Source: an uncultured Clostridia bacterium
GTDB taxonomy: Bacteria > Bacillota > Clostridia > Lachnospirales > CAG-274
Assembly: GCA_949948985.1 (NCBI GenBank)
Contig: CATLIG010000001.1
Location: forward strand, 62,001 to 126,000
Reading direction: 5' to 3'
Length of the DNA stretch: 64,000 nt
Made by a program: the position numbers and the translations under genes. Position 1 is the first letter of the stretch, and every line of letters begins with the position of its first letter. The notes under the pieces are model-generated. The model worked only from the letters and a program-made list of their open reading frames with translations, had not been told where the DNA came from and ran no database searches. Shown in pieces: positions 1 to 64,000 of the stretch.

Positions 1-371
1 CACAGTGCCTGCATATATAAAAGCTTTTTGCCGCTTTTTTCCATCATTTCCACCGTAATAGGCACTTCTGACGATTCAGAGTTTTCTTTATCATTAAATG
101 TGTAGTGAATTGTTTTCATTATTACTACAACATCTTTTTTGCTGTGATTTTCAATATTAAAATTCTTTGAAATAACCGCGCTTGATTTTGCTTTTTCCGA
201 TAAATAAACCTTAAAAGAAATGTCATAAGGTATAGTCACTGATAAAATATCCTCGTCCATTTTTTCAGCTATTTCCTTTTCACTGGAAAACACGGGTATT
301 GCGCTCATAGACATACTTACAATCAGGGACATACACAATCCTGTAATTCTTCTCAAAATATTGTTTTTCAC
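1..371 (-). CDS. Exported protein of unknown function, N-terminal part (runs off the window)
   Basis: The frame opens at a GTG (371) preceded by AAAGGAGGTCGTTTAA, an excellent ribosome site, and stays open to base 1, giving 123 residues of a longer protein. Residues 1-30 are a signal peptide: a basic start (MKNNILRR), a hydrophobic core and a likely cleavage after AIPVFSS. The mature part alternates hydrophobic and polar residues (IPYDISFKVYLSE, VVVIMKTIHYTF), suggesting a secreted beta-sandwich domain. It lies downstream of two other exported proteins on the same strand, but a terminator at 498-557 separates it, so it may have its own promoter or depend on read-through. I recognise no family; it could be a surface or adhesion component. 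Confidence 0.72.
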   Translation of the reverse strand, partial: MKNNILRRITGLCMSLIVSMSMSAIPVFSSEKEIAEKMDEDILSVTIPYDISFKVYLSEKAKSSAVISKNFNIENHSKKDVVVIMKTIHYTFNDKENSESSEVPITVEMMEKSGKKLLYMQAL

Positions 372-497
372 TTAAACGACCTCCTTTCATAAAATTCAGA
401 CATATCCGTAATCTAAATTACTCAAAGCGTATCTGAAATAAATATATTAATTTTCGTTCAGATAATCCCTCAGTAATCTAAATTATTTCTCTCCCTT

Positions 498-557
498 ATA
501 CTAAAAATTGAGATTTCAGCAAGGAAAACCTTGCTGAAACCTCTTTATCTTTAGTAT
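498..557 (-). terminator. Intrinsic terminator after the 570-residue exported protein gene
   Basis: On the minus strand GAGGTTTCAGCAAGG pairs with CCTTGCTGAAATCTC across a TTTT loop, followed by AATTTTTAG. An outer ATACTAAA/TTTAGTAT extends the stem. It lies just past the stop codon at 602. Confidence 0.75.
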
Positions 558-601
558 AGATTACAAAATACTATTATAACATATTATGTATTATAATATT
601 A

Positions 602-2314
602 TTATGCGCAAGTTACCTCAACAGACCAAGTCTTGCCGTTAGTATCTTTTACATCTACTGTGAACTTCTTGCCTGAAGCAGTGTCAATACCTAAATCAGT
701 GCCTTTCAAGAATGCTGCTTTAATAGTTACAGTACCTGCTGCTGTATCAAATGCACCCCATGATTTATTGTACCATATTGTACCTGATTTAAGAGTAGTT
801 ACATCTTTACCGCCGATTACAAGATAAGCGTCAGACAATTTTTCTTTTGATACAGAACCTGGTGTAAGTGTAAGTACAAGATCTGCTGTACCAAAGGTTC
901 CGGCTGCTGTAAATGCACCTTTTGTAGCAGCTGCTGATTTAATAGAACCTGCTGCTATATAGTCGTCTGTACCTGGAGTTGTTCCATTAAGGTTCTGAAC
1001 AAAACCTGTACCATTACCTGTACCGCCGTTTACATCAGCAGGAGTAGGATCTAATTTAGTTACAGTATATACTGCTTTACATCCTACAGCTTCAGTTGCG
1101 TTAGTACCTATATAATCTTTCCAGTCAGCGTCATCATTCATTTCACCTGTAATCATAAAAGCAGTATGAGTTGCTTTTGTTTTTACTAAGTTTTGTTTTG
1201 CTGTAGCTTTATCAGTTGCTGCGTCAACTGCGGCTTTTGCGGCTGTTGAAAGATTAGTAGTTCCTGCTTTGTACTCGTCTTTAGTAGCATTAAGGTCAAA
1301 AGGAACGCCGTAAGAATAATCTCCAGCCATTGTCATTTGTATTAAAGCTCCGTCGTTGTCAAATACCTGACCTGTTGAGTCAGCTGCATATACAACTTGT
1401 TTTTGTTTTGCTTTATCTGCTGCAGCTTCAGCAGAAGCGGTAGTTGAATCTTTAAAGTATTTAACCTCACCTTTCTTGCCAAAGTTGGTGTCAGTGCTGG
1501 TTGAATCCATAATATCAGTAGCAGCTCCGGTTGGTGTATTTATCAGGTTTTCTTCGTCTACCTGTATTTGGTCTGCGTCTACATTGAAGTTAAGTTTTAA
1601 TTCATTTCTAAGATTTTTTTCAGTACCATCCTCTTTATTTGTGTCATCTCCTACAGTTGTAACTGCATCAAGAAATACTGTTTTATCACCTTTTTTCACA
1701 ACTGTCTGAGCTGTAATGTCAATCTGTACATTGTTCATACCGTTGTTAGAGAAAACAAGTACACTCTTTCCTTTAACTGTACCTTTGTAGTATTTGCAAA
1801 GATTGTCATATACTTCCTGCTGTTTAAATTCGCTCTTAAACTTTGTCTTGTTACCATTTGCGGCATCAACCTCTAGGTCATCCCAAGCAACTGTTACTTT
1901 GTCAACACCCTCTGTAGCTCCACCAAAAGTTCCGCAGAATAAATATACATCACCTGATGCGCCTGTACCTGCAGCTGCTCCGGTAGAGTCTAAAAGTTTA
2001 CCGCTGTCTTTAAGGTCAGCGAAAGTTGTTCCTACAAGCTCTCTCATAGCTGTTTTTGCTCCGCCGATACCGTTAGGGTCCATTGAAAAGTCAAGTGTAG
2101 CTGTAGGTAATGTTACAATAGTAATATCGCTGTCAGCAGGTACTCCTCCCTCAAATTCACCGTCTCCTTCAGAACCCTGAGAGTAGCTGAATGGAAGTTC
2201 TGTACCTATAACTGTGCCGTTTTCGTCTTTTATCTGAACATCAGCGAAAACAGCGTTTGCAGAAGTCAAAGCCATTGCAAGGCTAAGACTTAATGCCATA
2301 ATTTTTCTTTTCAT
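602..2314 (-). CDS. Large exported Ala/Thr/Asp-rich protein of unknown function
   Basis: A 570-residue protein with a clear signal peptide (MKRKIMALSLSLAMALTSANAVFA, cleavage near residue 24) and the ribosome site AAGGAGGAA. The mature protein is rich in Ala, Thr, Asp and Gly, with little Cys, as in extracellular or surface-layer proteins. No LPXTG anchor, SLH domain or catalytic motif is visible. The last 90 or so residues (from LVLTLTPGSVSKEKL to the end) look like an Ig-like or E-set beta-sandwich, loosely resembling CBM-X2 modules; that is inference. It lies 60 bp downstream of a membrane-anchored small protein (2375-2956), probably in one transcript, and is closed by the terminator at 498-557. 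Possible roles are a fibre or pilin-like subunit or a surface coat protein. Confidence 0.7.
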   Translation of the reverse strand: MKRKIMALSLSLAMALTSANAVFADVQIKDENGTVIGTELPFSYSQGSEGDGEFEGGVPADSDITIVTLPTATLDFSMDPNGIGGAKTAMRELVGTTFADLKDSGKLLDSTGAAAGTGASGDVYLFCGTFGGATEGVDKVTVAWDDLEVDAANGNKTKFKSEFKQQEVYDNLCKYYKGTVKGKSVLVFSNNGMNNVQIDITAQTVVKKGDKTVFLDAVTTVGDDTNKEDGTEKNLRNELKLNFNVDADQIQVDEENLINTPTGAATDIMDSTSTDTNFGKKGEVKYFKDSTTASAEAAADKAKQKQVVYAADSTGQVFDNDGALIQMTMAGDYSYGVPFDLNATKDEYKAGTTNLSTAAKAAVDAATDKATAKQNLVKTKATHTAFMITGEMNDDADWKDYIGTNATEAVGCKAVYTVTKLDPTPADVNGGTGNGTGFVQNLNGTTPGTDDYIAAGSIKSAAATKGAFTAAGTFGTADLVLTLTPGSVSKEKLSDAYLVIGGKDVTTLKSGTIWYNKSWGAFDTAAGTVTIKAAFLKGTDLGIDTASGKKFTVDVKDTNGKTWSVEVTCA

Positions 2315-2374
2315 ACTAAATTCCTCCTTAAATAAATTTATGAAATTATTTTTTAGAAACCGTATAATGGTTTC

Positions 2375-2956
2375 TTAGCTTTGAATGTGAAGTGTAATTC
2401 CTGTAGACACTGTTCTAAGCTCCTCATAATTTTCTTTGCTGTCATCTGTAAACTGAATGATATGATAAGTCAGAATAGCGTTGTAATCACCGGGTTCCAG
2501 ACGCTTGTTCAATTTGACGTTTGTTACGCTTTGACCAACCTCCATAATAGGGGATTCGTATACAAGGTCTTTTTCTTCCACCGATTGAGCATCATCTCTT
2601 AGGTTAATGTTAAAATACACAGGATTTGTGTTTCTTTCATTGTTTCTGACATAAGAATTTGGAGAAGCCTCAGCCCCTGACGGGAAATACCAGCTGCTTC
2701 TTTGTTCTGTAGTATAAGAGCTGTCATCGCTTGGCTCGTTTATAATCTCGTCGGCGTTCTCGTCTGTTATGACGGTACCTCTTCCCCCGGTATTTTCAAG
2801 TGCCTGGGGTCTTGAGCTTTCCTCGCCTGACATAAGCCATATTATTACCCCCACAAGTATAGCGATAATAACAACGGCAATAACCGAGATAATGATAATC
2901 AGCTTTTTATTGGATTTTTCAGACGGCTTACTCGGTGTTTTATCATTTTCTGCCAT
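2375..2956 (-). CDS. Single-pass membrane-anchored protein with extracellular beta domain
   Basis: About 193 residues. The ATG at 2956 is chosen because AAAGGAGGACAG lies just upstream; a longer frame from a GTG at 2974 would translate the ribosome site itself. A short charged N-terminus (MAENDKTPSKPSEKSNKK) precedes one membrane segment (residues about 20-42), then an acidic Ser/Asn-rich spacer and a C-terminal domain with the pattern YESPIMEVGQSV...L.PGDYNA. The topology is therefore cytoplasmic N-terminus, one helix and an outside domain. Similar small anchored proteins occur beside secreted surface proteins in Clostridia (family recollection, not a search). It is the first gene of the left-edge cluster and may assist export or assembly of the 570-residue protein. 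Confidence 0.68.
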   Translation of the reverse strand: MAENDKTPSKPSEKSNKKLIIIISVIAVVIIAILVGVIIWLMSGEESSRPQALENTGGRGTVITDENADEIINEPSDDSSYTTEQRSSWYFPSGAEASPNSYVRNNERNTNPVYFNINLRDDAQSVEEKDLVYESPIMEVGQSVTNVKLNKRLEPGDYNAILTYHIIQFTDDSKENYEELRTVSTGITLHIQS

Positions 2957-3460
2957 CGTCTGTCCTCCTTTCACATTCCGGAAACAATAGACTTAATCCG
3001 TTAAGTCCGTGTTGAATCCTTTATGATAAATATATCGGCAGCAGGAAATTAAAACTTAACGTTTTTTTTGAAATTTTTGAAAAAATTTTTAAATTCATAA
3101 AAATTGCTTACTTTTTCTGTATATTTCTTCTAATTTCTTCCGCTTCCTTTTATTTCCTGTAACAACCCATATAGATATCTCTTAAACCCGTAAAAAACAA
3201 ATGAGAAAAATCCTTTTAAATCAATGTTTTCTTTGGTTCTGCTAATATTATACAATATAAAAATTTATAAGTCAATTTATTTCTTTAAAATTTAATTAAA
3301 ATCCATTCATATAAAAATTTTTCCTTTTATAAATAAAGTATAACCCGTCCTTTCCAAAATTTATATAACAATTTGTAAAAAAAGTTGGATTTTTTAATCA
3401 TTTGGAGTTATAATCTAAATAAGAACGCTGATATATAATTTTACAAAAAGGATTGAAAAT
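2957..3460. other. AT-rich divergent spacer between the exported cluster and metH
   Basis: About 500 bases with no supportable ORF. It must carry the promoters for both flanking transcripts; one candidate for metH is at 3385-3414. I looked for SAM, cobalamin and T-box leader signatures and saw none. Confidence 0.5.
3385..3414 (+). promoter_or_regulatory. Predicted sigma-A promoter of metH
   Basis: TTGGAT (3385-3390) and TATAAT (3409-3414) are separated by 18 bp, 46 bp upstream of the metH start. Confidence 0.5.
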
Positions 3461-5854
3461 ATGGACTTAAAAACTTTGATAGGAAAAAAAATTTTGTTTT
3501 TTGACGGCGCTATGGGTTCTATGCTCCAAAAAAAGGGACTAAAAACGGGCGAACTGCCTGAAAGCCTTAATATTACAAATCCTGACGCCATAATTGATAT
3601 TCATACCCAGTATCTTGACGCGGGAGCGGATATAATAACGGCGAATACATTCGGCGCTTTTTCAACAAAGTTTGATAATGTCGGGGAAATTATTAATGCC
3701 GGTATAAATAACGCTAAAGAGGCGATTAGACTTTCGGGATATAAAAATAAATTTACAGCCCTTGATATGGGTTCGGTCGGAAAACTTCTGAAACCTTTGG
3801 GAGAACTTGAGTTTGAGGAATGTTATAATATATTTAAACGCTCTGCGGTATCGGGTGAAAAAGCGGGTGCGGACATTGTTATTCTTGAAACTCTTTCAGA
3901 TACTTATGAGGCAAAAGCGGCGGTATTGGCTGTTAAGGAAAATACCTCTCTGCCTGTTATATGTACTATGACTTTTGATGAAAAAGGATATGCCCTTACA
4001 GGAGCGGACGCTTTGACAATGACGGCTCTTTTAGAGGGGCTTGGTGTAGACGCTTTGGGTATAAACTGCGGACTTGGTCCTGTTCAGATTAAAGGGATTT
4101 TTGACAAACTCATTAAATACTCGTCAGTTCCTGTTCTTGTACAGCCAAACGCGGGCTTGCCAAAAGTAGAAAACGGTCAGACTGTTTATGATATTTCGGC
4201 GGAGGAGTTCGCCTGTCATATGGCGGATTTCGCTAAAGAGGGAGCGTGGCTTATCGGAGGCTGTTGCGGAACAACTCCCGCCCATATACAAAAAACCGTT
4301 GAGAAATGTAAAAATATTGTTCCTCCTTCTGTCACAAAAAAGAATTTTACTGTTGTATCATCTTACTCAAAATCAGTAATCATTGATAAAAAGCCTGTTG
4401 TCATCGGAGAGAGAATTAATCCCACAGGCAAAAAGAAATTCAAGCAGGCTCTTAAAGATAATAATATGGAATATATTCTTAACGAGGCATTGGCGCAGGC
4501 TGAAAATTATGCCGATGTACTTGACGTAAATGTGGGACTTCCGGAAATTGATGAAAAAGCGATGATGATATCTGCTGTTAAAACAATTCAAGCGTCTGTC
4601 AGTCTGCCTCTGCAAATTGACAGTTCCACGCCGGAGGTCATTGAGGAGGCTTTGCGTATATATAATGGAAAACCTCTTGTCAATTCGGTAAACGGGAAAT
4701 CAGAAATTATGGAAAAAGTATTTTCGGCGGTAAAAAAATACGGAGGAGTCGTTGTAGGCTTATGTATTGATGAAAACGGAATCCCGCCCTGTGCCGAAGG
4801 AAGATTTAAAATCGCTGAAAAAATTGTAAAAACGGCGGAAAGTTATGGAATTGATAAAAAAGATATTATTATTGACACCCTTACCTTAACCGTAAGCGCA
4901 CAGCAGGAAGAATCAAGAGAAACATTAAAAGCGTTAAGCCTTGTAAGGGATAAACTTGGGGTAAAAACAGTACTTGGAGTATCTAATATATCTTTCGGAC
5001 TTCCCAACAGAAGTCTAGTAAATACCACATTTTTGGCATTGGCTCTTCAGTCGGGTCTTAATGCCTGTATCATAAATCCATTGTCAAGACCAATGATTGA
5101 TACCATAAGTGCGTATAATATACTTTATGGAATTGATAAAGGGTGCGGTGAATATATCGCTATGCAAAGCGGCGATGATAAAACAGCTCTTCCCGATATT
5201 CCTGTAAAAACGGCTGAAAAAAGAACTTCTCTTAAAGAGCTCATTATAAAGGGAGTCAAAGAGGGAGCTTTTGAGGAAACAAAAAGACTTCTTAAAGAAG
5301 AGAATAAACAGCCTGTTGAAATTATAAATGAATATATTGTTTCCGCTCTTGATGTTGTCGGCGATGGATATGAAAAAGGCAAATATTTTCTTCCGCAGCT
5401 TATTATGAGTGCGGATACGGCAAAAAATGCCTTTTCAGCTATTCAGGAATTTCTTGATGAAAGCGGAGAAATTCAGGAAAAGAAAGGAAAAATTGTTATA
5501 GCCACCGTAGAGGGTGACATTCACGACATCGGAAAAAATATTGTAAGAGCGCTCCTTGAAAATTATGGGTTTGACGTTATTGATTTGGGAAAAGACGTAC
5601 CTGTTTCCATTATAGTTGACAGAGTTTTCACAGATGATATTAAACTTCTTGGCTTAAGCGCGCTGATGACGACTACAGTTATTAATATGGAAAGAACAAT
5701 TAAAGAAGTAAAAAAGGTTTGTCCGGACTGTAAAATTATGGTTGGAGGGGCAGTTCTTAATCAGGAATACGCGGACGAAATCGGTGCGGATTTTTATGGC
5801 AAAGACGCTTTAGCCTCTGTTGAATACGCTCAAAAGGTATTTTCGGAAATTTAA
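3461..5854 (+). CDS. metH: Cobalamin-dependent methionine synthase without reactivation domain
   Basis: Transfers a methyl group from methyltetrahydrofolate to homocysteine through protein-bound cobalamin, giving methionine. The 797 residues hold a homocysteine S-methyltransferase barrel (about 1-290; zinc ligands C203, C268 and C269 in the INCG and GGCCGT motifs), a pterin-binding barrel (about 305-560, opening with VIGERINPTGKKKF), and the cobalamin cap and Rossmann domain (about 590-797) with the DxHxxG motif D686-I-H688-D-I-G691 that supplies the lower cobalt ligand. The C-terminal AdoMet-binding reactivation domain found in the 1200-residue E. coli enzyme is absent, as in many Clostridia, where a separate protein is thought to reactivate the cofactor; no such gene is in this window. 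The ribosome site (AAAGGATTG) is moderate. It appears to be monocistronic. Confidence 0.93.
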   Translation: MDLKTLIGKKILFFDGAMGSMLQKKGLKTGELPESLNITNPDAIIDIHTQYLDAGADIITANTFGAFSTKFDNVGEIINAGINNAKEAIRLSGYKNKFTALDMGSVGKLLKPLGELEFEECYNIFKRSAVSGEKAGADIVILETLSDTYEAKAAVLAVKENTSLPVICTMTFDEKGYALTGADALTMTALLEGLGVDALGINCGLGPVQIKGIFDKLIKYSSVPVLVQPNAGLPKVENGQTVYDISAEEFACHMADFAKEGAWLIGGCCGTTPAHIQKTVEKCKNIVPPSVTKKNFTVVSSYSKSVIIDKKPVVIGERINPTGKKKFKQALKDNNMEYILNEALAQAENYADVLDVNVGLPEIDEKAMMISAVKTIQASVSLPLQIDSSTPEVIEEALRIYNGKPLVNSVNGKSEIMEKVFSAVKKYGGVVVGLCIDENGIPPCAEGRFKIAEKIVKTAESYGIDKKDIIIDTLTLTVSAQQEESRETLKALSLVRDKLGVKTVLGVSNISFGLPNRSLVNTTFLALALQSGLNACIINPLSRPMIDTISAYNILYGIDKGCGEYIAMQSGDDKTALPDIPVKTAEKRTSLKELIIKGVKEGAFEETKRLLKEENKQPVEIINEYIVSALDVVGDGYEKGKYFLPQLIMSADTAKNAFSAIQEFLDESGEIQEKKGKIVIATVEGDIHDIGKNIVRALLENYGFDVIDLGKDVPVSIIVDRVFTDDIKLLGLSALMTTTVINMERTIKEVKKVCPDCKIMVGGAVLNQEYADEIGADFYGKDALASVEYAQKVFSEI

Positions 5855-6006
5855 AACCGCGGGACTTTTGTAGCTTTTTTAGCTTTTCAAAATAAAAAAT
5901 ATGATTAAATTTAATTTCTGCCATTTTTTTATATTTTCAATTTTAAAGTTTTTTGCCCCGCTTTTTTACAAAAAAGCGGGCGGGTGTGGGCAGCGCCCAC
6001 GGTTTT
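5855..6006 (+). repeat. Family A composite intergenic repeat, copy 1
   Basis: Starts with AAACCGCGGGAC right after the metH stop, continues with an AT-rich module (ATGATTAAATTTAATT ... TTTTAAAGTTTTTTGCC) and ends with two GC-rich hairpins, CCCGCTTTTTTACAAAAAAGCGGG (shared arms CCCGCTTTTTT / AAAAAAGCGGG) and GTGGGC-AGC-GCCCAC. Matching modules recur at 29209-29396 and 56429-56676. The hairpins could act as a terminator for metH. Confidence 0.75.
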
Positions 6007-6052
6007 AATAAAAATTGGTTTTTCGGTATTTTTATAGTTGGAGGTTTGTTTT

Positions 6053-6427
6053 ATGAAAATTCAGGAATCGGGAGAAAATTATCTCGAAACAATTCTGGTA
6101 CTAAAAGAAAGAAACGGCTGTGTACGGGCAGTAGATATAGCAAATGAGCTTAATTTTTCAAAACCAAGTGTGAGTAAGGCTATGTCTGTGCTTAAAGAGG
6201 CAGGTCACGTAAAGGTAGATAGACTTAATCAGATTTTACTTACGGAAACCGGCCGTGAAATAGCTGAAAAAATTTATGAAAGACATCTCATTCTTACGGA
6301 ATATCTTGTATCGTTGGGAGTCGATGAGGAAATCGCCTCAAAAGATGCGTGTAAAATAGAACATATTATTAGTGTTGAATCATTTGAAAAAATTAAAGAA
6401 CTTGTTGAGAAAAACAGAAAAAATTAA
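6053..6427 (+). CDS. DtxR/MntR-family metal-dependent transcriptional repressor
   Basis: A 124-residue winged-helix repressor that in this family binds DNA when loaded with Fe(II) or Mn(II). Residues 1-65 form the DNA-binding domain (helix-turn-helix near VRAVDIANELNFSKPSVSKA, wing near HVKVDRLNQILL). Residues 66-124 are the metal-binding and dimerisation domain with candidate ligands H78, C100, E103 and H104 in DACKIEH. A Cys at the position of C100 is typical of iron-type DtxR/IdeR, whereas MntR has Glu there, which hints at iron sensing (inference). No SH3-like third domain. The ATG at 6053 is preceded by GGAGG; a TTG at 6038 is in frame but lies upstream of that site. It heads the run of genes to 9906 and its stop overlaps the next ATG, so it may regulate them. 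Confidence 0.85.
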   Translation: MKIQESGENYLETILVLKERNGCVRAVDIANELNFSKPSVSKAMSVLKEAGHVKVDRLNQILLTETGREIAEKIYERHLILTEYLVSLGVDEEIASKDACKIEHIISVESFEKIKELVEKNRKN

Positions 6428-6444
6428 TGAAAGGCTGTTATTTT

Positions 6445-8304
6445 ATGAAGAAATTTTGTATAGTCAAAAAAATCACGGCGATATGTTTTTTTTGCGTTGT
6501 ATTGGGAGTAAATGCCGTTTTGGGGGATATAATTACCGCCCCCATAGACAGCAGACCTGTAAGCTTTGATTACCTTGAAAATCTTGTAAGACTTAATAAT
6601 GAGGCTTTTTTTGCTCCCGATAAAGATATTTTGGATATGTTTCCGGCTAATGCCAATTACAGCAGATTTGCCGAAAGCGATAATGTAAGGAAACAAATAA
6701 AAGATTATGTTTCAAAATCAAACAATGAAGATACAACCGTTATTATAAATATATCCTCTTATATGACAGCGGGACTTGTTGGAAGCAGATGCGGTGATAA
6801 TTACGATGATTTTGACAAAAAACTTGACGAACTTGAGAAACTTGCTGAACTTTATGATAAACCAACCTATTATGTAAATTTATCTATGCCCCGCACTCTG
6901 CCGGAAACAAGAATGAACAATATATGGAGAGATAATAAAACATACAGAGGTATGGGATATTATTATATTAAAAATAATCCTGGCTGTGAAGATAAAAATT
7001 ATATAAGCTCCGAATTTTCAAATATAAATCCTGTTCAGCTTATTATGGAATGGAGTTATGTCACAAACAAAAGATATGAGCTTGGAGAAAATTCTCTTGA
7101 GGTATGGGAAAAAGAATTTATAAATTATTTTGATAAAGTGTATAAAAAATGCGAGCCTTATAAATCCTATTTATCAAAATATATTATGCCGTTCTCGGCA
7201 GTTTCCGAAACATTCTCAAGACTTATGAAAATGCAGAAAAAAGGATTAATTGATGAAATTGTTATAAGCAACGATGATTTTCAGATTCCAAACTTTATAA
7301 CGTATTTCAATACAAAAAACGCCGATTGGATTCCAAAAGAATCCGGAAGTCCTATTAAATTCAGTTTTGCCAGAAATTATATTACAAACGGTCCAAGATG
7401 TATATATAAACTTCTAAAAGATGAAAAAGGTGTTTATGAAGCGCAAAGAGCTTTAGACGGAAAAGGAGAAAATATCAATTTCATTTTTGGGACAGACGAG
7501 CTTTCACAGCTTATTTACGCAAGGGATTTATCAAAAAGAAAAAATCTTTCTTCCGATTTTAATTTAGTAAGTACAAGTACAGGCTCTGACGTAGCAACAT
7601 TTGATGTTATCAAAACAAATTCTCTGCTTAAAAACAGCGTTAATTTTGTTTCTGCGGGAAAGAAAAAAACTTATGAAAAAATTGATTTGTACCTGTTTGA
7701 TTATAATAATAAAAACATTTCATCAGCATATATTTCCGATAAAATGGAAGAAAGCAGAAAAAACGGAAAAAATGTCGGACTTATTGAAATTTTCAGCAGT
7801 GATGTTCTTTCAGCCGGAGGAAACTCGTTATTCAAAAAACTTCTTTTTAACGCGAGAGAAAAAAACGGAAAACTCGGTATAAATGAGCTTGCCTGCTACA
7901 GCGCGTGGAATACCAACGCTAATGCCATAGGTCTTGGAGTAGCTCACGCTCAGGTATTTGGAATAATGAAACAAACTTCCGAAAATAAAAGCGAGTTTCT
8001 TAAAAATCACTTAAACATATTGGCGATACATTGTGCCGAAGATGGATTTTATACAGTCAAAGGAAAAAGAGATTTGACAAACGAAGGATTTTTACCTGTT
8101 TATGAAGATACCTTAAAAAGTGATAAGCTTTTGAATTTTATTGGATATAATGAAGTAAAAGACGCTTTCAATGGCGGAAAATATACTATAGGCGGAAAAG
8201 AATACACCGTCAGGGATTTTGATATTTCCAAATATAATTTCCCATGGGGAAGACTTTTCGAGTGTTGTCTTGAATTTGACTGCGAAATAGAAACAGTCGA
8301 ATAA
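6445..8304 (+). CDS. Exported DUF4127-family protein
   Basis: About 619 residues from the ATG at 6445, which has AAAGG upstream; an in-frame ATG at 6427 overlaps the dtxR stop but has no ribosome site. A signal peptide covers about residues 1-27 (KKITAICFFCVVLGVNAVLG), followed directly by IITAPIDSRPVSFDYLENLV, matching the conserved N-terminal PLDxRPV motif that I associate with DUF4127. The family has no assigned reaction. The body has Rossmann-like alternation and invariant-looking patches (MPRTLPETR, FGTDELSQL, ACYSAWNTNANAIG). The protein is expected outside the membrane or in the wall. Its position behind a DtxR-type regulator and ahead of a lipoprotein suggests a cell-surface role responsive to metal status (inference). 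Confidence 0.75.
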   Translation: MKKFCIVKKITAICFFCVVLGVNAVLGDIITAPIDSRPVSFDYLENLVRLNNEAFFAPDKDILDMFPANANYSRFAESDNVRKQIKDYVSKSNNEDTTVIINISSYMTAGLVGSRCGDNYDDFDKKLDELEKLAELYDKPTYYVNLSMPRTLPETRMNNIWRDNKTYRGMGYYYIKNNPGCEDKNYISSEFSNINPVQLIMEWSYVTNKRYELGENSLEVWEKEFINYFDKVYKKCEPYKSYLSKYIMPFSAVSETFSRLMKMQKKGLIDEIVISNDDFQIPNFITYFNTKNADWIPKESGSPIKFSFARNYITNGPRCIYKLLKDEKGVYEAQRALDGKGENINFIFGTDELSQLIYARDLSKRKNLSSDFNLVSTSTGSDVATFDVIKTNSLLKNSVNFVSAGKKKTYEKIDLYLFDYNNKNISSAYISDKMEESRKNGKNVGLIEIFSSDVLSAGGNSLFKKLLFNAREKNGKLGINELACYSAWNTNANAIGLGVAHAQVFGIMKQTSENKSEFLKNHLNILAIHCAEDGFYTVKGKRDLTNEGFLPVYEDTLKSDKLLNFIGYNEVKDAFNGGKYTIGGKEYTVRDFDISKYNFPWGRLFECCLEFDCEIETVE

Positions 8305-8327
8305 AATAAAAATATAGGAGAATTTAA

Positions 8328-8750
8328 ATGGAAGATACAGTAATAGTAATTATGGAGAAAGACAAAAATACAGGCTTTCTTGATAAAGAACTTGCAAGCC
8401 TTACTCTTTCCGAAAATGAAAATTTAATAGTAAATCTTTTTGTGATAAAAGATGATAAAGGAGAGCGAAAAATCCATATAAAGCTTTCCACCGACAGAGA
8501 TGTTGATGATTGGGAATATTCAGCGATATTCGATTATTATGACTTGGATATTTTAAAAGAATATGCTGAAAATATAATTGAGGAAGAGGATTATTATAAC
8601 CCTACTTGGGAAATAATATTTAATTATACTGATAATATATCAGAACTTGAGGAAATAATAACCGAAATATTAAAAATTCATAGAAAAGAACTAACGGAAG
8701 TTTATGATATAATAAAAGATAAGGAAAGTGAATATGATGAAAAAAAATAA
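8328..8750 (+). CDS. Small acidic cytoplasmic protein, probably DUF6762 family
   Basis: 140 residues, strongly acidic, with no signal peptide or membrane segment. It begins MEDTVIVIMEKDKNTGFLDKE and contains LSTDRDVDDWEYSAIFDYYD and a YNPTWEI patch; this layout matches my memory of DUF6762, a Clostridia-restricted family of unknown function. The ribosome site is ATAGGAGAA. It lies 23 bp after the DUF4127 gene and its last 17 bases overlap the following lipoprotein gene, so the three are almost certainly co-transcribed. The function is unknown. Confidence 0.75.
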   Translation: MEDTVIVIMEKDKNTGFLDKELASLTLSENENLIVNLFVIKDDKGERKIHIKLSTDRDVDDWEYSAIFDYYDLDILKEYAENIIEEEDYYNPTWEIIFNYTDNISELEEIITEILKIHRKELTEVYDIIKDKESEYDEKK

Positions 8751-9906
8751 AAAATACGCTCCTTTTTTTATGACAGCGGTAATTTCATTAGGACTTTTTA
8801 CGGGATGCGGTGATTCTTCCGAAATTCCAGAACCGGATACAGGAAGCGAATTAATATCAGAGGAGGAAACCTATGAAAAATCTCAAGCTCCGTCTGTCTC
8901 TGAAAATAAAACCCTCCCCGCCCCGTCAGCGGAACTTTCAGACAAATTAAAAAAGATAAGTTTTTCGGCAGAAAAATATCATTCAAAGACAAAAGATACA
9001 AAAGAGTTTTTTTCATGGGCGGGATTTCTCGCTTATTATGAGGAAAACGTTCCCACTGAAGTTTCTGTGGAAACTCTCAAGACATCAGGATATTTAAAAG
9101 CTCCCGATGTTTTGGATAACGCAGTAATTCTTTATATGAAACCTAAAGATATTGATCCGTCAGCGAAAAAAACAAGCCTTGACATTTTTACAGCGTATGA
9201 AACCACAGAAGGATTTAAAGTAATCGGTGTAGGCTATGATGAAAAAACAATACCCTCCGATGAATTCAGAAAAATACTTATGAAATATAATATAGATAAC
9301 GGCTTAATAACAAATCCGAAAACAGGAAGTAATGAGTATAATTCCATTATGTCGTCAATAGGAGATTTCAGAGGAGATAAAAAACCTCATGAAAGCACGG
9401 TTCCTGAATATATAGTCCGTTATGCCGCCAATAATGATTTATATGCCGTTGTAATACTTTCAGGTACAGACGATGTAACAGACACAACTGAATATCTGCT
9501 TAAAAAAGGAGAAAAAGGCTGGGAAGTCGTAGAGAAAGCTCTTGAAAATCAAGAAAATGTAAAATTATTTTTAAACACAAACTATTCTGACTTTGATTTA
9601 GGACTTCTTCCTCCCTATACTTTATATATATATAGAAAAGAAGTACGTACAACTGAACATTATAAAGATATTATAGATATGCTTATAAAACAAAATATAA
9701 TAGATACCTCCGACACAATAACCTATTGCTGCGGAACACAGCACGTTCTTTATATGGAATTAGCCTCCGGTAAAAAGCTGGCAGGCGGAGCTAAAAAAGA
9801 CGGAAACTTCAGTTGTAACTATATAAACAGTTATGAGGAAGCTGTAAAAGAGTTAGGTAAATTTGTACAGCCTGTTCCTGCTTTTATACTTAAATATAAT
9901 CATTAG
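8734..9906 (+). CDS. Lipoprotein of unknown function
   Basis: About 391 residues. The ATG at 8734 lies 5 bp after AAGGAAAG and overlaps the end of the previous gene. A lipoprotein signal peptide ends in the lipobox LFTGC, so the mature protein should be lipid-anchored on the outer face of the membrane. A short Ser/Glu/Pro-rich linker follows, then a folded domain of about 330 residues. A Cys pair in the C-terminal third (YCCGTQHVLY) may form a disulfide. I do not recognise the fold. It closes the dtxR operon, ahead of the terminator at 9917-9970. Confidence 0.75.
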   Translation: MMKKNKKYAPFFMTAVISLGLFTGCGDSSEIPEPDTGSELISEEETYEKSQAPSVSENKTLPAPSAELSDKLKKISFSAEKYHSKTKDTKEFFSWAGFLAYYEENVPTEVSVETLKTSGYLKAPDVLDNAVILYMKPKDIDPSAKKTSLDIFTAYETTEGFKVIGVGYDEKTIPSDEFRKILMKYNIDNGLITNPKTGSNEYNSIMSSIGDFRGDKKPHESTVPEYIVRYAANNDLYAVVILSGTDDVTDTTEYLLKKGEKGWEVVEKALENQENVKLFLNTNYSDFDLGLLPPYTLYIYRKEVRTTEHYKDIIDMLIKQNIIDTSDTITYCCGTQHVLYMELASGKKLAGGAKKDGNFSCNYINSYEEAVKELGKFVQPVPAFILKYNH

Positions 9907-9916
9907 CCTGTAAAAA

Positions 9917-9970
9917 AGTCAGAGGAAATAAAAACTTTAAAAATAAATTTTATTTCCTCTGACCTTTTTT
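9917..9970 (+). terminator. Intrinsic terminator of the dtxR operon
   Basis: GTCAGAGGAAATA (9918-9930) pairs with TATTTCCTCTGAC (9951-9963) and is followed by CTTTTTT. Confidence 0.85.
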
Positions 9971-10033
9971 ATAATCCTAAAGCAAAATAATTCCTTTTAT
10001 AATTTTTATGAAATGCCGAAAAAAAGTTCTTTC

Positions 10034-10063
10034 GCCGTCATATTTTAATGACTTTCTGACGGC
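10034..10063 (-). terminator. Possible weak terminator downstream of spoIVB
   Basis: GCCGTCA (10034-10040) and TGACGGC (10057-10063) form a hairpin. On the minus strand it follows spoIVB and is trailed, after several bases, by a T-run. The gap between stem and T-run makes this a weak call. Confidence 0.35.
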
Positions 10064-10109
10064 AAAAAAACTTATTAAAACTTTCCCAATCTGTTAAAAT
10101 CATGCCGGT

Positions 10110-11384
10110 CTATTGACATTTTGAAAGCATATTCTCAATAAAAATTCCATATCCTTTAGCCGGATTTCTTACAAAGACGTGAGTAACAGCTCCAATAATT
10201 TTACCGTTTTGAATAATAGGACTTCCGCTCATACCCTGAACAATTCCGTTTGTTTTCTCAAGAAGTCTTTTATCGGTAATTCTTATAACCATACCTTTGG
10301 AGTTGTCGGTGTTGTACCTGTTTACACTGTCAATATTAATTTCAAATTTTTCCACCTTATCACCGTCAATATTAGAAAGAATATACGCGCTTCCCTCAAC
10401 AACCTCGTTTTGAAGTCCGACAGGCATTTCCTCACCATCAAAAAACTGTTTTTGACATTTTCCAAAAATACCATATTCGTTATTTGATAAAATCTGTCCA
10501 ATAACATTTTCTCTGTCAATATCGCCCAAAAGCTCTCCCGGCGTACCGGACTCGCCTTTTTTTACAGCGGAAATGGCAGATGACATAATCTCTCCTGTTT
10601 TCACCTTCATAATCTGTTTTGTATCAACGTCTGTTATGCCATGACCTAAAGCCGCGAATTTGCCTGTATTTTTATCTATAAATGTAACCGTGCCTATGCC
10701 CTGGGTACTATCTCTTACCCATACGCCGATTTTTCGTTTTTCCGATTCTCCATCTATAATTGGAGAAACATCCGCGGAAAAACTTTTTTTATCTCTTAGC
10801 CCATCAAAATGGACTGTTCCGCTTGAATTTTCAACAATATCAATTAAATCTTCTTTACTGCCAAGTTCTTTGCCGTTTGCTTTAAGGAGAATATCTCCCT
10901 CATAAATTTTACCGTCGCAAGGTACATATTCGCCGCCCTGAGCGTCTTTCACCTCGCCCTGAGCCAAAACAAGAATACCATCGGTTTCTATTTTGACTCC
11001 GACTGTTTTTCCGCATGGAATAAGCTTAATATGAGGCAGTACTGATACTTTAACGTCTTTCATAGGTATTCCCATAAAAGACAGTTTCATATCCATAGTG
11101 CACTCACTGTCAGACCATACGTATAAAGGCTTGTCAAGCTCTACAGAAACAGACTCTGTAAGCCTTTTCTGGTTTATATTGACCGAAGCGTCGTCTTTTG
11201 TGGAAATAGTAGCGGCTACAGGAACATTAAACTCAAAGCTCTGTTCCTCACCGGCAATAACTCTCAGCTCATCGGGAAACATAATAAAATCAAAAATACC
11301 TTTTCCGAAAACAAAAGAAAAAGTCACCGCGAAAAGGCATAAATAAAACTTTCCGGACTTGAATAATCCGCGAAAAAAACGCAT
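10110..11384 (-). CDS. spoIVB: SpoIVB, stage IV sporulation serine peptidase
   Basis: SpoIVB is made in the forespore and cleaves SpoIVFA across the intermembrane space, setting off processing of pro-sigma-K in the mother cell. The 424 residues (B. subtilis 426) carry an N-terminal membrane anchor (about 12-36), a PDZ domain (about 125-210, around GKIYEGDILLKANG) and an S55 peptidase domain with His248 in ALGHG and a Ser (386/388) in GMSGSP, followed by GKIIGAVTHVFV; Asp371 is a plausible third catalytic residue. The ATG at 11384 is chosen for AGGAAGTGA upstream; the longer frame to 11423 has no ribosome site. It stands alone on the minus strand, without the recN or spo0A neighbours common elsewhere. 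Confidence 0.93.
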   Translation of the reverse strand: MRFFRGLFKSGKFYLCLFAVTFSFVFGKGIFDFIMFPDELRVIAGEEQSFEFNVPVAATISTKDDASVNINQKRLTESVSVELDKPLYVWSDSECTMDMKLSFMGIPMKDVKVSVLPHIKLIPCGKTVGVKIETDGILVLAQGEVKDAQGGEYVPCDGKIYEGDILLKANGKELGSKEDLIDIVENSSGTVHFDGLRDKKSFSADVSPIIDGESEKRKIGVWVRDSTQGIGTVTFIDKNTGKFAALGHGITDVDTKQIMKVKTGEIMSSAISAVKKGESGTPGELLGDIDRENVIGQILSNNEYGIFGKCQKQFFDGEEMPVGLQNEVVEGSAYILSNIDGDKVEKFEINIDSVNRYNTDNSKGMVIRITDKRLLEKTNGIVQGMSGSPIIQNGKIIGAVTHVFVRNPAKGYGIFIENMLSKCQ

Positions 11385-11691
11385 AACAGTCACTTCCTGA
11401 TAACACCGGTATTGTAAATACATATTATAGAAACCTACAAAATTTTTGGTTCAAAACAATAAAAGAATTTATTAATATAATAGTTCTTATTAAAGTTTGC
11501 CTTTTCATTCTTTCATTATTTTGTACATTCTGAAAACTTCTTTAATTTAACAAATTTTGAAATTATTAAAAGTTTTTATAATATGCCGTTTACAATAATT
11601 AATTTCCCCTAAAAAAGCGTTTGTTATACGTAAAAAATTTTTTTAATTATAGAAAAACAACAAAATAATAACAATTTTATAAAATATTATT
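11385..11691. other. AT-rich spacer upstream of spoIVB
   Basis: No ORF can be supported. The spoIVB-proximal part contains a family D repeat (11424-11469), which gives a TATAAT on the minus strand. The rest is A/T runs, with no clear terminator after rluB. Confidence 0.4.
11424..11469 (-). repeat. Family D short repeat upstream of spoIVB
   Basis: Read on the minus strand it runs AATTCTTTTATTGTTTTG ... AAAAATTTTGTAGG ... CTATAAT, closely matching 40264-40310 and 47051-47097. It ends in a TATAAT about 40 bp upstream of the spoIVB start. Confidence 0.6.
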
Positions 11692-12405
11692 TCACAATCC
11701 TTTCAAATAATTAATTTCTTTATCGGAAAGAAATCTGTACTCACCTTTTTTTAGTTTTCCAATTTCAATTTTTCCTATAGAAATCCTTTTCAGCTTTAAA
11801 ACGTTACAGCCTATTTTCTTACACATTTTTCTTACCTGCCGGTTTCGGCCCTCGTGAATAATAATTTTAAGCTTCGCTCCTTTTTCGTATTTTTCGATAA
11901 TATAAAGCTTTGCCGGAGCGGTTTTGTATCCATCAATAACAAGACCTTTATTAAATTTTAAAATATCTCCTCCTGATGGAATTTTATCGACTTCCGCTAT
12001 ATAAGTTTTAGGAATGTTGTGCTTAGGGTGAGTAAGAGTATATGTAATTTCACCATCGTTTGTAAGAATAAGAAGCCCTGACGTATCATAATCAAGACGG
12101 CCAATAGGATATACCCTTGAGTTTATGTTTTTTATATAATCAAGTACGGTTTTTCTTCCAAATTGGTCTTTGACCGTTGTAATGCAGCCCTCCGGTTTAT
12201 TTAAAATAATGTAAATATATTTTTTGTTTTTAACAACCCTTTTTCCCTCAAATTCAACAACATCTTTTTCATCATCAATTTTCATACCCAATTCCATAAC
12301 AGCTTTTCCGTTTACAAAGACTTTACCGTCTAAAATAAGTTCTTCTGATTTTCTTCTTGACGCCACACCACATTCTGCCATATATTTTTGAAGCCTTAAA
12401 ATCAT
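11692..12405 (-). CDS. rluB: RluB/RsuA-family rRNA pseudouridine synthase
   Basis: Converts a uridine in rRNA to pseudouridine; Firmicutes members of this size usually act on 23S rRNA near position 2605, though a 16S (RsuA) role cannot be excluded. 237 residues: an S4 RNA-binding domain (1-55, QKYMAECGVASRRKSEELI) and a pseudouridine synthase domain with catalytic Asp105 in GRLDYDTSG. The ATG at 12405 follows GGAGGG; the upstream extension to 12537 lacks a ribosome site and would precede the S4 domain with an unrelated AT-rich peptide. In B. subtilis rluB sits with dacB; here a D,D-carboxypeptidase gene is divergent at 12673, so the association is partly kept. Confidence 0.88.
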   Translation of the reverse strand: MILRLQKYMAECGVASRRKSEELILDGKVFVNGKAVMELGMKIDDEKDVVEFEGKRVVKNKKYIYIILNKPEGCITTVKDQFGRKTVLDYIKNINSRVYPIGRLDYDTSGLLILTNDGEITYTLTHPKHNIPKTYIAEVDKIPSGGDILKFNKGLVIDGYKTAPAKLYIIEKYEKGAKLKIIIHEGRNRQVRKMCKKIGCNVLKLKRISIGKIEIGKLKKGEYRFLSDKEINYLKGL

Positions 12406-12528
12406 AAACTCCCTCCGATTGAAATATAATATAATAATACTGAAATTATATTTATTATACCACAAAACAATAATCTTTAAAACTTGTTTATGTCGATTAT
12501 AACGAAACAATAAAATAGTTACTTTATG

Positions 12529-12592
12529 TATAGGCAATCAACTTTAAAAATGAATAATTTCGGCAGCTAAAAAATATTTTTTCTATTTATAC
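12529..12592 (+). repeat. Family B repeat, left half only
   Basis: TATAGGCAATCAACTTTAAA followed by an internal part with CGGCAGCTAAAAAA matches the left arm and core of the palindromic B element. The right arm is not recognisable, so this is a decayed copy. Confidence 0.55.
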
Positions 12593-12672
12593 CGGAATTT
12601 CTGTAAGATTGTCTGTTAATTTTTTATTGTTTTGCCATAATAGTAAAAAACAAAAATACTATAAAAGGGGTA

Positions 12673-13872
12673 ATGAAAATGAAAAATGTAAAAATGCCTT
12701 TAAAAAAAATAGAAATATTCATATTAACATTATTATTCTTTTTTATTATGCCCCCAAAAACTTTTGCGGAAACTACGTTTAAGCAAAATGACATACAGGC
12801 AAAAGGAGCAGTATTAATAGATTTTGAAACAGGCAGAATATTATGGGAGAAAAACAGTTCCTCTCCGCTTGCTATGGCAAGCACAACCAAAATAATGACT
12901 GCGATAACGGCTATTGAAAAAGGAAATCTTGACGATATTGTAACAGTTTCTCAAAAAGCGGCGTCCGCTCCACCAACAAAAATGAAACTGGTAAAAGGTG
13001 AAAAAATAACTCTCCGAAATCTGCTGTACGCTTTAATGATGCAGTCCTCAAACGACGCCGCCGTAGCGATAGCTGAACACATAGGCGGAACGGTAGAAAA
13101 TTTTTGTAATGAAATGACAGAAAAAGCGAAATTTATCGGAGCGAAAGATACAGTTTTTATAACCCCCAACGGTCTTGACGCAGGCAATCATCATTCCACG
13201 GCGGAAGATATGGCAATAATTACACGATACGCTTTAAATAATGAAACTTTCAGAAAAATAATAACAACCCGTGTAATCACATTTAAAAGCGACAAAAAAA
13301 GTTATTCCGTAATAAATAAAAACCGCCTTTTATCAGAACTTAACGGCGCTACTGGAGTAAAAACAGGCTTTACAGGAAAAGCTGGGCATTGTTTTGTAGG
13401 TTCTTGTAAACGAGGCGATTTAGAGCTTATAAGCGTTGTACTCGCAAGTGGCTGGGGAAATAAAGGAAAAGAGCAAAAATGGATAGACACAAAAAAAATA
13501 TTAAATTATGGCTTTGAAAATTATGAATACAAAGTTCCCCTTTATAAAAATCAGCAAATTGGAGAAATCCCCGTAGAAAAAAGTAATGACACAACAATAC
13601 GGCTTTTGCTTAAAAACGGCTTAAAAGTTTGTATAAAAAAGGACGGAAGTGAAAAAATAAATATAATAAAAAAAATTCCAAAATACGTTACAGCGCCAAT
13701 AAAAGCTGGACAGGAAATAGGGACGGCAGAAGTATACATAAACAATTCATTAATAAGTGAAATACCGATAATAACAGCCAAATCAGCCGAAAGAAAAACC
13801 TTTTATGATTATTTCAAAAACATATTAAAATTCTGGTCAACAAAATATTTTATACCAATAGACCTGTTTTAA
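12673..13872 (+). CDS. dacF: D-alanyl-D-alanine carboxypeptidase (DacF/PBP5 type)
   Basis: Removes the terminal D-Ala from peptidoglycan stem peptides, limiting cross-linking. 399 residues: signal peptide 1-32 (cleavage near KTFAET), peptidase S11 domain with SxxK (S70-TT-K73), SxN (S125-S-N127) and KTG (K230-T-G232), then a PBP5-type C-terminal domain (about 290-370) and a short hydrophobic or amphipathic end (YFKNILKFW...), which may anchor it to the membrane. The ribosome site is AAAAGGGG; a second in-frame ATG at 12679 is almost as good. Given the nearby spoIVB, a DacF-like role in spore cortex is possible, but vegetative use is equally likely. A terminator at 14035-14091 closes the transcript. 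Confidence 0.9.
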   Translation: MKMKNVKMPLKKIEIFILTLLFFFIMPPKTFAETTFKQNDIQAKGAVLIDFETGRILWEKNSSSPLAMASTTKIMTAITAIEKGNLDDIVTVSQKAASAPPTKMKLVKGEKITLRNLLYALMMQSSNDAAVAIAEHIGGTVENFCNEMTEKAKFIGAKDTVFITPNGLDAGNHHSTAEDMAIITRYALNNETFRKIITTRVITFKSDKKSYSVINKNRLLSELNGATGVKTGFTGKAGHCFVGSCKRGDLELISVVLASGWGNKGKEQKWIDTKKILNYGFENYEYKVPLYKNQQIGEIPVEKSNDTTIRLLLKNGLKVCIKKDGSEKINIIKKIPKYVTAPIKAGQEIGTAEVYINNSLISEIPIITAKSAERKTFYDYFKNILKFWSTKYFIPIDLF

Positions 13873-13919
13873 ATCAAATAGCTATAACTAAACAATAAAA
13901 TCAAGATATTTTTATCATT

Positions 13920-13996
13920 TATAGTCAATCAACTTGAAAATGAGAAAAAGGATTTTTAGCCGCCTAACTTACTTATTTTTAAGTTGATTGACTATA
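13920..13996 (+). repeat. Family B palindromic repeat, 77 bp form
   Basis: TATAGTCAATCAACTTGAAA and its reverse complement bound a core AAAAAGGATTTTTAGCCGCC. It has the same length as the 30038-30114 copy, which lies in the opposite orientation. In RNA it would form a long hairpin. Confidence 0.85.
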
Positions 13997-14034
13997 TATT
14001 AAACCCCTTATAAAATCCTTAAATTTTACTCAAT

Positions 14035-14091
14035 AGACTTCTTTTGAAACAACAAAGTTGTTGTAAAGTTTCAAAAGAAGTCTGATTTTTT
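14035..14091 (+). terminator. Intrinsic terminator of dacF
   Basis: AGACTTCTTTTGAAAC (14035-14050) pairs with GTTTCAAAAGAAGTCT (14068-14083), with a further AACAA/TTGTT stem inside, followed by GATTTTTT. Confidence 0.75.
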
Positions 14092-14115
14092 AAAAATAGA
14101 TTAATATGCCGTTGT

Positions 14116-15147
14116 TTACTTCAAAGCCAAACTGTTAGTAACCCTAGCTACTTCTAAAAGCTTGTTGTAAGCTTTTCCCTCATCAATAGATTTTTCCGCA
14201 AGTTTAATACCATCCACGATAGAATCAGCAAGCCCCGCAATATAAATGGCCGCTCCCGCATTAAAACAAACAATATCTCTTTTAGCGCCTTTTTCCTCAC
14301 CTTTAAGAATACTTACCGCAATTTTTGAGTTTTCTTCTGAGTTTCCTCCTGTAATATTTTCTTTTTTCGCTATTTTTATTCCAAACCGCTCAGGAGAAAT
14401 AGTATATTCCTTAATTTCTCCGCCTTTAATTTCAGCTATAAACGTCTTTCCTGTTGTAGTAATTTCGTCCATACCGTCCTCGCCGTATACAACCAACGCA
14501 CGTTTTACTCCCATAACTTTCATTGCCTCGGCAAAGGTTTTCGTCAGTTCTTTGCTAAAAACCCCGATAACCTGTGCTTTTGCACCCGATGGATTTGAAA
14601 GCGGACCGATAATATTAAATATAGACCTCATACCAAGCTCACGTCTTGCTCGTCCTACATTTGTCATACTCTTGTGAAAAACCTGAGCTGACATAAAACC
14701 AATACCTGTTTTTTCAAAACACTCTTTAACCTGTTCAGCCTCAAGCATAACGTTTATGCCAAGACTTTCAAGTACGTCTATAGAGCCGCTTTTACTTGAA
14801 ATAGCCCGGTTTCCATGTTTAGCTATTTTTACTCCCGCACCGGAAGCGACAAAAACGGCAGTTGTTGAAATATTAAAAGTATTTGTACCATCTCCTCCCG
14901 TACCAACAAAATCAATATAATCATTTGAGGTCAAATCAAGACTTTCCGCTTTTTCTCTCAAAATTGAGGCACATCCAATAATTTCATCAAGAGTTTCGCC
15001 TTTCATTCTAAGTGCAGTCAAAAAACTTCCTATTTGCGCCTGTGTAGCACCCCCGTCCAAGAGCTGACGCATAACGTCTTTTGACTCGTCAACAGTTAAA
15101 TTTCCACCCTTTACAACTTTATTAATTGCCTCTTTCATTTCAAACAT
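14116..15147 (-). CDS. trpD: Anthranilate phosphoribosyltransferase
   Basis: Second step of tryptophan synthesis: anthranilate plus PRPP gives phosphoribosyl-anthranilate. 343 residues, the usual length. It has an N-terminal helical domain (1-75) and the alpha/beta domain with PRPP-binding GTGGDGTNTFNIS, the KHGNRAISSKSGS loop and the NIIGPLSNP signature that separates TrpD from pyrimidine phosphorylases. The ribosome site is AAAGGTGATG ahead of the ATG at 15147; an in-frame ATG three codons later is possible. No other trp genes flank it, so either the pathway is dispersed or this is an orphan retained for a salvage or related reaction. It has no visible trp attenuator or T-box leader. Confidence 0.92.
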   Translation of the reverse strand: MFEMKEAINKVVKGGNLTVDESKDVMRQLLDGGATQAQIGSFLTALRMKGETLDEIIGCASILREKAESLDLTSNDYIDFVGTGGDGTNTFNISTTAVFVASGAGVKIAKHGNRAISSKSGSIDVLESLGINVMLEAEQVKECFEKTGIGFMSAQVFHKSMTNVGRARRELGMRSIFNIIGPLSNPSGAKAQVIGVFSKELTKTFAEAMKVMGVKRALVVYGEDGMDEITTTGKTFIAEIKGGEIKEYTISPERFGIKIAKKENITGGNSEENSKIAVSILKGEEKGAKRDIVCFNAGAAIYIAGLADSIVDGIKLAEKSIDEGKAYNKLLEVARVTNSLALK

Positions 15148-15235
15148 AAAAACACATCACCTTTCAAATATGAATATAATTACAGTAAAACAATAAAAGA
15201 ATTGCTGTAATAAACAAAAAGTAGCAGATAATATT

Positions 15236-15278
15236 TATAGTAAATCAACTTATTCAATTTTTAAGTTGATTTACTATA
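15236..15278 (+). repeat. Family B palindromic repeat, 43 bp mini form
   Basis: TATAGTAAATCAACTT and AAGTTGATTTACTATA flank only about 11 bases, so this copy keeps the ends but lacks the core. Confidence 0.7.
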
Positions 15279-15462
15279 ATATAAAACAGCGGATACGCAC
15301 GTGTTCTGCCATTATGCTGATTTATTGAAATACCCCATTGTATTCAATAAATTTAGCCTGAATCAATTTCGGAAAGATTTCAAAAAATATTTTTTCTTTT
15401 CAAAATACTTTCGGAACTGATATTACAACAAAACCTGTACTTATCCGCCGATTTTCAGTTTA

Positions 15463-15530
15463 TTACAGCAATTCCAGCAAAAGCCAGTGGCAGAAAAACA
15501 AATTTTCCATCTGTAACGAAATTGCTGTAA
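15463..15530 (+). repeat. Inverted repeat with TTACAGCAATT ends
   Basis: TTACAGCAATT (15463-15473) and AATTGCTGTAA (15520-15530) face each other across 46 bases just downstream of the FnIII gene. The same motif occurs at 15200-15210, 40480-40490 and 42172-42182. Confidence 0.5.
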
Positions 15531-15545
15531 ATAAATATATTATTT

Positions 15546-18500
15546 TTATATATTAGCATCTCTTATGATAATATCAACCATATAAAGCAAGTCCGTAAGA
15601 CTCATAGTATCTTTAGGTCTTGCCCCATATGTATTGCCATAAAATCCTAAATCACCCGCTTTAAGAAGAGCTGTTCTGTATTGAGGAGCGGCGTTTACCA
15701 CATCTTTATACTGAGTAGTCTCAATAGGAGTATAGGCAGCCTGCCGTCCTGTTTTCACCTCATAAAGCTTAATAAGAGCGTTTATTCCCTCTTCTCTGGA
15801 CACTGTAGCCGACGATAAAATCATACCTTTTCTTGAAAGAGCTGTATAATCCTCATCAGGCAAAGCGCCGTTTATAGCTACATCCTTTCTTCCGTTTGCA
15901 ACAGCGGCAATAATGTTGTTAAACTGAACTGTAGAAACAACAGCGTTAGGTTTAACATACTGCATATCGGTAATAGCTATTCTGCTGTTCACACCCACTA
16001 AAGCATTGACAGCGTTTCCGTCGTTTGTAGATATTGACGGAGCGTTTTTCCTTATAGCGGAAAAAGTAGCGGGAATTTTTGTGTTTCCAATAAAAGTACC
16101 CGTAGGGTCGTGATATATACTTGTGTATCTTTCCCAGTTTACTGTTAAATCAGTATCATAGTATGCGCCTACATTTGTTTCCTGTAAAGTATATTTATCA
16201 TTAAGCTTAATAGCCACCCCTACATCTTTATAAAACTGCTTCATATTATGAATGCCCATAGGAGTAATAATATCTACCGATAATTTCTGTGGAGGAGAAA
16301 TAAACGTTTCTCCAAAGCCAAGTAAAGGAGCGTCAGCCGGACTTGAGGAGATAGTTATCCTTACATCTGCGCCCTGTCCGTATCCCGCTAGGGAATTAAC
16401 CTCATTTGTTCTTATAAAATCAGGAGAAAATCCAAATTTCACATTGTCAGCTTTTACGTATAACGTAATATCATGTTCCCCAAAAGCTTCCATAACAGAA
16501 TAAGGTATTTCAATAACTCTGTTTTTAATCTGATAATTATTGTAATAAGTCAAATCAACATCAAATTCGTAAAGCTTTTTCTGAAGAATAGTTGAAATAA
16601 ATCTTTGGTCTACATAATTATCGTCAAGACCATCTTTGTCTTCTTTATTTGAACGAAAACGATAAGTCAGAGTATTTGTAAAACCGTCATAAATATATTC
16701 AAAATCATCATCAGGCAAAGGATAATGAGCATCATTTATATCACCGTCATATTCATCGTCTGTTTTGCCTGCCTTAAATCTTACCACACTGCTCCAATCA
16801 GACTCTTTTGTATAAGAGGTTTCCTCTATTTCAGCCGGACCGTCCGGAATTACCACAGTAATAGGGTCTTTAAAATCCTTGTTGTCGGCAAACTGGAGAA
16901 TATATGTAAAACTTTTTTGTCTTGACCCGTCACTTCCGATACTCACAGTACATCTGGCTTTTACTCTTGCATAGTAATCAGTATTAGCTGTAAGATTGTT
17001 CATTTTTGAAACAATAGTATTCTGAATACCCTCGTTCACAAGAACCTGATAATTTTCACCCTCAGCGGCGGCAGCGGGAGATGGACCTAAATCGTCCTCA
17101 TTTCTGTTCCATTCAAGAATAATATATTTATCTGTACGCTGCTGATAATCCGTACCGCTTGCCGTATTGTAAATATTAAGAGTATCTTTTGCCACAAGAC
17201 CAAGACCGTCAGGAATATCAGGTTTTCCCAAAGCGTCTGTAATTACGTAAAGAGGACTTGACCACGCAGAATATTTAGGGTCTCCGTTATTCGGTGCGTG
17301 CGCCCTTATCCATATATAATAGCCTGTTTCAGGCATAAGACCTCTTATTCTGTAATAAATTCGTCTGATATCATCCTCTGTTTTAATCTCGCCGAATTCA
17401 TTTATTTGTTCCATAGTAATAATTGTAGCTCCGCCCTGAGTAGGGTCAGCCTGTAAAATTGTGCTGTAAGCAAGTTCATACTCAAGATTTGGCATATATT
17501 CCTGCCATTTTACAGTAATTGACATATCATCATGGCTGTCCTCCTCAAGTATAGGAACAGTAGGCGTAATATCCACAACTATATCATCAGGTAAAGTTGT
17601 ACCCATGATATAAGCTGGATAAGCATCTTTTTTCCCGTCGGGAAGAATCCTGTAAGGTCTTATAATAATAGCATAAGTAGTGTTTTTCTCAAGTCCCGTA
17701 ACATTGTAAGATGCCGTAATATCCGATGAGAACGCGGGATTTATAGCCGTCCACGGAGCATTTTCGTCTTTCATAATTCTTTCAAGATACGCTTCATACC
17801 CTCCGTCGGCATCAGCAATTTCATCATAAGGAATATAAAGCATTTCATATTTAATATCGGGAGCGGTAAGGTCTACCTGTCTTACAGGAAGGAGATTCAG
17901 CTGGTCTTCGTTAAGACCGGCGCTCTCAAAGAGAGATTTTACTCTTTCCTCGCTGTCAGCGTTTGAAAAACTTATAGCACTTCCGGATGTACCCTTTTCA
18001 TCACCATAGTATATTACGCCGCCCTCTCCGACAGAAGCGCTTGAATACCATGAATCGGTATTGCTGTCATAAATCTCGTACCATTTTGTTTTCCATTCAA
18101 CTTCAATGGAATTGTTTGTAACCATTTCATTTCCCTCAGAATCCTCTTTAATTTTAAGAGGAGGCTTATTAAGGGATTGAGGAGTAGCTATATCTCCTTT
18201 TGCGGGAAAATACTGAGAAGCGTATGCCGGATCCGCTTTAAGAGGATTTCCTATAGCTACGGGTTTTGACACAACAAGTTTTACATAATATACTTTGTTC
18301 TGCTCAATATTTTTAGAAACAAAAGTTCCATCGTCGTTTTTGCCTGTATAAGTAGTAAGAGCCCTGTGATAAACAGGATTTTCATAATCCTGTAAAGTTG
18401 TTTCCTCAAGTTCCGACGCTTTTACGGAATCAAGAGTTTTCGGAAGATTAGGGTCTTGTAGGTCTTCCACATTGTCTGTAATCCATAAATCATAAACAAC

Positions 18501-19841
18501 GTTTTTATCAATATACATACCGTTGGCATCTACAAATTCCTCTTCGGATTCGTTGTAAGGGTATCGTAAAAACACCGACCAATAAGCGTCAATAGTATTT
18601 ACACTTGCCGTCTGACTTACCTCAAGGAAAATCTTAGGCTTGTTTGGAGTAATATTCACAGCGTTAGGGTCATACACGGCGATTTCAGATGTAAGAGGAA
18701 CGTCCATTCCTTTTACAAAAATTCTGAGTTGATAATAAGTAGTTTCTGTAGGCTTATCAATCTGCCAGTAATTTACATAAATAGCCTGAGCATTGTAAAT
18801 TGTACCGATTTTCACACCAATATCGTTTTCAGCAGGACCTTTATACACCTCTACCCTGTCAATATCGCCTATAGTGTTTGAAAGCCCCCACCAATGAAGA
18901 TTGAGATAATTTTTTCCGTTTTCAAGTATTTCAAGAGGAACTGAAATATAAGCGTTATTTGTTCTGTATTCTGTTGTGTTATATGAGTTAAATGCCATTT
19001 TATAAACAATATTATTTATTCTGATATCAGCGTAGCTTAAATTAGTAAGCTTTCTTATTTCAGAACCATTGTATAGAGGCTCTACCTTTACAGCATAAAC
19101 CTCACCTTGAGATAAAGACGTATCATATATACTGAACTGAAATCTTGAAACTCCGTTTCTTGTGCTGTCTGTAATTCTTATAAGCTCCTCATTGTCAATA
19201 CTCACGTCTTTGTAATTGTTAAAATTTGTAACGGTCGCCCCACCTCTTTGATAGTAAATTCTGTATCCGTCAAAAATATCCTTGTTGTTGTAAAGGGGGT
19301 TATCCCACGTAACTGTAAGATTGCTTCCGGAACCGCTTGCCTCCACCTCAAGGTCGCTCATAAAGAGTACGTCCTCTGGAACGCTTGAGTCATACGCCGC
19401 ATCTCTTGTAATATATGTACCGTCGTCCTGAGGATATCTGTGCCTGTGATAAGGTAAAATTCTGTACATATAAAGACTTCCGGTAGTAAGCATTCTTGTA
19501 ATTGTGGCGGTGGTAAGAGCGTTTCCTGTTTCTTCCGAAATAGTGTTAAAAGCTCCTTCTCCGCCTGTAATATTTCTTTCCTGAATTCTGTAGCCGTCAG
19601 GAGGATGAATAACATCTCCCTGTTCGGCGTCAGGGTCATTTACAGGCGACCACTCAGGATTAGTCCACGAAAAGTTAATACTGTCGCCGTTGCCTGTTTT
19701 GGGCATTACCCTTATAACAACATCTCTTACGTGACTTTGGAGGTTAGCGAAAACCGTTTCAAAGTTAAACGTAACCGCTGAGAAAGAAATAATACAGGAG
19801 AGCAATAAGGCAAAAATTCTTTTTAATCTATTTTTCCTCAT
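15546..19841 (-). CDS. Giant exported fibronectin type III protein with SLH-like C-terminus
   Basis: 1431 residues with a signal peptide (1-32, IFALLLSCIISFSAVTF core, cleavage near VFA). The mature part is a string of fibronectin-III-like beta-sandwiches: about 37-160, 163-285, 400-540, 560-740, 760-865 and 870-1030, each with the paired pattern W/Y...GYRI.Y...YYVR. The last 130 residues (VQFNNIIAAVANGRKD to the end) look like diverged SLH repeats, e.g. YKDVVNAAPQYRTALLKAGD followed by a MSLTDLLYMVDII helix, suggesting attachment to wall polysaccharide. No catalytic domain is visible. The ribosome site AAGGAGGAA is formed partly by the stop codon of the preceding 1611-residue gene, 14 bp away, so the two are translated together. 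Likely roles are surface scaffold or adhesion. Confidence 0.78.
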   Translation of the reverse strand: MRKNRLKRIFALLLSCIISFSAVTFNFETVFANLQSHVRDVVIRVMPKTGNGDSINFSWTNPEWSPVNDPDAEQGDVIHPPDGYRIQERNITGGEGAFNTISEETGNALTTATITRMLTTGSLYMYRILPYHRHRYPQDDGTYITRDAAYDSSVPEDVLFMSDLEVEASGSGSNLTVTWDNPLYNNKDIFDGYRIYYQRGGATVTNFNNYKDVSIDNEELIRITDSTRNGVSRFQFSIYDTSLSQGEVYAVKVEPLYNGSEIRKLTNLSYADIRINNIVYKMAFNSYNTTEYRTNNAYISVPLEILENGKNYLNLHWWGLSNTIGDIDRVEVYKGPAENDIGVKIGTIYNAQAIYVNYWQIDKPTETTYYQLRIFVKGMDVPLTSEIAVYDPNAVNITPNKPKIFLEVSQTASVNTIDAYWSVFLRYPYNESEEEFVDANGMYIDKNVVYDLWITDNVEDLQDPNLPKTLDSVKASELEETTLQDYENPVYHRALTTYTGKNDDGTFVSKNIEQNKVYYVKLVVSKPVAIGNPLKADPAYASQYFPAKGDIATPQSLNKPPLKIKEDSEGNEMVTNNSIEVEWKTKWYEIYDSNTDSWYSSASVGEGGVIYYGDEKGTSGSAISFSNADSEERVKSLFESAGLNEDQLNLLPVRQVDLTAPDIKYEMLYIPYDEIADADGGYEAYLERIMKDENAPWTAINPAFSSDITASYNVTGLEKNTTYAIIIRPYRILPDGKKDAYPAYIMGTTLPDDIVVDITPTVPILEEDSHDDMSITVKWQEYMPNLEYELAYSTILQADPTQGGATIITMEQINEFGEIKTEDDIRRIYYRIRGLMPETGYYIWIRAHAPNNGDPKYSAWSSPLYVITDALGKPDIPDGLGLVAKDTLNIYNTASGTDYQQRTDKYIILEWNRNEDDLGPSPAAAAEGENYQVLVNEGIQNTIVSKMNNLTANTDYYARVKARCTVSIGSDGSRQKSFTYILQFADNKDFKDPITVVIPDGPAEIEETSYTKESDWSSVVRFKAGKTDDEYDGDINDAHYPLPDDDFEYIYDGFTNTLTYRFRSNKEDKDGLDDNYVDQRFISTILQKKLYEFDVDLTYYNNYQIKNRVIEIPYSVMEAFGEHDITLYVKADNVKFGFSPDFIRTNEVNSLAGYGQGADVRITISSSPADAPLLGFGETFISPPQKLSVDIITPMGIHNMKQFYKDVGVAIKLNDKYTLQETNVGAYYDTDLTVNWERYTSIYHDPTGTFIGNTKIPATFSAIRKNAPSISTNDGNAVNALVGVNSRIAITDMQYVKPNAVVSTVQFNNIIAAVANGRKDVAINGALPDEDYTALSRKGMILSSATVSREEGINALIKLYEVKTGRQAAYTPIETTQYKDVVNAAPQYRTALLKAGDLGFYGNTYGARPKDTMSLTDLLYMVDIIIRDANI

Positions 19842-19855
19842 TAAAAAATTCCTCC

Positions 19856-22800
19856 TTAAAGATTAATCTTTGTGGAAATATTTGCGAGCATCTGCAAATA
19901 ATCCTTTATGGTCATAATTCCGTTAGGATTCATACCTTTGTTAGTATATACGCCTGTTTCAAAAGCAGCCTGAATACTCTTTTTATATAAAGGCTGTATA
20001 CCTGTTATACCGCTTGTGACAGTGAAATTTCTTATTTGAATTGTATCTATTTTCACATTTTTTCTTACCTGATAAGCCATCATTGTAAGATAAACGGCCT
20101 CCTGATTGGTTGAGTTGCCCTCTTTGCTCTTGACAAGTAAGTTTACGCCTTTTGATGTAAAGAAAGCTATAGGCTCAGCCGTCTTTTCAGCGCCTGATAT
20201 TCTGGCAGAACAGCCTAAAGCGGCGCTTCTTGTCAAAGGAGCGTTTATATTAAGAGCTGTACCTTTTCCAAGGAAATCCTCAAGACCATATTTAGCGACA
20301 ATGTTTGTAATAAGCTGACCGTTTGGAATATTTGCTATATCAGGAATAATAACAGCTTTCCCAATAAACACGTATATTCCGGGGTATCTTGTGTATATAG
20401 CCTTTTTGCCCATATATTCAGAAACGTCTGCTCCCGTCCATACACCGTTTACCATTCGTCTGCCTGAAACAGTGGTTCCCTGTGCCGCTGGGTAAGCGAT
20501 TATAATGTTTGACTCAAGCTCTTCCGTTTCAAAACTTCTTTCGATTATATCCTCAAGGTCGTCAAGAAATTCCTCGTGAGTATCCTCATTAAAATCAATA
20601 ACAAGGTCTTTTATGTACTTCACCATTTCCTCGTCTTTGTCAGAGTCATCAATCTCATCTACAATATCGTCATAATCGTCCTCAATCTGGTCGGCAATCC
20701 ATTCAAAAATGTCCTCTACTCTTTCATCGTCCCATTCCTGTATATCGTCCTCAACGCCTACAGCGTCAACTTCAACATCAATAACGGGACTTAACGGCTC
20801 AACTCCGTCTACGGTATAAGACACTTCGTTAAAATAAGTTGTTATACGTATAAAATAATCCTCCACGTGGTCGTGGTCCATTCTGTCAAGCACTTCCCGC
20901 ACAGCGGTATTAAGTGCCGGGTCTATAGCTCCCGCCCCTATAATTACGTCAGCATCTTTCCAGCTCACCTTAAATCCTTTGTTAGCGTCGTATGCCTGTT
21001 TAATAGCGCTTGCCGGAATATAATATACTTTCTTTTCACCGAATTCACCAACAGGAAGATTAATAACTCCCGTAACAGCCTCGTTTATAACATTTTGGAA
21101 ATGCTGAGGTCTGTAGTATACAATAGTGTTAGCGGTAGTATCCTCTAAAATCCAGTAAGGGTCGTCAAGTTCTTCCTCAAGAAGTTCTTTATACCTGTCA
21201 ATCCATCCGTCAATTTCATCTTGTCTGTCCTGGTCTACCTGATCTACATCTGTTCTTACCTTTTCGGTATTGGAATAAATAGATGCCTCGTTTAACACTT
21301 TGTTTAAAATTCTTACTTTAATAAAATAAAGTTTTCCCTGTTCAAGACCTGTTATTTTATATACAAAGTGCAAAGTTCCGTCAGGATTTTCAGTTACGCT
21401 TGAAAGTAAAGTGGATGGATTCATAGTAACTGGATTTTCCCATAAATCAGCATCTTTTTTAATTGAGTACTGAATATCATATTCAGAACCTAAAAGTGTT
21501 TTATCAAAGTAAGGCGTGTCAAAACTTATAACAACCTGACTTTCCTTATCGTGTTTTACGCTTTTTTCTATTTTAAGGTTAAAAGGACTTTCAACAGGGG
21601 TTGTAGTTACAGAAAGAGGAACCCATATAGAATAAGCGGCGGGCTTTCCGTCAACCATTCTTACTGTTCTTAAATAATAGAAATAAAGCTGATTAGGACT
21701 TAATGTTCTGTCATATATAAAATTCTTTTCAGGGTCTTTGGGGTCAAAGCTGACTCTTTCAGAAGATATAGGAGTGTCTGAAAACTCGGTTCCGTTAAAT
21801 TCAAAAATACTGTCGTTTATAGTCTGCCATCCTGCTATATCAACATCGCTTTTTACTTTGTCCCAGGTTTCGGCATAGTCTTTTCTGCTTGCTCTTAAAG
21901 CGTTGTCCATCTGCTCCCCGTTGATTCTTATAAGCTGATATTCTATTGAGCTTCCCGGATAATCTATAGCGTCAATAACTTTATCCCAAATAAGTTTTAC
22001 ACTGTTTAAAGTAATATCGTCTTTCGTAAAGTTCTCAGGCGCTTCCGGATAATTATCCTCAGGACCCGGTACATCTTCGTCAGGCAAAGTTGTTGCCGTA
22101 ACGATACTGGAGTAACCCGATACATCCTCCTCATCAGGCAAATAAGTTTCATTTACCGTATCATAAGGAATAACAACCGTTTCCAAAACAACATAGTAGG
22201 GCTGGTTTTTGTCAAGACCGCTAAAAGAAAGACTTTGTTCTTCCAAACTCTTATCGTGCATAATATTCTCTATTTTTACTATCTGTCCGTTTCTTAAATC
22301 CTCTCGCAGAACAGTTCCCGCGGAATCTGTAGCCGTTGACATATCAATACCTGCCGCCGCTGTTTTGTTTTCAAAATTGTGAGTCTTTATAATATTTTTA
22401 ATACTGTCAGGAATTTCATCTTTGTTTTCATTGTACTCTGATAGCTTGTCAAAATTAGCTTTATCCTGAGTAATATAAGCGTTAAACTTCAGCGACTCAT
22501 CGTTAAAGTCAAAATTTCTTGTCAGAAGCATTTTTTCTCTGTATTTGTAAATAAGACTGTTGATATCGTCAATATCAAAAGTATCCCATCTTACAGTAAA
22601 AGATGTCTGTCCTACAGCCTTGTCACCCTCTGTAACAACCTTTACGTTCTGAGGCTCCGGCACATCATAATCGACAACATCGTCAAGAGTTATATCATCA
22701 TAAAGTGACGGAGGTATTTTTACATAAGTAGTATTATCATTATAATATCCCTCTAAATTAAGGAAATAAATATTTGGATATAAAAACAGTTGGTTTTTGT

Positions 22801-24691
22801 CCGCTTTAGGCGCGGTAGGCAGTCTGAATGTAATTTTAGGTCTTATTATGGTGTACCTTGTCGTACCAATAAGAACCTCATATGTATCCCACTCAAATTT
22901 ATCAATTTCAGCGTTTCCGTCCTCCTTTGATGCTTCTATATTGATTTCGTCACCGTTTAAAGTAAGATGAAGTTTAACTTTAGCAAACTGCTGTTCGTTT
23001 TCATCATAAGGAACCTCACCTCTGTTAAACTCGTAAAATACGTCAAGAGAACCTCCGTTTTTCTTCAATATGTTTTTAATTACAGCCTCATATCCCATAT
23101 CCCATCTTATATCCATAAGAAGTTCATTTTCAGTCGAAGATTCCGCTCCTGCAGGAACAATTTCCGCTGATATAACCTCAAAATTTGAGGGAGTACTTAT
23201 TACAACGTCCGAGTCGTCAGGAGTATATTTAAGAATCTGAGAAATAAGAGTTATCTGACTTGTACCCGGCGTCTGGTCAGGAGGGGTAAACACAAACTCA
23301 ATCTGGAAAAATTGAGTTTGTTTGTTAATGGCGTTAATGTTTATAGGCACGTAAATAGGCTCCGTACCGCCTTTAGAGTCTTCCACCTGCGCCCATGGAC
23401 TTACAGTAGCCGCTGTTGTTCCCGATTTAACGGTATAATAACCTTTATATCCCTCAAAAGGCTGAATTTTCAAATAAAACTGGTCTGCCGATAAAGCCTC
23501 TACAGTATATACGGGATAAGTATATACCTTTCCGTGCTGAATTGTTGTCACATCGGCAAGAAAATTAGCGTTATTTGGTTTATACAAAGAAATCTCAACA
23601 GGATTATAAATAACTCCCGGCTGAAGATTTGTAATATCAATAGAAATTGTTTTGTTGTCCGAACTTCTGGAGGCTGTAGCCACTCCTCCGCCGGCTGTGG
23701 AGTATCTTGTCACACCGTTTACATCATTAGCGTATATATTGTCGATACTTATTTGAATTTTTTTTGTATCATCGCTGTTTCCAAGGTTTACAATAAGGGA
23801 TGTTTTATCATCATTTCCCATTAAAGACGGGTCGATAGTTATATATTTTTTAGTGTTATCGTCCCATACCTTCGGCATTTCAATATCAAGGACAATTTCA
23901 GGCTCTGTACCAGGGTCGTCGTCCTCAAAAGGTCTTTGAGTATGACCAACCTCAAATTTTCTGTCGTTAGCATAAGGAGTAGACTTGAAAGTATTAGCGT
24001 TTATACCTGTAAAAAGCTGAATATTCTCAGAAATCTTAGTTTCTCCCGGAATATCAAGGTCAAGATTAAAATCAAATACGTTTCCTTGGGTAACTCCGTC
24101 TGTCACGAAATAAAACACATCGTTTTCAGTACCTTTGACCCATTGAAATTTAACAGTTTTGTTATCATATTTAAAAGCAAATCCGCTGCTTGGCACAATA
24201 TTAAAACTTGCCTCTGTCGGATTTCCGTCGGCTCCATAGTTTATACCGAATCCTTCTGTCGGATTTGGGAAACTTTCAGCTGTCGGAGCTATATAAATAC
24301 CCTGTGTATCTCTGTACACTTGAAAAAGGGTATCTTTTATATCTATGTAGTCGCCCTTAGCGTAATCGAACACTTTGTAAACGACCGTTGCACTGTTGCC
24401 TTTTTTTGTAACGGTAAAGTCAACACGCTTGCCGTCTTGTATGTGATAACTTAATTTATATTCGCCCTGGTCAAAGGACGCGCCGTTTCTTTTTCCAAAA
24501 TCCCACCATAAAAATACATTGTCGTTTTTCTCTCCCTTTTCGACAACATTAAGAGTGTCGTCAAGAATGTTTTCCTTGTTCCACTCAAAATTAAAGGAAT
24601 CGGCGGCAAAAACATTCTGAAAAGAAACGCCAAAAAACAAAGCGTTTATAAGAAAAATCAAAGTGAGAAATTTCGCCGTAAAAATTTTCAT
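19856..24691 (-). CDS. Giant exported fibronectin type III protein, first gene of the pair
   Basis: 1611 residues from the ATG at 24691, set by AGGAGGT five bases upstream; the longer frame to 24805 would add 38 residues with no ribosome site. A signal peptide (1-29, FLTLIFLINALFFGVSF) leads to about 620 residues of beta-rich sequence I cannot place, then three FnIII-like domains (about 675-860, 880-1020, 1030-1140), a very acidic Asp/Glu-rich helical stretch (about 1311-1394) and a C-terminal region with SLH-like sequence (PLYKKSIQAAFETGVYTNKG ending in a KDYLQMLANI helix). It shares its layout with the downstream 1431-residue protein. The acidic segment could bind calcium or a basic partner. 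I found no enzymatic motif; a surface scaffold is the simplest reading. Confidence 0.78.
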   Translation of the reverse strand: MKIFTAKFLTLIFLINALFFGVSFQNVFAADSFNFEWNKENILDDTLNVVEKGEKNDNVFLWWDFGKRNGASFDQGEYKLSYHIQDGKRVDFTVTKKGNSATVVYKVFDYAKGDYIDIKDTLFQVYRDTQGIYIAPTAESFPNPTEGFGINYGADGNPTEASFNIVPSSGFAFKYDNKTVKFQWVKGTENDVFYFVTDGVTQGNVFDFNLDLDIPGETKISENIQLFTGINANTFKSTPYANDRKFEVGHTQRPFEDDDPGTEPEIVLDIEMPKVWDDNTKKYITIDPSLMGNDDKTSLIVNLGNSDDTKKIQISIDNIYANDVNGVTRYSTAGGGVATASRSSDNKTISIDITNLQPGVIYNPVEISLYKPNNANFLADVTTIQHGKVYTYPVYTVEALSADQFYLKIQPFEGYKGYYTVKSGTTAATVSPWAQVEDSKGGTEPIYVPININAINKQTQFFQIEFVFTPPDQTPGTSQITLISQILKYTPDDSDVVISTPSNFEVISAEIVPAGAESSTENELLMDIRWDMGYEAVIKNILKKNGGSLDVFYEFNRGEVPYDENEQQFAKVKLHLTLNGDEINIEASKEDGNAEIDKFEWDTYEVLIGTTRYTIIRPKITFRLPTAPKADKNQLFLYPNIYFLNLEGYYNDNTTYVKIPPSLYDDITLDDVVDYDVPEPQNVKVVTEGDKAVGQTSFTVRWDTFDIDDINSLIYKYREKMLLTRNFDFNDESLKFNAYITQDKANFDKLSEYNENKDEIPDSIKNIIKTHNFENKTAAAGIDMSTATDSAGTVLREDLRNGQIVKIENIMHDKSLEEQSLSFSGLDKNQPYYVVLETVVIPYDTVNETYLPDEEDVSGYSSIVTATTLPDEDVPGPEDNYPEAPENFTKDDITLNSVKLIWDKVIDAIDYPGSSIEYQLIRINGEQMDNALRASRKDYAETWDKVKSDVDIAGWQTINDSIFEFNGTEFSDTPISSERVSFDPKDPEKNFIYDRTLSPNQLYFYYLRTVRMVDGKPAAYSIWVPLSVTTTPVESPFNLKIEKSVKHDKESQVVISFDTPYFDKTLLGSEYDIQYSIKKDADLWENPVTMNPSTLLSSVTENPDGTLHFVYKITGLEQGKLYFIKVRILNKVLNEASIYSNTEKVRTDVDQVDQDRQDEIDGWIDRYKELLEEELDDPYWILEDTTANTIVYYRPQHFQNVINEAVTGVINLPVGEFGEKKVYYIPASAIKQAYDANKGFKVSWKDADVIIGAGAIDPALNTAVREVLDRMDHDHVEDYFIRITTYFNEVSYTVDGVEPLSPVIDVEVDAVGVEDDIQEWDDERVEDIFEWIADQIEDDYDDIVDEIDDSDKDEEMVKYIKDLVIDFNEDTHEEFLDDLEDIIERSFETEELESNIIIAYPAAQGTTVSGRRMVNGVWTGADVSEYMGKKAIYTRYPGIYVFIGKAVIIPDIANIPNGQLITNIVAKYGLEDFLGKGTALNINAPLTRSAALGCSARISGAEKTAEPIAFFTSKGVNLLVKSKEGNSTNQEAVYLTMMAYQVRKNVKIDTIQIRNFTVTSGITGIQPLYKKSIQAAFETGVYTNKGMNPNGIMTIKDYLQMLANISTKINL

Positions 24692-24847
24692 AACATACCT
24701 CCTATGAATAATATTTAAAACTTTAATTAATGTCATTATGTATATTATATAACCTGCGACAATAAAAGTCAAAGGTAAAGAAGGCTTTTTTAACAAACGT
24801 AACAAAATTGTAAAAAAACACTAAAAGCCTGTCTGACAAAGGATACA

Positions 24848-25489
24848 TCACATAATTTCAGAAAAATCATTAATAAATCCGTCCGCTTTTTCCATAATTT
24901 TCTTTATATCAGCTGAAGATGCCTGGTCATATACGCCGAATGTTTTCATACCGGCGCTTTTCGCTCCTAAAACAGCGCTTAAAATATCCTCAAACACAAC
25001 GCATTTTTCAGGTAAAACGTCAAGCCTTTTCGCCGCGAGCAAATAAATGTCAGGAAAACCCTTTCCCCTTTTTACCTCTGTACCGCTTACAAAAGCATCA
25101 AAATAAGAAAACATACCGTTATTTTTAAGAAAAGGTTCGTACAATTCTTTTGGAGAAGCCGTACAAAGAGCTGTTTTCACTCCGTTTTTTTTAATATGAC
25201 GAATATATTTTTCAGCATATTTTTTAGGCTTTACATAAAAACTGTATTCCTCAACTGCCATAGAACACCATTCTTCCTTAATTTCGTCTATGGTTTCAGG
25301 AAAACCGTATTCATTTTTAGTAAAAACCGCCGCCTCGTTAAAGCTTAAAGAGTTTATCTTTTCCCAATAATCTTTAGGAACTTCAAATCCTCTTTTCCCG
25401 AAAAAATCAGCGTCTACCTTTTTCCATACATAATTGGAATCAGCGATAGTACCGTCAAGGTCAAAAATCGCCGCCTCAAAATCAAACAT
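24848..25489 (-). CDS. HAD-superfamily hydrolase, beta-phosphoglucomutase-like
   Basis: 213 residues from the ATG at 25489, which has AAAGGTTGG upstream; a TTG three codons earlier is less likely. HAD motif I is D10-L-D12-G-T (nucleophile and acid/base Asp), motif II is the Thr/Ser in CTASP, the Lys of motif III lies near RGKGFPD, and motif IV is VVFEDILSAV. A helical cap is inserted between motifs I and II, which places it with subclass I enzymes that act on small phosphorylated sugars or polyols. The substrate cannot be told from sequence. It lies 156 bp upstream of the giant FnIII gene on the same strand and is probably independent of it. Confidence 0.85.
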   Translation of the reverse strand: MFDFEAAIFDLDGTIADSNYVWKKVDADFFGKRGFEVPKDYWEKINSLSFNEAAVFTKNEYGFPETIDEIKEEWCSMAVEEYSFYVKPKKYAEKYIRHIKKNGVKTALCTASPKELYEPFLKNNGMFSYFDAFVSGTEVKRGKGFPDIYLLAAKRLDVLPEKCVVFEDILSAVLGAKSAGMKTFGVYDQASSADIKKIMEKADGFINDFSEIM

Positions 25490-25678
25490 AAAAACCAACC
25501 TTTGCTTAATTATTTTATCAGACTATTTTCAAAACTTTACGGAAATTCTGTAAGTCCGATAAAACAATTATAAAATATTTCAGCTCGTAAATCAATAATC
25601 CAACATCAAATCTTTTAAACCGCTGTAATTTGTTCAACACTGCCGGTATCGCTTTTTTTAATTATATCTTATTAGTTA

Positions 25679-25981
25679 ATTGAACAATTTATAGAAAGAT
25701 TAACAAAGCTAAGAATAAATAAAGGTATATCATTAAGGGATATGAGCTTGTCAATAGGTCAAAGTGCCGAATATATAAATAATATTGAAAACGGCGTAAA
25801 TTTACCATCAATGTTAGTATTTTTTTATATTTGCGATTATCTTGAAATGTCACCAATGGAATTTTTTGATATAAACTCCTCAAACCCAGTAAAATTAAAT
25901 AAGCTTACACAAGCTGCAAAAATACTAAACAACAGACAAATTGAAATATTAATTATGCTTGCGGAAGAGCTGAAAAAATAA
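25679..25981 (+). CDS. Small XRE-type helix-turn-helix regulator with no standard start codon
   Basis: The first ATG (25742) would begin inside the helix-turn-helix: MSLSIGQSAEYINNIENG is its second half. Yet the same frame is open back to 25676 and encodes a perfectly ordinary XRE N-terminus, ending in IERLTKLRINKGISLRD, so the intact domain runs from about ATT 25679. No ATG, GTG or TTG lies in that extension and no ribosome site is apparent. Either translation starts at ATT or ATA, the start has been lost (young pseudogene), or a sequence change removed it. Residues after the domain form a short helical tail. It is divergent from the HAD gene and followed by a strong terminator. Confidence 0.5.
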   Translation: MEQFIERLTKLRINKGISLRDMSLSIGQSAEYINNIENGVNLPSMLVFFYICDYLEMSPMEFFDINSSNPVKLNKLTQAAKILNNRQIEILIMLAEELKK

Positions 25982-25986
25982 ATGCA

Positions 25987-26040
25987 AAAAAGCCGATTAA
26001 TCTAAAAATCAAAAATAATTTTTAAATCAATCGGCTTTTT
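25987..26040. terminator. Bidirectional terminator between the XRE gene and thiE
   Basis: AAAAAGCCGATT pairs with AATCGGCTTTTT; T-runs are present on both strands, so it serves the XRE gene (plus) and thiE (minus). Confidence 0.85.
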
Positions 26041-26056
26041 ATATCGACCTGTTCAC

Positions 26057-26692
26057 TCACAAAATCAGCTGAACCGCTTTTTTCATTTTCTCCGCCGCCA
26101 AAGCCGTGTCAGGTTCTGATACTATAGCGGAAACAACTGCGACTCCGTCTATTCCTGTACCATAAAGTTTTTCTATATTTTCTTTTTTAATACCGCCTAT
26201 AGCCACAACAGGTATTTTCACACTTTTTTTAATTTGACCAAGGAGTTCTTTGCTTACAGGGTTCGTATCCGATTTTGTCCCTGTAGAAAATACAGCTCCC
26301 ACACCTATATAGTCGGCTCCGTTTTTTTCAGCCTCCAAAGCCTTCTCCATGTTTGATGCGGAAACTCCCATAATTTTGTCTTTCCCAATAATTTTTCTTA
26401 CAATCTCCGCCGGCAAATCTTTCTGTCCGATATGTACTCCATCGCAGTCGGTGGCTATAGCTATATCAACTCTGTCGTTTATAATAAGAGGAACATTTAA
26501 TTCTCCGCAAATTTTTTTCAGTTTTATGGCAATATCATAAAATTCTCTGGCTGGGCAATTTTTTTCTCTAAGCTGAACAATTCCACACCCGCCTATAACA
26601 GCGTTTTTAACAGTTTCCTCAATACTTCCGCCATACATAAGCTCCCTGTCTGTAACAAGGTATAAACTATAGTCAACATTTTTTTTATCCAT
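26057..26692 (-). CDS. thiE: Thiamine-phosphate synthase
   Basis: Joins hydroxymethylpyrimidine diphosphate and thiazole phosphate to thiamine phosphate. 211 residues of TIM-barrel enzyme, with YLVTDRELM at the first strand, QLREK, the pyrophosphate-binding GVSASN and VGAVFSTGTKSD loops, and IPVVAIGGI near the end, all standard ThiE signatures. The start at 26692 is fixed by AAGGAG ten bases upstream; the longer frame to 26767 translates through a family A repeat and is not real. It follows thiD by about 80 bp that hold that repeat. No TPP riboswitch is seen. Confidence 0.93.
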   Translation of the reverse strand: MDKKNVDYSLYLVTDRELMYGGSIEETVKNAVIGGCGIVQLREKNCPAREFYDIAIKLKKICGELNVPLIINDRVDIAIATDCDGVHIGQKDLPAEIVRKIIGKDKIMGVSASNMEKALEAEKNGADYIGVGAVFSTGTKSDTNPVSKELLGQIKKSVKIPVVAIGGIKKENIEKLYGTGIDGVAVVSAIVSEPDTALAAEKMKKAVQLIL

Positions 26693-26708
26693 AAATATTC
26701 TCCTTGTA

Positions 26709-26771
26709 AAACCGCGGGATTTTATCCCGCTTTTTTCAAAAAGCGAACAAGTCTGGGCAATGCCCAAGTTC
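26709..26771 (+). repeat. Family A repeat fragment between thiD and thiE
   Basis: AAACCGCGGGAT starts the element, followed by CGGGATTTTATCCCG, GCTTTTTTCAAAAAGC and TTGGGC/GCCCAA hairpins. It keeps the two ends of family A but lacks the middle module. Confidence 0.65.
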
Positions 26772-26772
26772 T

Positions 26773-27570
26773 TTATTTGTTGCCGTAAAACTTGTAAAAA
26801 TGATTTGTAGGGCCGTGACCTTTTCCTATTTCAAGGGAATGTTCAATAGCTCCGGTAATATATTCTTTAGCCAAAGATACTGAATCCGCCATATTAATTG
26901 ATAAAGCTAAATTCGAGGCAATAGCGGAAGATAACGTACAGCCTGTACCATGAGTATTTTTTGTATTTATTCTTTTTGACTTAAAACTGAAAAAATCCTT
27001 TCCGTCGAATAAAATATCCTCAGCGTCACCGATTGAGTGACCGCCTTTTATAAGAATATTTTTTGAACCCTTTTCACTGATAATACGGCAGGCTGTTTTC
27101 ATATCGTTAGTATTTTTAATTTCCATACCAGATATTTTTTCCGCCTCAGGAATATTGGGAGTAAGCAGAAAAGCAAGTGGCAAAACCTCTTTAATAAAAA
27201 ATCCGACAGAGTCCTCTTCCATAAGCGGGCAACCGTTTTTAGCGTACATAACCGGGTCAATTACGACATTTTCAGGCTTATACTGTTTAAGCTTTTCAGA
27301 AACCGTCGCCATACATTCAGGACTTGACAGCATACCGACTTTCACAGCGTCCGGCTCAATATCCTCAAATACAGCGTCAATCTGTTTTTTTATCATATCG
27401 GGAGTAATATTCTGAATGCCTATAACACGGCAGGTATTTTCAGCGACAACAGAAACAATAACACTCATACCAAACACACCGTGAGCGGAAAAAGTTTTAA
27501 GGTCAGCCTGAACTCCGGCACCTCCGCTACAGTCAGACCCCGCTATAGTCAATGCTTTTTTCAAAATCAT
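26773..27570 (-). CDS. thiD: Hydroxymethylpyrimidine (phosphate) kinase
   Basis: Phosphorylates HMP and then HMP-phosphate to the diphosphate used by ThiE. About 265 residues of ribokinase-like fold: the N-terminal ALTIAGSDCSGGAGVQADLKTF motif, a DPVMYAKNG strand and the C-terminal anion hole NTHGTGCTLSSA with the catalytic Asp/Cys region. The start is uncertain. ATG 27588 overlaps the end of dnaX without a ribosome site, ATG 27573 and ATG 27570 lie too close to AGAAAGG, and TTG 27564 has ideal spacing and gives the usual MKKALTIAGSD N-terminus. I list 27570 as a compromise. It is coupled to dnaX upstream and thiE downstream. Confidence 0.9.
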   Translation of the reverse strand: MILKKALTIAGSDCSGGAGVQADLKTFSAHGVFGMSVIVSVVAENTCRVIGIQNITPDMIKKQIDAVFEDIEPDAVKVGMLSSPECMATVSEKLKQYKPENVVIDPVMYAKNGCPLMEEDSVGFFIKEVLPLAFLLTPNIPEAEKISGMEIKNTNDMKTACRIISEKGSKNILIKGGHSIGDAEDILFDGKDFFSFKSKRINTKNTHGTGCTLSSAIASNLALSINMADSVSLAKEYITGAIEHSLEIGKGHGPTNHFYKFYGNK

Positions 27571-27578
27571 CATCCTTT

Positions 27579-29162
27579 CTAATCCCATATAACACCGTCA
27601 AGCTTTGAGTTTATTTCCTCCTCAATGTCAAATTCCGTCTGGACGTCTGTCATATCAAACTCATTGCACTTTTTATTAAACATATCCTCGGTCACAATAT
27701 TCAGCTCAAATTTTCTTTTGTACTTTTCCAAAAGCCTTTCCGATATGTCCTCTTTAATTCTTGAGATTCTTTCAAAAACACCTTTTGTACCGCATACTAT
27801 ATATAGCTTGTCGTCAAGTGTCTTTGGCTTGGCTTTCAGCAGAAAACTCCTGTCGGCGATTTTAAACGCCTCCGTAAAATTTCTCCACTGTCCTATAACC
27901 GTTTTTATGTTCTCTGATACGGCTTTAGGCTTAGGCTTAAATATATCCTGCTCTTTTTTTTGTTCAGGATATATTTTAGCCTCCTCCGTTTTTACTGAAA
28001 CAAAAGAACCCTGTTCAATCTTTTTACGCAAGCTTCGCATTTCCGATTTAAGCTGCTCAATGTTTTCACCGTCTATAGGATTACATAATTTAATACATTC
28101 CACCTCAAAAACAACCCTTGGATTTGCGGAATATTTTAAAGTTGTTTGTAAATTTGACAACTCATTTATAAGCTCAATTAAAAAGCTCCTGCCGACTTTT
28201 TTACCCTGCTTTTTGTACCTTTCAATATTTTCCTTTGAAAACTCAAGAGCGGAAGATTCTTCCGAAACAGACACTGAAATAATCACATTTCTGAAATGTG
28301 CTGTAAGGTCATTTGCGAACTGAACAATATCACGTCCGTCAGACGTAATTTTTTCAATAATTTCAAGACACTTTTCACCATTTTGTTCATACAGAGCGTC
28401 TGTCATATCAAAAAACACGCCTGTATCAACCGCTCCGCACACTTCCAGAACCTTGTCAAGTGTAATTTCCTCACCGAAATAAAATGATACGCATTGGTCT
28501 ATAATACTTAAAGCGTCACGCATAGCCCCGTCTGACACAGACGCTATGTAAAAAAGAGCATCGTCAGAAACAGAAACCCCCTCTTCTTTCATATATTTTT
28601 TCAAAGTTTCCTCAATTTTAACCGCCGAAATTCTTTTAAAATCAAATCTTTGGCATCTTGAAAGAATAGTAACAGGTATTTTCTGAGGGTCTGTAGTGGA
28701 AAGTATAAAAACAACGTGTGCCGGAGGTTCTTCAAGAGTTTTTAATAAAGCGTTGAAAGCACCGATAGAAAGCATATGCACCTCGTCTATAATATACACT
28801 TTAAATCTGGCGTTTGTAGGCGGATATTTCACCTCGTCCCTAATTTCCCTTATATTGTCGACTCCATTGTTGCTTGCCGCGTCTATCTCAATAACATTCA
28901 TATCAGAGCCGTCCTCAATACTTTTGCATGAATCGCATTTTCCGCAAGGCTGTCCGTTTTCCGGCGATTTACAATTAATAGCCTTGGCAAAAATTTTAGC
29001 CGTTGAGGTTTTTCCCGTACCTCTTGTTCCGCAAAACAAATAAGCGTGATTTATTCTGTCCGAATTAATTTGATTTCGCAAAGTTTTTACAATATGCTCC
29101 TGACCCACAAGCTTATCAAAATTTTTCGGACGCATTTTTCTGTAAAGAGCAATGTATCTCAA
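27579..29162 (-). CDS. dnaX: DNA polymerase III subunits gamma/tau
   Basis: ATPase of the clamp loader that opens and loads the sliding clamp. 527 residues from TTG 29162, which lies six bases after CGAGGTG; a GTG at 29171 has no ribosome site and the family normally begins close to YxALYRKxRP. AAA+ domain: Walker A GTRGTGKTS (K51), a zinc-binding Cys cluster (CGKCDSC), DEVHML (Walker B) and sensor motifs in LSTTDPQKIPVTILSRCQRFDF. Domain III (about 220-370) is the oligomerisation collar; the rest is a tau-like tail. As in Bacillus it lies just downstream of the SRP RNA, but the usual ybaB-recR partners are replaced by thiD-thiE. Confidence 0.95.
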   Translation of the reverse strand: MRYIALYRKMRPKNFDKLVGQEHIVKTLRNQINSDRINHAYLFCGTRGTGKTSTAKIFAKAINCKSPENGQPCGKCDSCKSIEDGSDMNVIEIDAASNNGVDNIREIRDEVKYPPTNARFKVYIIDEVHMLSIGAFNALLKTLEEPPAHVVFILSTTDPQKIPVTILSRCQRFDFKRISAVKIEETLKKYMKEEGVSVSDDALFYIASVSDGAMRDALSIIDQCVSFYFGEEITLDKVLEVCGAVDTGVFFDMTDALYEQNGEKCLEIIEKITSDGRDIVQFANDLTAHFRNVIISVSVSEESSALEFSKENIERYKKQGKKVGRSFLIELINELSNLQTTLKYSANPRVVFEVECIKLCNPIDGENIEQLKSEMRSLRKKIEQGSFVSVKTEEAKIYPEQKKEQDIFKPKPKAVSENIKTVIGQWRNFTEAFKIADRSFLLKAKPKTLDDKLYIVCGTKGVFERISRIKEDISERLLEKYKRKFELNIVTEDMFNKKCNEFDMTDVQTEFDIEEEINSKLDGVIWD

Positions 29163-29208
29163 AAAAGACACCTCGTTTCAAAATCCACAAAATTATTAAT
29201 TAAAACCT

Positions 29209-29396
29209 TAAAACCGCGGGACTCTGTCCCTTGACACATAACACAAAGCATTCACTTTGCCATTGAGATTTGAATTATCGGCAAATTTGACTTTTGCATT
29301 TTTTTAGTTTTTTAAAATTAAAAGTATGATTAAATTTAATTATTATCTCTTTTTTATATTTTCAATTTTAAAGTTTTTTGCCTTAAATTATCGGTA
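29209..29396 (+). repeat. Family A composite repeat between dnaX and the SRP RNA
   Basis: AAACCGCGGGACTCTGTCCC, then a module with CAAAGCATTCACTTTG and AATTATCGGCAAATTTGA, then the AT-rich module ending TTTTAAAGTTTTTTGCC. The terminal GC-rich hairpins of other copies are missing. Confidence 0.7.
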
Positions 29397-29411
29397 TATA
29401 AGTACTCCGCA

Positions 29412-29446
29412 CATAAAAAAGGCTTTTAGCGCCTGTCTAAAAGCTT
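29412..29446 (-). terminator. Intrinsic terminator of the SRP RNA gene
   Basis: On the minus strand GCTTTTAG-ACAGGCG-CTAAAAGC is followed by CTTTTTTAT, immediately beyond the 3' end of the RNA. Confidence 0.85.
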
Positions 29447-29455
29447 TTATAAAAT

Positions 29456-29732
29456 AAATCCCGTGAATCTGCTGTCGTCAGCTTTACCCCATACGTAACC
29501 AAAGAAAGAAAGCTCGGACCAAGCGCCCTTACGGCACACAAGAGTGTCCGCTTAGTGCTGCTTCCGTCAGGACCTGACACGGTTCACGAATTCCTGTTGC
29601 GTAAGACTCAGCCGTCAACACCCCTTTCAAAGGGCAGACTATGAAATAAAGAAGCCTAAAGCAGACGTCACCCTCCCTATAGCGGATTGAGAGTACAGGG
29701 CGCCGCTACCTCCCCGGCTATCACGAGAAACT
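29456..29732 (-). ncRNA. ffs: Signal recognition particle RNA, large bacterial type
   Basis: The RNA core of the signal recognition particle, which binds Ffh and directs membrane proteins to the translocon. The minus strand carries the hallmark domain IV apical region GTCAGGTCCTGACGGAAGCA, with the GGAA tetraloop and the asymmetric loop, plus the Alu-domain sequences GCCGGGGAGG and GTGCCGTAAGGG of Firmicutes-type RNAs. The ends pair: TCTCGTGA near 29728-29721 matches TCACGGGA at 29466-29459, giving a length of about 277 nt, close to the 271-nt B. subtilis scRNA. It lies directly upstream of dnaX, has a consensus promoter (29757-29785) and its own terminator. Confidence 0.95.
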
Positions 29733-29756
29733 TTATAACAAAAATTATCTTTATTA

Positions 29757-29785
29757 AGTATAACCCTTTAAATAAAAAATGTCAA
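29757..29785 (-). promoter_or_regulatory. Promoter of the SRP RNA
   Basis: On the minus strand TTGACA (29785-29780) and TATACT (29762-29757) are separated by 17 bp. The start would lie about 20 nt before the mature 5' end, implying processing. Confidence 0.8.
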
Positions 29786-29808
29786 CCATTTTCTTTCGTC
29801 AAAAAACA

Positions 29809-29920
29809 ATTAAATTTTCGCCGTAATACTCGCGGTGGTATTTCAAGAAAATTTAATAAAGCATATCGGAAAAAGATGTGCTTAGATAGCATTTTCTGTA
29901 TTTCCGAGAAAGTCTATTTC
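29809..29920 (+). repeat. Family C repeat, copy 1
   Basis: About 110 bp beginning ATTAAATTTTCGCCGTAATA, with inverted pairs AAATTTTC/GAAAATTT and TCGGAAA/TTTCCGA. It is roughly 90 percent identical by eye to 55362-55471, in the same orientation. Confidence 0.8.
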
Positions 29921-30037
29921 TTTGCCGTAAATTAAAATTTCAATAACCCCTATAAAGTATTTGCAAAAATCTCTGTTATATATTATAATAAACCTGTTCG
30001 GTACAGCGTCAGGAAAATTAAAATGCCTTTTATAATT

Positions 30038-30114
30038 TATAGTCAATCAACTTAAAAATAAGTAAGTTCGGCGGCTAAAAATCCTTTTTCTCATTTTCAA
30101 GTTGATTGACTATA
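30038..30114 (-). repeat. Family B palindromic repeat, 77 bp form, inverted
   Basis: Same ends as 13920-13996, but the core (GGCGGCTAAAAATCCTTTTT) is reversed. It lies 40 bp upstream of the radical SAM gene. Confidence 0.85.
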
Positions 30115-30154
30115 ATGCACTTAACGGACAAATCTTATTCAAGGAAAATATAGA

Positions 30155-31072
30155 ATGATACCATATATAACCTCAAATGATTTCTTTAAGAAGAAATTCG
30201 GCTGTAAAATAATCAAAATTCCTGTAAACGGCGGCTTTACCTGTCCCAACCGCGATGGCAGCAAAGGAACGGGAGGATGTATATTCTGCTCTGAGAAAGG
30301 CTCAGGTGATTTTCTTTGTTCAGCGGATATGCCGATAAAAATACAGTTCGAGAAAATGAAGTCAATAATGCATAAAAAATGGAAAAACGGAAAATATATG
30401 ATATATTTCCAGTCATTTACTAATACCTATGCCCCTGTTGAAAAACTTCGAAAACTTTATACAAACGCGCTTTCATTTAATAATGTTGTAGGATTATCCA
30501 TAGGAACACGTCCTGACTGTATAAACCAATCTGTATTAGCGCTTTTAAAAGAGCTGTCAGAAAAAACATATATAACAGTGGAACTTGGACTTCAGACATC
30601 AAATGAGAAAAGCGCCTTTTTTATAAATCGTCAATATAAAAACGAAGAATTTAAAAAAGCCGTAAAAATGTTAAATTCCGTAGGAATTGACGTTATTGCC
30701 CATATAATATTCGGGCTTCCCCATGAAACAAAAGATGATATGCTTAATTCAGTAAACTATGCGGTGGACTGCGGTATAAAAGGAATAAAAATACAATTGC
30801 TTCATATACTTAAAAATACAAGACTTGCTGAAATATATAAAAATGACCCTTTTAAAATACTGACTCTTGAAGAATACTGTGAGCTTGTTGTTTCAGCGGT
30901 ATCGGCTCTTCCTGAAAATATTGTTGTCCATAGAATAACGGGTGACGGGCCTAAAAAAATACTTATAGAGCCAAAATGGTCTGAAAATAAAAAGCTTGTA
31001 TTAAATACTCTGAATAAATATTTTACCGAAAAACAGGCGGTACTGAAAGGTTCGGTCAATGGCGTTGTATAA
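30155..31072 (+). CDS. Radical SAM protein, TIGR01212 (YtqA/YhcC) family
   Basis: 305 residues of a radical SAM enzyme that binds a [4Fe-4S] cluster and S-adenosylmethionine. The cluster Cys are C30, C42 and C45, in the widely spaced pattern TCPNRDG...GGCIFC that marks the TIGR01212 family rather than the usual CxxxCxxC. Also visible are VGLSIGTRPDCI, VELGLQTS and IAHIIFGLPHET (barrel strands with substrate or SAM contacts) and a C-terminal RITGDGPKK motif. The ribosome site is AAGGAAAA. The reaction is not established for this family, though an RNA-related role has been suggested. It stands alone between a family B repeat and a lipoprotein gene. Confidence 0.88.
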   Translation: MIPYITSNDFFKKKFGCKIIKIPVNGGFTCPNRDGSKGTGGCIFCSEKGSGDFLCSADMPIKIQFEKMKSIMHKKWKNGKYMIYFQSFTNTYAPVEKLRKLYTNALSFNNVVGLSIGTRPDCINQSVLALLKELSEKTYITVELGLQTSNEKSAFFINRQYKNEEFKKAVKMLNSVGIDVIAHIIFGLPHETKDDMLNSVNYAVDCGIKGIKIQLLHILKNTRLAEIYKNDPFKILTLEEYCELVVSAVSALPENIVVHRITGDGPKKILIEPKWSENKKLVLNTLNKYFTEKQAVLKGSVNGVV

Positions 31073-31150
31073 ACTATACGCCATAGAATAAAAACCTCGG
31101 TTTCCAATTTCTATAATTATCATAAACCCGGATATATAAGGAGGTACATT

Positions 31151-31963
31151 ATGAATAAATCAAAACTGCTCCCCCTCATAACGGCAATAATATTCTCATT
31201 TACAGGATGTAAAGACAGTCAAAATACCATTCAGCCGCAGGCGGAAACTCCCGCTTATTCAATAACCACAGAAACAATAACGGAAAAAATACCATCAGAT
31301 GATGACCCTGTATACACAATATCCTACACATATCCTGTAATAACCACTACGGCAAAAGATGACAAAACTATAAGCGTAATAAACGAAGCCCTGAAAAAAG
31401 AAGCATCGGATTATGTAAACGCTAAAAAAACAAGTGATGATGTAAAAAACGCGAAAAATATATATGAGCTTGCAAAGTCAGCCGGAAAAGAATTTTATAC
31501 TCATTCATCAACAGTAAATTATATTATGCAATATAACAAAAATAATATAGTGTCATTTTTAAAAGCTCACGAGGATTATACCGGAGGAACAAACCGGATT
31601 CACTATTCCGAGGGAATAACATTTAATCTTGAAACGGGAAATAAGTATGAGCTTTCCGATATATTCGGTGCTACCGACCAGACACTTAAAAAAATTCTTG
31701 TAAACGGATTTAAGACAGAAGCAGCTGATAATAAAGAAATATTTAAAGATAAAACTGACTTTACTGAAGATGATATAAATAAAAATATGAGTAATTTGAA
31801 CTGGTATTTATCGCCTGATGGAATAGTATTTTTCTTTAATCCAAACACAATAATACCCGGAGCAAATGAAATACTACAGTTCACATATGCCTATACAGGT
31901 GGTAATAAATTAATGTTTAAAGAAAATTTGTTTTCCAAAGAACCTTCTGTTAAACCTGACTAA
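31151..31963 (+). CDS. Lipoprotein with DUF4163/DUF3298 (RsiV/PdaC-like) domains
   Basis: 270 residues. AAGGAGGTACATT precedes the ATG. The signal peptide ends in the lipobox FTGC, followed by a Thr/Pro/Glu-rich linker, so the protein should be anchored outside the membrane. The folded part (about 50-265) has SYTYPVITTTAKDDKTISVINEAL, then the SFLKAHEDYTGGTNRIHY patch and FNLETGNKYELSDIF, which match DUF4163 and DUF3298 as found in the anti-sigma factor RsiV and the deacetylase PdaC. There is no deacetylase domain. In RsiV the same fold binds lysozyme; whether this protein does is unknown. It is followed by a strong terminator. Confidence 0.8.
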   Translation: MNKSKLLPLITAIIFSFTGCKDSQNTIQPQAETPAYSITTETITEKIPSDDDPVYTISYTYPVITTTAKDDKTISVINEALKKEASDYVNAKKTSDDVKNAKNIYELAKSAGKEFYTHSSTVNYIMQYNKNNIVSFLKAHEDYTGGTNRIHYSEGITFNLETGNKYELSDIFGATDQTLKKILVNGFKTEAADNKEIFKDKTDFTEDDINKNMSNLNWYLSPDGIVFFFNPNTIIPGANEILQFTYAYTGGNKLMFKENLFSKEPSVKPD

Positions 31964-31970
31964 ACCCTTA

Positions 31971-32020
31971 AATAAAAGAGGCTGACGCTTTAAATTTTAG
32001 TGCGTCAGCCTCTTTTATTT
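31971..32020. terminator. Bidirectional terminator after the lipoprotein gene
   Basis: AATAAAAGAGGCTGACGC (31971-31988) pairs with GCGTCAGCCTCTTTTATT (32002-32019). T-runs on both strands; on the minus strand it would end the hrcA-dnaJ transcript. Confidence 0.88.
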
Positions 32021-32050
32021 CACGGCATTAAAAAATATCTGCCGTAATCA

Positions 32051-32215
32051 TATAGTCAATCAACTTGAAAAATGAATAAGTTCGGCGGTTAAAAATTATT
32101 TTTCCTGCGTTATCGCCAGTCGGCATAGGAGAACGGCTATGCTTTTATTCCTCTGCCTTGTAAAAATAACTTTTATATCGCTTCCTTTTATCCATCTTCA
32201 AGTTGATTGATTATA
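32051..32215 (-). repeat. Family B repeat, 165 bp long form, abutting dnaJ
   Basis: Ends TATAGTCAATCAACTTGAAA and AAGTTGATTGATTATA enclose a longer core with GGCGGTTAAAAATTATTTTT and a CGGCATAGGAGAACGGCTATG segment. It ends 2 bp from the dnaJ stop codon. Confidence 0.82.
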
Positions 32216-32217
32216 AA

Positions 32218-33366
32218 TTACTCATTAAAAAAGTCCTTTACCTTTTCACCAAAACTTTTGCTTTTTTTTCCACCTGAGCTTTCTCCTGAGAATTCACGTA
32301 AAAGCTCTTTCTGCCTTTCGGTAAGTTTGGTAGGCACTTGTACTTTAAAAGTAACAATCTGGTCTCCTCTTGACTTGCTGTTTCTTACATTAAAAGCGCC
32401 TTTTCCTCTGAGTACGGCGGTATCGCCGGGCTGAGTTCCTGCTCTGACAGTATATTTTTCATAGCCGTCAATGGTAGGAATATCAATTTCATCTCCAAGA
32501 GCCGCCTGTACAAAAGAAATAGGTATATCAATATATATGTTATTTTCACGTCTGACAAAGCTTTTGTGTGGCCTTACGTAAATATTTACATATAAATCAC
32601 CGTTAGAACCGCCTTTGTCTCCCGCCTCGCCAAAACCGCTTTTTCTTATGCTTTGACCATTGTCAATTCCTTTAGGAATAGATATTTTAATATCTTTGTT
32701 TACTTTAACTTTACCTTTACCCTTGCATTTAGGACAAGGGTCTTTAATAATTTTACCCTCGCCGTGGCAGGCGGAACAAGTTCTTGTTGTCCTCATAGAA
32801 CCAAACATAGTTTGCTGAACAACGCTTTCTTGCCCAGAGCCGCCACATTTACGACAGTTTTCAGCAACTGTACCCACCTTTGCGCCCGTACCTTTGCAGG
32901 CGTCGCATTTTTCGGTAACGTTCAAAGAAATTTCCTTTTCCGTACCAAACATAGCCTCTTCAAAAGAAATTTGAATATTAGTCTGAACATCGGCACCTCT
33001 TCTTGGTCCGTTTCTTCTTCTGGAGCTTCCGCCGCCAAAAATATTGCCAAATCCCTCGCCGAAGAAATTTTCAAAAATATCACCCATATCCATTCCGCCT
33101 GAGAATCCACCGAACCCTCCTGCGCCGGCTCCGCCGTTTTCAAAAGCTGAATGACCATATCTGTCATAAGCCGCTCTTTTCTGGGAATCGCTTAATACCT
33201 CGTAAGCCTCTCCAGCTTCTTTAAATTTAGCCTCCGCCTCTTTATTGTTGGGATTAGCGTCAGGATGATACTTTTTCGCAAGCTTTCTGTACGCCTTTTT
33301 TATATCAGCGTCGCTTGCTCCTTTATCAACGCCTAAAACATCGTAATAATCTCGTTTATCCGCCAC
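32218..33366 (-). CDS. dnaJ: Chaperone protein DnaJ
   Basis: Co-chaperone that delivers unfolded proteins to DnaK and stimulates its ATPase. 382 residues: J domain (1-70) with H34-P35-D36, a Gly/Phe-rich linker (about 75-130), four CxxCxGxG zinc repeats ([32 protein letters not shown]; about 150-215) and the C-terminal client domain. It starts at GTG 33366, eight bases after AAAGGGGG; no in-frame ATG fits the family N-terminus. It is the last gene of hrcA-grpE-dnaK-dnaJ, separated from dnaK by 84 bp holding two hairpins. Confidence 0.97.
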
Positions 33367-33387
33367 ATAGTCGCCCCCTTTTTCGCA

Positions 33388-33437
33388 GACCTGTCTCGGA
33401 CAAGTCTTGGGAAACGCTTTTTTAACAAGCGTTTCCC
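33388..33437 (-). other. Two hairpins in the dnaK-dnaJ spacer
   Basis: GGGAAACGCTT/AAGCGTTTCCC (33409-33437) and GACCTGTC/GACAAGTC (33388-33406) can form successive stems in the mRNA. Neither is followed by a T-run on the minus strand, so they look like processing or stability elements rather than a terminator. The second stem resembles part of repeat family A. Confidence 0.55.
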
Positions 33438-33450
33438 TACAGCGTCAATA

Positions 33451-35301
33451 TTACATATCTATTACGTCGTCGTTTCCGTTTTGATTATTCTGCGCTCCGC
33501 CGCTCATATCAGGACCAGCTCCCGCCTGAGGACCTGCCTGCTGATAAAGCCTTGTTGTAAAATCATTTACAACTTTTGACAAAGCTTCCGTAGCTGTTTT
33601 TAAAGTAGCCACGTCAGCGTCAGACATAGTATCAGAATTAAGTCCGTCGTTTACTTTTTTAAGGTTTTCAACCTCTCCCTGAATTTTGTTTTTATCCTCA
33701 TCTGTAATTTTGTCTTTAAGATTTTCGTCATTCAATAATTTTTCAGACTGGAATATTAAGCTGTCCGCTTCATTTTTAACATCAATAGCCTCTTTGCGTT
33801 TTTTATCCTGTTCAGCATATTGTTCCGCCTCTTTAACAGCTCTGTCAATTTCCTCATCGCTAAGATTTGTGCTTGATGTAATAGTAATATTTTGTTCTTT
33901 TCCCGTACCTAAATCCTTAGCGGAAACTTTTGTAATACCATTAGCGTCAATATCAAAAGAAACCTCAATCTGAGGAATTCCTCTTGGAGCCGGAGCGATA
34001 CCGTCAAGTCTGAACTGTCCTAATGATTTATTGTCTTTGGCTAAAGGTCTTTCACCCTGAACAATGTTTATATCAACCGCCGTCTGATTATCGGCATAAG
34101 TTGAGAAAATCTGTTTTTTGTTTGTAGGTATAGTAGTATTTCTCGGAATAAGTACAGTAGATACTCCTCCGGCAGTTTCAATACCCAGAGAAAGAGGAGT
34201 AACGTCAAGTAAGAGAATACTTCCCGCGCCCTCATCTCCGGCGAGTTTTCCTCCCTGAATAGATGCGCCTAAAGCAACGCACTCATCAGGATTAATACCT
34301 TTAAACGGCTCTTTTCCCGTAATTTTAGCTACCTCGTCCTGAACAGCGGGTATTCTTGTAGAACCGCCCACCAAAAGTACCTTGTCAAGCTCAGAGGCTG
34401 AAAGCTCAGCGTCTTCCAAAGCACTTCTTACAGGGCCTAAAGTAGCCTCAACAAGGTCGTGTGTAAGCTCATCGAATTTAGCTCTTGAAATAGTCACATC
34501 AAGATGCTTTGGACCGTCCTGATTCATCGTAATGAAAGGAAGATTAACATTTGTAGTAGTTGTTGTAGAGAGTTCTTTTTTAGCCTTTTCAGCGGCCTCT
34601 TTAAGACGCTGCATAGCCATTTTATCAGCGCTTAAATCCATATTTTCGGCTTTTTTAAATTCAGCCACAAGATAATCAATAATTCTTTGGTCAAAATCAT
34701 CTCCGCCTAAATGATTGTTTCCGCTTGTAGCCAAAACTTCAATAACGCCGTCGCCTATTTCTATAATAGAAACGTCAAAAGTACCTCCGCCTAAGTCGTA
34801 TACCATAATTTTTTGTTCTTTCTCATTGTCAAGACCATAAGCCAAAGCCGCCGCCGTAGGCTCATTTATAATACGCTTTACGTCAAGACCTGCGATTTTT
34901 CCAGCGTCCTTTGTCGCCTGTCTCTGACTGTCCGTAAAATACGCCGGAACAGTTATTACAGCCTCCTTTACGTCCTCTCCGATATATCCCTCTGCGTCTT
35001 TTTTAAGTTTCTGTAAAATCATAGCTGAAATTTCCTGCGGAGAATATTTTTTATCGTCATAGCTAAACTTGTAGTCAGAGCCCATATGACGTTTAATGGA
35101 AATAACAGTACCGTCAACGTTTGTAACCGCCTGACGTTTAGCCGTTTCACCAATAAGCCTTTCGCCTGTTTTGGTAAATCCAACAATAGACGGAGTAGTA
35201 CGCATACCCTCGCTGTTAGCGATAACAACAGGCTGACCGCCCTCCATAACAGCAACGCAAGAATTTGTAGTTCCTAAGTCAATACCAATAATTTTTCCCA
35301 T
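33451..35301 (-). CDS. dnaK: Chaperone protein DnaK (Hsp70)
   Basis: ATP-dependent chaperone that binds and releases hydrophobic stretches of client proteins. 616 residues, the normal Firmicutes length: nucleotide-binding domain (1-360) with [28 protein letters not shown] and [12 protein letters not shown], the interdomain [11 protein letters not shown] linker, substrate-binding domain (to about 510) and helical lid, ending in a Gly/Asn/Gln-rich tail that closes ...DDVIDM. The ribosome site is GGGAGGAAATAATA. It is transcribed from the CIRCE-controlled promoter with hrcA and grpE. Confidence 0.98.
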
Positions 35302-35338
35302 TATTATTTCCTCCCAAAAAATAGAATAATATATAAAA

Positions 35339-35911
35339 TTAATTAGCCACCTGTACCATACTTGGCCTTATTACCTTTTCACGGCATATATAGCCTTTCT
35401 GTAAAACAGAGGCAACTACGTTTTCGTCAAATTTGTCATCTTCAATATGCATTACGGCATTGTGTAGGTTAGGGTCAAAGGGCTGGCCTTGTGCCTCAAT
35501 CTCCTCAACTCCAAGAGAGCTTAATATCTCTGTAAACTGTTTTAAAACCATTTCAATGCCTTTGTAAAGACCCATTGACTTTTCTTCATCGGAAACGGAT
35601 AAAACAGCTCTTTCAAAATTATCAATAACAGGAATAAGTTTAAGTACACAATCCCTTACTCCATCATCGTACATACTCGCCTTTTCCTTTGAGGTGCGTT
35701 TTCTGAAATTGTCAAATTCGGCAAGAGTTCTTTGATATTTGTCAAGATAATCAGCGACCTTTTTTTCAAGCTCCGCTTTTTCGTCAATAACTTCTTCCTT
35801 AGGCTCTTCAGCCTCTTTAACTTCCTTTTCGTCAGTTTCTTTATTATCAGAAACAACTTCATCAGTATCGTTTTCCAAATCCATAGTTTCATCAGTTTCT
35901 TTTTCTTCCAT
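35339..35911 (-). CDS. grpE: GrpE nucleotide exchange factor
   Basis: Releases ADP from DnaK. About 190 residues: an acidic, charged N-terminal region that should form a long paired coiled coil, then [10 protein letters not shown]-type sequence ([14 protein letters not shown]) and the C-terminal beta domain with VIDNFERAV and [17 protein letters not shown] chose ATG 35911; GAAGGGAG lies 12 bases upstream, slightly far, and a TTG at 35914 or a GTG at 35941 (immediately after the hrcA stop) are alternatives. It sits between hrcA and dnaK in the heat-shock operon. Confidence 0.95.
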
Positions 35912-35941
35912 CAAAATGTCATTCTCCCTTCTTTCAAACAC

Positions 35942-36994
35942 CTATCCTTTTCCATCGGAAAGAGCTTTTATTACATCATTTATATTATTAACAATACTGT
36001 TCAAAACCGGTATAACCTGTGCGTAATTCATTCTTGTAGGGCCGATTATGCCAATACTTCCGTAAGAATTATCACCATATTTGTAGTCGGTTTTAATAAT
36101 ACTGCAATCTTTAAGCTGCTCAAAAGAGTTTTCGTTGCCGATTAAAATTTTAATATCTCCTAAATTCCCGCGAAAACCATTACTGTCATCAAGAATATCA
36201 ATAAGCATATCCTTTTCTTCCAGAATCTTGAAAACATTTTTGGCTTTGTCAATATCGCTGAATTCCGGAAAATCAAGTATATTGTTTACTCCGCTTGTGT
36301 ACACCCTCATTTCTCTTTCATCTCTGACGGTTTTTATAACAGATATAAAAACATCGTCAATAAGCTTTCCGTAAGGAGAGTTCAAGAAATCTGCGTATGC
36401 TTCTTTTGATATTATCTGCTCAAGGGAAAATTCCCTCAGAGTCTGATTTACAATATTTGAAATCTGATTTAGAATATCAAAATCAGGAGCGCGCTCAACT
36501 TTAATAACGTTGTTTTTAACCGACTTGTTGTCCATAACAACCACTATAATAACAGAAGTTTCGTCAAAAGGAATCACCTGAACGTGTTTTATTTTAACCT
36601 CCTGCGGCTTAGGCTCGCTCACAACCGTAGCGTAATTTGTAAGCACGGAAAGCGCCTTTGCCGTCTGCCTCATAAGGTACTCAATGTGATTTATATTTTC
36701 AGCGACAGTGTTTCTCAAAAAATCCGTTTCTTGCTGTGTAAGTTTTCTGAAATGAAGAAGTCTGTCTACATAAAGCCTGTATCCTCTGTCAGAGGGAACT
36801 CTTCCGGAGGATGTATGAGGCTGAATAATAAATCCAAGTTCTTCTAAATCGCTCATTTCGTTTCTTATGGTGGCACTGCTTATACCAAGGTCATACTTTT
36901 TAGCTATAGTCCTTGAGCCGATAGGCTCGGCGGTAGCGATGTAATCATTAATAATCGCCTCAAGAATTTTTATTTTTCTTTCATTTAAAATCAT
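35942..36994 (-). CDS. hrcA: Heat-inducible transcription repressor HrcA
   Basis: Binds CIRCE operators and represses class I heat-shock genes; its folding depends on the GroE chaperonin in studied species. 350 residues: N-terminal winged helix (IKILEAIINDYIATAEPIGS, then SSATIRNEMSDLEELGFI, recognition helix near residues 45-60) and the regulatory domain, ending with GPTRMNYAQVIPVLNSI. The ATG at 36994 follows AAAGGACG. The operator at 37030-37056 lies directly upstream, so the operon should be autoregulated. Confidence 0.97.
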   Translation of the reverse strand: MILNERKIKILEAIINDYIATAEPIGSRTIAKKYDLGISSATIRNEMSDLEELGFIIQPHTSSGRVPSDRGYRLYVDRLLHFRKLTQQETDFLRNTVAENINHIEYLMRQTAKALSVLTNYATVVSEPKPQEVKIKHVQVIPFDETSVIIVVVMDNKSVKNNVIKVERAPDFDILNQISNIVNQTLREFSLEQIISKEAYADFLNSPYGKLIDDVFISVIKTVRDEREMRVYTSGVNNILDFPEFSDIDKAKNVFKILEEKDMLIDILDDSNGFRGNLGDIKILIGNENSFEQLKDCSIIKTDYKYGDNSYGSIGIIGPTRMNYAQVIPVLNSIVNNINDVIKALSDGKG

Positions 36995-37029
36995 TAAATC
37001 ACGTCCTTTACAAGAACCAAACTTCTCTG

Positions 37030-37056
37030 TTAGCACTCATCAATAACGAGTGCTAA
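37030..37056. promoter_or_regulatory. CIRCE operator (HrcA binding site)
   Basis: TTAGCACTC-N9-GAGTGCTAA, a perfect match to the CIRCE consensus, located between the hrcA promoter and its start codon. Confidence 0.97.
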
Positions 37057-37066
37057 CATATAATAT

Positions 37067-37095
37067 AAAATATCACTATTGATTAAATATGTCAA
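37067..37095 (-). promoter_or_regulatory. Promoter of the hrcA-grpE-dnaK-dnaJ operon
   Basis: On the minus strand TTGACA (37095-37090) and TATTTT (37072-37067) are 17 bp apart, just upstream of CIRCE, so bound HrcA would block initiation. Confidence 0.75.
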
Positions 37096-37202
37096 GTGGT
37101 ATTTGAAAATTTTTTTAAATTATTTTTCAGAAAACAAACAGGCTTTTTTAAAACATCAGAACATCTATAGGGTTTTTTAAAAAGTCTGCTGCGGCAGTTC
37201 TG

Positions 37203-38318
37203 CTATAAAAATTCCTCAAAAACAATATTGGCCAAATCAAAACCCTTTTCTGTAAGACAAATTCTTCCGTCTTTTTCAAAAAGCAGTCCTTTTTTTATAT
37301 TTCTTTTAATAACATCTCCAAAAACATTATTAATGGGAGTATTAAAATAATCAAAAAACTCTTTGCGGGAAATACCTTTGTTCATACGGAGCCCCAGAAA
37401 CATAAACTCAGCCAGAGCGTCTTTTTCTGTAAAATCCTCAAATCCGCCAAATCTTTCACCTTTAATATATTCATCAATACTGTAATTATTGTGAAATCTT
37501 TTTCCCCCGAAAAAAGAGCAGGCTCCAAGACCAAAACCAATATATTCTTTTCTTTCCCAATATACAATATTGTGACGGCATTTAAAACCTTTTTGGGCAA
37601 AATTTGATATTTCATATTGTAAAAAACCATTTTCTTTTAAAATATCTTTCGCCAGATAATACATTTTTCTGTCGTCCTCGTCAGAAACAGGTAAAAACTC
37701 ACCTTTTTCATACATATCAAAAAATGGAGTTCTCTCCTCAATAATAAGACTGTAAAGAGATAAATGAGTTGGAGAAAGTGAAACGGCAGTTTTAATGGTT
37801 TCTTCCAAATCATAAAAACTCTGATTTGGCAAAGCGAACATAATATCAAAATTTATATTTTCAAATCCCGCCTTTCTCACAGACTCAACGCTTTTTAAAA
37901 AGCCATCTTTGTTGTGCGCTCTTCCGAGAATACGTAAAAGTCTGTCCTGAATAGCCTGCATACCGATACTCACTCTGTTTACACCGCTTTTTTTGTAATC
38001 AGAAAATTTATCATAATCAACAGTACCGGGATTTGCCTCAATTGAAATTTCAGCGTTTTTGTCAATATAAAACTTTCTTCCCACGGCGTTTAAAATTTCG
38101 TCTATAAATAAAGACGGAAGTACAGAAGGAGTTCCTCCGCCTATAAATATTGTTCTGACTGTAAAATCGTTGGCTTTTTCAAAAGAGTTTATTTCCTGTA
38201 TAAGAGAATTTTTATATTCCGTAAAATACCCGCTTTTGTCAGAAAAAGAATTAAAATCACAGTACAGACATTTTTTCACGCAAAAAGGAATGTGAATGTA
38301 TATGCTTATATCTTTCAT
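37203..38318 (-). CDS. hemW: HemW, radical SAM heme chaperone (HemN-like)
   Basis: 371 residues. The radical SAM Cys are C13, C17 and C20 in FCVKKCLYCDF; the CxxxCxYCDF form, with Phe after the last Cys-Asp, marks HemW rather than the coproporphyrinogen oxidase HemN (CxxxCxxCxC). IFIGGGTPSVLP and SIGMQAIQDRLL follow, and a HemN C-terminal domain occupies the last 120 residues. HemW proteins bind heme and may hand it to acceptors; many bear the older label of oxygen-independent coproporphyrinogen oxidase. The ATG at 38318 lies four bases past the lepA stop, using GAGGAATGATA at the end of lepA as ribosome site. The lepA-hemW-hrcA order is common in Firmicutes. Confidence 0.93.
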   Translation of the reverse strand: MKDISIYIHIPFCVKKCLYCDFNSFSDKSGYFTEYKNSLIQEINSFEKANDFTVRTIFIGGGTPSVLPSLFIDEILNAVGRKFYIDKNAEISIEANPGTVDYDKFSDYKKSGVNRVSIGMQAIQDRLLRILGRAHNKDGFLKSVESVRKAGFENINFDIMFALPNQSFYDLEETIKTAVSLSPTHLSLYSLIIEERTPFFDMYEKGEFLPVSDEDDRKMYYLAKDILKENGFLQYEISNFAQKGFKCRHNIVYWERKEYIGFGLGACSFFGGKRFHNNYSIDEYIKGERFGGFEDFTEKDALAEFMFLGLRMNKGISRKEFFDYFNTPINNVFGDVIKRNIKKGLLFEKDGRICLTEKGFDLANIVFEEFL

Positions 38319-38322
38319 ATTA

Positions 38323-40137
38323 TCATTCCTCGTCAAGTTTAAGAACACTCATAAAAGCCGATTGGGGTACTTCCACACTTCCTATCTGACGCATACGCTT
38401 TTTGCCTTCTTTTTGTTTTTCAAGCAGCTTTCTTTTTCTGGTTATATCTCCTCCGTAGCACTTTGCGAGAACGTCCTTTCTCATAGCGCTTACAGTTTCC
38501 CTTGCGATAATTTTATTTCCGATTGCGGCCTGTATTGGGATTTCAAATAAGTGTCTCGGAATTTCCTTTTTAAGTTTTTCAGCTATTTTTCTGCCTCTTT
38601 CCGCGGCGGAAGACTCGTGTACAATAAATGAGAGAGCGTCCACAACCTCTCTGTTTACCATCATATCAAGTTTGACAAGCTTAGACTCTTTATATCCTGT
38701 AAGCTCATAGTCAAAAGAGGCGTATCCTCTTGTGCGTGATTTTAAAACGTCAAAAAAATCATAAATAATTTCATTAAGAGGCAAATTGTAAGTAACCACC
38801 GCTCTTGTTTCCTCTATATACTCCATACCTATATACTCGCCCCGTCTTTGCTGGCAAAGTTCCATAACAGTACCAATGTATTCGCTTGGTAAAATAATTT
38901 CCGCTTTGACAATAGGCTCTTCCATTTTTTCAATTACAGTAGTATCAGGCATATCGCTTGGATTTGATATTTCAAGTTTATCTCCATTTGTGAGATAAAG
39001 CCTATAAATAACACTTGGAGCTGTTGTCACAAGGTCAAGATTATATTCTCTTTCAAGCCTTTCCTGAATAATCTCAAGGTGCAGAAGTCCTAAAAAACCG
39101 CATCTGAATCCAAAACCAAGAGCTACGGACGTTTCCGCCTCAAACTGTAATGAGGCATCGTTAAGCTGAAGTTTTTCAAGAGCATCTCTAAGATCCTGAT
39201 ATCTGGAGCCGTCAGCCGGAAAAATACCGCAGTAAACCATAGGATTAACTTTTTTGTATCCAGGTAAAGCCTCGTCTGTTGGGCGTGAGCTTTCCGTAAT
39301 GGTGTCACCTATTCTTGTATCCGAAACATTTTTAATGCTTGCCGTAAGGTATCCTACATCTCCGGCGGATAATTCTTCAGCCGGTATAAATCTTCCGGGT
39401 CCGAACACACCCACCTCAACGACTTCAAATTCCTTGCCGGTTGCCATAAATTTCACTTTTGTGCCCTTTTTCACCGTACCGTCAAAAACCCTCATAAATA
39501 CGATAACTCCTTTATAAGCGTCATAAAAGCTGTCAAAAATCAAAGCCTTTAAAGGAGCCGTTTCATCTCCCGATGGAGCGGGAATATCCGATATAATTTT
39601 ATCAAACACGCCTTTTATGTTAATATCTGTTTTAGCTGATATAAGGGGTGCATCATCTGCCGGAAGCCCAATAATATCCTCAATTTCCTGTTTTACCCTG
39701 TCTGGATTGGCGCTTGGCAAGTCAATTTTATTAATAACAGGAATAACCTCAAGGTCATTGTCAAGAGCGAGATACACATTGGCTAAAGTCTGCGCCTCAA
39801 CCCCCTGCGCGGCGTCAACCACCAGCACTGCCCCATCGCAGGCCGCAAGACTTCTTGACACCTCGTAATTAAAATCCACGTGTCCCGGAGTGTCAATAAG
39901 ATTTAAGGTGTATTCGTCCCCGTCGTCAGCCTTATAAATAAGCCTTACCGCCTGAGCTTTTATTGTAATCCCTCTTTCTCTTTCAAGCTCCATATTGTCA
40001 AGAACCTGTTCCTGCATTTCTCTTTCCGTAAGAAGACCGGATTTTTGAATAAGTCTGTCCGCCAAAGTAGACTTGCCGTGGTCTATATGTGCAATTATAC
40101 TGAAATTTCTTATTTTAGATTGTCTTTTTAAAGGCAT
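38323..40137 (-). CDS. lepA: Elongation factor 4 (LepA)
   Basis: Ribosome-associated translational GTPase, also called EF4, implicated in back-translocation and in 30S assembly. 604 residues: G domain with G1 [10 protein letters not shown]3 DTPGHVDF and G4 NKIDLPSA, then EF-Tu domain 2-like and EF-G domain III and V-like regions, and the LepA-specific C-terminal domain ([25 protein letters not shown]). The ribosome site is GGAGGATTATT. It is probably transcribed from the divergent promoter region at 40312-40423, with a family B repeat in its leader. Confidence 0.97.
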
Positions 40138-40173
40138 AATAATCCTCCCGTTTATAAACTTGCTTTTTTAATG

Positions 40174-40262
40174 TATAGTCAATCAACTTGAAAATGAGCA
40201 AAAGGAAACGAAAAGGATTTTTATCCGATGAACTTGTTCAATTTTTAAGTTGATTGACTATA
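40174..40262 (+). repeat. Family B palindromic repeat, 89 bp, in the lepA leader
   Basis: TATAGTCAATCAACTTGAAA ... TTTTTAAGTTGATTGACTATA ends with a core that contains AAAAGGATTTTTATCCGATG. It lies 37 bp upstream of lepA and would be part of its 5' leader. Confidence 0.82.
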
Positions 40263-40263
40263 A

Positions 40264-40310
40264 TTAATTCTTTTATTGGTTCACACTAAATTTTGTGGAA
40301 TTGCTATAAT
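40264..40310 (+). repeat. Family D short repeat
   Basis: AATTCTTTTATTGGTTCACA ... TTTTGTGGAATTGCTATAAT. It matches 47051-47097 and, inverted, 11424-11469. Confidence 0.65.
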
Positions 40311-40311
40311 C

Positions 40312-40325
40312 TACAGTATACCATA
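40312..40325 (-). promoter_or_regulatory. Predicted extended -10 promoter toward lepA
   Basis: On the minus strand TATGGTATACTGTA contains TGG-TATACT, an extended -10 element. It is the mirror image of 40410-40423. Confidence 0.5.
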
Positions 40326-40409
40326 TTTTTAAGAAAGATTGTACAAAAATTTCCTTTCAATGAAAAAAAATCTAAAAAATAAAAAAAAATATATTATTTT
40401 TTTATTTTT

Positions 40410-40423
40410 TATGGTATACTGTA
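40410..40423 (+). promoter_or_regulatory. Predicted extended -10 promoter toward lepB
   Basis: TATGGTATACTGTA with TGG-TATACT. Together with 40312-40325 it forms a perfect 14-bp inverted repeat across an 84-bp A/T-rich spacer, as expected for divergent promoters. No good -35 box is seen for either. Confidence 0.5.
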
Positions 40424-40602
40424 TTTTGAGAAATGTTTATTTGAGGTAAACAACAGACTTCTTTCGAAAATGTGTGTCATTACAGCAATTTTGGAAAGAT
40501 TTCCAAATAAGTCTGATGAAACTGTTTTTTTGCCGTTTGCTCCAAAATCATTTTTTAATTTATCAGTGTTTCCTTTAGAAATTTTAAAGCGAGGTAGAAA
40601 TA

Positions 40603-41298
40603 ATGACAGATAATGAAAAAAACAATATTACAGATAATCTTCAAGAGAGCAAAACAACCGAGTCGTCATTGCAAACAGACCGACAGCCTAACACAGCAAA
40701 GAAAGAAAAAACCATATTAAAAGAAATTCTAAGCTGGGTATATACAATAGCGGGAGCTGTCATTCTCGCATTTGTAATAACAACCTTTATAATAGTAAAC
40801 GCCGTTGTTCCGACAGAATCAATGGAAAATACAATAAAAGCGGGAGACCGTCTTATAGCGCTTCGTCTTTCATATCTCTTTGACGAACCTGAAAGATACG
40901 ATATAGTTGTTTTCAAATATCCTGATGATGAGGAAATTCTTTATATAAAAAGAATAATCGGGCTGCCCGGAGAAAAAATAACAATAAAACCCGACAATAA
41001 CGGCAATACAAAAGTTTATGTAAACGACAGCGACGTTCCTCTTTACGATGAATTTATAAGAGAGCCTATGATATTAAAAGGCAATAATGAAGACGGCAGA
41101 TATACCGAAAATGAGGAGCTTGAGTATATTGTTCCCGAAGGTCATTACTTTATGCTTGGCGACAACAGAAACAACTCAAAGGATTCCCGTTTCTGGGAAA
41201 AACAATTTGTGGAAAGAGATAAAATTTTAGGAAAAGCATTGTTTAAATATTATCCTTCAATAGAATGGATTGACGCTTCTTACAATTCAGAAAAATAA
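40603..41298 (+). CDS. lepB: Type I signal peptidase
   Basis: Cleaves signal peptides from exported proteins on the outer face of the membrane. 231 residues: a polar cytoplasmic N-terminus (1-38), one membrane segment (about 44-67), then the catalytic domain with Ser73 in PTESMENT and the Lys general base K116 in YIKRIIGLPGE, plus the GDNRNNSKDSR box near the end. Single N-terminal anchoring is typical of the Firmicutes S26 group. The leader is long, about 170 nt from the predicted promoter. The many exported proteins in this window are likely clients. Confidence 0.95.
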   Translation: MTDNEKNNITDNLQESKTTESSLQTDRQPNTAKKEKTILKEILSWVYTIAGAVILAFVITTFIIVNAVVPTESMENTIKAGDRLIALRLSYLFDEPERYDIVVFKYPDDEEILYIKRIIGLPGEKITIKPDNNGNTKVYVNDSDVPLYDEFIREPMILKGNNEDGRYTENEELEYIVPEGHYFMLGDNRNNSKDSRFWEKQFVERDKILGKALFKYYPSIEWIDASYNSEK

Positions 41299-41311
41299 AA
41301 ATAATTTATGT

Positions 41312-41462
41312 TATAGTCAATCAACTTGAAAATGAGAAAAAGGAGGCGATATAAAAATTATTTTTGCAAGGCGGCGGAGGGAAAGCATAGCCGACCGACG
41401 GCAACGCGGCAAAAAGGATTTTTAACCGCCAAACTTACTTATTTTTAAGTTGATTGACTATA
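41312..41462 (+). repeat. Family B repeat, 151 bp long form, after lepB
   Basis: Canonical ends plus the long core: GGCGATATAAAAATTATTTT, GGAAAGCATAGCCGACCGAC and AAAAAGGATTTTTAACCGCC. It begins 13 bp past the lepB stop and could serve as its transcript end. Confidence 0.82.
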
Positions 41463-41732
41463 TTCATTATAATTGGCAAGATACAGCATTTAAACATTTT
41501 TCCTATTATACAGAGGCGTCACAAAATTGTATGTATAAATTCTGTCATCGCCCTGTACATAAAAAAACAAAAAAACAAAATAATAAAATAAACTTTGATT
41601 AATACACTCTTTATAGTTCTGGCTTAAACTTTATACAGACTTATTCAAAACCATAAAGAGCGGTCAATGTTTTATTATAGCGGAATAATAAAATAATACC
41701 GCGGCAAACTTTTTGCGTAATATGTGATAAGA

Positions 41733-41774
41733 AATTATTTTATTGTTTCGCCCTTAAAATTTTGATACTATAAT
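41733..41774 (+). repeat. Family D-like repeat upstream of the DUF1858 gene
   Basis: ATTTTATTGTTTCGCCCTTA followed by AAATTTTGATACTATAAT, a looser match to family D that again ends in TATAAT. That -10 lies only 19 bp from the start codon, so its use as a promoter for this gene is doubtful. Confidence 0.4.
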
Positions 41775-41793
41775 ATTTTAGGAGGAATAAAAA

Positions 41794-42006
41794 ATGGCAC
41801 AAGTTACAAAAGATATGATAATAGCGGATATGATAAGCATAGACAGAGGAATAATCGCGATTCTTATGAATTCGGGAATGCATTGTGTAGGCTGTCCTTC
41901 CGCACAAGGAGAAACTCTTGAAGAGGCAAGTATCGTACATGGTTTAGACGCTGATGAGATTGTATCGGAAATAAACAGCTACCTTGCTGAATCAGAAAAA
42001 AAATAG
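41794..42006 (+). CDS. DUF1858 domain protein
   Basis: 70 residues: the whole protein is a DUF1858 domain, starting MAQVTKDMIIADM and carrying the conserved GMHCVGCPSAQGETLEEA motif with a CxxC pair. Such proteins occur in anaerobes alone or fused to redox enzymes of the hybrid-cluster or ScdA-type group and are thought to bind metal or handle disulfides; the reaction is not known. AGGAGGAATAAAAA gives strong translation. It is monocistronic, with a terminator at 42086-42127. Confidence 0.87.
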   Translation: MAQVTKDMIIADMISIDRGIIAILMNSGMHCVGCPSAQGETLEEASIVHGLDADEIVSEINSYLAESEKK

Positions 42007-42085
42007 TCGTTTAATAAATCCTTTAAATCAATTTGGGTATATAGAAAAACTGTTTCAAAATTGATTTAAAATCCGTTTATACAAA

Positions 42086-42127
42086 AAAATGCCGCCGGAT
42101 TAAAATAATTAAATCCGGCGGCGTTTC
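42086..42127. terminator. Bidirectional terminator between the DUF1858 gene and divIC
   Basis: GCCGCCGGATT (42091-42101) pairs with AATCCGGCGGC (42112-42122). The T-run is stronger on the minus strand (ATTTTTTTG), which ends the divIC transcript. Confidence 0.85.
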
Positions 42128-42237
42128 TTTGTAATAGACCTGTTTAATAAACCTCTTTAAAAACCGCATCATTACAGCAATTACATAAAATATATCTTCC
42201 TGCCTATGCATAATTAATTTAAAGTTTCAAAAGAAAT

Positions 42238-42597
42238 CTATTTATCAAGGTCAATAAAAAGTATTTCGTTAGGTTTTACAAGAGATAGCTGCTCTCTGGC
42301 GATTTTTTCCACATACTCGTCACTGTCATAATAATTTTGCTGATTATTTATTTTTTCCGTAATTTTATTTTGGTTTTCTATCTCTTTAAGAATTTCAGCA
42401 TCCCTTTTATTAAGCTCAATGGTTTTGCCATACTCTATGTAAATAGCGGAAACACCCGCAAAAAGGATTGCCGACACTATCAATAAATATAAAAAGTTGT
42501 GACTTTTTCTTTTTTTCTTTTTTTCACTTGTTTTTGATACTGTATTTTCAGAATTATTTGTTTCTATATTATCTTTTTTTTGAGATTCATTTTTCAT
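42238..42597 (-). CDS. divIC: Septum formation initiator, DivIC/FtsB family
   Basis: Bitopic division protein that works with FtsL and DivIB at the septum. About 119 residues: a basic cytoplasmic tail (KKKKRKSHN), one membrane segment (about 34-53), then a coiled coil (LNKRDAEILKEIENQNKITEKINNQ) and the conserved YVEKIAREQLSLVKPNEI end that is typical of DivIC/FtsB. The ATG at 42597 has only a weak GGAT ribosome site; the longer frame to 42657 has none. It ends the mazG-hup-rqcP-yabP-yabQ-divIC block, but 221 bp separate it from yabQ. Confidence 0.87.
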   Translation of the reverse strand: MKNESQKKDNIETNNSENTVSKTSEKKKKRKSHNFLYLLIVSAILFAGVSAIYIEYGKTIELNKRDAEILKEIENQNKITEKINNQQNYYDSDEYVEKIAREQLSLVKPNEILFIDLDK

Positions 42598-42818
42598 TTT
42601 TTCACATCCAGATTTTTTTTCAGACCTGTTTAAAACCACCGTGATAACGGTTGCCAACAGATTTTTTCGTCAATCATAGTTTGGCTTTCCCATAAACTTT
42701 CCAAATATTTAAAGAAAATCAGACAAAGACGGACGGAAAACATTTGTCAATCGGTATTATGGTAATTTATAACAAGCCTTTTTGTGGTAAAATATAAAAT
42801 AAATGTGTATTGATATTT

Positions 42819-43262
42819 TCATTTCTTATTTTTACGGCAAAACTTTTTTAAAATACCGCCAAAGAAAAAGAAAAATATTTTTCTAAAAAATTTAAAAACA
42901 TACTCAATAGGAGTGAAAACCAATTTGAACAAAAACATCAAAATTTTTTTAATCAGGCGAAGTACTTTATCAGAAATACTTAAAAAATACTCGCTTAGTG
43001 AAAAGTAATAGATTATCATGCCCAGAAATACTCCTAAAATCAAAAAACCCCTGATTTCACCGTAATTTTCCTCCAGCATAATAAAAAACATCAATAGTGC
43101 AAGAACTGTCCAATATAAAAAATCCTCAATATGTACAAAAAATTTGTAATGCTTTATTATTTTTCTGAAAATCACAAGAAAATCATAGAAAAAGGCGGCG
43201 CAGAATCCAAAAATTACAGAAAGCAGAAAAATGGTAAATTGATTGCTTATAGATAAAATCAT
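42819..43262 (-). CDS. yabQ: Spore cortex biosynthesis protein YabQ
   Basis: 147 residues with four hydrophobic helices (about 5-28, 45-64, 70-90, 120-137) and a very basic C-terminus. It opens with SISNQFTIFLLSVIFGFCAAFFYDF, typical of YabQ, a forespore-membrane protein needed for cortex formation in B. subtilis. It is preceded by yabP with a 9 bp gap and the ribosome site AAGG. The many Phe and Ile codons reflect low GC rather than a spurious frame. Confidence 0.88.
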   Translation of the reverse strand: MILSISNQFTIFLLSVIFGFCAAFFYDFLVIFRKIIKHYKFFVHIEDFLYWTVLALLMFFIMLEENYGEIRGFLILGVFLGMIIYYFSLSEYFLSISDKVLRLIKKILMFLFKLVFTPIEYVFKFFRKIFFFFFGGILKKFCRKNKK

Positions 43263-43271
43263 AGCTGTACC

Positions 43272-43547
43272 TTATCTGAATATTCTGCCGAATAGAGAAC
43301 CTCTTTCAGAATGACCTTTTTCCTCATAATTTAAACAGTAAACCATTCCGTCTATATTAAGCTCTCCCTTTTCAAGACTTAAAGTGTTTACATGAAGATT
43401 TTCGCCTTTTATAATCAGAATACCCATTTCCGTTTCCGAAACAACTACGTCCTCATCAAAGGATATTACGTCAGTAACGCCTGTAACCACAACTTTTTCT
43501 CTGTTCTCAAGTATTATATTATGCCTGAAATTTTTTTCTTCCTGCAT
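43272..43547 (-). CDS. yabP: Sporulation protein YabP
   Basis: 91 residues, cytoplasmic. The core NIILENREKVVVTGVTDVIS and the sequence around LIIKGENLHVNTLSLEKGEL match YabP/YqfC-type sporulation proteins, which are coat or cortex-stage factors transcribed with yabQ. The ATG at 43547 follows AAGGGGG; the upstream ten codons to 43577 would precede that site. A long family B repeat (43594-43752) sits just upstream, separating it from rqcP, which is normally adjacent. Confidence 0.88.
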   Translation of the reverse strand: MQEEKNFRHNIILENREKVVVTGVTDVISFDEDVVVSETEMGILIIKGENLHVNTLSLEKGELNIDGMVYCLNYEEKGHSERGSLFGRIFR

Positions 43548-43593
43548 TATGTATACCCCCTTACAGCAAGTAACCATAAAAAAACAATATGTT

Positions 43594-43752
43594 TATAGTC
43601 AAACAACTTAAAAATAAATAAGTTCAGCGTCTAAAATTTATTTTCACTGTGTTGGTGTCAATCGGCGTAGGCTCAGCTATGCCCTTTTTTCTTTTTAAAG
43701 CAAAAATAAATTTTATCTCACATCTTTGCTCATTTTAAAATTGTCTGACTCT
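43594..43752 (-). repeat. Family B repeat, long form, diverged, between rqcP and yabP
   Basis: TATAGTCAAACAACTTAAAA at the left end; core with CAGCGTCTAAAATTTATTTT and GGCGTAGGCTCAGCTATGCC; degraded right end (TTTAAAATTGTCTGAC). About 160 bp. Confidence 0.7.
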
Positions 43753-43891
43753 GACCAAACCTGTTCTAAAGCACGTGACAGCAATTAACAAAAGATTTGT
43801 CAAGCGATGTTGCTGTGGTTTATAACAGGTCTGCTATATTGTTTCCTACAGCTTATCATATTTATATTATATAAGGGAGTTTAAATTATTA

Positions 43892-44131
43892 TTACATACT
43901 TTTATATAAAGCCTGTGCCTCTTCCTTTCTCACTTGTTCTTTAACGGATAAAACCTGAACTTTTGTCGTGTTGTTTCCAAATTTTATCTCAATAACATCG
44001 CCTTCTTTAACCTCAAGCCCCGCTTTCGCCGTTTTTCCGTTTACCAATACCCTTCCCGCGTCACAAGCCTCGTTGGCGATAGTTCTTCTTTTTATAATTC
44101 TCGAAACTTTTAAATATTTGTCAAGCCGCAT
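43892..44131 (-). CDS. rqcP: RqcP (YabO) S4-domain ribosome quality control protein
   Basis: 79 residues, an entire S4 RNA-binding domain: MRLDKYLKVSRIIKRRTIAN, GRVLVNGKTAKAG, VKEGDVIEIKF. RqcP (formerly YabO) stabilises the P-site tRNA while RqcH adds C-terminal alanine tails to stalled nascent chains. The ATG at 44131 follows GAGAGG. Its place between hup and yabP matches the yabN-yabO-yabP-yabQ-divIC order of B. subtilis, which favours RqcP over other small S4 proteins. Confidence 0.88.
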   Translation of the reverse strand: MRLDKYLKVSRIIKRRTIANEACDAGRVLVNGKTAKAGLEVKEGDVIEIKFGNNTTKVQVLSVKEQVRKEEAQALYKSM

Positions 44132-44237
44132 AAACAACCTCTCTCATTACAACATTAAAAGGACTGTTTATACAGTCCCTTTATTAAATTCAATATAACA
44201 TTTTACAAATTCCGTTTCAGATAAAAATAAAATTTTA

Positions 44238-44516
44238 TTATCTGCCGTTTACAGCATCCTTCAATACTTTTCCCGCTTTAAATCTTGGTGCCTTTGACGC
44301 CGGAATTTCCATAGGCTCTTTAGTCTGTGGATTTCTTCCCGTATGAGCCGCTCTTTCAAGAACATCAAATGTTCCAAAACCAACAAGTCTTACTTCATTA
44401 CCTTTAACAAGTTCCTCAGTAACAACATCTTCAAAAGCTTTTAAAGCTTTTTCAGTATCAGTTTTTTTAAGACCTGATTTTTCTGCGATAGCGCTTACCA
44501 ATTCTGTTTTGTTCAT
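44238..44516 (-). CDS. hup: DNA-binding protein HU
   Basis: 92 residues, a histone-like dimer that bends DNA. MNKTELVSAIAEKSGLKKTD opens it, followed by the RLVGFGTFDV turn and the DNA-binding arm GRNPQTKEPMEIPASKAPRFKAGKVLKDAV, all canonical. AGGAGGATACAAAA is a strong ribosome site. The mazG-hup-rqcP linkage is common in Clostridia. Confidence 0.97.
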   Translation of the reverse strand: MNKTELVSAIAEKSGLKKTDTEKALKAFEDVVTEELVKGNEVRLVGFGTFDVLERAAHTGRNPQTKEPMEIPASKAPRFKAGKVLKDAVNGR

Positions 44517-44711
44517 TTTTGTATCCTCCTAAAAAGTTATAAAGCAATGCCTTTTTATTTATTAAATTATGCCACATTTTGTTAAGTTCGTCAATAGGAA
44601 ACTTTATGAATTTACTTTTTTTAATAATTTAATACCATGCGGCAAACGTCAAAATATAAAGCCGCGGCTTTTACATCCGTGTTTTATACTTTGGTTTTCC
44701 GCTTTTGTACA

Positions 44712-45422
44712 TCAGGCATTGCACTCAAACTTATTTATAAACTTTTCTGTAGCATTTGTCAAGGCAAATTCGGGATTTATTTTTAAAATTTTCGATATAT
44801 TTACTATAAGGAGTAAAATTTCTCCAATTATGTTAGCGGAATCACCTGAATTTTGTATATTTTCCACAGTAATGGAATTAACTGTTTCTTTCAGAGCATC
44901 TATGGCTTTTTCGGGTGAGAAATTTTCTTCCGCACCGTGTGCCTTTTTAAGAACCTTTTCCGCCCGTATAAGGGCCGGCAAAGCCTCCGGAATATTTTTC
45001 ATAGCCTCCAGAGGGCTTTTATATCCTTTTTCCTTTTGTTTAAGCTTTTCCCAGTCTATAAGTACATCTTCCGCTGTTTTCGCCTTTCCGTCCGAAAACA
45101 CATTAGGATGGCGGTAAATCATTTTTTTTGATATCCCGTCAATTACCTCATTTAAAGAAAACTCTCCGTTTTTTTCTCCTATTATGGAATGAAACACAAC
45201 TTGTAAAAGTACATCTCCAAGTTCTTCGCAAAGATTACTGACATTTTTTTTGTTAATAGCGTCAATTACCTCATAGCATTCCTCAATAATATAAGGCTTT
45301 AAAGTTTCGTGAGTCTGAATTTTATCCCATGGGCATCCGTCCTCGCTTATCAAAATCTCCATTATTTTTTTTAAATCATCAAATCCGTAGTTTTCCCTTA
45401 ACTTTAAATTTTCCTTATTCAT
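44712..45422 (-). CDS. mazG: Nucleoside triphosphate pyrophosphohydrolase MazG
   Basis: Hydrolyses non-canonical or excess NTPs to the monophosphate and pyrophosphate, a housecleaning function. 236 residues: DGCPWDKIQTHETLKPYIIEE opens the MazG domain, with metal ligands E47-E48-x-x-E51 and E66-E67-x-x-D70. In Bacillus the homologue YabN also has a methylase domain; here only the MazG part exists. Its ATG overlaps the last 8 bases of the malic enzyme gene, so the two are translationally coupled. Confidence 0.93.
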   Translation of the reverse strand: MNKENLKLRENYGFDDLKKIMEILISEDGCPWDKIQTHETLKPYIIEECYEVIDAINKKNVSNLCEELGDVLLQVVFHSIIGEKNGEFSLNEVIDGISKKMIYRHPNVFSDGKAKTAEDVLIDWEKLKQKEKGYKSPLEAMKNIPEALPALIRAEKVLKKAHGAEENFSPEKAIDALKETVNSITVENIQNSGDSANIIGEILLLIVNISKILKINPEFALTNATEKFINKFECNA

Positions 45423-46590
45423 ATTTAGCGACTCCTGATTTTACAGCCGCTTCCGCTACGGCTTTTGACACTACATCGGCAATATTTCTGCTAAGAGGAG
45501 AAGGAATAATAATACCCTTTTCCCTGTCATCGTCAGTAACAAGAGATGCTATAGCATTAGCAGCGGCAAGCTTCATCTCAATGTTTATATCTTTAGCTCT
45601 TACATCAAGAGCCCCCCTGAATATTCCGGGGAAAGCCAAAACATTATTTATCTGATTAGGATAATCCGACCGTCCCGTTGCCACTATTCTAGCACCCGCT
45701 TTTTTGGCTGCTTCAGGCATAATTTCAGGCACAGGATTAGCCATAGCGAAAATAACAGGGTCTTTAGCCATTGATTTTACCATTTCTTCTGTAAGGAGAT
45801 TAGGTGCTGACACGCCTATAAAAATATCGGCTCCGACTAAAATATCTTTTATAGTACCATGAATTTTATCAACATTTGTAATTTTTGAAAGCTCTGTAAG
45901 AGATTGGTCCTTATATTCAATATCAGATGCTATTACCCCGTTTATATCAGCAAGACTTACATTTTTAAATCCGGCATTGAGAAGCAGCTTAGCCGTAGCG
46001 GTACCCGCGGCTCCCGCCCCTGACATAGCAATTTTTACATCTTCGGGTTTTTTACCTGTAATTTTAAGTGCGTTTCTGATTCCTGATAAAACAACAACAG
46101 CGGTTCCATGCTGGTCATCATGAAAAACAGGAATATCACACGCCGCTTTTAGCTTTTCCTCTATTTCAAAACAGCGCGGCGCCGCTATATCCTCAATATT
46201 TATTCCTCCAAAACTTCCCGCTATAAGACTTATTGCGTTTACAATCTCATCAGGTTTTTTTGAACGTATACAAATAGGAACAGCGTCCACTCCGCCGAAT
46301 TTTTTAAATAAAACGCATTTTCCCTCCATAACAGGCATTCCGGCTTCAGGACCTATATCCCCAAGTCCCAGAACCGCCGTACCGTCAGTAACAACTGCGA
46401 CCGTATTCCAGCGCCTTGTAAGTTTGAAAGAGAGCTCAGGATCTTTTTTTATAGCAATACACGGTTCCGCTACTCCCGGAGTATAAGCGATAGCCAAATC
46501 CTCAAGGGTATCAAGCTTAGCCCGTGATACCACCTCAATTTTACCTTTCCATTGTTCATGTTTTTCCATGGCTGTTTTTTTATAGTCCAT
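45415..46590 (-). CDS. Malic enzyme (NAD(P)-dependent, decarboxylating)
   Basis: Oxidatively decarboxylates malate to pyruvate. 391 residues from the ATG at 46590, which has TAGGAGGTACAGAT; the frame to 46680 lacks a ribosome site. The N-terminal domain has the Tyr general acid in AIAYTPGVAEPC and TDGTAVLGLGDIGPEAGMPVM, followed by metal-binding EDIAAPRCFEIE and DDQHGTAV, then the Rossmann part (SGAGAAGTATAKLLL). This is the short bacterial form without a phosphotransacetylase domain. Its coupling to mazG is unusual, with no obvious functional link. Confidence 0.94.
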   Translation of the reverse strand: MDYKKTAMEKHEQWKGKIEVVSRAKLDTLEDLAIAYTPGVAEPCIAIKKDPELSFKLTRRWNTVAVVTDGTAVLGLGDIGPEAGMPVMEGKCVLFKKFGGVDAVPICIRSKKPDEIVNAISLIAGSFGGINIEDIAAPRCFEIEEKLKAACDIPVFHDDQHGTAVVVLSGIRNALKITGKKPEDVKIAMSGAGAAGTATAKLLLNAGFKNVSLADINGVIASDIEYKDQSLTELSKITNVDKIHGTIKDILVGADIFIGVSAPNLLTEEMVKSMAKDPVIFAMANPVPEIMPEAAKKAGARIVATGRSDYPNQINNVLAFPGIFRGALDVRAKDINIEMKLAAANAIASLVTDDDREKGIIIPSPLSRNIADVVSKAVAEAAVKSGVAKYE

Positions 46591-47170
46591 ATCTGTACCT
46601 CCTAAAATAATATTTAAAAACGCTGGGTCATTAAAGCAGCGTTCTGTTTGCAAAAGGCTTTTCTTAATTATATCACGCATTTGATTATTTTACATTAAAA
46701 AAATGTAAAAATTTTTCTTGTTTTTCAAATTCCTCTTGTATAATTTACATAAAAATTATATAATAATTATAGCAATAAGCAAAATTATCGTGGCAAACAG
46801 TAAAATAAATTTATTATTTACTGTATTATAAATCCGCTATCAGACCTGTTTAATAACCTAAGTTATATCGATTGACGAGAGATTTTTCCGTCAGACGAAG
46901 CCTGATTTTTGCGGTAATACCCGCAATAGTATTTCAAAAGTTTGATTTTCTTAAAATACTACGGAAAATATTTCAGGAAAATCAGACAATGTTATGGCGG
47001 TTTAAAACAGTTCTGATAATAAATTAAACCCCAAAACCTGATATATCAAAGAATTCTTTTATTGTTCCACATTAAAAATTTTGCGGATTGCTATAAACAC
47101 TGATTGATTTTTATGAAAAACCGCCGGTTAACAGTATCGGCTGTTTATAAAAAATTTAAGGAGGTTTATT
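46591..47170. other. Repeat-rich divergent spacer between malic enzyme and phosphoglucomutase
   Basis: No ORF is supportable. The left part is AT-rich. From about 46850 there are remnants of the intergenic repeats: AGACCTGTTTAATAA, a family C-like stretch near 46905-46965 (GCGGTAATACCCGCAATAGT), and a family D copy (47051-47097) just before the phosphoglucomutase gene. Confidence 0.5.
47051..47097 (+). repeat. Family D short repeat upstream of phosphoglucomutase
   Basis: GAATTCTTTTATTGTTCCAC ... AAAAATTTTGCGGATTGCTA, ending CTATAAA. It lies 74 bp before the start codon. Confidence 0.65.
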
Positions 47171-48910
47171 ATGGATTACAAAAAAACATACGAGCAGTGG
47201 GTTAACGATGACTATTTTGACGAGAAAACAAGAGCCGAGTTAAAATCAATAGCTGATGACGACAAAGAAATTCAGGAACGCTTTTACAAAAGCCTTGAAT
47301 TTGGGACAGGAGGACTTCGCGGTATTATAGGAGCCGGTACAAACCGAATGAATATTTATACCGTAAGCAAAGCCACTCAGGGTTTTGCCAACTATATAAA
47401 AAAACAAGGCGATGAAGCTGTTAAAATGGGAGTGGCTATAGCGTATGACTCAAGAAGAATGTCCCCTGAATTTGCTGAAACAGCGGCGCTCGTTTTAAAC
47501 GGCAACGGAATAAAAGCTTATTTGTTTGAATCTCTCAGACCTACTCCTGTTTTATCTTTTGCCGTAAGACATTTAGGCGCTACAGGCGGTATAGTAGTTA
47601 CAGCAAGTCATAATCCGCCTGAATACAACGGCTATAAAGTTTACTGGGCTGACGGCGGTCAGGTTCCTTTCCCGCGTGATATGGAAATAATCAAAGAAGT
47701 AGAAGCTGTTTCCGACTTTAAAGAAATAAAAAAAGCAGATAAAGAAACCGCTAAAAAAGAAGGCTTATTTAATATTGTAGGAAAAGAAGTTGACGACGCT
47801 TATGTTGAAAATGTTAAAGCACAGCTTATAAATCCCGACATCATAAAAAAATACTCCGACCTTAAAATCGTTTATACTCCTCTGCACGGAACAGGCAATA
47901 TTCCTGTAAGACGAGTTCTTAAAGAAGTAGGATTTGAAAATGTAAACGTTGTACCTGAGCAGGAGCTTCCCGATTCCGAGTTTTCAACTGTAGGCTATCC
48001 AAATCCTGAGGACCCGAAAGCCTTTACACTCGCTATGAAACTCGCCGATAAAATTGATGCCGACATTGTAGTTGGTACAGACCCCGATGCTGACAGAGTA
48101 GGCGCCGTTGTAAAAAACAGCAGCGGTGAATACGTAATTCTTACAGGAAATATGACAGGCGTTCTTTTGACTGAGTATATTCTTTCAAGTAAAAAAGAAA
48201 GCGGCGCTTTGCCTGAAAACGGAGCCGTTGTTTCTACTATTGTTTCCACCGACCTTACAAAAGCTATTGCCAAAAATTACGGCGTAACATACTTTGAGGT
48301 TCTTACAGGCTTTAAATATATCGGTGAGAAAATCAAAGAATTTGAGAAAGACAACTCTCACACATATCTTTTCGGCTTTGAGGAAAGCTATGGATGCCTT
48401 GCGGGTACTTACGCGAGAGATAAAGACGCTGTTGTGGCTACAATGCTTATATGTGAACTCGCCGCATACTACAAATCAAAAGGAATGACTCTTTACGACG
48501 GACTTCAGGAAGTTTATAAAAAATACGGTTTCTATAAAGAATCCATTAAATCAATTACCTTAAAAGGCATTGAGGGTATAGAGAATATGAAAAAAATTAT
48601 GGATACCTTCAGAGCTGACACTCCTTCTGAAATAGGAGGCTCAAAAGTAGTTGAGGCAAGAGATTACAATGCGGGAACATTCAAAAACCTTGCTACAGGA
48701 GAAAGCGGAAACGTTAATCTTCCAAAATCAAACGTTCTTTATTATGTACTTGAAAACGGAACATGGTTCTGTGTAAGACCGTCCGGCACAGAGCCTAAAA
48801 TTAAAATTTATTTCGGCTCAAAAGGCGATTCTATGGAGAGTGCTGAGAAAAACATCGAAAACGCTCTTGACGGTGTTATGAAAATTGTAAACGGTGTTTT
48901 AGGCGAATAA
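47171..48910 (+). CDS. pgcA: Alpha-phosphoglucomutase / phosphomannomutase family
   Basis: Interconverts glucose 1- and 6-phosphate (or the mannose forms). 579 residues in the long Firmicutes PgcA layout: FGTGGLRGIIGAG at the start of domain I, the phosphoserine loop TASHNP with S146, the metal-binding D304-P-D306-A-D308-R, a sugar-binding FEESYGC region and the C-terminal phosphate-binding RPSGTEPKIKIY. AAGGAGGTTTATT is a strong ribosome site. It is followed two bases later by an epimerase gene, so a joint role in sugar-nucleotide or surface-polysaccharide precursor supply is plausible. Confidence 0.93.
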   Translation: MDYKKTYEQWVNDDYFDEKTRAELKSIADDDKEIQERFYKSLEFGTGGLRGIIGAGTNRMNIYTVSKATQGFANYIKKQGDEAVKMGVAIAYDSRRMSPEFAETAALVLNGNGIKAYLFESLRPTPVLSFAVRHLGATGGIVVTASHNPPEYNGYKVYWADGGQVPFPRDMEIIKEVEAVSDFKEIKKADKETAKKEGLFNIVGKEVDDAYVENVKAQLINPDIIKKYSDLKIVYTPLHGTGNIPVRRVLKEVGFENVNVVPEQELPDSEFSTVGYPNPEDPKAFTLAMKLADKIDADIVVGTDPDADRVGAVVKNSSGEYVILTGNMTGVLLTEYILSSKKESGALPENGAVVSTIVSTDLTKAIAKNYGVTYFEVLTGFKYIGEKIKEFEKDNSHTYLFGFEESYGCLAGTYARDKDAVVATMLICELAAYYKSKGMTLYDGLQEVYKKYGFYKESIKSITLKGIEGIENMKKIMDTFRADTPSEIGGSKVVEARDYNAGTFKNLATGESGNVNLPKSNVLYYVLENGTWFCVRPSGTEPKIKIYFGSKGDSMESAEKNIENALDGVMKIVNGVLGE

Positions 48911-48912
48911 TT

Positions 48913-49752
48913 ATGAAAATTATTGTAACAGGAAAAAACAGTTATATCGGCACAAATGTAAAAAAATTCTTTGAGTCAAAAGGACATCTTTGCAAAACTG
49001 TTTCTTTAAGAAACGGTTTAGACGGTATTGACTTTACAGGATATGACGCTGTTGTACACTGTGTAGCCGCGGTGCATAAGAAAGAAAAAGCTCATAAAGA
49101 CTTATATAAAAAAATAAATACCATTTTAGCGGTTGATACAGCTAAAAAAGCTAAATGCGCCGGAGTAAAACATTTTATATTTTTAAGTTCTATGAGCGTA
49201 TACGGTGATAAAATCTCAAAAATCTCAAAAGACACAAAACCAAACCCTGTAAGTTTATACGGAAAATCCAAACTTGACGCCGAAAAAAAAATTTTTAATC
49301 TTGCCGATGAAAATTTCATTGTTACAGTTTTGCGTCCGCCTATGGTATATGGCAAAAACTGTCCGGGAAATTATGTAAAACTAAGAAAAATTGTAAAAAC
49401 ATTTCCTCTATTTCCAAAATCAGGAAACAAAAAAAGTATTATATATGTAAAAAATCTGGCTGTATTTATATATTCTTTGGCTATAGGTAAAGATGATGAA
49501 AAAAAAAGCGGTATATTTCTTCCTATGGACAGTGATTACGTATCTACAGACTTCATAGCGGAAACAATAGCCAAAAGCCTAAATAAAAAATTAATTATAT
49601 CAAAATTTATGGGTACAGTTATTAAAATATTTAAAAACGTCAAAATCTTAAAAAAGGCATTCGGCGATTTATATTACGATGAAAGTTGTGCTACAAAAAT
49701 TAACTTTATAAAATTTACAGACGCTGTTTTTGAGATTGAGAACAAATACTGA
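48913..49752 (+). CDS. NAD-dependent epimerase/dehydratase (extended SDR)
   Basis: 279 residues. An N-terminal Rossmann fold with the slightly unusual glycine motif GKNSYIG, the VHCVAAVHK strand, the catalytic Ser in FLSSMSVYG, and Tyr/Lys of the YxxxK motif in LYGKSK. It belongs with UDP-sugar 4-epimerases and related enzymes; the short length and truncated C-terminal half leave the substrate unknown. It sits two bases after the phosphoglucomutase gene with a weak ribosome site, so it is probably translated by coupling. A terminator follows. Confidence 0.85.
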   Translation: MKIIVTGKNSYIGTNVKKFFESKGHLCKTVSLRNGLDGIDFTGYDAVVHCVAAVHKKEKAHKDLYKKINTILAVDTAKKAKCAGVKHFIFLSSMSVYGDKISKISKDTKPNPVSLYGKSKLDAEKKIFNLADENFIVTVLRPPMVYGKNCPGNYVKLRKIVKTFPLFPKSGNKKSIIYVKNLAVFIYSLAIGKDDEKKSGIFLPMDSDYVSTDFIAETIAKSLNKKLIISKFMGTVIKIFKNVKILKKAFGDLYYDESCATKINFIKFTDAVFEIENKY

Positions 49753-49757
49753 TAAAC

Positions 49758-49798
49758 GTAAAAGGGCGGACGTTAGTCTATAACGTTCCGCCTTTTTG
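49758..49798. terminator. Terminator after the epimerase gene
   Basis: GGCGGACGTT pairs with AACGTTCCGCC (one bulge), followed by TTTTT on the plus strand and CCCTTTT on the minus strand. Confidence 0.75.
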
Positions 49799-49883
49799 CA
49801 AAATCCTTGGGACTCTGCCTCATATGCACTAAGTTAAAACATCCTCCCTCAGTTTTAAAAACTTTTCGGATTACCGAATAATT

Positions 49884-50387
49884 TTATACTGATACATCAA
49901 AGTTTGCCCCAAGGTTTATAGATATATCCTCAAAATGTATTCCTCCAAAACTTTCCGTTTTAGGCAAAATATCATTTTCCTTTACCATATGTCGTCTTCT
50001 TTTTTTCTGAATATCAGCATCAATTTCAGATACCTCTTCTCTGTCGTTGTTAATTTCAGCCTTTTTCTTTTCCGCCGCAAGTGCCTCTTCTTCTTTTAAT
50101 TGCTCTACCTTTTTGTTTCCGCTTTGTATTATTTTCTTTACCTTGTTTATTAAAGGCAAATTTTCATCAGACCCTTGTATCTTGCTTAAAGCCGCTTTTA
50201 TTTTTGTAAGATATAAAGATGCCTCAAAGGAGCTTTTCGCCGCTTGAAGCTGAGCAATTAAAATTTTAATCTCACTTTCATTACTGCCTGAATTTTCACC
50301 TGAAGAATTATCATCTGTTTTTTTCACATTTTGTTTTTCCGACGTATATTTGTAGTTATCGTAAATTCCCCGCGCTTTTACTTCCAT
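49884..50387 (-). CDS. Small charged helical protein of unknown function
   Basis: About 167 residues from the ATG at 50387, seven bases after AGGAGGAAAG. No signal peptide or membrane segment. A Ser/Asn/Glu-rich N-terminal part (20-45) leads to a helical stretch (IKILIAQLQAAKSSFEASLYLTKIKAALS) and a coiled-coil-like Lys/Glu region, then a basic patch KKRRRH and a C-terminal FGGIHFEDISINLGA. I do not recognise it. The good ribosome site and length make it a real gene; it could be a structural or chaperone-like protein. Confidence 0.6.
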   Translation of the reverse strand: MEVKARGIYDNYKYTSEKQNVKKTDDNSSGENSGSNESEIKILIAQLQAAKSSFEASLYLTKIKAALSKIQGSDENLPLINKVKKIIQSGNKKVEQLKEEEALAAEKKKAEINNDREEVSEIDADIQKKRRRHMVKENDILPKTESFGGIHFEDISINLGANFDVSV

Positions 50388-50486
50388 AATTCTTTCCTCC
50401 TTTCGCAAAAAATAATAACTTTCTTTTAAAATATATCGTCATAAAACAAAAAAATATTTATATCTTGTGAAAAAATACTTATATAG

Positions 50487-50753
50487 TCAACAGATTGAAT
50501 ACCCACAATTTATATCAAAAGGCATAATCAACAGTTTGAATATTTCCTTTGAATATTTTTCAAAAAACCAATAGGTCGCGTTTGAATAGTTTTCCATATT
50601 GTCAAAATCCCAGTAAGAAAAATATTTCACACATTTAACAATTTTCGTCAGCTCTCTTGGTTGTTCTTTAATATCATCAAATATATAAAATCTTTTTAAA
50701 TACTTAATATCAATACAGCCCTTTTGTTTTTTGTTCTTCCGCGACAATAGCAA
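50487..50753 (-). CDS. Short hypothetical ORF, possible gene fragment
   Basis: An 88-codon frame beginning at a TTG with no ribosome site. The peptide is less A/T-biased than chance frames here, with a Trp/Tyr-containing patch (YFSYWDFDNMENYSNATYWFFEKY) that looks protein-like, so it may be the remnant of a larger gene. Equally it may be spurious. Confidence 0.22.
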   Translation of the reverse strand: MLLSRKNKKQKGCIDIKYLKRFYIFDDIKEQPRELTKIVKCVKYFSYWDFDNMENYSNATYWFFEKYSKEIFKLLIMPFDINCGYSIC

Positions 50754-50844
50754 TCAATTTTTCTAATTTATTCGGTTTTACCTAAAATAATTTAACCTCA
50801 CAAAAAGTATTTTCCATACTCAAAATTCCTTTTCTTAAAATTTT

Positions 50845-51306
50845 CTAAATATTTTTTGAAAGATTTATCATTTCTATAGCTGACAAAGCACAGTCGTATC
50901 CTTTGTTTCCCGCCTTTGTTCCGGCTCTTTCTATAGCCTGCTCTATATTCTCCGTAGTAAGTACCCCAAAAAGAACAGGAATACCGGACTCAAGGGATAT
51001 ATGGGCGATACCCTTAGATACCTCGTTACATACATAATCATAATGAGTGGTTGCCCCCCTGATAACAGCTCCCAAACATATAACAGCGTCATATTTTTTT
51101 GAAAAAGCAAGTTTTTTAGCTATAAACGGAATTTCAAACGCCCCCGGAACCCAAGCGAGAGATATATCATCGTCATTCACGCCGTGCCTTTTAAGTCCGT
51201 CTACAGCGCCGGATATTAACTTTGACGTAATAAACTCATTAAATCTTGCCGCCACAATAGCTATTTTGGCGCCGTCCGCAACCATATTTCCTTCTAAAAT
51301 TCTCAT
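50845..51306 (-). CDS. ribH: 6,7-dimethyl-8-ribityllumazine synthase
   Basis: Condenses the pyrimidinedione product of RibD with dihydroxybutanone phosphate to make lumazine. 153 residues: [36 protein letters not shown] and [19 protein letters not shown], with the substrate-binding His and Arg of the family, then [23 protein letters not shown]. It forms pentamers or 60-mer capsids. The ribosome site AAGGAGGAACA lies just after ribBA. Last gene of the riboflavin operon. Confidence 0.97.
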
Positions 51307-51321
51307 AATTATTGTTCCTCC

Positions 51322-52521
51322 TTATAAATTCAGAATATGTTCCATTTTTTCTTTTTTTGTTCTTAAATAAAACTCATCGGTAGGCTTAGGTGGCATTTCA
51401 ATAGGAACTCTTTCAACTATCTCAATCCCATAGCCTTTAAGACCTGATATTTTTTTAGGATTGTTAGTCATAAGCTTTAATTTTTTTATTCCCATATCAG
51501 CTAAAATCTGAGCGCCTATACCATAATCTCTTAAATCGGGAGCGAATCCAAGCTTCACATTAGCCTCTACAGTGTCATAACCCTTGTCTTGAAGTTCATA
51601 GGCTTTAAGCTTATTTATAAGACCTATGCCCCTGCCTTCCTGACGCATATACACTAAAATTCCTCTGCCCTCTTTAGCTATCTGTTTCATAGCGGCATCG
51701 TACTGCTCGCCGCAGTCGCACCTTGAAGAACCTAAAGCATCGCCTGTAAGACATTCCGAATGTACTCTGCAAAGTACAGGCTCTCCGTTTCCGATATCGC
51801 CTTTTACAAGAGCTACATGATGTTCTCCGTTTAACTTATTCACATATCCGTAAATTGTAAAATCACCGTAGCGTGTAGGCATTTTAGCTTTAGCAGCACA
51901 TTCCACAAATTTTTCCGACTGCATTCTATATGCTATTAAATCCTCGATTGTAATAATTTTTATGTTGTGTTTTTTCGAAAATTCCATAAGCTCGGGAACA
52001 CGTGCCATTGTTCCGTCATCGTTCATTATTTCACATATCACTCCTGCGGGTTTAAGTCCTGCAAGCTTTGCCATATCTACAGCGGCCTCCGTGTGACCCG
52101 TTCTTTTAAGAACTCCGCCTTTTTTCGCTGCTAAAGGGAAAATATGTCCGGGACGTCGGAAATCAGAACCTTTAACATTGTCGTCCACTGCCATTGTAAC
52201 GGTTTTTGAACGTTCAAAGGCTGAAATTCCCGTAGTTGTGTCCTTATAATCAATAGAAACCGTAAAAGCCGTTTCGTGGTTATCTGTATTGTTTTCTACC
52301 ATTTGCTCAATATTTAGTCTGTCAAGTATTTCCTGTTCGGCAGGCATACATATAAGACCCTTAGCGTTTTTCGCCATAAAATTTATAACCTCCGGAGTTG
52401 CGAATTGAGCGGCCGCGATTAAATCTCCCTCGTTTTCTCTGTTTTCATCATCTACAACTATTATCATTTTACCGTTTTTTATATCCTCGACAGCCTCGGG
52501 GATTGTATTGAATTTACTCAT
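51322..52521 (-). CDS. ribBA: Bifunctional DHBP synthase / GTP cyclohydrolase II
   Basis: Supplies both riboflavin precursors: 3,4-dihydroxy-2-butanone 4-phosphate and the pyrimidine from GTP. 399 residues: RibB domain (1-200, [29 protein letters not shown]) and RibA domain (205-399) with the zinc Cys in [18 protein letters not shown] and the catalytic [11 protein letters not shown]. The ATG at 52521 follows AAAGGAAATG. The operon order is ribD-ribE-ribBA-ribH. Confidence 0.97.
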
Positions 52522-52561
52522 CAAATCATTTCCTTTCAGATAACTGTATTAAACAGTTCTA

Positions 52562-53215
52562 TTATATAAAACCGTTTTTCGTAAGAAAATTCATATCTAT
52601 CCTTGTATCTTCCGGTTTGTAATTTTCTTTAAATGTCAGAATCGTCTCAACATATTTGCTTAATACGTCACACTCAACATTCACAAAATCGCCTGTTTTT
52701 TTACTAAGTAAAGTTGTTTCCCTGTTTGTGTGCGGAATTACTGAAACAGAAAAACCAGTTTCTGTAACATCGGCAACAGTAAGACTTATTCCGTCAATAG
52801 CCGCCGACCCTTTCATAACAACATATTTCATAATTTCTCTGGGGCAGGCTAGAGTCACCCACACGGCATTATCCTCTTTTTTTAGACCAGAGATTATACC
52901 CTCTGTGTCAATATGCCCCGACACAATATGTCCGCCAAAACGTCCTCCGGCTTTCATAGCTCTTTCAAGATTTACAAAATCGCCTTTTTTAAGTCTTTTA
53001 AGATTACTGCGCCTTAAAGTTTCCGCCATGACATCAGCGTCAAAATACCCGTCTGATATTTTAACAACCGTAAGGCACGCGCCGTTTACGGCAATACTGT
53101 CGCCCAGTTTGGTTTCATCAAGGACAGTTTTCGCCTCAATAGTTATTACAGAAGAAGACGCACCGTTTTTAATATTTCTTACCCTTCCTGTTTCCTCAAT
53201 TATACCTGTAAACAT
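52562..53215 (-). CDS. ribE: Riboflavin synthase, alpha subunit
   Basis: Dismutates two lumazines to riboflavin. 217 residues made of two homologous lumazine-binding barrels (1-95 and 96-190), beginning MFTGIIEETGRVR and with GGRFGGHIVSGHIDTEG at the domain junction. The ATG at 53215 has GGGGGTG upstream; the frame extended to 53260 has no ribosome site and adds hydrophobic residues foreign to the family. It lies 206 bp from ribD, with most of a family B repeat in the gap. Confidence 0.96.
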   Translation of the reverse strand: MFTGIIEETGRVRNIKNGASSSVITIEAKTVLDETKLGDSIAVNGACLTVVKISDGYFDADVMAETLRRSNLKRLKKGDFVNLERAMKAGGRFGGHIVSGHIDTEGIISGLKKEDNAVWVTLACPREIMKYVVMKGSAAIDGISLTVADVTETGFSVSVIPHTNRETTLLSKKTGDFVNVECDVLSKYVETILTFKENYKPEDTRIDMNFLTKNGFI

Positions 53216-53299
53216 AAACAAACACCCCCAACTATAACAGCATAATAAAATAATGAACATTAATAAATCTTATATACAGGAAATCCTTTTATTGTTTTC

Positions 53300-53424
53300 C
53301 GCTAAAAATTATTTTTACAAGGCAAGGTCGGGAGAACATAGCCGAATGCCTGTGCCAACCAACGGCAACTTATCAAAAAGGATTTTTTGGTGCCAAACTT
53401 ACTTATTTTTAAGTTGATTGACTA
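53300..53424 (-). repeat. Family B long-form repeat overlapping the end of ribD
   Basis: Right end (ACTTATTTTTAAGTTGATTGACTAATA) and long core (GGGAGAACATAGCCG, AAAAAGGATTTTTT) are clear; the left end is missing. The ribD stop codon TAG (53422-53424) lies in the element's terminal sequence. Confidence 0.75.
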
Positions 53425-54501
53425 ATATAAAACATCATATTCAATAAAAATATCACTTCCTATATTTTGAATATCCTCAGTCCTTAGGGAAAAACATTTA
53501 TCAGCTGTATCCGTTCCCAATCCTCCTACAGGAGTTTTGGATTTTAATCCGCCGAAAATTTTAGGAGCGATATACGCGTGTACTTTATTAACTATACCTG
53601 CCTTCAGGGCAGAATAATTAAGTTCTCCCCCACCCTCTAAAAGCACGCTGTCAATGCCTTTTTCACCAATAATTTTAATAAGTCCCTTTAAGTCTGTTTT
53701 TTCAGAATCTGTGTTTATTACAGTTATGCCCAGACCCTCCAGATATTTTTTCTTTTCACTGTCATAATTTTTCCCTGTAGCTATAATTGTTGGAATGTTT
53801 CCCGCTGTTTTTACTATATTGCTCTCAATAGGAATTCTAAGATAAGAATCGCATATTATTCTTGTCGGGTTGACTCCATTTTCAATACGGCAGGAAAGCA
53901 AAGGATTGTCTGATATAACGGTTCCTATACCGACCATTATACCGCTTAAACGGTTTCTCGTTTTATGAACATGTTCTCTTGCTTTTTCACCTGTTATCCA
54001 TTTCGAATGACCTGTGTATGTCGATATTTTTCCATCGGCGGTCATAGCGTATTTCATAATAACGAAAGGCGTTTTATTTTTTATATAATGAAAAAACACT
54101 TCGTTTAGTTTTCTGCATTCTTTTTCAAGAACGCCTGTTATAACCTCTATTTTGTTTTCATTAAGAATTTTTATGCCTTTATTTTCAACAATAGGATTAT
54201 CGTCGGTACAACCAACAATAACTTTTTTAATACCGCTTTTAATTATTATTTCCGTGCATGGAGGAGTTTTTCCGTAATGACAGCAAGGTTCAAGATTAAC
54301 ATACATCTCCGCCCCTGTCATATCCTCACCGCAGTTTAGTATAGCGTTTCTTTCAGCGTGAAAACCGCCATATCTCTCATGAAAACCCGTGCTTATAACT
54401 TTTCCGTTCTTTACAATTACCGCCCCGACCATAGGATTTGGATTTACATAGCCTTCTCCTTTTTTCGCAAGCTCAATAGCCATCTTCATATATTTTTCCA
54501 T
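53422..54501 (-). CDS. ribD: Bifunctional diaminohydroxyphosphoribosylaminopyrimidine deaminase / reductase
   Basis: Deaminates and then reduces the pyrimidine intermediate of riboflavin synthesis. 359 residues: deaminase domain (1-145) with the zinc site HAERN and PCCHYGKTPPCTE and the NPNPMVGAVIV start; reductase domain (146-359, DHFR-like) with TADGKISTYTGHSKWITG and LLEGGGELNYSALKAG. The ATG at 54501 follows GGGGG; the longer frame to 54564 reads through the FMN terminator hairpin and is not real. The final codons end in a family B repeat: TAT-TAG uses its terminal sequence. Confidence 0.96.
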   Translation of the reverse strand: MEKYMKMAIELAKKGEGYVNPNPMVGAVIVKNGKVISTGFHERYGGFHAERNAILNCGEDMTGAEMYVNLEPCCHYGKTPPCTEIIIKSGIKKVIVGCTDDNPIVENKGIKILNENKIEVITGVLEKECRKLNEVFFHYIKNKTPFVIMKYAMTADGKISTYTGHSKWITGEKAREHVHKTRNRLSGIMVGIGTVISDNPLLSCRIENGVNPTRIICDSYLRIPIESNIVKTAGNIPTIIATGKNYDSEKKKYLEGLGITVINTDSEKTDLKGLIKIIGEKGIDSVLLEGGGELNYSALKAGIVNKVHAYIAPKIFGGLKSKTPVGGLGTDTADKCFSLRTEDIQNIGSDIFIEYDVLY

Positions 54502-54532
54502 ATAAAACCCCCTTGTATTATTTTTTATACGC

Positions 54533-54562
54533 AAAAAAACCCAAAACACCAATTTTGGGGAC
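54533..54562 (-). terminator. Intrinsic terminator of the FMN riboswitch
   Basis: On the minus strand CCCAAAA-TTGGTG-TTTTGGG is followed by TTTTTTT. It lies between the aptamer and ribD, as expected for a transcription-terminating expression platform. Confidence 0.85.
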
Positions 54563-54595
54563 AAAAAGACAAATCAATAACAATATTAATTAAAA

Positions 54596-54730
54596 TCTCC
54601 TTTCATCCGGACTATACCGTCGGCTTTGGAATTTCACCAAATCATGCCCTTAAAATGCCGAAGAGGCATTTTAAAAAGCTCGCAGGCTATAACTGCCGGT
54701 AGGGAATTTCACCCTGCCCCGAAGATGTTT
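54596..54730 (-). promoter_or_regulatory. FMN riboswitch (RFN element)
   Basis: The minus strand shows the RFN consensus: TCTTCGGGGCAGGGTGAAAT, TCCCTACCGGC, a GCCTGCGAGC stem, a variable hairpin (AAAATGCC...GGCATTTT), GGTGAAATTCCAAAGCCGAC and GGTATAGTCCGGATGAAAGG. When FMN binds, it should favour the downstream terminator and shut off ribDE(BA)H. Confidence 0.98.
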
Positions 54731-54877
54731 ACAGACCTATTATCAAATCAATTACAACAAAACGATAACAGAATAAAACAATTACAACTTTAATAAATCT
54801 GACATATAAAGAAGTATTTCATTATTTCCCGCTGAAAATTTTCCAACTTGCTGTAAATTTAAAAATAGGCTTATTTA

Positions 54878-54906
54878 AGTATACACCTTTACATATATAT
54901 AATCAA
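54878..54906 (-). promoter_or_regulatory. Candidate promoter of the riboflavin operon
   Basis: On the minus strand TTGATT and TATACT with a 17 bp spacer, about 140 bp upstream of the aptamer. Confidence 0.4.
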
Positions 54907-54952
54907 GAGTTTTTATATACATAAAAAAATAATACTATATTTTGAGATTTTA

Positions 54953-55044
54953 TATAGTAAATCAACTTGAAAACGAGAAAAAGGAGGAGAGCTAAAAAAG
55001 GATTTTTAGCCGCCGAACTTACTTATTTTTAAGTTGATTGACTA
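54953..55044 (+). repeat. Family B palindromic repeat, 92 bp, upstream of the tRNA
   Basis: TATAGTAAATCAACTTGAAA ... TTTTTAAGTTGATTGACTA ends, core with AAAAAGGATTTTTAGCCGCC. Confidence 0.82.
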
Positions 55045-55099
55045 GACCTGTTCAATAAATTTCCTGTAAAAATTAAAATATAAATTATAAATTTTACCC

Positions 55100-55128
55100 T
55101 TGACATATCTCTCCCTATATGGTAAAAT
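55100..55128 (+). promoter_or_regulatory. Promoter of tRNA-Val
   Basis: TTGACA (55100-55105), 17 bp spacer, TAAAAT (55123-55128); transcription would start about 25 nt before the tRNA. Confidence 0.75.
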
Positions 55129-55161
55129 AATATTTGTAATTAATTAATAGATTTTTTTTGT

Positions 55162-55234
55162 GGGAGCATAGCTCAGCTGGGAGAGCATCTGCCTTACAAG
55201 CAGAGGGTCATAGGTTCGAGCCCTATTGTTCCCA
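55162..55234 (+). tRNA. tRNA-Val (anticodon TAC)
   Basis: 73 nt cloverleaf: acceptor GGGAGCA/TGTTCCC with one G-U pair, D arm GCTCAGCTGGGAGAGC, anticodon stem TCTGC/GCAGA enclosing CTTACAA (anticodon TAC, reading GUA and other GUN codons), T arm with GGTTCGAGCC. The 3' CCA is not encoded. Confidence 0.96.
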
Positions 55235-55239
55235 TATAT

Positions 55240-55274
55240 AAAAAAGCTGTCGCTTTTGCGATAGCTTTTTTATG
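55240..55274 (+). terminator. Intrinsic terminator of tRNA-Val
   Basis: AAAAAGCTGTCGC pairs with GCGATAGCTTTTTT across TTTT, 6 bp after the tRNA. Confidence 0.85.
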
Positions 55275-55361
55275 TGTATTTGGCATCATAGTTCCAAAAA
55301 TATAAGATCTCTTCGGAAACTGGCAAATTGACAGATAAGTGCAGATTTTGCTGATAGGCGA

Positions 55362-55471
55362 AATTAAATTTTCGCCGTAATACTCGCGGTGGTATTTCAA
55401 GAAAATTTAGTAAGGCATATCGAGAAAAAATGTGCTTAGATGGCATTTTTTATGTTTCTGAGGAGGTCTAT
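55362..55471 (+). repeat. Family C repeat, copy 2
   Basis: Nearly identical to 29809-29920 (ATTAAATTTTCGCCGTAATA at the start, TGTGCTTAGATGGCATTTTT in the middle). It fills the spacer between the tRNA terminator and the TIM-barrel gene. Confidence 0.8.
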
Positions 55472-55551
55472 ACAATACCGCAGAGCGTAAAAACAGGAGT
55501 TTAAAAAGCAACCTCCTGTTCGGTTTATATTTATAAAAGAGGTGATTTCAG

Positions 55552-56406
55552 ATGGCGTTTGGTATGAGAGGACACGACTTAGGAGGAAAACAAAATTTCT
55601 CTGATTTTTTGGAAAAAGTAAAAAAAAATAATATAAACTTTGTACAGCTTGCCTTTAAAAAATCTATATCTGACGAGGATTTTTCTTTGGGAAATTACAA
55701 CCCGGGATTTGCCAGCTATATAAAAAAAGGACTTGATAAAAATGACATACACGTGGCAGTTTTAGGCTGTTATATAAACCCTGCAAATCCTATTGAGGCA
55801 AAACGTCAGGAAGCTGTTAAAACATTTATAGAACATCTTAAATATGCCCGTATGATAGGGGCGGATATGGTAGGTACAGAAACAGGCAGATATGACCCTG
55901 ACCTTAAAATAGTTCCTTTCACATATACGGAAGGGTGCTATCAGCTTCTGCTGAAAAGTATGAGAGAAATTGTTCAGGCAGCGGAAAAACTTGGAGTAAT
56001 AGTAGGTGTGGAAGGAGTTGCCACGCATACTCTTTATAGTCCTGAAATGATGAAAAGATTTCTTGAGGATATAAATTCACCTAATGTAGAAGTAATTCTT
56101 GACCCTGTAAATTTAATAGATGAAAATAATTATAAAGAGCAGGAAAAAGTAATAGACAGAGCATTTGAATTTTATGGTGACAGAATATCCGTAATTCATA
56201 TAAAAGATTTCGCCCTTGAAGATGGAAAGGTAAAATATGCTCAGGTAGGCGAAGGACTTTTTAACTATGAGAATCTGTTCCATCATCTTAAATTTAAAAA
56301 GCCACATATTACAATGTTAGTTGAAAACTCAAATGAAGAGCGTTTTCACAGTGACTGTGAATATCTTCAGAAAATATATGATAACATTCAAAAAGAAACC
56401 AATTAA
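55552..56406 (+). CDS. Sugar phosphate isomerase/epimerase-like TIM-barrel protein
   Basis: 284 residues of the AP_endonuc_2 (xylose isomerase-like) TIM-barrel fold, as in sugar isomerases and epimerases. Candidate metal ligands are Glu in VGVEGVATHT, Asp in VILDPVNLID, His in SVIHIKDFAL and Glu near TMLVENSNEE, i.e. the usual E-D-H-E set with the DPVNL strand. The ribosome site AAAGAGGTGA is adequate. The substrate is unknown; in a pectin degrader a sugar-acid or ketose epimerase is plausible. It is monocistronic, with a family A repeat downstream. Confidence 0.85.
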   Translation: MAFGMRGHDLGGKQNFSDFLEKVKKNNINFVQLAFKKSISDEDFSLGNYNPGFASYIKKGLDKNDIHVAVLGCYINPANPIEAKRQEAVKTFIEHLKYARMIGADMVGTETGRYDPDLKIVPFTYTEGCYQLLLKSMREIVQAAEKLGVIVGVEGVATHTLYSPEMMKRFLEDINSPNVEVILDPVNLIDENNYKEQEKVIDRAFEFYGDRISVIHIKDFALEDGKVKYAQVGEGLFNYENLFHHLKFKKPHITMLVENSNEERFHSDCEYLQKIYDNIQKETN

Positions 56407-56428
56407 ATCCACAGAAGTCAATTTTTAA

Positions 56429-56676
56429 AAACCATAGACCCTGTCCCACACCCTGCAAGGGACAAAAGTCCCTTGACCCTAAACGCAAAATATTCGCTTT
56501 GCTATTAATAATTTAAATTATCAGAAAATTTGATTATTGCTGCATTTTTTATTTCAATTTTAAAATCGACTGTAATCTTATGTTCTGCCACTTTCTTTAT
56601 ATTTTTAATTTTAAAGTTTTTTGCCCCGCTTTTTTACAAAAAAGCGGGCGGGTTTGGGTAGCGCCCAATGTTTTAC
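56429..56676 (+). repeat. Family A composite repeat, fullest copy
   Basis: All modules are present: ACCCTGTCCC and AGGGACAAAAGTCCCTTGAC, the AAACGCAAAATATTCGCTTT part, the AT-rich module ending TTTTAAAGTTTTTTGCC, and the terminal CCCGCTTTTTT/AAAAAAGCGGG and TTGGG/CCCAA hairpins. Confidence 0.78.
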
Positions 56677-56699
56677 CTTTAAATCATCTCTCTTGATTT

Positions 56700-57254
56700 T
56701 TATAGTAACATTATTATCATTACTCCCGCAAACATAAATGCTCCCACAGCATAATATTTTCTTTTTTCATCATAACTGTTTTTTACAATACATTTTCTGA
56801 CAGCAAATACTCCTATAATAAAACACAAGCTGATTAAAGCAAAATTCCATAATGAATAAAGCCTGAAAATTTCTAAAATCCCCTCTGCTCCCATACACTT
56901 TATAACAAAAGCGGAAGTAAATCCAACGCTCAGACCTTTCACCAGAATTAAAAAAAATACTCCTATAAAACCAAATTTAATAAATCCGCATAACCATATA
57001 AAAAAAACCATACTGCCGCATTTCAAAAACCTGTCAAAAAAATCAAATCCATTGTTTAAACCACCTTCACCAAATACTGTCCATACTCCCGATAAACGCT
57101 CAAATTCAGAACTTTCAATGCCATTCAACATAAACGTTCCAAAAATAACCCCAAGAGCAAATACAGCCGCTGTAATAATAAAAATAAGATTGTTAAATCC
57201 CATAACCATACCAAAAAAGTTTCTTTTTCTTTTCGCAAGCCTTTTTGTCCTCAT
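56700..57254 (-). CDS. spoIIM: Stage II sporulation protein M
   Basis: Part of the SpoIIDMP peptidoglycan-degrading complex that drives engulfment of the forespore; SpoIIM is the membrane scaffold. 184 residues with about five hydrophobic helices (residues 22-42, 80-105, 110-132, 140-160, 166-184), an N-terminal basic cluster and the FFIWLCGFIKFGFIGVFFLILVKG region typical of SpoIIM. The ATG at 57254 follows AAAGGGTGA. It is monocistronic here. Confidence 0.88.
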   Translation of the reverse strand: MRTKRLAKRKRNFFGMVMGFNNLIFIITAAVFALGVIFGTFMLNGIESSEFERLSGVWTVFGEGGLNNGFDFFDRFLKCGSMVFFIWLCGFIKFGFIGVFFLILVKGLSVGFTSAFVIKCMGAEGILEIFRLYSLWNFALISLCFIIGVFAVRKCIVKNSYDEKRKYYAVGAFMFAGVMIIMLL

Positions 57255-57329
57255 AAAAATCACCCTTTTTCTTTGTACAAGTATATGAGCGTACTATCTT
57301 TTTAATACCAGCAAATAAAAAAAATAAAC

Positions 57330-57749
57330 TTATTCATCAACGGATATTTCATCTGTTGGGGAAGAAGATAATTTGCTTTTACAGCGTTTATTTTCCGCCC
57401 AAATTTCTGTAACTGTTTCTTGTATTAATATTTTTCCGTTATCTGTCGTTTTTCTATAAAAATTTAAAAGGTTACTTTCATCTATAGTTAATGAAATCGG
57501 ATTTTCTTTTATAGTTATCCTGTTTTGGATATTATCATTTTTCATATCATTTCCTGATATAAGCCAATCTAAAGAAATATCAGGATACGCTTTTTTTATA
57601 GCTTCCAGTGCACCGAATGAGGGTTTTGTCTTGTTTCCCTCCATATCGCTTAATCTTCCTTGATTTATTCCTGTCATAATGCAAAATTCATTTTGTGTTA
57701 ACCCTAGTTCATTTCTGAAAGATTTTATTCTGTCACCTATTGATTCCAC
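57330..57749 (-). CDS. XRE-family transcriptional regulator
   Basis: 139 residues. The N-terminal 62 residues form a lambda-repressor-like helix-turn-helix (IGDRIKSFRNELGLTQNEFC and GINQGRLSDMEGNKTKPSFG), with DISLDWLISG just after it, as in phage or SinR-like regulators. The C-terminal half is an unassigned helical segment (LTIDESNLLNFYRK). It starts at GTG 57749, ten bases after GGGGG. It sits alone upstream of spoIIM, facing the same way; the target is unknown. Confidence 0.8.
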   Translation of the reverse strand: MESIGDRIKSFRNELGLTQNEFCIMTGINQGRLSDMEGNKTKPSFGALEAIKKAYPDISLDWLISGNDMKNDNIQNRITIKENPISLTIDESNLLNFYRKTTDNGKILIQETVTEIWAENKRCKSKLSSSPTDEISVDE

Positions 57750-58130
57750 TCTTTAAAAACCCCCTTTATATGATACCCCAAAAGCAAAAAATATTCAAAA
57801 CATAATATAAAACTATCGATATTATCCATAAACAGATATATAATAAACTTAGTTATAGTAAAACAATAAAAAAATATACAAAATCTGTGCAAGTATAAAG
57901 TTTCGAGAGAAGTCTGGTAAATAAAAATAATACAGTAAAAAAATCTGCTGTAATAAAACCACCAAAAATTATTCATAAGGAGGTTGTCATAAATTAAAAT
58001 GAAAATTTTTATATACTCTGTCATTATAAAATTACTGTAAAAACACTTTCGTATACATTGGCAGAAAGCTGGATTTTGTATTTCAGGCATTCAGTATCTT
58101 TTATATATGATAATAAATACAAATCTACTA
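57750..58130. other. AT-rich spacer upstream of the XRE gene
   Basis: Nothing coding can be supported. A 117-codon minus-strand frame here is hydrophobic, Phe/Ile-rich and without a ribosome site. AGAAGTCTGGTAAATAAAAA and TCTGCTGTAATAA near 57910-57950 match motifs seen in other repeat-filled spacers. Confidence 0.45.
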
Positions 58131-58163
58131 TAAAAAAGACGGCACAAGAACCCTTGTGCCGTC
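58131..58163 (-). terminator. Intrinsic terminator of the pectate lyase gene
   Basis: On the minus strand GACGGCACAAG-GGTT-CTTGTGCCGTC is followed by TTTTTT, 22 bp after the stop codon. Confidence 0.92.
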
Positions 58164-58184
58164 AACCGTATAATTATATACAGA

Positions 58185-61100
58185 TTATTTTTCTGTAGTT
58201 TCTTCCAAAGTGGTTTCTTCTGAAGACTCACTGGTTTCCTCTGAAACTTCTGTAGTTTCTTCTGAAGACTCTTCCTTTGATTTTTCAGCTTTCGCTTTTT
58301 CCTCTACAGACTTTTTGGTTTGGAGAACATCATATATAAGCTTAGCGGCCTCCCCACGTGAAATATTCATTGTAGGATTAACCATACCATTGCTTCCGTT
58401 TATAAAACCAAGACCAACAAGCTTTTCAAAAGGAGCTTTAGCATAAGAAGCTATTAACGAAGCGTCCGCGAATTTGCTTAAATCGCCTGTTTTGTCGCTT
58501 GTGTATCCTATAGCGTCAAGAGTTCTTGCAATTATCGATACAGCGTCCTGTCTTGTAATATTATTTTTAGGAGCAAAAGTAGTTGCTGATGTTCCGTTGA
58601 TAATACCATAAGCTTTAGCTGCGGCAATCTGTGTAGTATAGTAATCGCTTGCCAAAACATCTGTAAAGCCGTGAGCTTCACTTGACGTAATTCCAAGAGC
58701 TTTTACAAGCATTACGGTAAAGTCACCTCTTGTAATTTTAGCGTCAGGAGCAAATGAATTTTCAGTAATACCGTTTACAATACCCTCGTTTACTAAAGCG
58801 GCAACATAAGGTTTTGCCCAACTACCTGAAAGGTCTGCGAATTTATCGGCGCTGCCGTTGTCAACAGGAGCAGACACTATCGGAGCGTTATCACCTGTTG
58901 TATTATCACTTGTTGCGTTATCGCCTGTAGTATTATCGCCTGCTGTGTTATCATCTTTATCAGAATTTGTCTTATCATTAGAAGAATCAGTTTTTGAAGA
59001 CTCATCCTTCGAAGACTCATCCTTGTTATTTGATGATGAAACTGTATTTGAGGAATTGTTCTTTTTAGCAGAACCGCCGCCTCTTCCACCTACAGAATCA
59101 TCTTCATCATTTCTTGAAGTAGTAAGTTCATCAGTAGATACCTCTATAGGGTCTTCATATCCCTCAACACCGGCAATCTTAGCTTTAGCCAAATCGGTAA
59201 GTTCAAGGAAATCCCCTGTAATAAAGTTACCGTCTTCATCCTGTGCAAAGTGACCGTTTTTAATAACAGCATCCATATCAAGACTCTTGAAGAAAGCTTC
59301 TGTAACTTCCTCGCCTGACGGGTTTTTACCATTAATATAGTTGTAATCTTTATAATTAGGATGTTCAACAACAGTTCCGTCAGTTTCTGTTTTAGTAGGA
59401 TAATTTCCTACTCTGTCACTTCCTCCCGGCTGATAAGACACTATACCTTTAATGTCATAATTATAATGCCTTGTACTTGCGCCGCTTGTGTATAATCCTA
59501 CATTAGAACCTGTATTTTTCCAAGATACACAATCTCTTGCTGTAAGCTGAGGATTGGAGTTTGATGAAATACCTGTAGCGTCGTTTAAGAATGTTTTACA
59601 GCCTTTAATATAATGCTGTACAGGAACGGATTCACCGCCGAGTTTAAGACCGTTGTGACCGCCTTTGGATCTCTTCTTGCTTGTTCCGTCAGCTTTAAGT
59701 TCATAACCCTGACGGTAAGAAATACAGTTAATCAGAGTTACAGGAGCGATAGGACCTGTACCTGATTTAGTATATAAGTCCCAACCATCATCAAGATTGT
59801 GGTGAGATACACAGCCTTCAAATACATTGTTGTATCCTACGGTAAGCTTACAGCCAAAACCGTCCGCGTTAATACCCGCAGGGTCTGCGCTGTTCCATAC
59901 CTCACAGTTTTTAATTAAATTGTCATGAGGCCACTGGCTCATTTTTATATAATCTCCGTTTGTTCTTGAGAGCTGGAATCCTGTATCATTGTTATCATAG
60001 AATTTACAGTCCTCAATAACACAATTATTTCCAGAAAGCTGGAAACCTCTTAAATTGTTTCCGGAATGTCTGAAATCAATTCCTTTTACATCCCAGTAGC
60101 TTGCCTCCAATGTCATTCCCAGTACCTCGTACTGAGCATCAATTACAGGCTCAGCGCCCTCGTCTGCTATAAGACGGATGCGCTTTTTGGAAAGACCTGA
60201 TTTTGTTTCAGGAACAGTAATTGTTTTATCTCTCAGATAAACACCGTCCATCATTATGATAGTCTGACCAGCTTTTACAAATCCTAAAGCTGTATCAAGG
60301 TCAAGAGGGTCTTCTTTTGTACCCACGCCTGAAGCAGAACCGTCAGGCGCCACATAAATCGTTTCAAGACTAGCGTCGTAGTTTGAGTTGTGAGTTACAA
60401 CAAATGAGTCTTTATAATCCGCGGTTGACGTAAGAATTTCATATTGGTCTGAAGCCTCGTCAACAATTCTTGGCGTATAAAGGAACTCAAAATTAGTACT
60501 GGAGTTTTCGTTGAGTTTTACAGCGAAAACATTGTTCTTTTTTGATATAACAGCTTGGTTTATAATAACCTTGTTATCTTGTTTGATTGTAAGGTATCCA
60601 CCTGATTTATTACTTGGTTTTATTGTAAGATTGTAGTCTGTTTTAGCTGAAACAGCAGGTGAAGTAACAGAAATCTTAGGTGCTATAGATGTAGCTCCAA
60701 CCTCTTTTGATGTAAGGTCTGTACCTTTGTCTGTTACCCATAATTTAACATTTTCAACTTCCATTTTAGCATAACGGGCACAGAAGAATCCAACATAAAT
60801 ATTATCAGGGTCAATATTTGTCAAAGTTTCGCCATATTCAGGATACCATGACCTTACTTCTGTAGTACCTGTCTGGTGGTCGTAGCAAGTAGCTTTGTAT
60901 CCTCCGTTAATTTTTTCAAGTGTAAGAGTATATTTGTCATTTTCATCAAAGAAATGATTTGTCATTGTAGGAGTAGGTATTTCTCTTGTAGGAGAACCAA
61001 CTTCTGTAGTTCTGAATGACTCACAGCCGTATCTTACACCAAGATTAATACGGTTAATATCTCTGTTCTTTTCAAAAGAACTTGCTTTAGGGTCTTTAGG

Positions 61101-63638
61101 ATATCCTGTGAAAGAACATCCGCCTACCAAAACGAAGTTACCGCAGTATACATCTCCTGAGTTAGCAGGTTTAGGCTCGCCGTTTTCATCTAATACAGCG
61201 TCAGTCATTTTACTTGATTTTGTTTCTCCGCCGTTGTCTGCTTTAAATTGGTCGTTGGCCTGTAAGAGAATATTATCTCTGGCCATAATACCGAAAGCTT
61301 CCTGTCCGGCTCTTGATTCATCATCAAAAGGTTTTGTAAGATATTCTTTGATTGTTATATCTGCCTGAATTCTGAAGTTTTCATCAGCATTCAGTCTTGT
61401 GTAAAGGAATGATATACCGTCCTGGTCGGTAGAAATTTTTCCGCCGCCGCCTGTAGACGCTACAGTAGCTTTCACGCCCGGATTTTCAATCTCATTATAC
61501 GCTCCGGAACCGCTTCCGCCCTCTATAGTACAGTAATTTTTATTACCGTCGCTTGCGGATTCACCCTGACGGGTCCATTTCCAGTAATGTTTATCCAAAG
61601 TTTTTACTGTAACAGGCAAATCTGTTTTATCAAAATTAGTATTTACAGGGATAATTGAAATTATTGATACAGGATTTTCAGCGTCTGATTTTTCTTTTAC
61701 AGTGAATTTAGTCAAATCAATGTCGAATAAACCGTCAGCGTTTACTATTTCTTCATCTCCCGCACCATAAATCATCTTTCTTACTTTAAGAGGTTCAAGA
61801 TCTCCTGATGAGTAGTAATAGCATACCTGAAGTCCTGTAGAATCAAACGCCTCTTTGTTTGATTTTGACGCGTCAAGATTATAAGTCGTAATAGGATATC
61901 CTGTTATTCTTACTTGTCTTACTTCTTTAATTCTTAATTCAACATCAAAAGATGTTTTAATATTCTCGTTTTTAGCATATTTAGCGACAATGGTATAATT
62001 GCCGGCTTTAGTGTTGTCAAACGCTGAGGAATCCAATATATATTCTTTTTCTGAAAGAACATCTGACTTTGTACTGCCGTCTGCGTTTTTATATTCGGCT
62101 TTTATTCTTAATCCTGTAGGATTAAAATTTTCACCGTTATAGTAAACCATAGTTACAGGCTTGCTTGTAACTTTAAGAGAGCTTAAAGCAAAATCCTTGT
62201 ATACAGTTACAGGAATTTCAGCAACAGCGCTTCCCGCCTCTGTAGTTTCTGTAGCTCTGAATTTTACTTTAACTGATTTATCATTAGCCATATTGGCGTC
62301 GATAAACTCGTAATTGATTTCTTCTACGCTGTTACCTTCATCATCAGTAACTGTCTTGAAAGTTTTAACGTCTTTTCCGCCAAGAGAGAGTACATATTGA
62401 TCTTCCTCAAGAGTTTTTTTCGTTCCATCGAGGAATTCAGCCTCAACTTTAAGACTTTCCGGGTTAAATACCTGACCAATAAAATACTCGTTTTTAAGCG
62501 GCTGACTTATAACATTAACTTTAGTAGCTCTGTTAATTACACAATTAAGCTGAATGGGAATTGATACCCCGCCTTTTGTAATAGACGCATTCTGAACTCC
62601 CAAAGAGTTAATGTCAGCGTCAATAGCGTAATCTTCTCTTTGAAGAACTTCTGTTGTTCCGTCCTCGTAAGTGGCTGAAACGATAAGTCCGGGGAGTAAA
62701 GGCTGAGTTCCCACAACAAATTCGTTAGTTTCAGGATTGTTTGTTATAGTGAGATTTTTTATTTTTCTGTCGTCCACGTTAAGTTTAATATTTGTAAAAG
62801 TAACGTCTGCGTTTCTCGCCTGCATTAAAGCTGGATGTACTGTATCTCCCGTAAAGATATTTCCCGTATCTCTTACTATATAAGAATTATCTCCACAATA
62901 CACAGTATAAATATTGCTGACCTTTGTAATTTTAAGACTTATAGGAGTATCAGTAGAACCACCCGAGAGTTTAACAACATCCTTAGCTAAAATATCGCTC
63001 CATGTTCTGCTTTTGGCATTATCTCTGTAACTTCCTTTAATGCTCATATTAGTGTCGTTTTTTGATGCCGCCCAAAGAGAACCCGCAACACTGTTTGCTG
63101 TTTTCTCAAGCTTATCAAATACAGCAATTCCGGCGGTTGTCTGATGTGGATTGCTTTCTGACTGACCGTTAGACTTTTTGGGCAGATTGTTAGTATTATT
63201 TACAGTCATATCCGCTGTAAGAGTAAAGTCTTTGGACTTATCCACCTCAGCGGCAAAATATGAATACTGGTCGTCACTGCCTGACCATTTACCGCTCTGA
63301 CCGTCTGTAGCCCTTATAGTCACGCCGCTTTCAAGGTCGCCTATAACTTCCGAACTTCCGCCTGTCTTTCCGCTTTTCCAGCCATCGGTAACATCTGCCG
63401 CCAAAGCTGTTGATGTAGTAAGCTCATCGGCAGATAAAATCACAGAATCTTCTTCCGGCAAAACATCTTCTGTTTTTTCGGAATCATCAGAATCCGTCGG
63501 CAAAACTTCGGCAGCGGCATCTGATACCTCAGAAACTTCTGTTTCCAAAACTTCAGTTTCTTCAGCTAAAACCGTAAAAGACATAGAGCTGAAAATCATA
63601 GACACAGCAAGTAAAGATGCAATAATCTTTTTCTTCAT
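58185..63638 (-). CDS. Exported multidomain pectate lyase (PL9-like) with three SLH domains
   Basis: 1817 residues. Signal peptide 1-25; Asp/Glu/Ser-rich stretch to about 80; a beta-sandwich that may bind carbohydrate (85-285); four Ig-like repeats (from about 290, 371, 483 and 573, each with GxxFNPxGLxxxAEY-type strands); a second beta-sandwich (680-960); a right-handed beta-helix (1090-1410); a low-complexity Ser/Lys/Asn linker with TGDNTT repeats (1510-1590); three SLH domains (1595-1775) with TRGDF-type motifs; and an acidic Ser/Thr/Glu tail. The helix carries the PL9 marks YDNNDTGFQLS, NADGFGCKLTVG (K1264, the expected catalytic Lys), DDGWDLY and GGHNGLKLGG. The enzyme should cleave polygalacturonate by beta-elimination while held to the wall by the SLH domains. 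The ribosome site AAAAAGGAGGAAGAC is strong, and a terminator follows. Confidence 0.9.
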   Translation of the reverse strand: MKKKIIASLLAVSMIFSSMSFTVLAEETEVLETEVSEVSDAAAEVLPTDSDDSEKTEDVLPEEDSVILSADELTTSTALAADVTDGWKSGKTGGSSEVIGDLESGVTIRATDGQSGKWSGSDDQYSYFAAEVDKSKDFTLTADMTVNNTNNLPKKSNGQSESNPHQTTAGIAVFDKLEKTANSVAGSLWAASKNDTNMSIKGSYRDNAKSRTWSDILAKDVVKLSGGSTDTPISLKITKVSNIYTVYCGDNSYIVRDTGNIFTGDTVHPALMQARNADVTFTNIKLNVDDRKIKNLTITNNPETNEFVVGTQPLLPGLIVSATYEDGTTEVLQREDYAIDADINSLGVQNASITKGGVSIPIQLNCVINRATKVNVISQPLKNEYFIGQVFNPESLKVEAEFLDGTKKTLEEDQYVLSLGGKDVKTFKTVTDDEGNSVEEINYEFIDANMANDKSVKVKFRATETTEAGSAVAEIPVTVYKDFALSSLKVTSKPVTMVYYNGENFNPTGLRIKAEYKNADGSTKSDVLSEKEYILDSSAFDNTKAGNYTIVAKYAKNENIKTSFDVELRIKEVRQVRITGYPITTYNLDASKSNKEAFDSTGLQVCYYYSSGDLEPLKVRKMIYGAGDEEIVNADGLFDIDLTKFTVKEKSDAENPVSIISIIPVNTNFDKTDLPVTVKTLDKHYWKWTRQGESASDGNKNYCTIEGGSGSGAYNEIENPGVKATVASTGGGGKISTDQDGISFLYTRLNADENFRIQADITIKEYLTKPFDDESRAGQEAFGIMARDNILLQANDQFKADNGGETKSSKMTDAVLDENGEPKPANSGDVYCGNFVLVGGCSFTGYPKDPKASSFEKNRDINRINLGVRYGCESFRTTEVGSPTREIPTPTMTNHFFDENDKYTLTLEKINGGYKATCYDHQTGTTEVRSWYPEYGETLTNIDPDNIYVGFFCARYAKMEVENVKLWVTDKGTDLTSKEVGATSIAPKISVTSPAVSAKTDYNLTIKPSNKSGGYLTIKQDNKVIINQAVISKKNNVFAVKLNENSSTNFEFLYTPRIVDEASDQYEILTSTADYKDSFVVTHNSNYDASLETIYVAPDGSASGVGTKEDPLDLDTALGFVKAGQTIIMMDGVYLRDKTITVPETKSGLSKKRIRLIADEGAEPVIDAQYEVLGMTLEASYWDVKGIDFRHSGNNLRGFQLSGNNCVIEDCKFYDNNDTGFQLSRTNGDYIKMSQWPHDNLIKNCEVWNSADPAGINADGFGCKLTVGYNNVFEGCVSHHNLDDGWDLYTKSGTGPIAPVTLINCISYRQGYELKADGTSKKRSKGGHNGLKLGGESVPVQHYIKGCKTFLNDATGISSNSNPQLTARDCVSWKNTGSNVGLYTSGASTRHYNYDIKGIVSYQPGGSDRVGNYPTKTETDGTVVEHPNYKDYNYINGKNPSGEEVTEAFFKSLDMDAVIKNGHFAQDEDGNFITGDFLELTDLAKAKIAGVEGYEDPIEVSTDELTTSRNDEDDSVGGRGGGSAKKNNSSNTVSSSNNKDESSKDESSKTDSSNDKTNSDKDDNTAGDNTTGDNATSDNTTGDNAPIVSAPVDNGSADKFADLSGSWAKPYVAALVNEGIVNGITENSFAPDAKITRGDFTVMLVKALGITSSEAHGFTDVLASDYYTTQIAAAKAYGIINGTSATTFAPKNNITRQDAVSIIARTLDAIGYTSDKTGDLSKFADASLIASYAKAPFEKLVGLGFINGSNGMVNPTMNISRGEAAKLIYDVLQTKKSVEEKAKAEKSKEESSEETTEVSEETSESSEETTLEETTEK

Positions 63639-63885
63639 AAAGTCTTCCTCCTTTTTAAAAAAATTTTTTGCCTAAATAAAGATACATTTACAAAACAAAA
63701 TAACATCAAAATTTACAATTCAAAATAACCCGCTCTCTTCAAAGTTATAAAAATTACTAAAATTTGATATATGTAAAAATACTTTATAGACAATTATATT
63801 ATATATCATAGGGGCCACAAAATCAACACTTATTTTTTTATGTAACATATATGTAACATAAATTTAAAAAAACTGAAATCTGTAA
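63639..63885. other. Leader region of the pectate lyase gene
   Basis: AT-rich, no ORF. It must contain the promoter of the 1817-residue protein, but I see no convincing -35/-10 pair or operator. Confidence 0.4.
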
Positions 63886-64000
63886 AACCGCAAAAGTCAA
63901 ATTTGCTGATAATTCAAATCCTTTCTCAATAGCAAAGCATATGCTTTGCGTTACGGGTCAAAAGGCTTTTCTCTCTTGCAGGGTGGTAGAACAAAGTCCA
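63886..64000 (-). repeat. Family A repeat, inverted, cut by the window edge
   Basis: Read on the minus strand it gives ACCCTGCAAG, AACGCAAAGCATATGCTTTG, CTATTGAGA and AATTATCAGCAAATTTGACT, matching the front modules of 56429-56676 and 29209-29396. GCAAAGCAT/ATGCTTTGC (63932-63949) is a perfect palindrome. Confidence 0.7.

Follow-up and report, generated by a model that had tools for sequence, protein, structure and literature searches.

The window analysed here is a stretch of 64,000 nucleotides from the contig CATLIG010000001.1 of an uncultured Clostridia bacterium (Lachnospirales, CAG-274). Two neighbouring genes on its minus strand, here called A and B, encode very large proteins. Their features are as follows.

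15546-19841, minus strand: gene B, the downstream partner, 1431 aa
15549-16010, minus strand: SLH-like tail of B (residues ~1278-1431), homologous to the tail of A, from profile comparison
17259-17531, minus strand: FnIII-like domain of B (residues 771-861; Pfam Pur_ac_phosph_N, under the cut-off)
19080-19355, minus strand: fn3 domain of B (residues 163-254), from Pfam
19851-19858, minus strand: stop codon TAA of A (19858-19856) overlapping the Shine-Dalgarno sequence AAGGAGG of B, read in the sequence
19856-24691, minus strand: gene A, the upstream partner, 1611 aa, with ATG at 24691
19859-20353, minus strand: predicted three-repeat SLH-like tail of A (residues ~1447-1611), from profile and structure comparison
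20354-21145, minus strand: pre-SLH domain of A (residues ~1183-1446) with a predicted GAIN/ZU5-like fold, from VIA
20546-20743, minus strand: long helical hairpin within the pre-SLH domain of A (residues ~1317-1382; H184-216 and H220-249 of the model)
21296-21559, minus strand: fn3 domain of A (residues 1045-1132), just under the Pfam cut-off (24.5 bits against 25)
23069-24616, minus strand: predicted chain of Ig/FnIII-like beta sandwiches of A (residues 26-541), from the AlphaFold2 model, Foldseek and VIA
24698-24703, minus strand: Shine-Dalgarno sequence AGGAGG of A, read in the sequence
24744-24772, minus strand: sigma-A type promoter of A, TTGACT (24772-24767), 17 bases, TATAAT (24749-24744), read in the sequence

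The program-made list of open reading frames places the start of A at TTG 24805; the ATG at 24691 is preferred here, with AGGAGG at 24703-24698. A TTGA...TA...T match upstream of A is also present in three sister loci (L069-L071). The Shine-Dalgarno sequence of B, TAAGGAGG, includes the stop codon of A, and translation of the two genes is therefore probably coupled. Both N-termini have, by eye, a basic and then a hydrophobic, signal-like stretch. Upstream of the pair lies a HAD-type gene and downstream of it one resembling anthranilate phosphoribosyltransferase, both named by eye. The original prediction for this DNA had listed two adjacent genes of 1611 and 1431 residues, a signal peptide in each product, and a ribosome site of the second gene that takes in the stop codon of the first; coordinates and lengths proved correct, and the other two points agree with the reading given here.

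Searches of A and B against Pfam returned nothing but fn3-type matches, while NCBIfam, PHROGs and a PDB sequence search returned no match for either protein. The fn3 score of B (43.7 bits) is above the cut-off of 25 and that of A just below it. At E <= 0.001, fn3 was detected in 15 of 20 A relatives and 26 of 27 B relatives. Residues 26-541 of A were modelled by AlphaFold2 with a pLDDT of 88.3, and Foldseek matched the model to 48 PDB entries with E <= 0.001, which are Ig and FnIII proteins. The best VIA Z was 8.7 and all rows for the N-terminal half of A lie near Z 7-8.7; such rows show no more than a common sandwich arrangement. No enzyme family scored above its Pfam cut-off among the 20 A and 27 B relatives, and no cohesin, dockerin, CBM or catalytic family was detected in these 47 proteins. 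An enzyme or cellulosome scaffold was rejected on account of this absence.

A confident model was also obtained for residues 1134-1611 of A (pLDDT 88.8). Its pre-SLH domain resembles, in VIA, the GAIN domain of BAI3 (4dlo, Z 10.3) and the ZU5-ZU5-UPA region of ankyrin-B (4d8o, Z 8.1). In animals, GAIN and ZU5-UPA domains are known to self-cleave. Matches to the corresponding segment of the B profile (columns ~1098-1294) were also found in other, unrelated-looking large proteins of relatives, so the GAIN/ZU5-like segment may be a widespread pre-SLH domain.

At E <= 0.001 the Pfam SLH model (PF00395) matches neither A nor B nor any of their relatives (20 of A, 27 of B); elsewhere in the same genome 55 SLH matches were detected. 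The two tails align to each other (hhalign probability 99.1, E 1.8e-18). They also match the SLH region of C, a third gene described below, with profile scores of 43.0 (A) and 40.9 (B), while the best of 60 column shuffles reached 20.1 and 19.2. The top ten Foldseek matches of the A tail model in the PDB are SLH domains without exception. VIA aligned the model to the SLH domain of Sap (3pyw) with Z 14.2 over 153 residues at 2.9 A, and the top 13 rows are all SLH. Profile and fold comparison therefore indicate that both tails are SLH-derived: that of A is predicted to be a diverged three-repeat SLH fold, and that of B appears to be SLH-like through its homology to the A tail. The tail of A shares its predicted three-repeat fold with the SLH domains of Sap (Bacillus anthracis) and SpaA (Paenibacillus alvei), but unlike these, A and B fall outside the Pfam model.

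The TRAE-type arginines are mostly missing from the pair, and A and B each retain at most about one of the three. Of the 20 A rows, 17 carry R or K in repeat 1 and none carries either in repeat 3; of the 27 B rows, 16 carry R in repeat 2, and such residues are nearly absent from the remaining repeats of both proteins. All seven aligned members of C keep R in their first and third repeats. The genome of the window carries CsaB (277.7 bits). Strong CsaB matches are present in 107 of 119 A/B genomes and in 101 of 176 genomes lacking A/B (Fisher 4.8e-10, uncorrected for relatedness); several of the 12 A/B genomes with no strong match are incomplete assemblies. As an explanation of the pair CsaB is far too wide. 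Through their SLH-type tails A and B would be anchored to the cell wall.

These results bear out what had been described for the two products, namely several FnIII-like domains in each (fn3 in B, borderline in A, with the sandwich chain of A in addition), no visible enzyme domain (Pfam, NCBIfam and PHROGs searches of A and B and Pfam searches of the 47 relatives gave no enzyme match), and C-termini resembling degenerate SLH repeats. The structure prediction of the C-terminus that had been proposed was run for A and returned the SLH fold.

The profiles of A and B are collinear over 931 columns (hhalign probability 99.9, E 2.3e-31), which identifies the two as ancient paralogues. Their co-occurrence in other genomes, suggested earlier as a check, was surveyed in 295 genomes of the order. 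At E <= 1e-20 (matches between 1e-20 and 1e-3 were left out of the tally) A is present in 121, B in 123 and both in 119; two genomes have A alone and four have B alone, so the opposite outcome, genes rarely found together, was not seen. In 105 of the 119 pair genomes the two genes share a contig and a strand, A being the upstream one and the median gap 31 bp (94 of these pairs are at most 500 bp apart), and in the other 14 they lie on different contigs. Retention of the pair in 119 of 295 genomes is more than chance. Nearly all genomes that carry the pair have a single copy of it.

When 321 genomes of the class were searched (E <= 1e-5), 51 had matches, and B homologues of ~1280-1350 aa from other orders account for many of these. 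In the other clostridial orders A adjoins B in all 20 fetched loci, with the caveat that one copy of A is truncated at the end of its contig. In a separate scan of 38 loci, the named records are Clostridia: gut and termite-gut genomes, Vallitalea and Candidatus Epulonipiscium. A and B are thus an obligate pair of paralogues, and the two proteins may contact each other, as in the hetero-oligomeric surface structure suggested in the original prediction.

Several loci depart from the usual arrangement. B occurs alone in L097 and L099, and with C alone in L311 and L091. One genome of family f2 (L314, G102) has a tandem duplication in the order A-A-B-B, and the matches in G156 show an equal pattern. 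Two loci of families f10 and f11 (L094 and L095) have short pairs, with A of 662 and B of 656 aa in one and A of 677 and B of 526 aa in the other; these short forms retain C-terminal parts and could reveal a minimal core. In L090 (G039, family f4) stops interrupt both A and B and a full-length C follows, possibly a decaying copy of the pair or the result of assembly errors.

Gene C encodes an exported protein of ~285 aa with three canonical SLH repeats and follows B in many relatives. Pfam SLH was detected in 7 of 7 aligned members. The N-terminal domain of C was found in 34 of the 295 genomes at E <= 0.01, and the 30 strong matches are all located downstream of B, at a distance of less than 900 bp. 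At the loci from other orders C comes after the pair in 13 of 20 cases; the window's own family lacks it. In family f13 (three genomes of one genus; L091, L092 and L309-L311) B has lost the SLH-like tail and C comes after it, as if C could take over anchoring. A is located elsewhere in this family, beside fliJ, fliK, flgD and flgE in 3 of 3 genomes; these neighbours were confirmed by Pfam in L309, and fliJ and flgE also in L310.

In the other orders and in part of the window's own order, the cluster lies just upstream of a ywmB-type gene, murA, spoIID and spoIIQ, with mreB and flgF/flgG further along (the ywmB-type gene is DUF1779, checked once; the other names were given by eye). TBLASTN detected flgF/flgG-like genes in 10 other fetched A/B neighbourhoods, two of which are query seeds or partial at the locus end.

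The region upstream of A was scanned for a sigma-D-type motif based on the Bacillus subtilis consensus, given as TAAA-N13-16-GCCGATAW in the available sections of PMC3865298. The pattern TNAA-N13-17-NCGATA was sought from 350 bases before to 120 after the start of A; short A genes (<1300-1400 aa: L081, L094, L095, L212 and the 224-aa piece of L090) did not enter the counts. The motif is present in 30 of 65 A loci; among the remaining genes at these loci it precedes 36 of 517 (Fisher 1.0e-14). Dinucleotide-based shuffles (200) gave a mean of 3.6 loci and a maximum of 10, and the 59 other orderings of CGATA gave at most 8. Flagellin genes served as a positive control, with the motif in 15 of 20 upstream stretches.

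The pattern is uneven between groups: 2 of 13 loci in the window's own family, which is close to the control rate, 14 of 33 in the rest of the order, and 14 of 19 in other orders. Outside the own family the motif precedes A in 28 of 52 loci, again against 36 of 517 control genes, and by hand count at least one match occurs in 17 of 23 families. No sigma-D-type motif was found upstream of the window's own A, where the sigma-A type promoter lies. As judged from these matches, a putative sigma-D-type promoter motif is enriched upstream of the A/B operon outside the window's own family.

The distribution of flagellin was compared with that of the pair in 61 of the 295 genomes, 31 of which carry A/B (G038 was counted as a carrier from profile searches, having been missed by single-sequence searches; a weak flagellin match in G006, E 7.5e-4 and under the family cut-off, was scored absent). 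Flagellin was detected in 31 of 31 carriers and in 3 of 30 non-carriers (Fisher 2.6e-14, uncorrected for relatedness). In the window's own family the match is exact, with flagellin and A/B together in 12 genomes and neither in 25 (12/12 versus 0/25). The three flagellin-positive genomes without the pair are G041, which also has no SLH, G052 and G059. G050 (family f15) and G044 (family f9, also without SLH) have neither A/B nor flagellin. The pair therefore follows flagella: it is present in flagellated relatives and missing from most genomes without flagella. SLH presence was rejected as an explanation of this distribution, being found in 59 of the 61 genomes with no discrimination between carriers and non-carriers. 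Spo0A does not discriminate either (26 of 31 carriers, 25 of 30 others).

These genome counts are not independent of one another, and on phylogenies the independent changes are few. In the CsaB tree (40 rows), the cleaner of the two, in which g7 is represented by G024 alone, A/B and flagellin change twice each, jointly both times (2 of 2 independent pairs). In the Spo0A tree A/B changes five times and flagellin three times; in its three starred independent pairs flagellin changes the same way in one or two, shows no difference in the rest and never goes the opposite way. The long G052 branch of this tree is unreliable, its Spo0A having been cut as the longest open frame. The independent joint losses are so few that no sign test on either tree can reach significance.

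No description of the A/B gene pair was found in open-licence full-text papers. SLH-type surface proteins are an already known kind; an obligate paralogue pair tied to flagella would be a new form of it. The paralogy of A and B, the third SLH gene C in many relatives and the tracking of flagella all go beyond the original prediction.

Among known proteins SlhA of P. alvei, likened here by description, would serve as the best precedent. In the available sections of its report (PMC3776848), SlhA is an exported protein of 1335 aa with three C-terminal SLH repeats, the TRAE motifs of which are altered to SRGE, VRQD and LRGD. Deletion of slhA leaves the flagella in place and abolishes swarming, like a flagellin knock-out. 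Like A and B, SlhA is a large exported surface protein with altered SLH motifs. Unlike them, it is a single protein; it has a CBM6 at its N-terminus, its gene lies next to the wall-polymer locus and spaA, and those sections mention no pair, no C and no sigma-D control (PMC3776848). No CBM match was found in the 47 A/B relatives.

CmoA of Paenibacillus sp. NAIST15-1 is comparable in another way. According to the available sections of PMC5072692, it has Ig-type repeats, is co-regulated with flagella and is needed for movement on hard agar; it consists of a vWFA and eight IPT/TIG domains, is partly released from cells, and is encoded downstream of fliD-fliS. It resembles A and B as a large extracellular protein with Ig-type repeats and differs from A and B in having, by that account, no SLH-type tail. 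Pfam gave no VWA or TIG match in A, B or their relatives. CmoA shows that surface motility can depend on a large surface protein of Ig type that belongs to the flagellar regulon.

We consider A and B to be an obligate, wall-anchored surface pair that arose by duplication and forms a module of the flagellar lifestyle, most likely supporting flagellar motility; the probability of this reading is put at about 0.5. Both would be exported surface proteins that combine Ig/FnIII-like strings with a GAIN/ZU5-like domain and an SLH tail of three diverged repeats, and in many relatives C, with its canonical SLH repeats, probably contributes to their attachment to the pyruvylated wall polymer. In S-layer-type clostridia this module would be part of the flagellar way of life, switched on by the flagellar sigma factor in many families and lost along with flagella. 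The pair would take part in motility at the cell surface: it could act around the filament at its passage through wall and S-layer, or it could condition the surface for swimming and swarming.

Some observations count against a flagellar reading: the own genus has a sigma-A type promoter, the motif rate in the own family is 2 of 13, joint losses are few, three flagellin-positive genomes lack the pair, and 12 of 119 A/B genomes show no strong CsaB match. The sigma-A type promoter and the small number of joint losses are also in keeping with a general S-layer-associated scaffold or adhesin pair, tied to flagella through a shared lifestyle (motile, free-living or mucus-dwelling). This is possible with a lower probability, as FnIII/Ig strings with an SLH-type tail are the make-up of ordinary surface proteins, and a motility-coregulated adhesin would produce the same pattern; the surface adhesin cbpA is also under SigD in Clostridioides difficile (PMC3865298, available sections). 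However, near-universal single copy, strict pairing and collinearity across orders are unlike fast-evolving adhesins, and the enrichment of the sigma-D motif together with the hook-operon place in one genus is more specific than lifestyle. The motif would also suit a sigma-D-coregulated wall or cell-separation factor. Autolysins are among the genes driven by SigD in B. subtilis, and by extension wall turnover in motile cells could be organised by the pair; the same source adds a lytic transglycosylase under SigD in C. difficile (PMC3865298, available sections), but the 47 relatives contain no hydrolase or other enzyme domain and such a function appears improbable.

Gene order raises the question of sporulation-linked surface proteins, because the cluster often lies just upstream of ywmB-murA-spoIID-spoIIQ, both in other orders and in part of the own order. 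Spo0A does not track the pair, G055 and G057 (99 % complete) retain A/B with no Spo0A match, and the pair of the window sits elsewhere, between the HAD gene and the anthranilate phosphoribosyltransferase-like gene. A sporulation module was rejected on the Spo0A distribution and is the least probable of the readings. Hardly more probable is a scaffold for polysaccharide degradation, which comes to mind because the own genome has SLH enzymes, for example the protein at 58185-63638 of the window; the relatives lack the cohesin, dockerin, CBM and catalytic families sought in them, and the lineages with the pair live, judging by record titles, in widely differing habitats. The protein at 58185-63638 (minus strand) is itself a 1817-aa beta-helix protein, pectate-lyase-like by eye; it carries three canonical SLH repeats, and two of these rank among the stronger SLH matches of the genome.

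The boldest reading goes further than the preferred motility module and is doubtful. In it A-B(-C) would be a wall-anchored extracellular part of the flagellum itself, the sandwich strings forming a collar or bushing around the rod, hook or filament base. The two FnIII paralogues would be tethered to the wall polymer by their SLH-type tails, and A-B(-C) would serve thick, S-layered walls as the P and L rings serve Gram-negative envelopes. Likeness to the P-/L-ring bushing (FlgI/FlgH) lies in the proposed role only, namely to allow rotation of the flagellum within the envelope; Pfam matched neither FlgI nor FlgH in A, B or the 47 relatives. B. subtilis appears to lack bushing proteins, according to the available sections of PMC12153297.

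The passage and rotation of flagella within a thick Gram-positive wall with an S-layer are little understood. A conserved, paired SLH-type module that follows flagella across clostridia offers a concrete gene set for testing, and A and B are candidates for an unknown part of the bacterial swimming machinery. Hundreds of giant 'fibronectin type III' genes would be explained as one family, and the swarming defect of the P. alvei slhA mutant may be linked to a wider pattern.
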